Source: a virus. Taken from it: DNA of 28,588 nt. Numbering within the stretch: the first letter of the stretch is position 1; every line of letters begins with the position of its first letter. The position numbers and the translations under genes were made by a program. The stretch covers positions 1-28,588 of the IMG/VR virus record IMGVR_UViG_3300049434_000094; one strand, 5' to 3'. Positions 1 through 28,588 of the stretch are shown here, piece by piece. The notes under the pieces were generated by a model that saw only the letters and a program-made list of their open reading frames with translations, made no database searches and was not told where the DNA came from.

Positions 1-642
1 ATGAATCACGATATTGAACGCATCGAGAGTTTTCGTCGCGCTAAACACATCCCGCGGCATAAATGGGCGGCGATTACTGGTATTCATCCGAAACAGCTCG
101 AACGTTATCTCAACGGGCGGCATCTGCCACGATCAGGTGTCTTGGCAAAGCTCGTGAGAGCGGCGCGACAGATTACTGGCGTGCTCGTGAACGTATCTGA
201 ACTTTATGACTTGGGCGAAGATGAACCGGTGTGCAGGGTTCAGGCGGTTCGCCGACCACCGAACCCGCGTAGGTTCTACGATACTCGTTTCGATCGATTC
301 TTGAGGCGCGAAGGCATTCTGCCTTCGCAACTAGCTCGTGAGTCAGATTTGCCGCGGCAGGTGATATTGCGGAAGCGTACCGGTGCCGAGGTAACGGTCG
401 GTTCGGCGACGGTGTCGATGGAGCTGTTCGCGTCTACCGCCATCCGACAGCAACCACCATACTTCTGCGACGAGCGAATGGACCCGTTCGAAGTCATCAC
501 GGGATTGTTGTCGGTTATCAGTTGTCTGCGAGTTGCCGGCTCGGCGCAAAGGCCCAGACAACCGACAACTGACAACCGACAACAGCTCCGCTGCAACTAC
601 AAGGCAAGCACCATCACAACCGCCGCCTCCCCGTCCGGGTAA
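1..642 (+). CDS. helix-turn-helix (XRE-like) DNA-binding protein, host-side gene
   Basis: The gene opens with ATG at the first base of the window, so an upstream start cannot be excluded. Residues about 7-75 look like a Cro/CI-type helix-turn-helix (RRAKHIPRHKWAAITGI followed by KQLERYLNGR). Residues about 95-140 look like a second, weaker copy (FDRFLRREGILPSQLARESD). This suggests a duplicated-HTH regulator, but the target is unknown. The last 45 or so residues come from translation through an imperfect inverted repeat of 7-bp units (507-584) and past the stop of the convergent acetyltransferase remnant. The native C-terminus was therefore probably altered by repeat insertion. It lies outside the phage segment and is most likely a chromosomal gene. 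Confidence 0.55.
   Translation: MNHDIERIESFRRAKHIPRHKWAAITGIHPKQLERYLNGRHLPRSGVLAKLVRAARQITGVLVNVSELYDLGEDEPVCRVQAVRRPPNPRRFYDTRFDRFLRREGILPSQLARESDLPRQVILRKRTGAEVTVGSATVSMELFASTAIRQQPPYFCDERMDPFEVITGLLSVISCLRVAGSAQRPRQPTTDNRQQLRCNYKASTITTAASPSG
507..584. repeat. hairpin of heptanucleotide units (GTTGTCN / NGACAAC)
   Basis: The left arm has three consecutive 7-bp units of the form GTTGTCG with small changes (507-527). The right arm has four units of the complementary form NGACAAC (556-583). The arms pair with few mismatches around a loop of about 28 nt. The hairpin lies inside the 3' end of the plus-strand HTH gene and directly downstream of the stop of the minus-strand acetyltransferase remnant, so it could also act as a convergent terminator. 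Heptad-based dispersed repeats of this general look are known from several bacterial phyla; the assignment here is by eye. Confidence 0.6.
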
Positions 643-766
643 TAGCGCGGCCTGAGATGCGAGGTGGCGAAGTCGAGGTGGCGGTAGAAGTCCTGCGCGC
701 CTTCGTTCGAGCGGCGCACTTCGAGGGCGATCGATTTCACACCGTGCTGGCGGGCGAAGGCGGGAC
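597..766 (-). pseudogene. C-terminal fragment of a GNAT (RimI-like) N-acetyltransferase
   Basis: The last 56 or so codons of this frame carry the typical end of a GNAT fold: a FARQHGVKSIALEVR helix-strand, the SNEGAQDFYRHLDF segment (family pattern sN..A..fYrrlGF), then RPRYYPDGEAAVVMVL, as in RimI-type protein N-acetyltransferases. Upstream of about 760 the frame loses any acetyltransferase character, and the tape-measure reading frame of the phage takes over. The acetyl-CoA binding loop and N-terminal two thirds are missing, so this is a remnant. The junction at roughly 755-775 is where phage and host DNA meet. The missing 5' part would be expected on the far side of the prophage, to the right of this window, if the gene was the insertion target. 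Confidence 0.7.
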
Positions 767-2722
767 CTTGTTGATCGCGTCGCGATCGGAGTTGAAAACG
801 TCCGCGCTGAGCGCGTCTTTGAGCTGCGCTTTCTGCGCATTCAGTTTCGAGAGCGCGTCCTGGCGTTCGGCCCGGATCTTCGCGAGCGCTTGGGAGAGAG
901 GATCGCCCGCGGCGTTTGCCTGCGCGCGGTAGTCGTTGATGAACCGGAAATACTCTTCCCGGTCGCGCTGCAACTGCTCCGCGGCCTTGGCAGCTCGGGC
1001 GCCGGCTTTCGGATCGCCCGCCGCACTCGGAGAGCCGTTCGGCCTGCCCGTGACTCCGAGCGCCTGTGCGGCCTTCTTCCCGAGTTCTGTCAGCTCGGGA
1101 AGCTGGCCGCTCAGCCACGCCGCCGCATTGCTCCATGCGTCTTTGACTAGATCGGCCGCGCCGCCCAGCCCGTTCTTCGTGTCGAGCGCGGCGCCGATCT
1201 TCTCGGCCGCCACACCGCGTAGCTCGCCGAGGATCGAGGCCGTCGACCGCAGCGATTCGAACGCCTGCTTCGCGTTGTCGACCGGCTTGAACGCATTAGT
1301 GAGCTGCCGTTCGATTTGAGCGGCTACGCCCTTCAACGTGTCGAAGCCGGGAATCAGCTTCGCGACACTCGCCGGAATACTTTCTAGGACTCGATTGACC
1401 TGCGCGACGACGAAGTGAATCGGCGCGAGAATCACGTCCGCGAGCCCGCCGAAGACCGCCTTCGTTGCGTACCAGAGGGCTTTGACCGCGCCGACTTGCG
1501 CCGTAATGGATGCGATCCACGACGTTGCGACGAGCTGCATCGTCGCGCGCACGTATGCGGCGATCGGCCGGCCGCCGACTTCGATCTCTGAGTATTTCCG
1601 CGCCTTCTCCCAAACGAGAGCCATCGCGACGATGCCGGCGATCGTCAGCGTGATTGGCGAGGTGAGCGCGGCGATTGCGGCGCCGAGGACGCCGTAAGCG
1701 ATGACCGCGGTTCCGACGACGGCGCCGATCGAGAAAATCTCTTCGACGAGGCCGCGGTGCGACTTCATCCACTTGCCGAGCGACGTAACGACGACATCGA
1801 TGCCGCCGACCACACGCTGTACGAACGTCACGATCGCGTCGCCGTTCTTGTCGAAGAACTGGAAGATCGCGTCGAGCGCGCCCTTGCTTTTCTCCAGCGC
1901 CGGACCGAGCGCGCGCGAGAACGTCGACACGATGATCTCGATCGTGTTGACGAGCTTTCCGCGGACGGTGTTCGACTGCGCTTCTGCGCTCCGCGCGTAA
2001 CCTTCGGTGCGGCGCATCACCTCGGCGACGAGGGTGCCGTTCGCCTGCATCCGCTTGATGGAGCTGTTGTCGAGGCCCAGGCGCTTCGCGATGACGGAGT
2101 CCTGAGTAATCTGGCCGGTGAGGAGCGAATTGATCTCCTGACGGATTTGCTCCATCGGGATCTTCATCGCGTTCGCCGTTTGAGTGAGGCGCGTCGTGAG
2201 CTGCACGACCGCGCTGTTCTCGATGCGGATGCCTGCTTGATTGAGTGCGCCGTAGACGATCGCGAATGCGTCGGCGATCTGCGGCACAGTGGCCGCGGTC
2301 TTCAGCGACTCGCGCTGCAGCTCCTGCATGAGCGCCGTCGATTCGAGGTTCGCCGCCTGAAACGCGGTGTTCGAATCGACGACGTTGCCGAGCGAGTCGG
2401 TGTATTTACTGTTCGCGAAGAGCAGACCCGCAATCGCGATCTGCGTCCCTTCGAGTTCTTGGTTGTAGTCGAAGACCTGCTTTGCAAAAACGCCGACGGC
2501 CGCTGATCCGCCGAGGACGGCGAGCCAGCGGCGCGTCGATCCGGATAGCTCGCCGAAAACGGACGACTGCCGGCGAGCTTCCGCGTTCGTTTGGCGGATC
2601 TCGGACTGGAGTCTGTTTTCAGACGACGCCAGCTCATTCAGCGTGCGGCCGAAGCCGGCAATGACCGGCTGTCCGTCCGCACGCGCGATGAGTCTGATGA
2701 GAAGTTGTTTTTCGGCTGCCAA
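737..2722 (-). CDS. phage tail tape measure protein, 3' end fused to host DNA
   Basis: The product is a 661-residue protein starting at TTG (2722), 4 nt after the stop of the upstream tail chaperone frame. It begins with a short strand-rich segment and a coiled coil (about residues 25-60). A tape-measure N-domain follows (ELEGTQIAIAGLLFAN, then LKTAATVPQIADAFAIVYGA, then KIPMEQIRQEINSLLTGQI). A hydrophobic stretch sits near residues 335-375, and a second coiled coil near 590-645. Tape measures set tail length and are injected with the DNA. The final residues (after about DRDAIN) are not phage-like: the same DNA in another frame encodes the acetyltransferase remnant. The true C-terminus is therefore lost and no downstream tail genes follow. 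The family call rests on overall pattern and position after the frameshifted chaperone. Confidence 0.8.
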   Translation of the reverse strand: MAAEKQLLIRLIARADGQPVIAGFGRTLNELASSENRLQSEIRQTNAEARRQSSVFGELSGSTRRWLAVLGGSAAVGVFAKQVFDYNQELEGTQIAIAGLLFANSKYTDSLGNVVDSNTAFQAANLESTALMQELQRESLKTAATVPQIADAFAIVYGALNQAGIRIENSAVVQLTTRLTQTANAMKIPMEQIRQEINSLLTGQITQDSVIAKRLGLDNSSIKRMQANGTLVAEVMRRTEGYARSAEAQSNTVRGKLVNTIEIIVSTFSRALGPALEKSKGALDAIFQFFDKNGDAIVTFVQRVVGGIDVVVTSLGKWMKSHRGLVEEIFSIGAVVGTAVIAYGVLGAAIAALTSPITLTIAGIVAMALVWEKARKYSEIEVGGRPIAAYVRATMQLVATSWIASITAQVGAVKALWYATKAVFGGLADVILAPIHFVVAQVNRVLESIPASVAKLIPGFDTLKGVAAQIERQLTNAFKPVDNAKQAFESLRSTASILGELRGVAAEKIGAALDTKNGLGGAADLVKDAWSNAAAWLSGQLPELTELGKKAAQALGVTGRPNGSPSAAGDPKAGARAAKAAEQLQRDREEYFRFINDYRAQANAAGDPLSQALAKIRAERQDALSKLNAQKAQLKDALSADVFNSDRDAINKVPPSPASTV

Positions 2723-2726
2723 GCCT

Positions 2727-3176
2727 TCAGACGCCCTTGCCGTTGTCCTCGGTGGTGGCGCGGGCGCAGCTCGCGACGAATACCTCGACGATCAGTTGGA
2801 ACTTTTCGAGGGTGTCGAGCTGCTCTTCGGGAGGGATCTCGAGTAGATCCATCTTCCACTTGAGGGTGGATTCGTCGATGCCGACGATGGTCCCGAAGCC
2901 CGCTGTGATGAGCTGCCGGTGGCACGCTAAGAAGAGATCCCACGCCGCTTCGTTCTCCGGCATGAGAGCGGGAGGCGTGAGGGCAGATGCGTCGAAGCGG
3001 GGAACGTAGGGCCGTCCCTCGAACTCCGCGCGTCGGCGAAGCGCTGCCTCTGATCTGGCGACCGCGCTTGCGACCTCGCCCTGCTCGCCGAATCTCCACT
3101 CGGCGTGCGCGACTAGTTTTTTCTTTCGTCCGCTTTCTTCGCGCGGCCGTATTCGACGCAGCGCTCGATCTGCCAC
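2727..3176 (-). CDS. tail assembly chaperone, frameshift extension (gpT-like, DUF1799-like)
   Basis: This frame overlaps the end of the upstream chaperone gene. It has only a weak GTG (3176), with no good ribosome binding site. It is most likely expressed as a -1 frameshift extension, entering at 3116 and adding about 129 residues, so the fusion would be about 350 residues. The segment NEAAWDLFLACHRQLITAGF and the following GIDESTLKWKMDLL resemble the DUF1799 family of phage proteins found just before tape measures. In long-tailed phages the G and G-T products act as chaperones that coat the tape measure during tail assembly and leave before maturation. The stop at 2727 is followed 4 nt later by the tape-measure start. 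Confidence 0.75.
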   Translation of the reverse strand: MADRALRRIRPREESGRKKKLVAHAEWRFGEQGEVASAVARSEAALRRRAEFEGRPYVPRFDASALTPPALMPENEAAWDLFLACHRQLITAGFGTIVGIDESTLKWKMDLLEIPPEEQLDTLEKFQLIVEVFVASCARATTEDNGKGV

Positions 3177-3778
3177 TCCGCGAGGAGTTGCTCGACCGTA
3201 CGCTTGACGGTGCGCGTCTCGGGAGGCGGCGCGCCGGCTTCCTTTGCGGCTTCGACCTCATCGCGCGTCGGCTCGATCTTGACGTCGACCTCGACCTCGA
3301 TCGTTTCCGAGAGGATGTCGCGCAGCATTTCCGCGGCCGTCGTGCGGAAGTCGCCGACGACGATGAGCGCGCACTCGCGGCAACGGCCTTCGAACGGCGC
3401 GTCGTGCGATTCGCAGAGCTTCGTCGCGGCGTCAACCGTTACCGCGACGATGCGCGGTCGGCGCTCGTCCCCTTCGCCTTCGAACTGCTGCTCGCCGTTC
3501 ACGTAGACCGGGACGGCAACGTCGGTGATCTTGCGGCACTTCTTGACCGCTTCGTGGATCAGTGCTTCGTCGTCTTGTTCGATCTTCGGGACCGGCTTGC
3601 CCTCGGGATTAAAGACGTAGCGATCCTTCTTGTCGCGGAGGTATTCGAAGAGGACGATTTTCTTTGCGAGCTTCTTCAGCTCCTGGCCATCCATCGCCAG
3701 AAGGTGGCCGACGCCACCGGCAGGCAGTGGCGTGGGAACCGCGACGTTTCGCGGGTGAAACAGACGAGTATTGGACAA
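3113..3778 (-). CDS. tail assembly chaperone (gpG-like)
   Basis: I choose TTG at 3778, preceded by AAAGGA with 6 nt spacing, giving 221 residues; an open frame upstream to 3901 lacks this signal. The N-terminus (SNTRLFHPRNVAVPTPLPAG) looks like a small domain. A charged, helix- and strand-rich body follows and ends in AKKADERKN. A pair of CxxC-like cysteines (CESHDAPFEGRCREC) sits mid-protein. The gene lies between the tail tube gene (with two cargo genes interposed) and the tape measure, and ends in a perfect -1 slippery site. This position and signal, rather than strong sequence motifs, make it the G-type tail chaperone. Confidence 0.75.
   Translation of the reverse strand: MSNTRLFHPRNVAVPTPLPAGGVGHLLAMDGQELKKLAKKIVLFEYLRDKKDRYVFNPEGKPVPKIEQDDEALIHEAVKKCRKITDVAVPVYVNGEQQFEGEGDERRPRIVAVTVDAATKLCESHDAPFEGRCRECALIVVGDFRTTAAEMLRDILSETIEVEVDVKIEPTRDEVEAAKEAGAPPPETRTVKRTVEQLLAEWQIERCVEYGRAKKADERKN
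3116..3122 (-). promoter_or_regulatory. -1 ribosomal frameshift slippery heptamer A AAA AAC
   Basis: On the minus strand the zero frame of the upstream chaperone reads AGA AAA AAC TAG. The heptamer A AAA AAC is in the correct phase for -1 slippage and abuts the stop codon. After slippage the next codons are CTA GTC GCG, exactly the frame of the downstream gene. About 11 nt after the heptamer, GCCGA and TCGGC can form a 5-bp stem with an 8-nt loop, a possible stimulator. Position between G and G-T tail chaperones, just before the tape measure, matches the widely conserved phage arrangement. Confidence 0.85.
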
Positions 3779-3888
3779 GGGAATTCCTTTTCGGGATTTT
3801 GAGAAGCCGGAAGCCTCCCCGGCGGTCGGGGTAGGGATTTCCGTCTGCGAAGACCCTCCTCGATTGACAAGGTACGAGGAGGAATGCA

Positions 3889-4680
3889 ATGAAGAAGACA
3901 CTACAGCAGGTGTTCTTTGCTATCGCTGTCGTCGCCGTCGCGACGAGCTGCGCGACGCACCGCGCTCAGTCGCTGCCTGACGGCGAGGAACCGCAGGTCA
4001 ATTATCAAGTTCCGGCTCAGGGGGCTCGGGACATAACGTTCAATGGTTCGGTACGCAAGCAGGCAAAACTCACGATGACTCCTGCCATGAACGTCTCCTT
4101 CTTTACAATCGAGGCGGTCACCTGCAACGGCACCACTGCCGCTCCGCCCGCAGGCTGCAACATCACTGTGCCGAACGTTGTATGGGCGCAAACTACCCTT
4201 CGTCAGGGTGACGAACTGAAACTAGCGATGTTCGACGCGTACATCTACGCCTGGAACATGCCAACAGACGGCGACTTCCATGTGATCGTCGGCGACACCG
4301 CCACCTTCAGCACGAGCACAAATCTTATCAACATCGAAATCTCCGCCCTGCCCGGTACCTTTTTTAGTACTCTCCAGCCGCCTCTTCTTTCGACACTAGC
4401 AGAAGTACAACTAAACCACGACTTCGCGACTCTTCGTGAGACGTTCATGGGAAAAGTCGGCGTATGGCCGTACGGGACGGTGCCCAGCGGTTATAAATGC
4501 GAGAACCTGAAACCAATTGCGATCAAGGTGTGGGGCGGACCCTTCTGGGACTATCAACATGCCAACCCCAACCCCAATAAGCCGATCGGCACAAAGAGTT
4601 GTACAGACGCGAAAGGGGCTCCTATTGCGCTGACGGTCAAAAACGGATGGGAAATACATCCGGTGACGCATATTCAATGA
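3889..4680 (+). CDS. secreted lipoprotein of unknown function (cargo gene)
   Basis: ATG is preceded by AGGAGG with 6 nt spacing. Residues 1-21 form a lipoprotein signal peptide (MKKTLQQVFFAIAVVAVATS, lipobox VATSC), so it should be lipid-anchored outside the inner membrane. The mature part has a DGDFHVIVGD segment and ends in WEIHPVTHI. This resembles secreted bacterial proteins with the pattern D-x-H-x-V-I ... (E)IHPV, whose function is not established. Four further cysteines may form disulfides. The gene is on the strand opposite to the flanking tail genes and has a strong start signal of its own, so it looks like a moron. A role at the host surface, such as superinfection exclusion, is only a guess. 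Confidence 0.75.
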   Translation: MKKTLQQVFFAIAVVAVATSCATHRAQSLPDGEEPQVNYQVPAQGARDITFNGSVRKQAKLTMTPAMNVSFFTIEAVTCNGTTAAPPAGCNITVPNVVWAQTTLRQGDELKLAMFDAYIYAWNMPTDGDFHVIVGDTATFSTSTNLINIEISALPGTFFSTLQPPLLSTLAEVQLNHDFATLRETFMGKVGVWPYGTVPSGYKCENLKPIAIKVWGGPFWDYQHANPNPNKPIGTKSCTDAKGAPIALTVKNGWEIHPVTHIQ

Positions 4681-4739
4681 TCGTCAAGGTTTGGGCTCAA
4701 TATCACGAATTAAGCGAAGCGCCGTTGTAGTGGCTTTGG

Positions 4740-4757
4740 AGCGAGCCGAGGCTCGCT
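4740..4757. terminator. possible bidirectional terminator hairpin
   Basis: AGCGAGC and GCTCGCT form a perfect 7-bp stem around a CGAG loop, between the convergent ends of the lipoprotein gene (4680, +) and the GYF_2 gene (4844, -). There is no T run on either side, so intrinsic termination is uncertain. Confidence 0.3.
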
Positions 4758-4843
4758 GCCGGTCTGTCTGAATACAAGATTCGAGAGATGGCTGGTTGTG
4801 GTTAGTCGATGCATTGCCGTCAGCGGCGAACGCTTCGCGGGGA

Positions 4844-5854
4844 TCAGTCGCTTTTGACGTACCAAAACTGCGCAACGGTAGTCAGTTTCTTCGGCTCAAT
4901 CCTGCCTGACCTCACGTATTTGACTTCCATCAAGTCGTTCGCTCGGTCAAGCGAGACGACCGTTACTTCGTGTTTGTAACTACCGTCGTACAGCCGCAAT
5001 CCAACTCGTGCGTTGTCCCACGAGAGCTGCTCGAATTTAGGCTCGGCTGAACGTGCGACCGGAGCCTCGCTGGAGGCGTCGATTCCAGCGGCGTTTTCAG
5101 ACGTACAGACTCGCGCCTTTCGGATCTGTTCGCGCGTCATCTGCGATTCACCGTACGCTCTCGATTTTGAGTTTGATGGATTCGTATAGACGACGTCGCG
5201 AAAACCCGCAGCAAACGCGTAATGGTTCACGCCACCGGGCAGAATCTTTCCGTACATGACCGTGCCGTAACCGAGCGCGTCCATCATTTCAGGATAGAGG
5301 TTGACGTCGCCGTGAACGTGCAGCGCGTCACAGCGTCGGCCACGCGCCTCGAACTTCAGCTCCCAACCTTTCAGATCAGACGCCTCGAAGATGCGCTGCA
5401 GCTCGGCGGCGGCAGCAACGCGGCGTTGCGCGGGTGTTGCGGTTGCGGCCTGCGAATCTGTCGATGAGGACTGAGCGGGTACAGACTGTCCGCGCGTTTC
5501 GGTGCTCTCTGTGGTGCGCGCGCGCTTGCCGAAGTCGCCGAACTGCTCGATGATGCTTCCGATCACAAACACAGCGAACAGGACGCCAATCGTCACGACA
5601 CACCCGATCGGGAACCACGATTTCGGCCGAGTCGCTGGCGCGGGAAACAGATCCTGCAGCATCGGGATAGCACCTGCTGTGGTCCACTGTCCTGTCCGAT
5701 ACCAGAAGACTTGGTCGTCGCGGGTGACGTTTCCGCTCCGAACCCATTCGCGAAGAAGCGAAAGGTCCGCACGGTAGTCTTTTCCATCGCGGCCGTGCAC
5801 GTTGAACATCTCCGGTGCCGTTTGCGACGGAGGTGGTGCTTGCGAAGCGTCCAT
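4844..5854 (-). CDS. GYF_2-domain transmembrane protein (cargo gene)
   Basis: The product has 336 residues. Positions 17-70 match the GYF_2/DUF4339 pattern: FNVHGRDGKDYRADLSLLREW, then SGNVTRDDQVFWYRTGQWTTA and a final IPMLQDLF. A single membrane segment follows at about residues 79-101 (WFPIGCVVTIGVLFAVFVIG). Then comes a Ser/Thr/Gln-rich linker and a C-terminal part of unknown fold ending in a small beta-rich domain (VGLRLYDGSYKHEVTVVSLD...). GYF_2 domains occur in many bacterial membrane proteins and probably bind peptides; the substrate is unknown. It sits between the tail tube gene and the convergent lipoprotein gene. It has no counterpart in standard tail modules, so I treat it as cargo. 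Confidence 0.7.
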   Translation of the reverse strand: MDASQAPPPSQTAPEMFNVHGRDGKDYRADLSLLREWVRSGNVTRDDQVFWYRTGQWTTAGAIPMLQDLFPAPATRPKSWFPIGCVVTIGVLFAVFVIGSIIEQFGDFGKRARTTESTETRGQSVPAQSSSTDSQAATATPAQRRVAAAAELQRIFEASDLKGWELKFEARGRRCDALHVHGDVNLYPEMMDALGYGTVMYGKILPGGVNHYAFAAGFRDVVYTNPSNSKSRAYGESQMTREQIRKARVCTSENAAGIDASSEAPVARSAEPKFEQLSWDNARVGLRLYDGSYKHEVTVVSLDRANDLMEVKYVRSGRIEPKKLTTVAQFWYVKSD

Positions 5855-5882
5855 GAATCGAAAGTATATCGATGCGGCTTCG

Positions 5883-6830
5883 TTAGGCGTTGTGAGTTGC
5901 TACGGCATTGGTCAGCGTGAACGTGATCGGCGAATCGGCATCGGTTCCAACGATCCCGTCAAACGCGAACTCCTGCGTGATCGCCTGACCGCTCTGTTTC
6001 TTGAGGCCCTTCGGTTCGAGCTTCGCCTCCGGCACCCGCGCGCCGAAGGAGCTCGTGCCGCGCGTAATCGTTGCGTCGATCGCGAGCTTCGTTCCGCTGC
6101 GCGCTTTCGCGTACAGCGTGTCGCCCGTGAAGAGAACCGTCACGGTGCCGGTAACTGTGATGTTCCCGATGATGAGCGCGCGGCAGATGCCGGCGTTGCC
6201 GGCGCGCACCTCGATGACTTCGCGCTTCACGTTGAGCGAGAGCTTCTGAACGATTCCTTCATCGACGCCATCGGTGAGCGTCGACCAGTTCATCATCTCG
6301 GCCGGAGGACCGACAACTTCCGTCGGTGTCGCGTCCATCGAGGCGTCCGCCGGAATGAGAAGTCCAGAGCCGACCGTCTTGAACGTCGGCTTAAAGAGTC
6401 CTTCCTGTTCGTACTCGACGTTGCACTCGCTGAAGACCTGATCGACGTATTGGTAATACTTGGCGCCAGCGAGGCCCTCTTCGATGACGTAGTAGGTGAC
6501 TGTCTTCCCCGGCTTCCCGGTGTGCGTGTACGGCGCAGATGCACCGACCGTGGTCATCGTTCCGCAGAACGCGTAGAGCGGATATCCGACGAGATCGAGG
6601 TTCGCGATGAGCGGCAGATCCGCTCCCGAACGGTGATTGCCGAGCGCCGGCTCCCGGTTGTAGCCGTCCGCATAGCGTGCGTCGTTCTCGACCTTGTTGC
6701 GCGAATGCTCCGGACCTTGCGCGCCCTTCGCGATCGGAAGGACGTAGGCGACGGCGGCGCCAGGAACGGCGCCGAACGTCGTCTGCTTCGCCATCGTTGT
6801 GACGAGATCGTTCTCTGTGAAATAACCCAC
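5883..6830 (-). CDS. phage tail tube protein
   Basis: I choose GTG at 6830, with GGGAGG 9 nt upstream, giving 315 residues. A GTG at 6854 is in frame but its GAGGGA lies directly against it. The protein is beta-rich with repeated strand patterns (LSLNVKREVIEVRAGNAG, then ALIIGNITVTGTVTVLFTGD), Gly/Thr-rich throughout and without signal or membrane segments. It resembles the single-domain-plus-insert tube proteins of siphophages. Tube protein polymerises around the tape measure to form the tail lumen. No sheath gene is found beside it, which argues for a non-contractile tail although the head module is Mu-like. Confidence 0.7.
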   Translation of the reverse strand: MGYFTENDLVTTMAKQTTFGAVPGAAVAYVLPIAKGAQGPEHSRNKVENDARYADGYNREPALGNHRSGADLPLIANLDLVGYPLYAFCGTMTTVGASAPYTHTGKPGKTVTYYVIEEGLAGAKYYQYVDQVFSECNVEYEQEGLFKPTFKTVGSGLLIPADASMDATPTEVVGPPAEMMNWSTLTDGVDEGIVQKLSLNVKREVIEVRAGNAGICRALIIGNITVTGTVTVLFTGDTLYAKARSGTKLAIDATITRGTSSFGARVPEAKLEPKGLKKQSGQAITQEFAFDGIVGTDADSPITFTLTNAVATHNA

Positions 6831-7100
6831 TGCCTGAACCCTCCCAGTGGTCACTCCCTCGCGCGCGGAGGAGCGCAGCTCGGCGCTGCCCGGCGCGTCA
6901 GGCGTTGTTGTTGTGGTTGCTTTTGAACCCGTGCGGGCGTTCGGGCGCGTAGGGCGCCATATGCGAGAAGTCGCGTTGGTGGACGTCTTGCTTTCTTCTT
7001 CTTGCCTCGTTACGGGAAACCCCGCGTACGAGTGAGAGAAAGCGGCTGCTCAGGGACGTGCGTACAAGTGCCGCTGACGGAACACGAGAGAGGAGAATCT

Positions 7101-7736
7101 ATGGCAAACCGGGTGCTCGTATTCATCACCTTGTTGACGATCAGCACGTCCGCGGTCTGTAGCATCCGGAATGCGCGGACGACGACATTCCTCAATCTTC
7201 GTATGGAGTCCCACAAGGACGCCACATGGATCACGACACTCGGTCCAAATACGCCACTTCGGGTCGTCGCCACCAAGCGTGGGTGGTATCGAGTTGAGAC
7301 ACCTAACAACGCTGGATGGGTCGATGGCCGCTATCTGGTGCTGGACCCGCCGATGACGCACCTGAGGGTGAACGCCGCTGTTCTTGAGTGGCTGCCCGAT
7401 GACTTCGAGGCCCGACTAAACGGAGCGGGAGTTGCGGTCGAGGCAGTCACGGGTGACCGTTACGACGATAAGCCTCAGTGGCTGCTCATCGCATTCGGTC
7501 GCAATGTGCTGGTGTCTGATATTAAGGCGGCGGTTTATGCCACTGGCCCAAATCCGCAGGCCTATCTTGCGCCAATCGGCGAGGACGAGTACGTCGGTGC
7601 GATCGTTATAGGCGTCTATGGTGGCAAAAACAAAAGAGTTGGCAGCGTACAACACTTCTACGATGTGTTGGATTCATACGAGACTTCGGAGGAACTGGCC
7701 GGCGCGATATCCAGCAAGGGGCAATTGCTCAAATAA
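7101..7736 (+). CDS. SH3b-domain lipoprotein or secreted protein (cargo gene)
   Basis: ATG at 7101 follows GAGAGGAGA with good spacing, giving 211 residues. The N-terminus (MANRVLVFITLLTISTSAVC) is a signal peptide with a plausible lipobox ending in Cys-20. Residues about 26-78 form a bacterial SH3 domain (LNLRMESHKDATWITTLGPN, then WYRVETPNNAGWVDGRYL). SH3b domains usually bind cell-wall peptides. The remaining 130 residues are not recognised. It is on the strand opposite to the tail genes and is the first of three consecutive plus-strand cargo genes. Confidence 0.75.
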   Translation: MANRVLVFITLLTISTSAVCSIRNARTTTFLNLRMESHKDATWITTLGPNTPLRVVATKRGWYRVETPNNAGWVDGRYLVLDPPMTHLRVNAAVLEWLPDDFEARLNGAGVAVEAVTGDRYDDKPQWLLIAFGRNVLVSDIKAAVYATGPNPQAYLAPIGEDEYVGAIVIGVYGGKNKRVGSVQHFYDVLDSYETSEELAGAISSKGQLLK

Positions 7737-7792
7737 TGGTTGGACATCAGCTATCCGCTGCGTGGGTGAACGAGGATCTACTTCGCGTCGAC

Positions 7793-7807
7793 TCTACGTG
7801 TCGTAGA
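7793..7807. terminator. short hairpin after the SH3b gene
   Basis: TCTACG and CGTAGA form a perfect 6-bp stem with a 3-nt loop, 57 nt after the stop of the SH3b gene and just before the candidate promoter at 7836. There is no clear T run, so it is a weak terminator or operator candidate. Confidence 0.25.
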
Positions 7808-7835
7808 CACGATGTTTCTCCAGGTTGTGTGCGCG

Positions 7836-7841
7836 TATACT
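7836..7841 (+). promoter_or_regulatory. candidate -10 box TATACT
   Basis: A near-consensus -10 hexamer ends 10 nt before the ATG of the next small gene. Transcription would start about 3-4 nt before the ATG, giving an essentially leaderless mRNA. This fits the absence of a Shine-Dalgarno sequence there. No good -35 is visible at 16-18 bp spacing. Confidence 0.35.
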
Positions 7842-7851
7842 CATCCCGAAC

Positions 7852-8040
7852 ATGAAGGTCGACCCGCAAGCAAACCATATTTTGATCGACTACCACGCCA
7901 TGACGGCCAAGTTTGGGCCGCTCGACTTCGCTGAATTTGTCGTGCTGTGGCACGCCGCTGACGCCTTCATGACGACCGCTTTGAATGCCGGGTTCGACCC
8001 TGAGGACGTCCCGGAATTGCTGCCGCTGTCGATGGAGTAG
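7852..8040 (+). CDS. small protein of unknown function (62 aa)
   Basis: I choose ATG at 7852 (MKVDPQANHILIDYHAMTAK...). The frame is open upstream to 7825, but that stretch contains the -10-like TATACT. The protein is acidic and probably helical (FGPLDFAEFVVLWHAADAFM) with no membrane segment or cysteine. There is no Shine-Dalgarno sequence; the candidate promoter implies a leaderless message. It is followed by the zinc-knuckle gene on the same strand. Function is not recognised. The composition is protein-like rather than random, but a gene this short remains uncertain. Confidence 0.45.
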   Translation: MKVDPQANHILIDYHAMTAKFGPLDFAEFVVLWHAADAFMTTALNAGFDPEDVPELLPLSME

Positions 8041-8130
8041 CCAGCGCAGCTTTCGACTCTCACGCCACTCGCGAACATCGAGTTGGCGTTGCGTCCCGCC
8101 TTCGCCGAGATGACATGAGACAATTTGCCC

Positions 8131-9147
8131 ATGCGGTTTACGCTGAACGCCGACCTCGCCAGACGAATCGAGCGACATGTCGATGAAGTTGCACACGAAC
8201 GGCCGATTGTCGATGAGCAGGCCGTCGAGATCGCGCGCCGGCATCGGTGTTTACCTCTGTTCCGCGGACGGGACGGGTACTACGCGTTAAGCCTTGCCGG
8301 TGAAGTCGTTGAATTTCGATGGCAACACTTTGACGAACCGGAGCCCGAGTTGTTCGACGGACGCGCCTACGGGTGCGTTGCCGTGGGCTCACTTAAGTAC
8401 GACGAGCTAGCGCAACTTCTGCCGACCCGACAAGCTGATGCCTCGCTGTGCGAGCACTGCGCCGGCAGCGGGCAGCATCCTCTGGCGACGACCTATTCTG
8501 ATCCGCGAGTGATTTGCGAATGCGGCGGTTTGGGGTTCATACCGACGAGGAACGATACACCCGCGACTTATCTTGAACCGTCCACCGGACCGGCTGTGTT
8601 TCCTGACGCGATACCAACGACATATAAGGCGTCCCGATTCATTGAACTCTGCGCCGATCACGAACTGGAAAGCGACGGTGAATTGCAGCAGTTGCTGCTT
8701 CAGATGTTCCATCAGCCGGAGGTCGAAGTCTTCTATGTGCGTCCCAAGGATCGCGGAGGAAACGCTCGTATCGACGCAGCGATTCAACAAGGCCTTCTTC
8801 TCCAGGGCGAACAGAGGTTCTATTACTTTCAGGTCGATGAGAACTGTAACTTTGCGCACGTCAGCCCTACTCGGGGTGATGATGCGCGCGTGGAGTACAT
8901 GTTTGGATACGAAAAACGTGACTTCGTGTGGGCGAAGCGAATACTTCAAACTCAGATGTACGTCCGAATGCAATTGACACTTTCTGAGCGTGTGCGCCGC
9001 GACATTGATGCGGCGCTAAGAGAGGAACGCAACCCTTTCGAAGCGAAGCCGGGCGCATTCGGATTTTCAGTGGATCTTTTCAAGCTCGCCAGCATCGTGC
9101 GTGATCGGTACCGACAGTGGCGCGCACGTCGACGTTCCGATCACTAA
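8131..9147 (+). CDS. protein of unknown function with a DnaJ-like zinc knuckle (cargo gene)
   Basis: I choose ATG at 8131; a TTG two codons earlier is possible. The product has 338 residues. At residues about 108-137 it has CEHCAGSGQH followed by CECGGLGF, the spacing and glycines of a DnaJ-type CxxCxGxG zinc-binding element, though only one and a half repeats. The N-terminus is an alpha/beta region and the C-terminus is basic (RDRYRQWRARRRSD). No signal peptide or long membrane segment is seen. No Shine-Dalgarno is obvious. It is convergent with the DUF1834 gene, which ends 8 bp away, and it lies in the three-gene plus-strand island between tail genes. Function is unknown. Confidence 0.6.
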   Translation: MRFTLNADLARRIERHVDEVAHERPIVDEQAVEIARRHRCLPLFRGRDGYYALSLAGEVVEFRWQHFDEPEPELFDGRAYGCVAVGSLKYDELAQLLPTRQADASLCEHCAGSGQHPLATTYSDPRVICECGGLGFIPTRNDTPATYLEPSTGPAVFPDAIPTTYKASRFIELCADHELESDGELQQLLLQMFHQPEVEVFYVRPKDRGGNARIDAAIQQGLLLQGEQRFYYFQVDENCNFAHVSPTRGDDARVEYMFGYEKRDFVWAKRILQTQMYVRMQLTLSERVRRDIDAALREERNPFEAKPGAFGFSVDLFKLASIVRDRYRQWRARRRSDH

Positions 9148-9154
9148 TCTCATG

Positions 9155-9607
9155 CTAGCTGGCGAGCTGGAAGTCCTCCACCGCGCTCGCGTGAAACTCG
9201 ACCTGATAGGCGACACGCGGACCGCGGCGCATCATGAATTGCCACCGCTCGAAGACGAACGGCCCGTCCGCTTGCGTGTTCTTCCACGCCTTCGAACGCA
9301 TCGCCGCCTTCACGCGTCCGATGAGCCGGTAGGCGCCCGCAGTGCCGTCCGGCTTGTCGCGGAAGCTCTCGGCGACGACCACGACGATGAGCTTCAGTTC
9401 CTCGCGCTGATCGATGACGGCCTTGCTCGCGACGAGCGGCCCGTCGCTTTCTGCCTTCGGTAGGATCGTGCAGAGGAGCGGCGCGTTCTCGTGTTTCGTG
9501 ATCGCGTCCTCGATGTCGTCCGCCGACATCACCTTCCTGGCGTCGGTGACCTGATCGCGAAGGCGGTTCTGATTCTCATCATCGAAGACGAGGTAATCGA
9601 TCGCCAT
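9155..9607 (-). CDS. DUF1834 (Mu gp37/J-like) tail-neck protein
   Basis: The 150-residue product starts MAIDYLVFDDENQNRLRDQV and contains the strand-helix order and charge pattern of the DUF1834/gp37 family of Mu-like phages (PLLCTILPKAES, then LKLIVVVVAESFRD, and ending YQVEFHASAVEDFQL). These proteins sit at the head-tail junction or help terminate the tail. ATG at 9607 overlaps the upstream lysozyme stop region (ends 9608), so the two genes are coupled. The family normally follows gp36 and precedes tail shaft genes; here three plus-strand cargo genes separate it from the tube gene. Confidence 0.75.
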   Translation of the reverse strand: MAIDYLVFDDENQNRLRDQVTDARKVMSADDIEDAITKHENAPLLCTILPKAESDGPLVASKAVIDQREELKLIVVVVAESFRDKPDGTAGAYRLIGRVKAAMRSKAWKNTQADGPFVFERWQFMMRRGPRVAYQVEFHASAVEDFQLAS

Positions 9608-10273
9608 CTATCGGAGAGCGCCGCAGTCGTGATCGGCCGGCAGCGGCCCGGCCTCCGGAGCTGCAGCCGAGCTCGCGATCGGGACGATCGCAGCCGGCTG
9701 CGGTGTCAGCTCGATGAGCGCCTGATCGTCCATCCGTTTGAGAACGACGGCGGCGCCGAGCTGCGCGGAGATCGCCTTCGGATCGAAGCGGCCATCGGCG
9801 ACGTACTTGCCGCGCGTGTAGTGCTGCGAGCCGCTCCAGAGGTACGGCGAGGGAATGCCGCGCTTGCGGTAGCCCATGCCGTTGTAGCCTTCGAGCTTGT
9901 ACAGCGTTCCGGCGACGCTCCAATCCGTCCACGTCGTGAAGCCGTCGAGCGTGAGGGCGTCCACCGCACTCTCTTCCCACGTGAACGGCGGCTTGCCTTT
10001 GAGGGGCCGGCCGGCCGGCACGTTCACCGTGCGGCGACGGAGCGTGTCGCCGTTGTGAAGATGACAGCCGAAGTCACCGGAACACTCCAGATTGTGAATC
10101 GCGCCGATGACGTACCACGGAACCTTTGTCTGTGACGCGACCGCCTGATAGCGGTCCCGCGCCTTCATGATCTGAGTCACGACCTTCTCAGTCCGCTCGC
10201 GAAACTCCGGCCGCACTGTCGCCGCCCAAAAATTCGACTCGTACTCTTCACGCATCTCGCGTGTGAACGGCAT
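9608..10273 (-). CDS. lysozyme-family endolysin
   Basis: I choose ATG at 10273 behind GGAAGGGAGAAGAG, giving 221 residues. The motif GAIHNLECSGDFGCHLHNGD followed by RTVNVPAGRP and PPFTWEESAVDAL is characteristic of phage and bacterial lysozyme-family proteins (COG5526 type), with the glutamate in HNLE the likely catalytic acid. No signal peptide is present in this start, so export would need a holin. The open frame continues upstream to 10354 with a hydrophobic stretch (AVAIFFVSGVW), but that region contains a perfect hairpin and no Shine-Dalgarno. Placement among neck genes rather than in an early lysis cassette is unusual. Confidence 0.85.
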   Translation of the reverse strand: MPFTREMREEYESNFWAATVRPEFRERTEKVVTQIMKARDRYQAVASQTKVPWYVIGAIHNLECSGDFGCHLHNGDTLRRRTVNVPAGRPLKGKPPFTWEESAVDALTLDGFTTWTDWSVAGTLYKLEGYNGMGYRKRGIPSPYLWSGSQHYTRGKYVADGRFDPKAISAQLGAAVVLKRMDDQALIELTPQPAAIVPIASSAAAPEAGPLPADHDCGALR

Positions 10274-10296
10274 CTCTTCTCCCTTCCATCCCGTGC

Positions 10297-10322
10297 GAGC
10301 GGCGTCTTGCCAGACGCCGCTC
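10297..10322 (-). repeat. 11-bp perfect hairpin between virion morphogenesis and lysozyme genes
   Basis: GAGCGGCGTCT and AGACGCCGCTC pair perfectly around a 4-nt loop. A further GTG/CAC pair is possible across a one-base bulge. It lies in the 84-bp gap between the stop of the gpG-type gene (10358) and the lysozyme start (10273), 24 nt upstream of that start, without a T run. It may process or protect the mRNA, or attenuate lysozyme expression. Confidence 0.6.
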
Positions 10323-10357
10323 ACGAAGAAAATTGCGACTGCGATTTCGATCACTAC

Positions 10358-11104
10358 TCACGCTCCTTCGAATGTGTCGAGGTGCTTGGCGTAGACCTCG
10401 GTCGCCATCGCGTTGTCCTCGCTCGACACGCCGAGCCACTCGTTCTTCGGATAGCGGACGCTTCGAACGAGGAGGAAGAGGAAGCGGAGCTTGCGGCTCC
10501 CGCTGAACTTCTTCCGTTTGTCGTTCTGGACGAGAAAGAGCTTCCCGTCAGTACGCATAAAGAACGTGTTTTCGAAGTGCTCGGCGCGACGTGCCGTGCG
10601 GTTGTCTTTGATTGAAAGGCCGGCCGACAGAAAGCTGCCGGCGTCGGACGATGACGACTCGCCGCCCTTTGCTTCGAGCGGGATCGTCAGGTACTGACTG
10701 ACCTTCGGCGTGATGACCTTGCCTTGGTAGGCAACGTCAGCTCCGATGAAGGTCGAGTAGAGATCGACGCCATCGCCGCCAGGCATCGCCTCCGCACGAA
10801 TCGACCGGCCGAAGAGTCCGAACTCGCCGCCGAGCGGGTTGAGGCCGAGACGTTTGGCGAGTCCCGACTGAAGCGCGCGGCCGTGAACGTCGACTCCGCG
10901 GCCGAGACGATTGCGATTGCTCGCGACGAGACGCTTTGCGATCTCGACGCTTGGGCGCCGGAGCGCGCCCGGTTTCATCCGATCGCCGAGGAGCGCGATC
11001 CGCTGCTGGATCTCGCGCAGCCCGACGACTTCGACGCTTTGCTGCGTCAGGCGATCTTGAGAAGCGAGGCGCGCGTCATGACCGGAGCTGATCCGGTCGA
11101 CCAC
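10358..11104 (-). CDS. phage virion morphogenesis protein (Mu gpG / tail completion type)
   Basis: The N-terminal region VEVVGLREIQQRIALLGDRM, followed by RRPSVEIAKRLVASNRNRLG and GRALQSGL, matches the virion morphogenesis family (Mu gpG, P2 gpS-like). Members help join or complete heads and tails. The listed GTG start (11104) overlaps the DUF1320 gene by 58 bp. A CTG at 11050 overlapping its TGA stop is an alternative that would begin TQQSVEVVG. At 248 residues it is longer than usual: the middle (about 110-200) carries a Ser/Asp-rich insertion, and the C-terminus ends in ATEVYAKHLDTFEGA. Confidence 0.75.
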   Translation of the reverse strand: MVDRISSGHDARLASQDRLTQQSVEVVGLREIQQRIALLGDRMKPGALRRPSVEIAKRLVASNRNRLGRGVDVHGRALQSGLAKRLGLNPLGGEFGLFGRSIRAEAMPGGDGVDLYSTFIGADVAYQGKVITPKVSQYLTIPLEAKGGESSSSDAGSFLSAGLSIKDNRTARRAEHFENTFFMRTDGKLFLVQNDKRKKFSGSRKLRFLFLLVRSVRYPKNEWLGVSSEDNAMATEVYAKHLDTFEGA

Positions 11105-11502
11105 GCGCCGCTCGTGGACGTCGCACCAGAAGTCAGTTCAGCGACTCCTGGCAACACGGTCGAACGGTCCTCGCTCGCAAGTCCCGCGAGCCACGGCTCG
11201 AGCCGGCGCCGCTGCTGCGCGATTGCGTACTCCTCGCTTTCCTTGTCGCTCGTGTTGAGCCACGCCGGTTTGCAGTTGAAGAGCAGGCGCCAACGCCACA
11301 GGTCGAGGAAGATCGTGCGGAGCCCCGCACTGAACGGCGCCAGCGGCACGACGTAATACTTCCCGGCATGCAACTCGATCTCGCCGGCCGTGTCGTGTGC
11401 GGCCTGTTCCACCTTGCTGTTGTCGTTGTCGGTGATCTCAGCGACACGCGCCGGAGCGATGCGCTCGTAAACGTCTTCGAGCGTCAGCCCGTATGGATAC
11501 AC
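11047..11502 (-). CDS. DUF1320 (Mu gp36-like) head-tail connector
   Basis: I choose GTG at 11502 (VYPYGLTLEDVYERIAPARV), 2 nt after the upstream stop, giving 151 residues. This is the usual length for gp36-type proteins; the longer open frame to 11625 is a shadow of the lipoprotein gene. The helix-rich body and the segment AHDTAGEIELHAGKYYVVPL, then LRTIFLDLWRWRLL, fit the family, which contributes to the neck between portal and tail. Its position directly before the gpG-type gene and near DUF1834 matches Mu-like order. Confidence 0.75.
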   Translation of the reverse strand: MYPYGLTLEDVYERIAPARVAEITDNDNSKVEQAAHDTAGEIELHAGKYYVVPLAPFSAGLRTIFLDLWRWRLLFNCKPAWLNTSDKESEEYAIAQQRRRLEPWLAGLASEDRSTVLPGVAELTSGATSTSGAWSTGSAPVMTRASLLKIA

Positions 11503-11504
11503 GG

Positions 11505-11903
11505 TTAGACGATGCCCGCGTCGTGCAGCTCGCGGTAGAACTTGACCGCACGCTGGAGCGCGTCGAACAGAGCCTGAGTCGTCGTCTTCGTTCCGTCCGC
11601 GACGGCCGTCCCCGGCGCATCGCACGCGTTCAGCTGATCGTTGATCGCGAGGAGGGCCGGCTTGTACTGCTCCGGGACGCGCTGCCAGTTCGCCTTCGCG
11701 TACTCACGAACGGCTTCGACCTCTTTGCGATGCTCGATGTAGTAGGTGCAGAGCGCGCTGCGATCGGCCTCGGAGCCGCTGAGGCCGCGCACGATTTTGG
11801 CGCCCGCGGCAACGCCGGTCACGACGAGCGCGCCGGTCGAGCCGCAGGCAGCGAGCGTCAGAAGAGAGACGATGAGAACAGCAATGGTCAGGATCTTTTT
11901 CAA
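11505..11903 (-). CDS. small lipoprotein of unknown function
   Basis: I choose TTG at 11903 with GGAG 10 nt upstream. Residues 1-20 are a signal peptide with a clear lipobox (LLTLAAC), so the mature protein of about 112 residues should be lipid-anchored. It is mostly helical (VRGLSGSEADRSALCTYYIE...). Gene order places it inside the neck module, immediately before gp36 and two genes from the lysozyme. A spanin-like role in lysis is possible but no partner inner-membrane spanin is evident. It could equally be a cargo gene for host envelope modification. Confidence 0.65.
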   Translation of the reverse strand: MKKILTIAVLIVSLLTLAACGSTGALVVTGVAAGAKIVRGLSGSEADRSALCTYYIEHRKEVEAVREYAKANWQRVPEQYKPALLAINDQLNACDAPGTAVADGTKTTTQALFDALQRAVKFYRELHDAGIV

Positions 11904-11935
11904 TGGTTGGTTTCTCCGTTCTTACAGCAGGGTTG

Positions 11936-12358
11936 TTAGTCGGTCACTTCGTCCCACGCGGCGCGCAAGGCGGTTTCCAGACGCTCTACCGGCACGCCTT
12001 CGCGGAAGGCGTTGATTCCCGCGAACGTCTCGCCTTCGAAGGCGTACTCGGCGCCCTTTTGCTTGAGGAGGCCGAAGTGCTTGGCGAGACGCGCACCGAA
12101 GTTGTGCGCGGCGTAGACCGGCGCGAGCGAGGGACGCGTCGGCGCGTCCGGGTCGCTGATCGTGTTGTTCGTCAGCAGTGCTTCGATGTCGCTGTCCGAC
12201 TGTCCGATCGCGCGCAGCTCCTCTTCCGTCACCGTTGCTCCGGTTGTGCGGATGTCGAGTTCCCGAGGAGCCTTCTTGTCGGTCTGCGGCTTGTAGCCGA
12301 GGTTGAGCGTGCCGTGTACCTCGAAGGTGCGCGGCACACTCGTCGTTTCATTGGACAT
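11936..12358 (-). CDS. phage protein of unknown function, head-neck region
   Basis: I choose ATG at 12358 (MSNETTSVPRTFEVHGTLNL) with AAAGGA upstream, giving 140 residues. No membrane segment or cysteine is present. The N-terminus is beta-rich (FEVHGTLNLGYK) and the rest helical, with a VTEEELRAIGQSDSDIEALL segment like the FPFRSEL-type or HeH/LEM-like helices sometimes seen in neck proteins. It lies between the major capsid and gp36 genes, where Mu-like phages often encode a small gp35-like protein. That assignment is by position only. Confidence 0.55.
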   Translation of the reverse strand: MSNETTSVPRTFEVHGTLNLGYKPQTDKKAPRELDIRTTGATVTEEELRAIGQSDSDIEALLTNNTISDPDAPTRPSLAPVYAAHNFGARLAKHFGLLKQKGAEYAFEGETFAGINAFREGVPVERLETALRAAWDEVTD

Positions 12359-12408
12359 CACGATTCCTTTCGCTTGTTGAGATGGTTCGTGCGCGAAGAC
12401 GCGCGGAG

Positions 12409-12609
12409 TTACAGAAAGAGAAGAGCGGCGAGGACAGCGGCGACGACCGTTGAGGCCAGGACGGCGACACTGAGCCGGCGCGGACTGCACCTGAAGTCGC
12501 CGCTAATGTGATGACCGCCGCAGGCGTAGCAGCGGGAAACGGCTTCGATCTCGTGATCGTTCATCACGACGCAGCGCTCCGCGCGTGAGCAATAGTTGTG
12601 ATCGCGCAT
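12409..12609 (-). CDS. small cysteine-rich membrane protein (66 aa)
   Basis: ATG at 12609 follows the major capsid stop (12616) by 6 nt. The N-terminal half has five cysteines (NYCSRAERC, CYACGGHH, then FRC), which could form a zinc ribbon or disulfides. The C-terminal 20 residues are one hydrophobic helix (LSVAVLASTVVAAVLAALLF), so it is tail-anchored. Ribosome binding is weak and may depend on coupling to the capsid gene. Function is not recognised; it does not resemble Mu Com beyond the cysteine content. Confidence 0.5.
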   Translation of the reverse strand: MRDHNYCSRAERCVVMNDHEIEAVSRCYACGGHHISGDFRCSPRRLSVAVLASTVVAAVLAALLFL

Positions 12610-12615
12610 GTGGGG

Positions 12616-13629
12616 TTAGGTGATGACGCGATCGGCGAGGAACATGCGGTTATTGCCCGTTGCCGTCGCACGCCACATGACGCCCCACTTATCGACGACC
12701 GGGTAGATATCCGCGTCGCGATCCTTGTCGCGGTGCGGTTCGCGCACGATCGGGAATCCTTTACGCCGCACGATCGCGCCGGCGAGCGGCGCGTCGATGG
12801 TTGGCTTGTCGATCTTGCGGTAGATGACGACGACGTTCGTCCAGAGGTGGAAGAACTGAATCGTGCGCGTGTCCTTCGGATCGGTTTGCGTCTGGTACTT
12901 GCCGCTGAGGATCTTGACTTCCTTCACGCTCCAGATCGCGGCAAGGTGCGCCTCGGTTGCCGGCTGTTTGAAGCCAGCCGTCGTGATGATCTGGCACTTC
13001 GGATGGTTCTTCACTTTCGTGAAGACATCCATCGGAAGTCCGACCGTGAACGAGCGGCGGTCGACCTCGTGCGAGACTTCGAGCGCGGTACACCAGCGAT
13101 CGACATCGACGTTCGGATCGGAGTTGACGTAGTCGCTCCACCGAAGTGCTGAGGCGGCGATCGTCTCTTTGAAACCGGCCGCGAAGTTCGTCGGACTGGA
13201 AACGAAGTCGCGAACCGTTTTTTCTTTAAAGAGCGTCAGCGAGTCGCCGGCGCGTTGGATCGTGCGATCCTTGAACGCCTCCCGGTCGTCGGGCTCGATC
13301 TCGTTCAGCTCCTCGTCGTAAAGGATGGCGTCGAGGCCAACCTTCACCATCTTGTAGTCGCCGTGCGAGAGCTGAATCGAGACGCTCTTCCGCTTTTCGC
13401 CGAGCGGCTGGACAAGGCCGGCGACGATCTTGTGACCGTCGGCGCCGAACTCGGTCCAGCTTCCGCGCTCGCGACTGACGTCTACGGTCGGCAGGATCTC
13501 GTTCGCGCCGACGAAGTCCGGCCGCCCGTAGCCGGAGATCAGAGCGCTCTCGTGCGGGAGACCTGACTGCAAATCCTCCGTTCGAGACTGACTTGAAACT
13601 TCGAGTGCCTCGATTTCGGAGACACTCAT
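12616..13629 (-). CDS. major capsid protein
   Basis: I choose ATG at 13629 (MSVSEIEALEVSSQSRTEDL), giving 337 residues; GTG or ATG starts up to 13665 are in frame in a purine-rich stretch (AGGGAG, AGGGGG). The protein has the length, composition and position (after protease/scaffold and decoration genes) of an HK97-fold major head protein of Mu-like phages. Visible segments include GRPDFVGANEILPTVDVSRE near the N-terminal arm, FKETIAASALRWSDYVNSDP in a spine-helix-like region, and the final VMWRATATGNNRMFLADRVI typical of the last strands. It should be the main virion protein. Confidence 0.8.
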   Translation of the reverse strand: MSVSEIEALEVSSQSRTEDLQSGLPHESALISGYGRPDFVGANEILPTVDVSRERGSWTEFGADGHKIVAGLVQPLGEKRKSVSIQLSHGDYKMVKVGLDAILYDEELNEIEPDDREAFKDRTIQRAGDSLTLFKEKTVRDFVSSPTNFAAGFKETIAASALRWSDYVNSDPNVDVDRWCTALEVSHEVDRRSFTVGLPMDVFTKVKNHPKCQIITTAGFKQPATEAHLAAIWSVKEVKILSGKYQTQTDPKDTRTIQFFHLWTNVVVIYRKIDKPTIDAPLAGAIVRRKGFPIVREPHRDKDRDADIYPVVDKWGVMWRATATGNNRMFLADRVIT

Positions 13630-13749
13630 TCCATTGCGGGTTTTCCCCCTCACTCCCTCTCCCATGACGCCCGCAGGGCGCTTCGTTGTGGTGTTGTTGG
13701 ATTAGCGCCGTCACTCGCGACTGCGGTCGCGGCGGCGCGGAGCGCGGCG

Positions 13750-14253
13750 TTACGCGGCCTTCAAGACCTTCTGCAGGCGAAGGCGCGCGAGAAGCGCGTT
13801 GAAGGCGGTTACGACGTCGGCCGTCGTTGCGCCGCCTGCGAGGTCGGCTAGGGCCGCTGCGGGATTGCGCGAGTCGTAGTTGACGAAGACGAACGCCTCG
13901 CGTTGCTCGCCGACATTGCCGCCCGTCGCGACGTAGCAGAGGACTTCTTCGTTATCGCCATCGGCGAGAACCGTGCGGCCTTGGTTGTCGGTCGTACAGA
14001 AGCTCTTGTCCGGCACCGTCTCGCCGAGCTCCACCATCGCCGGCCCGAAATTGACGCCCGTGAGACGCGAGGGCGGATTGCCATTCACGTTATCGACGTC
14101 GTTCTGTGAGAAGTCGAAACGCGCAACGGCGGCTGCGCGCGAACCGGCGACGGTGATCTGATCGCCGTTCTTGTCGATCCATCGGCCGGCCTTCACGATC
14201 GCGGACGGAGCGTACGTCTCCGTCGACACGGGTCTTTTGCCCGGATACTCCAT
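13750..14253 (-). CDS. probable head decoration protein
   Basis: ATG at 14253 is preceded by AAGGAGGG with good spacing, a strong signal suited to an abundant structural protein. The 167-residue product is beta-rich (IVKAGRWIDKNGDQITVAGS ... TVLADGDNEEVLCYVATGGN), with an alanine-rich helical C-terminus (AALADLAGGATTADVVTAFN). It lies exactly between scaffold/protease and major capsid, the usual place of the decoration protein that cements expanded capsids. The N-terminus lacks a signal peptide. The assignment is mainly by position and composition. Confidence 0.6.
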   Translation of the reverse strand: MEYPGKRPVSTETYAPSAIVKAGRWIDKNGDQITVAGSRAAAVARFDFSQNDVDNVNGNPPSRLTGVNFGPAMVELGETVPDKSFCTTDNQGRTVLADGDNEEVLCYVATGGNVGEQREAFVFVNYDSRNPAAALADLAGGATTADVVTAFNALLARLRLQKVLKAA

Positions 14254-14303
14254 GAGTCCCTCCTTGGGGTGATGTCACGCGAGGCAGGACGCCCGCGCGC
14301 TTG

Positions 14304-15719
14304 TTACGCGGCGACGCGCAGCGATTCGAGACGGAGCCTGTTCGCCTCGGGATAGGTGAGGCCCTTCTCGTTTGCGATGGCGATCGTCTCTGCGAACACC
14401 GATGCCGAGGCCTTCAGAGACTCGCTCGCGTCGTCAGGCAGCGCCGCCGCGCGCTCGTCACGTCGCTGCCGTGCGGCTTCGCGCGCGTCGGCTGTTGGCG
14501 TAGGCGCATCGGACTGCGTTGCGAGGTCGATCGAGGTCACCTGCAATCCTTCGAGCGACGACAGCGCGAGCGCGACGTCACTCTTCGCGACGCGAATCAG
14601 GTCCGCTTCGAATGCGGGCGTGATCTGTTTGCCGGCCTTTCGCTGCCGCGCGATCTCGAACGCGATCCGCTCCTCGGCACTCTTCGTCTCGGCCACGGCG
14701 AGACGTTCCTCGAGTTCGCGAACTCTCTCAGCCGATGCGCTCGACGCTTTGAGACTCATGACCGCGAGCGCAAGCTCACGCGTGTCGGTTGTCTCGATGC
14801 CGAGCGCGAGAGCGATCGGCGTAAGATCGACGGCCAATGAGCCGTCTTTCCGTTCCGCACGGGCTCCATCCGCGCCCGCCTTTTGCGAAGTCGCCTCGAT
14901 CGCGGCGGTGAGCTGTTCGTCGCCGAGGAGATGCGCGATTCGTTTCGCGCTCGCGCCTCCTGACTCCGAGCCCTCCTCCAGAAAGATTGTCTCTTCGGTG
15001 TCCGGCACCAGCTCCGCTAGTTTGACCAGATCCGCGCGCAGCTCCTTTCCGGTGACGGTGATCGGCCGTCCCACCGTGAAGCGCAGACTCTCCAAAAGTT
15101 GATTCAACTCTTTCTCCCTCCCTCCCTTGTTGTTTGCTGTTGCACACAGGAGCCTGAGTGGCGCGCCGCCCTTGTTTTGTGATGTGCGCTCGATGCCGAA
15201 GTCGGTCCGCGCGTGATCGGTGATGTACGGCCGGTGCCAGGATCCTGGGTTGTTCGTGAGCGCGAGGTGCCTCAGGCCATAGATCCGGTCGTCTTTGCGC
15301 GACCAAAAAAAGCTCGGTGAGTCGTAGTAATACTCGCCGGCTTCGAGCTGCGCTCTCGCCCTTTCGGTCCATTCGACGCGAGCGAGAAGTCCGCTCGCGC
15401 CTCCCGCGCGCAACTCGACGATTCGTCCCGCGGCCGGCGCCTCGACGTCCTTGTCCGAGAGGTGTTCGTAATCGACTACGAGGTCGTTGCCGCGGAGATT
15501 GAAAAAGTCGACGCAGCTCTCCTGACTGATCTCGTCTGTGATCCAAGTCTTCTTCTCGCCGTCGAGTTCACCGACATACGTCGGCGATGGAAAAATCTGA
15601 ACCCACTCCGGGGCTGGCCCGCCCATTCTCTGCGAGCCGCGCCGGAGGCGTCCGGCTCTCAGCCACAGGAGCGCGGGCGCGATTTCGGGTACGCATCGCG
15701 CGGCACTCTGTTCCCTCAC
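14304..15719 (-). CDS. prohead protease/scaffold (Mu gpI-like)
   Basis: I choose GTG at 15719, with GGAGAGG 9 nt upstream; GTG 15725 is nearly as good. The product has about 471 residues. The N-terminal 190 residues fit the Mu gpI protease: PEWVQIFPSPTYVGELDGEK, then LRGNDLVVDYEHLSD (conserved D-Y-E-H, likely including the catalytic His) and YYYDSPSFFW, then LRHLALTNNPG. The C-terminal half is an Ala/Glu-rich coiled coil (ERVRELEERLAVAETKSAEE...), as expected for scaffold (Z) produced together with the protease. It probably cleaves itself and the scaffold during head maturation. The adjacent plus-strand cargo genes separate it from the MuF gene. Confidence 0.88.
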   Translation of the reverse strand: MREQSAARCVPEIAPALLWLRAGRLRRGSQRMGGPAPEWVQIFPSPTYVGELDGEKKTWITDEISQESCVDFFNLRGNDLVVDYEHLSDKDVEAPAAGRIVELRAGGASGLLARVEWTERARAQLEAGEYYYDSPSFFWSRKDDRIYGLRHLALTNNPGSWHRPYITDHARTDFGIERTSQNKGGAPLRLLCATANNKGGREKELNQLLESLRFTVGRPITVTGKELRADLVKLAELVPDTEETIFLEEGSESGGASAKRIAHLLGDEQLTAAIEATSQKAGADGARAERKDGSLAVDLTPIALALGIETTDTRELALAVMSLKASSASAERVRELEERLAVAETKSAEERIAFEIARQRKAGKQITPAFEADLIRVAKSDVALALSSLEGLQVTSIDLATQSDAPTPTADAREAARQRRDERAAALPDDASESLKASASVFAETIAIANEKGLTYPEANRLRLESLRVAA

Positions 15720-15765
15720 TCCCACTTGCCCCTCTCCCTTTGTAATAGCACCGCCGTTTAGCGGA

Positions 15766-15793
15766 CAGATTTGCGCAGTTCCGCCCAAATCTG
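15766..15793. promoter_or_regulatory. 8-bp inverted repeat in the divergent region before the cargo pair
   Basis: CAGATTTG and CAAATCTG are perfect inverted copies separated by 12 nt. They lie in the 200-bp gap between the divergently read protease gene and the cargo gene at 15932. This could be an operator or a hairpin; no protein is tied to it. Confidence 0.3.
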
Positions 15794-15931
15794 ACGGGAG
15801 ACTGCCAGTGCCAGCCTGCCCAACTTCACGTTGCAGACTGAACGTGGTTCGTCGCGCACTGGTCAATTCGCGAGACCGAGGGTAGGGAACCGGTGCGCCG
15901 CTGACTCTCCTTAGATATAGGAGGACATGCG

Positions 15932-16285
15932 ATGGGCAACGGCGGAACACGAATAATGGAACCTGAAGTCAGTGCCCAAGCCGTGGCAGACTTCGACCCT
16001 GAGATCTTCGTTAAAACGACAATAGCCAACTTCGAGAACCAAACAGGTGCGATGGTTACGCGAAGTGCCGAAAGCCTCATCGTCGATCCAGCGATCCAGC
16101 ATCGCGACCGCATCATGGAGGAAGTACATGCGCATAATGTGACCGAGGATGTGATTGCTGACGCGGTAGTGACTCTCCTGCGAAACGCCGTACGGTTCGC
16201 GCAAGAAGAAGGTAGTGATGTGGTCGAGGACAGACACGTGAAACGCGCGATGCTATTTGAGTGTCGTTGGTTTCCGTGGTGTTGA
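15932..16285 (+). CDS. small acidic protein, weakly histone-fold-like (cargo gene)
   Basis: ATG at 15932 is preceded by AGGAGG with 7 nt spacing. The product has 117 residues and no signal peptide. The C-terminal part VTEDVIADAVVTLLRNAVRF followed by EEGSDVVEDRHVKRAM resembles the second half of histone folds (long helix ending A..fA...G, short strand V, then helix with HVxxAM). The first helix is not obvious and the central helix would be about 7 residues short. The resemblance is by eye only and the protein is acidic. It overlaps or abuts the next gene (its stop is 2 nt before that ATG), so the two form an operon on the strand opposite the head genes. Confidence 0.65.
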   Translation: MGNGGTRIMEPEVSAQAVADFDPEIFVKTTIANFENQTGAMVTRSAESLIVDPAIQHRDRIMEEVHAHNVTEDVIADAVVTLLRNAVRFAQEEGSDVVEDRHVKRAMLFECRWFPWC

Positions 16286-16287
16286 CC

Positions 16288-16770
16288 ATGTCGAACGGTG
16301 ATTCCAATCCCGGAAAAGACGGACTGCAGAGCGCGGGGGAAGTCCTCAAAGTCACTCTTACGCTGGCCACCGGTGCGCTGGTGTTCGGCGCCGGCTTAGT
16401 TAAGGACTATGCAACGTTCCCAGGCTTTTCTTACGTGACAGTGCTGTTGGCATGGGTGCTTCTTGGGTTGTCGGCTGGGGCGGGCATTCTTGCCTTGTCG
16501 GCGGTTCCGATGATGCTTTCAAAATCGAACTATGATCTCGAAGATCCTTATCTCACGTGGCCAGCAAGAGTGCATCAGCTCGCATTTGCAATCGGCATTC
16601 TCCTGCTGGGTATATCACTCGCGAGAGCGATCAGGTCCAGGCCGATAGCGGAAATATCGAGTAAGACATTACCAGCGGTGACTCAAACGACTACATCGCC
16701 AAACCCCATCCTCCCAACGGGAGCGCCGTCCACTTCAACTACAACGCCGCGAACCGCCACAACCCGTTAG
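16288..16770 (+). CDS. three-TM membrane protein of unknown function (cargo gene)
   Basis: I choose ATG at 16288, giving 160 residues; a GTG at 16261 would overlap the upstream gene. Hydrophobic segments lie at about residues 20-38 (VTLTLATGALVFGAGLV), 46-72 (VTVLLAWVLLGLSAGAGILA) and 93-110 (LAFAIGILLLGISLARAI). A Pro/Thr/Ser-rich tail follows (TTTSPNPILPTGAPSTSTTT). No enzyme motif is seen. Translation is probably coupled to the upstream small acidic protein. Both are convergent with the MuF gene. Two-gene operons of a small soluble protein and a small membrane protein in a phage cargo slot are often defence or exclusion genes; this is inference. Confidence 0.65.
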   Translation: MSNGDSNPGKDGLQSAGEVLKVTLTLATGALVFGAGLVKDYATFPGFSYVTVLLAWVLLGLSAGAGILALSAVPMMLSKSNYDLEDPYLTWPARVHQLAFAIGILLLGISLARAIRSRPIAEISSKTLPAVTQTTTSPNPILPTGAPSTSTTTPRTATTR

Positions 16771-16813
16771 CAGGGACGGTGTGCTCGGGCGTCTATGACC
16801 ATTGACGCGCGAT

Positions 16814-18016
16814 TCAGTCGGCGAGATCGGAACGAGAGCGCGTGAGAAGGCCGATGCGGTAAGCCTCGATGTTGCGCGGCACGATCGTCTGCCACAACCA
16901 ACCGTCCGCCGTGCGATCGAGGACGATCGTTTGGACCCCGCCGCGAGGTGCGGCGAACGCTCCGATGTAGCGCTTGACGAATGTCGTTCCGCGTTCTGAC
17001 GCAAACGGCACGAGCCATACTTCGAACGGATCGCGCAGCGTCGGCAGGATGAGCGGAAAGAAGCGACCGTTCCCTCCTGCGAATTCACCTTGCGCGTCTG
17101 TCAGAGCGAGGTCGAACGTGTCGCGATTGATGCGCAAACCGTCGCTCGCGTAGTCGAGCACCCACGTTCCCGATCCGTTCTCGATCCCGACCAGCCGCTG
17201 AAACACTTCCCACGCGCGTCCGAGCGCACCTTGCGGCACCGCGTTCCCGAGGCGCGGTAGCGGCGAAAGAAGATCGACGTCGGCATCCACGATCGGCGCG
17301 AGGCCATAGTCCGCGGGCGTCTTGTGCCGAAGGCGATCGCCGAGTGCGCGCGCGCTTTCCATGAAGACTTTGTCGTCTGCTCCCATCGCATCGGACGCAC
17401 TGAAGTCCCATCCATCCGCGGGCCGAAGCGTCTGACCGTTGATGACCGGGTACTCGTAACCTTCGGGACTGCGGTAGACGAGTCGCGGATCGACTTCATC
17501 GGCGCCGAGTGAAACCCAATGCTGCCGTTCCCAATGATGGTTCGGAGGCCACCAGTGCTTCAAGATCGGGTCGGTGTAATGGACGATCACTCCGAGGAGC
17601 GGCTTGCAGATCGCGGAGTTCCGTCCGTCCTTCGGCCCGCGATATTGAAAGAACGGGCGGTCCTCCACGAACTCCATCGCCGCTTTCCACTCACCCGCGG
17701 CGTTCGCGGTGACCATCGCGTTGTGGACGACGAGTTCGAAGCGGCTGCCCGGAAGAATCGTCCCGCCGTGTTTCTCGACGATCGCGCTCACTTCGTTCGC
17801 GATCTCCGGTGTCGTCTTGTTCGTGGCGATTCCGTCGTCGATGACGCGCGTTACGGCGAGTAGCGAATCCATCTTCGCGAGGCCAGTCATCGTCATCGCC
17901 CGCGGCCGGCTCGCATCCATCGCCCTGCTATAGAAGTCAGGCGGGAGGAGCGTTGTCCGCTTCTGGTGAAACTCCAGCGCGTCGCGATAGACGCCGATGC
18001 GTGCTGCCTCTGGCAT
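16814..18016 (-). CDS. MuF head morphogenesis protein with C-terminal PBECR-type nuclease-like domain
   Basis: ATG at 18016 follows the portal stop by 3 nt. Residues about 50-190 fit the MuF head-protein domain, including ATNKTTPEIANEVSAIVEKH, then VHNAMVTANAAGEW and WWPPNHHWERQHWVSLG. The PPNH of the family is kept, but the usual CRC cluster after it is replaced by WERQHW. The C-terminal 110 or so residues (ALTDAQGEFAGGNGRFFPLI, then LRDPFEVWLVPF, then IEAYRIGLLTRSR) match the layout of phage barnase-EndoU-ColicinE5/D-RelE-like (PBECR) domains that are often fused to MuF proteins. Such fusions may be ejected with the DNA and act on host RNA; activity here is not shown. Confidence 0.8.
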   Translation of the reverse strand: MPEAARIGVYRDALEFHQKRTTLLPPDFYSRAMDASRPRAMTMTGLAKMDSLLAVTRVIDDGIATNKTTPEIANEVSAIVEKHGGTILPGSRFELVVHNAMVTANAAGEWKAAMEFVEDRPFFQYRGPKDGRNSAICKPLLGVIVHYTDPILKHWWPPNHHWERQHWVSLGADEVDPRLVYRSPEGYEYPVINGQTLRPADGWDFSASDAMGADDKVFMESARALGDRLRHKTPADYGLAPIVDADVDLLSPLPRLGNAVPQGALGRAWEVFQRLVGIENGSGTWVLDYASDGLRINRDTFDLALTDAQGEFAGGNGRFFPLILPTLRDPFEVWLVPFASERGTTFVKRYIGAFAAPRGGVQTIVLDRTADGWLWQTIVPRNIEAYRIGLLTRSRSDLAD

Positions 18017-18019
18017 CCC

Positions 18020-19906
18020 TTACGCGGCCTTCCGATCGGTGCCGCGTTCCGACTCGGCGGCGATGGCGATCGCCTCGGCGAGAGTCATCCCTTCAGCGAG
18101 CGCTTCGCCGGCCTTCGTGTGATCGAAGCTGTCGTACTGCTCGGCGAGGAAGTCGCGCATTTCGGCGGGCGAGAGGTTACGCTGCTTTGCGTCCTCGATC
18201 GCCGCGAGGAGTTGCGCCGTCTCCTGCTCCGCGGCGCGCCTGTGCATGAAGACCCCGGCAATGACGGCGTCCGTCAGCGTGCGAATGACCGGCCCTTCGT
18301 CGGCGTCTGCACGTTGAGAGGAGCGGCGCAGACTCTGCGCGGCGGGTTTCCTCTCCTCGTTGTTCGCCCCGTCGTTCTGCTCGTTCTTCGGTTTCTCACG
18401 TTCGGGCGGTTTTGCGTGCTTGAGCTGCTCGTCGACCATCTCCTCGGCTTCTTCGATCGTGTAGCCGGCGCCCTTAATCATCTTGACGGCCGCTTTCGGC
18501 GCGATGACGCCGAGCGTGACGTCCTTCAGCGTCTCGCGCACCTGGGCCATACCGATGCCCGTCACCGACTGCGTGGTCGCTACACCGGCTTCGCCGGTTG
18601 GCACTGGCGTCTGGCCGTTTGCAGCCGTTCCGTTTGCGGCAGGCGCCCCAGGCGCAGCTCCCGGTACGAGAGGCGTTCGCGGTACGAGATTCGGTACGCC
18701 CGCGACCTCCTTCACGTGCTCGGGGTCGATCATCAGACCCGCGGGCTCGATGACGCGGTTCCACTCGACGTACGTTGTCGCCTTCTGTTTCGCGTCCTCG
18801 GGCGGATCGACTTTGAACTGGAGGTACGGCAGGCGCGCGAGGAACCGCGGACCGTGATGCAGCGCGACGATCGTGCGAATGAGACCTTGCCGCACGCTGC
18901 CGGCGACGCGCTTCGCGATGGCTCTCGTGATCCTCAGATTCGTTCGCTGGGCGCCCTCGCCAGCGAGCGTTCCCGTTCCGGACTTCGCATCGACGATCAG
19001 CGTGTGACCGCAGACCGCCTTCGTCGCCTGCTCGTGCGCGAACTTCGCGAGCCCTTCGTAGATGTCCTTGCTGGCATTGAGCGCCTGTTCGAGGTCCAGC
19101 TTCGCGCTGGCCGGCAGCACACCCGCGAAGTCGACGCCGATACGCATTACCGCTTCGATGAGCGAGGGTTTGTCGTTCGGGTCAGTGAAGTAGGCGACCG
19201 GGATCGGCTTTCCGTACTTCTCCGCGAACGCGAGCCAATCGACGGTCGCGAAGCGCGCGACCATGTAATAAAACGCCAGCGCGCGGAAGAGTCGCGTCTT
19301 CCTCGGATTCTGCGGATGAACCGAATGGAGGGTCCAAAGGCCAGGCTTCAGTGATTCGCCAAACGGCTGCGCCTCGGTGAGGAGCCGCAGCTCGTTCCCG
19401 ACGTACTTGAACCGCACGCCATCCGGCAGGTTGAAGCCTTCCGGCAGGAACGTATTCGGATCGAACCTCGTCTCTGCTGCCGTCAGCGGATACAGGCCAT
19501 CGCCCCAAGCAAGGTGTTCGAAGTACGCTTCGATGGAAGCGATGCCGTACAGCTTTTCGGCAACGCTCTCGGCGACCTTCTTGTCCTCGTCCTTCGGAGT
19601 TCCGTTCGGTGATTCCGTGTACGGCTGCACGTCCCACTCGGCGCCGCTCACGGACGAAACGCGATCGGTCGCAATCGAGAGGAAGTGTGCATCGAGATAG
19701 ATGCGGTCGCAGAGCGCGATCATGTCGGCGAGTTCGGCCGTGTTGCGCCCGATACGAACGAGCGTCTCGGGATTGATCTCGCGCAGCTCTCTTGACGCCC
19801 ACCGATTTGCTACCCGCCCGATGTCCGCCTGGCTCGATGTGTCGAGCTTCGATGGAAGCGCAAGCACTTCCCCATAGGGACCGTAAAGGGTCGGATCGTT
19901 CGGCAT
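18020..19906 (-). CDS. portal protein (DUF935, Mu gp29-like)
   Basis: The 628-residue product has the DUF935 portal core: SIATDRVSSVSGAEWDVQPY near residue 80, the EHLAWGDGLYPLTAAETRFD segment, WTLHSVHPQNPRKTRLFRAL and KYGKPIPVAYFTD. The helical region LEQALNASKDIYEGLAKFAH and the long C-terminal helices with ERKPAAQSLRRSSQRADADE follow. Portals form the dodecameric ring through which DNA enters and leaves the head. It is longer than Mu gp29 (about 510) because of a Gly/Pro/Ala-rich linker near residues 400-430 and a charged stretch near 500-530. ATG at 19906 lies 25 bp from the terminase stop. Confidence 0.9.
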   Translation of the reverse strand: MPNDPTLYGPYGEVLALPSKLDTSSQADIGRVANRWASRELREINPETLVRIGRNTAELADMIALCDRIYLDAHFLSIATDRVSSVSGAEWDVQPYTESPNGTPKDEDKKVAESVAEKLYGIASIEAYFEHLAWGDGLYPLTAAETRFDPNTFLPEGFNLPDGVRFKYVGNELRLLTEAQPFGESLKPGLWTLHSVHPQNPRKTRLFRALAFYYMVARFATVDWLAFAEKYGKPIPVAYFTDPNDKPSLIEAVMRIGVDFAGVLPASAKLDLEQALNASKDIYEGLAKFAHEQATKAVCGHTLIVDAKSGTGTLAGEGAQRTNLRITRAIAKRVAGSVRQGLIRTIVALHHGPRFLARLPYLQFKVDPPEDAKQKATTYVEWNRVIEPAGLMIDPEHVKEVAGVPNLVPRTPLVPGAAPGAPAANGTAANGQTPVPTGEAGVATTQSVTGIGMAQVRETLKDVTLGVIAPKAAVKMIKGAGYTIEEAEEMVDEQLKHAKPPEREKPKNEQNDGANNEERKPAAQSLRRSSQRADADEGPVIRTLTDAVIAGVFMHRRAAEQETAQLLAAIEDAKQRNLSPAEMRDFLAEQYDSFDHTKAGEALAEGMTLAEAIAIAAESERGTDRKAA

Positions 19907-19930
19907 TCGTCGGAGCGGGCTAGGCCTGGG

Positions 19931-21742
19931 CTAGGCCGCAACCTTCGCAAGACGCTCGCGCCGGCTCACGAAACGCTTCGCCGCGAAGTCGTCGGCGTCA
20001 GTAAGGATCGCGAGTGCATCGCGACGCGACGTCTGCGGGAGCGGTGTCACTGCGAACGGCAGGATCGAAGGAGCGATGAGGCGCGCCACGAGCGCGGCTG
20101 CCGCGGCCATCGCGAAATGGTTGTCTACGTTGTCAATGAACCGATGAATCTCGTTGCCGCGGGCGTCTTTGTCCGCGACCTTCTGGAGCTTCTTGAGATG
20201 CTCGCGCACATCTTTCATGACGGGCGTTTTTTCATCCGGGATGAGAAGCCCGCGTTGTGCGTGCGTCGCTTCAGCGCACCAGCGCTCCAAGAGGCGATTG
20301 CGGTCGATCTTCGCAAGCCAGAACTTTGGCGTCAGCTCTTCGTCGCGATGAGCACTGCCGAGCGAGTCGTCCGTAATCATCTGCTCGAAAAGCGTCAGCT
20401 CCTTGCCGTTGTCGAACTGAAGGAGCGCGAGCCGTTGCCGGTGTTCCGACGCGAGCCGCTGCGAAGAATCAAAAAGCGGCATCATGTCGCTCACGCCAAA
20501 GCGCGGCTCCAGCTCCGCGATCAGCTCGTGCGTTCGTTTGACCCACGAGTGACTGTGCATCCGTTCGGCGTAGATGAGGCGCGGACGCTGCTCAGAGACG
20601 ATCCACTCCTCGGCCCAAAACCAGCACGCCTTGCCGAGATCGATCCCGAAGAAGATCGGGTCGTTCGTGCGTGCGAGCTTGAGGACGTAAGGCCGCGCCA
20701 TTTTCTGAAGCACGACGTCCGTGATCGGTTGCATCGCGCCGGCATCAGCCATCGCGCGGACGGAGCGATTGAAAATCGCCATGTCCTCGGGATCGGCATT
20801 CGCGAGCGCGTCGTGGTACGCCTTCATGATCGCGTTGCCGTCGATCGCCGAAATCGCGAGAGCTGAGATGCGGAAGGAGAAGTGCGGCTCTGCTCCGTTC
20901 TCGCGCTCCGGATACCGCGCAACGAAGCGTCCTCCCGCTACATCGAGCGGCGCCTGGCATGAGGGGCAGACGCGAATCCAATCAGCGCCCACCTGGCGCA
21001 TGCACTCTGGAAATGCTTCTTCGAGACAGACCTCGCGCGCGTCACAGCTTGCGCAGTTGATGAGCCAGCGCCGCTGCGATCCGTCCTGAAAGCGCTTGTC
21101 GATGCCGGAGTTCGCGGCGTACGGCGCCGAGAAGTCCAGCTCGAAACGCAGCATCGAATGGCGCATGCGGCCGGTCTTCCACTTGCGCACCGCTTCCGAC
21201 GTCAGGTCGACCTCATCCGACACCTGCAGATCCATCGGACGCGATGTCGCGCCTTTCAGCTTGGCCAGACCGAGCAGGTAAACGTACTTGTCGCGGAACT
21301 GTTTGAGCGTGCCGCGCTCCACATCACCGTCGCTTGCGAGCCGCGCGAGGTATTCGGACTCGTTGATGATCGGCGTGAGCTTGGCAAGTCCCCATTCCTT
21401 CGCGAACTCGTCGTCAGGGAGAAAGTAACCGCCGTTGTATCCGTGCTCGACCGCCGCCCATACCGGCACCGCGAGCGCGAGCGTCGTAAACCCGATCTGT
21501 TCGCCTTTGATCGTTGTAACGCGCGCGTCTTTTACGCCTCCACGAATCAGAGAATCGATCGTTTCCACGACTACGCCGAGCGGTTCGTGACCGACAATCG
21601 ACCAAGGACCGTTGTCGGTTTTGACCTCGATCTCGAGGAACTCGCGCAACGTGAGGCCTCGTCTGTCTCGCGAGACGCCTGACGCCTCAGTGCGCGCTTG
21701 CTCTGCGCGCAGCTCGCGCGCGAGTCCCCCGGCGAAAGTCAT
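19931..21742 (-). CDS. terminase large subunit
   Basis: ATG at 21742 follows the upstream stop TAA directly. The ATPase region has a deviant Walker A (TTIKGEQIGFTTLALAVP), as in GpA-like terminases. Between ATPase and nuclease lies a zinc-finger-like cluster (CASCDAREVC ... ECMRQ ... CPSC). The nuclease half begins with a strand bearing Asp (DPIFFGIDLGKACWFWAEEW) and ends with FIDNVDNHFAMAAAAALVA. The enzyme cuts concatemeric or, in Mu-like phages, integrated DNA and pumps it into the prohead. At 603 residues its length is normal. The small terminase (24691-25380) is separated from it by inserted genes. Confidence 0.85.
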   Translation of the reverse strand: MTFAGGLARELRAEQARTEASGVSRDRRGLTLREFLEIEVKTDNGPWSIVGHEPLGVVVETIDSLIRGGVKDARVTTIKGEQIGFTTLALAVPVWAAVEHGYNGGYFLPDDEFAKEWGLAKLTPIINESEYLARLASDGDVERGTLKQFRDKYVYLLGLAKLKGATSRPMDLQVSDEVDLTSEAVRKWKTGRMRHSMLRFELDFSAPYAANSGIDKRFQDGSQRRWLINCASCDAREVCLEEAFPECMRQVGADWIRVCPSCQAPLDVAGGRFVARYPERENGAEPHFSFRISALAISAIDGNAIMKAYHDALANADPEDMAIFNRSVRAMADAGAMQPITDVVLQKMARPYVLKLARTNDPIFFGIDLGKACWFWAEEWIVSEQRPRLIYAERMHSHSWVKRTHELIAELEPRFGVSDMMPLFDSSQRLASEHRQRLALLQFDNGKELTLFEQMITDDSLGSAHRDEELTPKFWLAKIDRNRLLERWCAEATHAQRGLLIPDEKTPVMKDVREHLKKLQKVADKDARGNEIHRFIDNVDNHFAMAAAAALVARLIAPSILPFAVTPLPQTSRRDALAILTDADDFAAKRFVSRRERLAKVAA

Positions 21743-22000
21743 TTACTCGTAGGTCTCCTCGACTTCGATGACGCTCCCCGTCGACCACTTCTTGGTGGTC
21801 TCGTTCGGAGCGAGGCTGAAAAAGAGACCGGACGTTGTGCCGGTGGTCTTCTCGGTGACCTCGATTTCGCGTCGCGCTTCGATCTTCACCGTGCGGCGCG
21901 TGAGGCGCGGCGGCGTGCCGGGAAAGTGGAGCTCGGAGATGTACGGCAGGAGCGCAGAGTTTGTGCTGCGCGCGAAGCGAGAGCTATTGCGGTGAGACAT
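21743..22000 (-). CDS. small basic phage protein of unknown function
   Basis: I choose ATG at 22000 (MSHRNSSRFARSTNSALLPY) with AAAGGA 10 nt upstream, giving 85 residues. Its TAA stop abuts the terminase ATG, so the genes are translationally linked. The N-terminal half is basic and the C-terminal half beta-like (KIEARREIEVTEKTTGTTSG ... GSVIEVEETYE). No known motif is seen. A small head-stabilising or terminase accessory role would fit the position but has no direct support. Confidence 0.55.
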   Translation of the reverse strand: MSHRNSSRFARSTNSALLPYISELHFPGTPPRLTRRTVKIEARREIEVTEKTTGTTSGLFFSLAPNETTKKWSTGSVIEVEETYE

Positions 22001-22145
22001 GGAGTTGGATTCCTTTCGAGGGATGATGTGGCGTGATTGGATTTCGGAGTTCACGCGTGTTCTTCGCGTCGCGCAGCTCCGGCTTCTTCGGGTTACTTTT
22101 TGATTACTCTGTTGGAGAAAGCGCCGCTACTCCGCGTCAGGACCT

Positions 22146-23390
22146 TCAGGCCCCGCGACTCTCGCTCGCCGCTGCGATGCGCTCCCAATGTCGGATGCGC
22201 TCGTTCGCTATTTCGGCGTTGTGCGAATTGAGCTCAATGCCGATGAACGACATGCCTTCCAGCGCAGCGGCGCAGCCGGTTGTGCCGCTTCCTGCGAACG
22301 GATCGAGAACCGTCCCTCCCGGTCGTGTAACGAGCCGGACCAGATAGCGCATGAGAGCGATCGGCTTGACTGTCTCGTGCGTGTTTCGCTCCGCAAGGCC
22401 AGCACTCCGTTCCGCGGCGGACGGCTTTGCGACGTAGAAGAAACGAGATGCGCCGCCCGAATCGCCGTAGGCGACGCCGCTCGGCATCGCGGGCAGGAGG
22501 CCCGTATATCCGCCGCGGTTTCGTCGCGGCTTCGCGTAGCGCCTGCCGCTCTTTCGTACTCCGCTCTGCGCGTCGAGTTCGCACGCCGCGAACTCATCGA
22601 AGATGACGTTAGTTGGCCAGCGGCCGGCGTCGTACATCTTCCTCGTCTTGCGAGTGGACTGCGGAATGTTACTGCGCGCCTTGCTTGTGAAGGCTCCTTG
22701 TCTTTGCGGACGCCTGCGGGTGCCGATCCGGCACGCGTCGATATTGAGGGCGCCTGTACCGTGTTGAAGGATGTTCTCCGCAACCGTGCCGCGGAGCGGC
22801 CTGCGTGCAACCACGATCGGTTCATGCGCGGGCTTGAGGGTCGTCGACCATCCTTCCCACGCGTGGGATTCATCAGTTGCCGCCGTCGTCTCGGCGAAAG
22901 TCTTAGTGCGGCCTCGCGCGAATGAGTGGGCTCTGTTGTCAGGATTGCTGACGCCGTTGGTCCGGATGCCTACAACCGGCCTCTCGGCACCACGGTGTTT
23001 GTCGATCGCCTTCGACACATCCGAACCGTGCGGAAAACCTGAGCCGTAGATCCAGTGAATCGAGTCGCGGACTTCAAAGCCACCGTTTTCGACCGCCAAC
23101 CCAAGACGGTGATACGTCCGCGGCGCGCCAAACGCCAGAAGATGCCCTCCCGGTTTGATGATGCGCGAGCATTCGCGCCACAGCTCTTCGTTGTGCGCAA
23201 CGCCCGTTGCGTCCCATCTTCGTCCAAGGAAGGCAATCTCATAAGGCGGGTCTGTGACGATTGAGTCGATGGACTCGGCCGACATCGCCCGCAATTGATC
23301 GAGAGCATTGCCGACGATTACGCGGCCATGAATGCCTGTGGAGGCGGCGTTATGCGTTGGGTTTCGACTATCGGTTTGCGTTATGTTCAT
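22146..23390 (-). CDS. phage DNA methyltransferase (beta-class, DPPY motif)
   Basis: I choose ATG at 23390 (MNITQTDSRN), giving 414 residues; the frame is open upstream without a good start. Motif IV is SIVTDPPYEIAF near residue 45. Motif I is near the C-terminus (LDPFAGSGTTGCAALEGMS region), so motif order IV then I places it in the beta class, which holds N6-adenine and N4-cytosine enzymes. The long middle (about 120-310) is the target-recognition region. No restriction enzyme is beside it, so it is likely an orphan phage methylase that shields phage DNA or alters expression. It is inserted between the small and large terminase genes. Confidence 0.88.
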   Translation of the reverse strand: MNITQTDSRNPTHNAASTGIHGRVIVGNALDQLRAMSAESIDSIVTDPPYEIAFLGRRWDATGVAHNEELWRECSRIIKPGGHLLAFGAPRTYHRLGLAVENGGFEVRDSIHWIYGSGFPHGSDVSKAIDKHRGAERPVVGIRTNGVSNPDNRAHSFARGRTKTFAETTAATDESHAWEGWSTTLKPAHEPIVVARRPLRGTVAENILQHGTGALNIDACRIGTRRRPQRQGAFTSKARSNIPQSTRKTRKMYDAGRWPTNVIFDEFAACELDAQSGVRKSGRRYAKPRRNRGGYTGLLPAMPSGVAYGDSGGASRFFYVAKPSAAERSAGLAERNTHETVKPIALMRYLVRLVTRPGGTVLDPFAGSGTTGCAAALEGMSFIGIELNSHNAEIANERIRHWERIAAASESRGA

Positions 23391-23441
23391 TGTTTGATGG
23401 GGTTTTGAAGTAATATGGTCTTGCGGGGATTCCGGGGGAGC

Positions 23442-23459
23442 GGCGACAACCCCGTCGCC
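23442..23459 (-). promoter_or_regulatory. hairpin in the methyltransferase leader
   Basis: GGCGAC and GTCGCC form a perfect 6-bp stem with a 6-nt loop, about 50 nt upstream of the methyltransferase ATG on the same strand. It could be part of an mRNA leader; no factor is implied. Confidence 0.25.
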
Positions 23460-23568
23460 AACGCGCGCTAAACTCACGGTCGCTCCCCTTATTTGCCTGC
23501 TTCCGTGGTCGCCGAGAGTGTCGCGAGCGGTGGCTCGGCGCATTGATTCCCAACATCTCCAGCATCCG

Positions 23569-23600
23569 ACGGCCGGCGCTCACCGAAGAGTGCCGGCCGT
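23569..23600 (+). terminator. terminator-like GC hairpin followed by four T
   Basis: ACGGCCGGC and GCCGGCCGT form a perfect 9-bp stem around a 14-nt loop, ending in TTTT on the plus strand (23600-23603). In the minus direction there is no T run. It lies between two minus-strand genes (methyltransferase and multi-TM protein) and no plus-strand gene precedes it. Either an antisense transcript ends here or the hairpin serves another purpose. Confidence 0.4.
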
Positions 23601-23675
23601 TTTCCGCGTCGGGGTACTCGCGCGAGCACGAGTCGTGAGGAGAAACAAGATCGAACTTAGATCGGAGTATGGATG

Positions 23676-24248
23676 TTAGAGCTTCAAGCCCGCCGGTATC
23701 TTGCCTGAGAAGTAGCCGTAGCCATCGACGAGCGAGGCTGCCGCCACGATTCCATACGCCAGTACAACAACGATGACGTTAATCGTTGCGACGGCATTTC
23801 TTTCACGACAGGCGTTGAAAGCATTGACCGCCGCGGCGAATCGCCATTCTGCCGCGCCCGAGATCGCTGTGGTAAGTCCTATTCCCCACGCAAGACCCAA
23901 TCCGACCGCTGCCGAACCAATCCACGGAAACGCGGCAACAAGGCTGATCGTGATGAGAAGTGCGGTAAATACAGCCATCAGCGACAGAAGCGAAATGAGC
24001 ATAAGACGAAGCTCAGCAAACTCGGCAGAACATACGTCGGCGCATTGGTCAACCAACACCAACGCAGCGATGTAACAGCCAGTCGAGACGGCAGTGAGCG
24101 AAATCACGGTTACCATCAGCGCCACATTCCCTGCTGCGGTAAAGAGATTCGTCGCGTTAAGTATGGCGATGCCGAGTAAGACCAACGTCGCGAGGAAGGT
24201 GGCCTTGGCGGAGCCAAGGAGAATCGACACAGCAGTCATATCGCACAT
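23676..24248 (-). CDS. multi-TM membrane protein of unknown function
   Basis: I choose ATG at 24248 (MCDMTAVSILLGSAKATFLA) behind AAAGGGAAA, giving 190 residues; an ATG at 24296 is also in frame. About five hydrophobic helices are visible, e.g. ATFLATLVLLGIAIL, VALMVTVISLTAVSTG, LMLISLLSLMAVFTALLITI and VATINVIVVVLAYGIVAAAS. A cysteine pair (DQCADVC) lies in the loop after the second helix. No transporter or holin family is recognised, and it is too large for most holins. It interrupts the terminase gene block, so I regard it as cargo, perhaps for exclusion. Confidence 0.6.
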   Translation of the reverse strand: MCDMTAVSILLGSAKATFLATLVLLGIAILNATNLFTAAGNVALMVTVISLTAVSTGCYIAALVLVDQCADVCSAEFAELRLMLISLLSLMAVFTALLITISLVAAFPWIGSAAVGLGLAWGIGLTTAISGAAEWRFAAAVNAFNACRERNAVATINVIVVVLAYGIVAAASLVDGYGYFSGKIPAGLKL

Positions 24249-24316
24249 GGCTTTCCCTTTCAGCAGGTAGTGTGTGCGCCGTCTGATTCGTTTCATCCCT
24301 TCAGGGTTTTTGGAAA

Positions 24317-24694
24317 CTAGGCGAATTCTTCGATGGGACGTGCCGCCATCGTCGCTGCGAGCCGATCGAGGAACGAATTCGCCTCGACCGCTCCATCAGC
24401 GAGCAGTTCCGACAGCTCAGGCGTAACGTTCGGGTCGGTGTCCCGAATGTCGCCGCGTGCGATCTCGTCGGCGTACACGGCTACCTGTGCGTGGATCTTC
24501 TCCTCGCCGACGAAGCGAGTGACCGTCACGATCGCGGCGACTGTCCGCGGCGGCTCATCCTCTTTCGCTCGGATCGGCAGACGCGCCGTCGTGTTTACGA
24601 GATGTCGACGCGGATGCGTCGGAAACGGAACGACGTTCGCGTCACTGCTGGAGTGGTTCGCCAGGAGGTGCTTTTCAAAGTCGCGATCGATCAT
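24317..24694 (-). CDS. phage protein of unknown function after small terminase
   Basis: The ATG (24694) overlaps the TGA of the small terminase gene as ATGA, so translation is coupled. The 125-residue product has a basic N-terminus (FPTHPRRHLVNTTARLPIRA), a beta-rich core (RTVAAIVTVTRFVGEEKIHA) and a helical acidic end (VTPELSELLADGAVEANSFL). No membrane segment or known motif. Coupling to the small terminase suggests a packaging or early head role. Confidence 0.6.
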   Translation of the reverse strand: MIDRDFEKHLLANHSSSDANVVPFPTHPRRHLVNTTARLPIRAKEDEPPRTVAAIVTVTRFVGEEKIHAQVAVYADEIARGDIRDTDPNVTPELSELLADGAVEANSFLDRLAATMAARPIEEFA

Positions 24695-25380
24695 TTCTTC
24701 TCCGTTGATGCCTCGGCGTTGTCAATTGCCGCCAGCACCAGGTCGAGTGCTTCAGGTTGATCTTTGAGAACCGCCACAATCTCGGCGCGTGCCTGCGCAT
24801 AGGCGCGTCGTGCTCCGATTCCGGCGGCTCTTCGCTCTGCTTCACGCCGTGCCGAAGACGTCTGGAGCTTCCGATGCAGGTCGATGAGGGACGCTGCCTT
24901 TGCAGAAACGCCCGGTTCCTCATGCAGCTCGTTTTCGAGGGCGTTGAGAAGGCTCGCATTCGCAAGCGCCGTAATCGTCGCTTCCGTCGCGAGGACATCC
25001 TCCCCGCCGATCGCAGCGCTGAGCGCTGCTGTCTGATCCGCGAGCGTTTGCTTCTGCGCCCGCTCCGCGTTCCATCGAATCCAATGTGTATGGATTGAAG
25101 TCTTTCCGGTGCGGAAGCCCGCCGCGCGGATCTTCGGCCAGAAGGGCGTCTTTTTCAGACGCTCTTCAATTTCTTTGAACGACGCCCGCGGCACCTTTTC
25201 GAACTCGGCCTCGAGCCACTCGGCCAGTCCTGGGATCTGCGGGATGAGTGGTTGCCCGCGCCGGCCACGATTCTCCGGAGGCGTCGGACGGCGGCGCTGT
25301 TCCGTCGCCGTCCATCGCTGCGAGCACTGCGTGCAGCCGCTGCAAGCGGTGTGGGCGCGTGCCGTGCTATGCCGCGGCAT
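24691..25380 (-). CDS. small terminase subunit (DUF3486, Mu gp27-like)
   Basis: The 229-residue product begins with a basic Cys-containing leader (HTACSGCTQCSQRW), then a DUF3486-like domain: IPGLAEWLEAEFEKVPRASF, KEIEERLKKTPFWPKIRAAG and a WIRWNAERAQK segment. A helical C-terminal part follows (LANASLLNALENELHEEPGV ... AEIVAVLKDQPEALDLVLAA). In Mu-like phages this protein recognises the packaging signal and works with the large terminase. The start overlaps the end of the upstream gene by 14 bp. The N-terminal CxxC..C leader (about 35 residues) is unusual and may be an addition, or a later start may be used. Confidence 0.7.
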   Translation of the reverse strand: MPRHSTARAHTACSGCTQCSQRWTATEQRRRPTPPENRGRRGQPLIPQIPGLAEWLEAEFEKVPRASFKEIEERLKKTPFWPKIRAAGFRTGKTSIHTHWIRWNAERAQKQTLADQTAALSAAIGGEDVLATEATITALANASLLNALENELHEEPGVSAKAASLIDLHRKLQTSSARREAERRAAGIGARRAYAQARAEIVAVLKDQPEALDLVLAAIDNAEASTEKK

Positions 25381-25681
25381 TCGATCCTTCTTCCTCGATG
25401 TCGGGTGTGAACGGCTCGACTCGCACGCTGAAGCGCGCCGCGAGTGCGACGAGCTGCAGATGGATGTAGGCGAGCATCCGGCCGTTTCGTCGCTGTTCGC
25501 GCTTCAGATCGCCGAGATCGTCATGACGCACATACTCACGTGCGAGCGACAGCTCGATAGCGGCGATCTTCCTCGCGTTCTCCTCGACTCGTGCGAGAGC
25601 TTGCCTCACTGCCCAGCCCACGAGCGACAGCACAGCACCGATGACAACTTCAATCACGTTAGGACTCCAGTTGAACGACAC
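25367..25681 (-). CDS. small membrane-anchored coiled-coil phage protein (DUF2730/holin-like)
   Basis: I choose GTG at 25681 (VSFNWSPNVIEVVIGAVLSL) preceded by GGGAGAGGG, giving 104 residues; the open frame to 25879 is in non-coding sequence. One membrane helix (residues about 8-24) is followed by a coiled coil (ALARVEENARKIAAIELSLA ... LKREQRRNGRML) and an acidic tail. This layout is shared by DUF2730-type proteins upstream of the small terminase in Mu-like phages and by some pinholin-like proteins. It is the best candidate here for a membrane partner of the lysozyme, but the genes are 15 kb apart. Confidence 0.6.
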   Translation of the reverse strand: MSFNWSPNVIEVVIGAVLSLVGWAVRQALARVEENARKIAAIELSLAREYVRHDDLGDLKREQRRNGRMLAYIHLQLVALAARFSVRVEPFTPDIEEEGSNAAA

Positions 25682-26036
25682 CGCCCTCTCCCTTCCGTTG
25701 TTGATATTGAGTTTTCCGTTCTCCTCGGCTGGCTCAACGCATGTCCATTGCGTTAGTGGTTGGACCGAGGGACGGTGCCGCTCTCGTGAAGCAGGCCCGC
25801 CCGCGCGCGGGTGGAGTCCGTAGTGACTCTTCCGTCGACTGCCTTGCCCGCGCGTCGGGCGAGAGCTGCAACAAGACATCGGGAGGCGAATGGTTGGACC
25901 GCCGTTGTGGAGTGATAACGGTGCCGACGCGGGGCGCGTCGTGCTGTTGGTTCCGTTTCCCGGTTCGCGATCTGTGGGTTGGTCGCGTTGAGTGCGAAGC
26001 CCGGTCCCGATGTCTTGTTGCAGCCCTCGCGGGGCT
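25682..26036. other. 355-bp non-coding stretch with a perfect inverted repeat
   Basis: This gap between the DUF1353 gene and the coiled-coil gene (both minus) has no supportable gene. It holds the inverted repeat 25865-25884/26005-26024 and several GC palindromes such as CCCGCGCGCGGG near 25798. The words GGTTGGACCG recur near 25760 and 25890. Confidence 0.5.
25865..26024. repeat. perfect 20-bp inverted repeat with 120-bp interior
   Basis: Left arm 25865-25884 (GCTGCAACAAGACATCGGGA) is repeated exactly, inverted, at 26005-26024. Outside the arms the match continues for about 6 bp with one mismatch (GCGAGA versus GCGAGG). The interior codes for nothing recognisable. The arms could fold into a long RNA stem in the phage mRNA, or be the ends of a miniature element. 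No target duplication was identified. Confidence 0.75.
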
Positions 26037-26684
26037 TTACGGCAACTTCAAATTCGCGTCGGGCGCCGCCCGCCCGTCTCGACCGCTCTTCGCCCTCATC
26101 CCTCTCCCATTCCGCCCGCGGGCGAGAGCGGGAGTCCGTGGCGAGCAACGGCCCGACGCGAATACCTTTGTCTTGGTTGTGGTGTCTTCCGGATCACGCG
26201 TGAACTGCGGTCCCCATTTCTCGACGACCCGCCGCATGATCGCGGCCCGCACCTCCGGTACACCATCGATGCGCATCGCTTCGAAAAAGATGGAAGCGGC
26301 TTCGCCTGAAGAGACTCGGTAACGGAGGCGTGTCGTCGGATGCGCGCCGCACACGTACCGCGGTACTCGCTGTCTGCCTCCGTCCACCGCGAGACGACCG
26401 CAGCGCGAGCAATGAGGAGTGCAGAGGAGATCGTGAATCACGGCCGCTCTGCGGTAGTCGCCGATGAACGGATCACCGAAGACGGTCCAAAGCGCCCGCG
26501 GAATCGTCGTGCCGTCGAACGTGAATCCTCGCGGCGCCGTCCACCTGTTGCCGGCCGAATCGACCAGCGAGAACTTCTGGCGAAGCTCCATGAGCCGATC
26601 ATCGCCGTCGTGCCTGAGCCACTTGGCGACGACGTCTCCTTCAAAATACGGCTGCGTTACCCCTGCGAGCGCGACCGCGTTCAT
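26037..26684 (-). CDS. DUF1353 family protein with cysteine-rich insert
   Basis: I choose ATG at 26684 (MNAVALAGVTQPYFEGD) behind GAGGAGA, giving 215 residues. The core fits DUF1353: WTAPRGFTFDGTTIPRALW, then FGDPFIGDYRRAAVIHDLL, a family common in phages whose function is unknown. Between the IHDLL helix and the following helix (ASIFFEAMRIDGVPEVRAAI) is an extra segment with CTPHCSRCGRL and YVCGAH, a likely zinc site. The last 35 or so residues (Arg/Gly-rich) are read through a GC repeat at about 26040-26150 and are probably not native. It starts the leftward phage block after the AT-rich divergent region. Confidence 0.72.
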   Translation of the reverse strand: MNAVALAGVTQPYFEGDVVAKWLRHDGDDRLMELRQKFSLVDSAGNRWTAPRGFTFDGTTIPRALWTVFGDPFIGDYRRAAVIHDLLCTPHCSRCGRLAVDGGRQRVPRYVCGAHPTTRLRYRVSSGEAASIFFEAMRIDGVPEVRAAIMRRVVEKWGPQFTRDPEDTTTKTKVFASGRCSPRTPALARGRNGRGMRAKSGRDGRAAPDANLKLP

Positions 26685-27189
26685 GCGCGTTCTCCTCGTG
26701 CTACTTGTTTGGATTGGTTGGAACCGATTGCTACAACCCGAAGAGCCCGCCTGATCTTGGATGCGATCGGTACGACTCCGGGTATCGAGGTTGGATTGTC
26801 TTTGGCAGCTCGACTGGAGTCTCGCTTCAACCCGTGCGGCCCTTGCTCCGGCCGCCCTCACAACGATGCGAAGAATAGGGGCGGAGTCCGCAGAACACCA
26901 TGACCCTATCTCGCCATGCGCGTCGTTACGTGTGCTTATGTACGCCTACGATCGCTAACTTTCAGGGTTGAGAGGCGCCGAATGCCGACTCGAAGCGTCA
27001 ATTCGTTGGGGAAATATATTGTAATGTCCCTTATGAATCATTGGATAAATATGCTGAAATGTCCATTATGATTCGTGGGATAAATAATCTGAAATGTCCA
27101 TTATGAGTGTCGCCTGCGACCGGTGCGCAAACCATAAGTGTCTGTGCACACAGAAATATATGCAACTGTAGACGGTTAACTTATTTGAC
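26685..27189. promoter_or_regulatory. divergent control region with AT-rich repeats
   Basis: The 505 bp between the DUF1353 start (26684, reading left) and the HTH gene start (27190, reading right) hold no supportable gene. The right half is much richer in A+T than the surroundings and contains three 35-bp direct repeats, each with a TAAATA or AAATAT stretch that could serve as a -10 element. A TGTGCACA palindrome lies near 27143. It is the likely site of promoters for both directions. Confidence 0.5.
27002..27106. repeat. three tandem 35-bp direct repeats
   Basis: The units are 27002-27036, 27037-27071 and 27072-27106. Units 2 and 3 agree at 30 of 35 positions and units 1 and 3 at 27 of 35. 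The most constant part is AATGTCC(A/C)TTATGA at the end of each unit; GGATAAATA marks the middle of units 2 and 3. They look like repeated protein-binding sites rather than coding repeats. Candidate binders are the adjacent HTH protein or the Mu-type transposase. Confidence 0.85.
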
Positions 27190-27543
27190 GTGTCCTCTGG
27201 CCTGACCCCCGAATATCTGAGAGAACGCTACTCGCTCAAGAAGGTGTGCGAGATTCTCGACTGCGACGAAGTCACTCTCCGGCGCTGGCTGCGCGAGGGG
27301 GGAGTACCGCTCGAAGACGGCCGACGCATAAAGATTTCCTTCATCCCTCTCGGAGTGAGGAACAAGGTGTTCCTGAAGGAAGAGATTGATCGCGTCTGGC
27401 GTGAACTGAAAGCGGCAGGCGAAGAGATGGCGATGGCGGACGTTCTCGATTTTCCCGCGGAGGATGAGCGGCGCGAGCGGGCTCGCCATTCGGAGTCCGA
27501 GCACGAGCGGCGGCGAGGTAGCTCGAACCGGCGCATATCGTGA
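27190..27543 (+). CDS. small helix-turn-helix (excisionase/MerR-like) regulator
   Basis: GTG at 27190 is the only plausible start; no strong Shine-Dalgarno is visible. The product has 117 residues. Residues 8-60 form a winged helix-turn-helix of the excisionase/MerR-like kind (YSLKKVCEILDCDEVTLRRW, then FIPLGVRNKVFLKEEIDRVW). A Glu/Arg-rich tail follows. It is read opposite to the phage block and convergent with the transposase. The 35-bp repeats lie 84 bp upstream, so autoregulation or control of the leftward genes is plausible. It might be a phage repressor or activator. Confidence 0.7.
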   Translation: MSSGLTPEYLRERYSLKKVCEILDCDEVTLRRWLREGGVPLEDGRRIKISFIPLGVRNKVFLKEEIDRVWRELKAAGEEMAMADVLDFPAEDERRERARHSESEHERRRGSSNRRIS

Positions 27544-27646
27544 CGCGGGGTTTCAGTCGGGGTAGTGGCTAATGCCGGCTCGCACGCCTTCGGACGCGTT
27601 GCCTTCTCGATACGGGGATGAGCGCCGGAAAGTGATCCCGCGTCCT

Positions 27647-28588
27647 TCAGACTCCGCGGCGGCGCTCCAGCTCATCGAAGCGCTCCTTTACTCCCTCGGG
27701 CCAGGGCTGCTTTCCCGTTCGACACTGGAGAAGGTGCTTGAGTGAGATACCGAGTGTCGCCGCGATGTTTCGCCATGACAGTTCGCCATCGCTTCGCGTG
27801 CGCCGCGGCTGCGCTGGAGGCTGCGCGAGCAGCGCTGCGCGTCGTGAGGCATCTGCGGTTGTCGTGCTGCTGCCGCGCAGTCGCTCGATCGCTTCGAAGC
27901 GCTCCTGCATTCCGGCCGGCCATCGGAGCTGACCCTTTCGATACCGCACGAGCGTGCGGAGCGCGATGCCGAGCATGTTGGCGATCGTGCCGTATGACAG
28001 CTCGTCGTCACGGAGGTTCGTTCGCGTCCGGTCTTTCTTCACACGTCGCGGGGAGACGACGCAGAGCGACTGCGCAGCGGCGTCGTCAGCGTCGAGAACC
28101 GCTTCCAGAATCGTCGCCGTGACTTCGGTCGGCAACGAGCCCGCGCTCTGCCGCGCAACCGTCGAGAACTGCCCGATTGCCACGACGGGATTTCCTGTAT
28201 CCGTCTTTCCACGCGCCGCCTCAAGCTCCGCGAAGCGTTGCAAGACGTACTGAATCTTCGCTCGCCGGTAGTCGGCGAAGCGTTCCTTGGCGCCTTCGAC
28301 GTACGCCGCGGCCATGCGTTTCAGCTCCTTGTTGTCGCTGAAGACGCGAGCGATGAGGCGCCGCGTTACCTCGTCGCGCGAGCTGTACGTTGCGTCCTCG
28401 GGATCAACCTGTGCGTTGCATACGAATGCGCCCGTCGCGCGATCGAGGATGATCGCGGACATCGGGTCGTCTGGATTCGGGCGGAAGTCCACGCGCTCGC
28501 CGAAGTATTCAAGGTGCTTGTGGAGCGATGTCAGACGGCAGATGCGTCCCTCATGCTGGATACCGTTCTGCCCGACGACGCGTCCGCC
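27647..28588 (-). CDS. Mu A-like transposase, C-terminal part (5' end beyond window)
   Basis: The frame is open to the right edge, giving 313 visible residues. The first 60 or so (GRVVGQNGIQHEGRICRL ... ERVDFRPNPDDPMSAIILDR, then GAFVCNAQVDP) match the Mu transposase C-terminal beta-barrel. A basic helical stretch follows (ELKRMAAAYVEGAKERFADY). The last 120 residues carry two similar 43-residue modules (27872-28000 and 27653-27781; 21 of 43 residues identical), each looking like a helix-turn-helix (LSYGTIANMLGI and LSWRNIAATLGI) followed by RWPAGMQERFEAIERLRG-type helices. The catalytic DDE core should lie to the right of the window. No Mu B-type ATPase gene follows it. Confidence 0.8.
   Translation of the reverse strand, partial: GGRVVGQNGIQHEGRICRLTSLHKHLEYFGERVDFRPNPDDPMSAIILDRATGAFVCNAQVDPEDATYSSRDEVTRRLIARVFSDNKELKRMAAAYVEGAKERFADYRRAKIQYVLQRFAELEAARGKTDTGNPVVAIGQFSTVARQSAGSLPTEVTATILEAVLDADDAAAQSLCVVSPRRVKKDRTRTNLRDDELSYGTIANMLGIALRTLVRYRKGQLRWPAGMQERFEAIERLRGSSTTTADASRRAALLAQPPAQPRRTRSDGELSWRNIAATLGISLKHLLQCRTGKQPWPEGVKERFDELERRRGV

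Follow-up and report, generated by a model that had tools for sequence, protein, structure and literature searches.

Cryptic and defective prophages, in which part of a phage genome has lost one end and is joined to host DNA, are well established. Among transposable phages, Escherichia phage Mu and Pseudomonas phage D3112 share their set of portal, F protein, protease and terminase genes with the DNA studied here (portal 25.3% and 24.6% identical, respectively), but these are distant relatives that, unlike it, have complete tail modules. The DNA analysed, referred to below as the window, is the whole of a complete linear IMG/VR record of 28588 bp. As in cryptic prophages generally, the phage genome in it is incomplete, having lost one end and being fused to host DNA; the sole difference is that no secondary decay is visible. 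We consider it likely, at roughly 80%, that the window is a defective transposable prophage of an Acidobacteriota bacterium, in which a deletion or other end-joining rearrangement cut both the tail tape-measure gene and the host gene rimI and joined what remained of them.

An alignment of terminases led to four related IMG/VR records (3300025944_000014, 3300050821_023950, 3300044737_000120 and 3300024323_000012). These, together with a prophage in the Acidobacteriota genome G037 (contig C75, about 55-90 kb), share with the window the order terminase, portal, F protein, protease, capsid, tail and tape measure, with large terminases 50-53% and portals 29-55% identical to those of the window. For the G037 prophage the identities were 53% (large terminase), 51% (portal) and 46% (both F protein and capsid). 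Other searches were less productive: scanning viral_contigs singly with the tape measure, the portal and a tail protein gave no close relatives, nor did a two-sequence portal alignment used as query, while a portal alignment built with Mu/D3112-type phages returned 160 loci, none above 32% identity and none with a match to the tape measure in the flanks compared. The literature on transposable phages of Acidobacteria and on comparable tape-measure truncations yielded nothing directly useful. All recognisable late phage genes of the window lie on the minus strand and form a Mu-type structural module (portal, F protein, I protease and Gp27/GpA terminase, in Mu order). The features referred to below are as follows.

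1-642, plus strand: host-flank open reading frame (ORF) with two helix-turn-helix (HTH)-like stretches (Pfam HTH_31, E 9e-4)
597-761, minus strand: 3' third of rimI, last ~55 codons plus stop (TIGR01575; intact RimI in 17/18 genomes of the host family)
758-782, no strand: breakpoint interval between tape measure and rimI (best estimate 759-767)
767-2722, minus strand: tail tape-measure gene, cut short at ~652 codons where 1340-1630 are expected (PHROG 167/4200/28; relatives 1341-1629 aa)
2727-3176, minus strand: small protein preceding the tape measure, DUF1799 (Pfam E 2e-6; 50% to G037)
5883-6854, minus strand: tail protein, full length (phrog_290 minor tail protein, E 5e-26; 51% to G037, full length)
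12616-13665, minus strand: major capsid protein, full length (phrog_1005, E 1e-28; 46% to G037)
14304-15950, minus strand: Mu I-like protease/scaffold, full length (Pfam Mu-like_Pro, E 7e-32; 42% to G037)
16814-18016, minus strand: Mu F-like minor head protein, full length (Phage_Mu_F, 6e-5; 46% to G037)
18020-19906, minus strand: Mu-type portal, full length (Pfam Portal_Mu, 2e-45; 51-55% to G037)
19931-21742, minus strand: large terminase, full length (GpA_ATPase, 4e-12; 50-53% to the five relatives)
24691-25380, minus strand: small terminase, Mu Gp27-like (Pfam Phage_Mu_Gp27, 2e-5; phrog_426)
27647-28588, minus strand: ORF truncated by the end of the record, probably the C-terminal portion of a MuA-type transposase (weak match to the relatives' MuA)

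Where a late gene has a counterpart in G037, it reaches its normal end with no frameshift or stop; the tape measure alone is cut. The ORF at 737-2722 (minus strand) matches PHROG tape-measure families over residues 69-572, and its matches among distant tape measures, which come mostly from cyanophages, are 23-27% identical. Against the G037 tape measure (1341 aa), window residues 3-317 align at 25% identity, and a second block (window residues 604-652 against G037 465-514; 46%, E 2e-9) reaches nt ~767. The match with the tape measure of G700 stops at about the same point (window residues 565-647), and the final ~10 residues of the ORF are rimI DNA read in another frame. The window tape measure is thus cut at residue ~652, with the distal ~60% of the gene missing. 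In G037, by contrast, it runs on for ~826 residues past the point matching the window break. On its 3' side lie a gene of ~170 aa and a long ORF resembling a tail fibre, after which host genes similar to pdxA, hfq and etfB begin. In the four IMG/VR relatives, whose distal regions are in some cases cut by the end of the stretch or record, tape-measure ORFs of 1585-1629 aa precede smaller genes and a tail ORF of ~970-1200 aa. All five syntenic phages therefore have a full-length tape measure and distal tail genes, which the window lacks. The DNA between the break and the final phage gene, ~8-9 kb in both G037 and G700, has no counterpart in the window: positions 1-758 contain no tail gene, and past the tape measure no gene for a tail tip, a fibre or a phage end was found, as the initial annotation had stated. 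An intact relative whose tape measure ends in the same residues was also sought, with a negative result. Virion genes present in intact relatives have thus been lost, and, because there is no decay elsewhere in the phage, the event that formed the joint is either recent on the time scale of prophage decay or artificial.

On the other side of the joint, window positions 597-770 (minus strand) encode 57 aa that match the NCBIfam TIGR01575 (rimI) profile at positions 84-132 of 132 (E 2.2e-12), in keeping with the C-terminal third of a GNAT acetyltransferase that had been proposed in the other frame. The complete GNAT domain of a functional RimI is absent: the fragment shares the last 49 profile positions with RimI (ribosomal protein S18-alanine N-acetyltransferase) and lacks the first ~95 codons. 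Within one Acidobacteriota family of 18 genomes, 17 have a full-length RimI, whose C-terminus is 53-80% identical to the fragment. The match starts at fragment residue ~4-5, corresponding to nt ~758-761, at the same place against all 17 sequences; FARQHGVKSIALEVRRSN of the window fits RimI, and the residues before it are unlike the conserved RimI stretch RRQGIAxxLMxxC. At the nucleotide level, rimI of G696 covered 612-758 of the window by blastn (78%). The rimI sequence begins at nt 758-761, and its ~95 N-terminal codons are gone. Taken with the truncation seen against the five relatives, the RimI comparison upholds the original claim of a prophage cut inside its tape measure and joined to a rimI-type gene.

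Some phages do carry GNAT genes (phrog_4470, E 0.0065), and the fragment could in principle be phage-borne cargo next to a naturally short tape measure. We rejected this reading as highly improbable on the basis of the RimI alignment and the tape measures of the five relatives: the N-terminal two thirds of the GNAT are absent, the fragment runs to the native RimI C-terminus and resembles the RimI of a single host family, and the related phages have tape measures of twice the length, followed by tail genes. The alignments support the interpretation that the fragment is host rimI rather than phage cargo.

The host was sought with the RimI fragment in 396 genomes of Acidobacteriota (the phylum of a Bryobacterales genome) and 282 Myxococcota genomes. 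Identity was 56-71% in the best Acidobacteriota group and at most 56% in Myxococcota, and the 18-genome family of the genome with the best RimI, G294, was taken as the host family. A portal search of the 396 Acidobacteriota genomes gave G037 as the closest (55%), with two others at 33% or less. Since G037 belongs to the family defined through rimI, the phage and its flank point to the same host, apparently an Acidobacteriota bacterium, and the element is attached to host DNA in the form of a rimI fragment of that family.

The remainder of the left flank is less informative. ORF 1-642 has weak homologues near its residues 91-138 in 6 of the 18 family genomes and matches nothing in the five related phages; its true 3' end is uncertain because the final ~50 codons cross intergenic repeats and the antisense of rimI. 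Short GTTGTCGG/CCGACAAC-type repeats occupy 495-590, between the HTH ORF and the rimI stop codon. Positions 1-596 found no match in the four rimI neighbourhoods that were compared, and positions 1-1500 found none in plasmids. The ATG of ORF 1-642 is the first codon of the record, whose other end falls within the minus-strand ORF 27647-28588, which is still open. That the start coincides exactly with an ATG suggests that the record is a provirus trimmed to the edge of a gene.

With tape-measure homology ending at residue 647-652 and rimI homology starting at 758-761, the breakpoint falls between ~758 and 782, close to the frame change at about 755-775 that was noted initially. The homology limits of the two sides lie within ~10 bases of each other, with no long shared word apparent at the joint. 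A 33-mer spanning the joint was absent from every other IMG/VR record (viral_contigs), so that the joint has no second witness. It was seen once, in one metagenomic contig, and every other late gene is intact, as expected of a functional phage; both points would also suit an assembly or library chimera, in which a Mu-like phage or prophage and a rimI locus, both intact and deriving from one organism or from two neighbouring ones, were fused by artefact. We regard such a chimera as unlikely. A de Bruijn misjoin requires a shared k-mer, and no long one is apparent at the joint, where a short one may still lie; moreover, rimI homology stops at 758-761 and the tape measure fits to the right of it. 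Phage and rimI also indicate the same host family independently, although this agreement is a weaker argument for a real joint than it looks because phage and host share one sample. Alignment shows each gene to be cut short at the joint, and each has intact homologues, the two occurring together in G037.

In the favoured reading of a defective transposable prophage, a prophage with Mu-type head and packaging genes would have resided in an Acidobacteriota chromosome until illegitimate recombination, or some other rearrangement that joins ends, deleted the distal ~60% of the tape measure along with all tail-tip and fibre genes and the phage end on that side. The same event would have removed the first ~95 codons of host rimI, and the two remainders would have been joined at ~nt 759-767. 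We infer that the event was single and that it was a deletion, not an inversion or translocation. Of the two ends at which a transposable phage would be flanked by host DNA with a short target duplication, one lies beyond 28588 and the other is lost at the joint. The record ends inside a phage gene (the MuA-type C-terminus), so that the 5' part of rimI and the other phage-host boundary lie outside it, and for this reason the joint itself does not distinguish a deletion from the other rearrangements. An inversion or translocation in the host, with the distal phage and 5' rimI joined reciprocally elsewhere in the chromosome, would fit with one of two breakpoints being visible and with no decay elsewhere, yet nothing in the 28.6 kb record speaks positively for it and we hold it to be improbable. 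Phages of the Mu type insert with little preference for particular sites, so nothing requires rimI to have been the target. The prophage could have entered rimI itself, in the 5' portion now missing, or the DNA upstream of that gene, and a deletion extending out of the tape measure would then have reached rimI; the evidence is as compatible with an insertion lying further right as with one in rimI.

The element should no longer make tailed virions, because the tape-measure C-terminus, tail tip and fibre genes are absent, and it should no longer transpose as a unit, because one phage end is lost. Of the initial annotation's proposal that it can neither build virions nor excise, the first half thus stands, given that virion assembly would need the lost tail genes. 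The second half was misworded, as the relatives are transposable and transposable phages do not excise; what the loss of one end should block is transposition. The intact packaging, capsid and several tail genes would also allow a reading in which the truncated element is kept by selection, either forming its own heads and borrowing the distal tail of a helper phage, in the manner of capsid-forming satellites, or acting as a transfer agent, but we give this analogy very little credence. The element is an ordinary defective-prophage scar and a clean instance of prophage inactivation in Acidobacteriota. It leaves the understanding of prophage decay unchanged, and the comparison brought out a small lineage of related transposable phages together with their host family.

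That the five relatives are transposable phages rests on their coding sequences, as all five encode homologues of MuA and MuB (phrog_310, E 1.5e-74, and phrog_296, E 1e-49, in G037; 28-38% identity in the others). In the window, ORF 27647-28588 matched G037 MuA weakly (28.7% over 123 aa, E 0.01), and an HMM of the five relatives' MuA likewise gave a weak match to its residues 2-62 (15 bits, hhalign probability 67%). This ORF is probably the C-terminal part of a MuA-type transposase. A MuB gene was not found in the 28588-bp record, including the DNA behind the MuA-like piece. Whereas MuA and MuB of the five relatives point away from the late operon, the transposase-like end of the window points toward the late genes. 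One member of this small lineage of transposable phages, in which A and B diverge from the late operon, is a prophage in an Acidobacteriota genome.

Several minor features were observed along the way. Behind the probable MuA-type C-terminus (27647-28588) there appear to be two tandem HTH repeats. Three head-to-tail direct repeats of 35 bp, 74-77% alike, lie at 27003-27107 (near TCATTGGATAAATATNCTGAAATGTCCATTATGA), adjoining an HTH_17/MerR-like ORF (27190-27543, plus strand); these could be putative binding sites for a transposase or repressor. Upstream of the late genes, at 25859-26030, we found an inverted repeat of 26 nt that is 96% complementary, with its arms 120 nt apart. Finally, the Mu F-like protein (16814-18016) carries a C-terminal PBECR2 (Barnase/EndoU/ColicinE5-like) nuclease-like domain (Pfam, E 5e-9).
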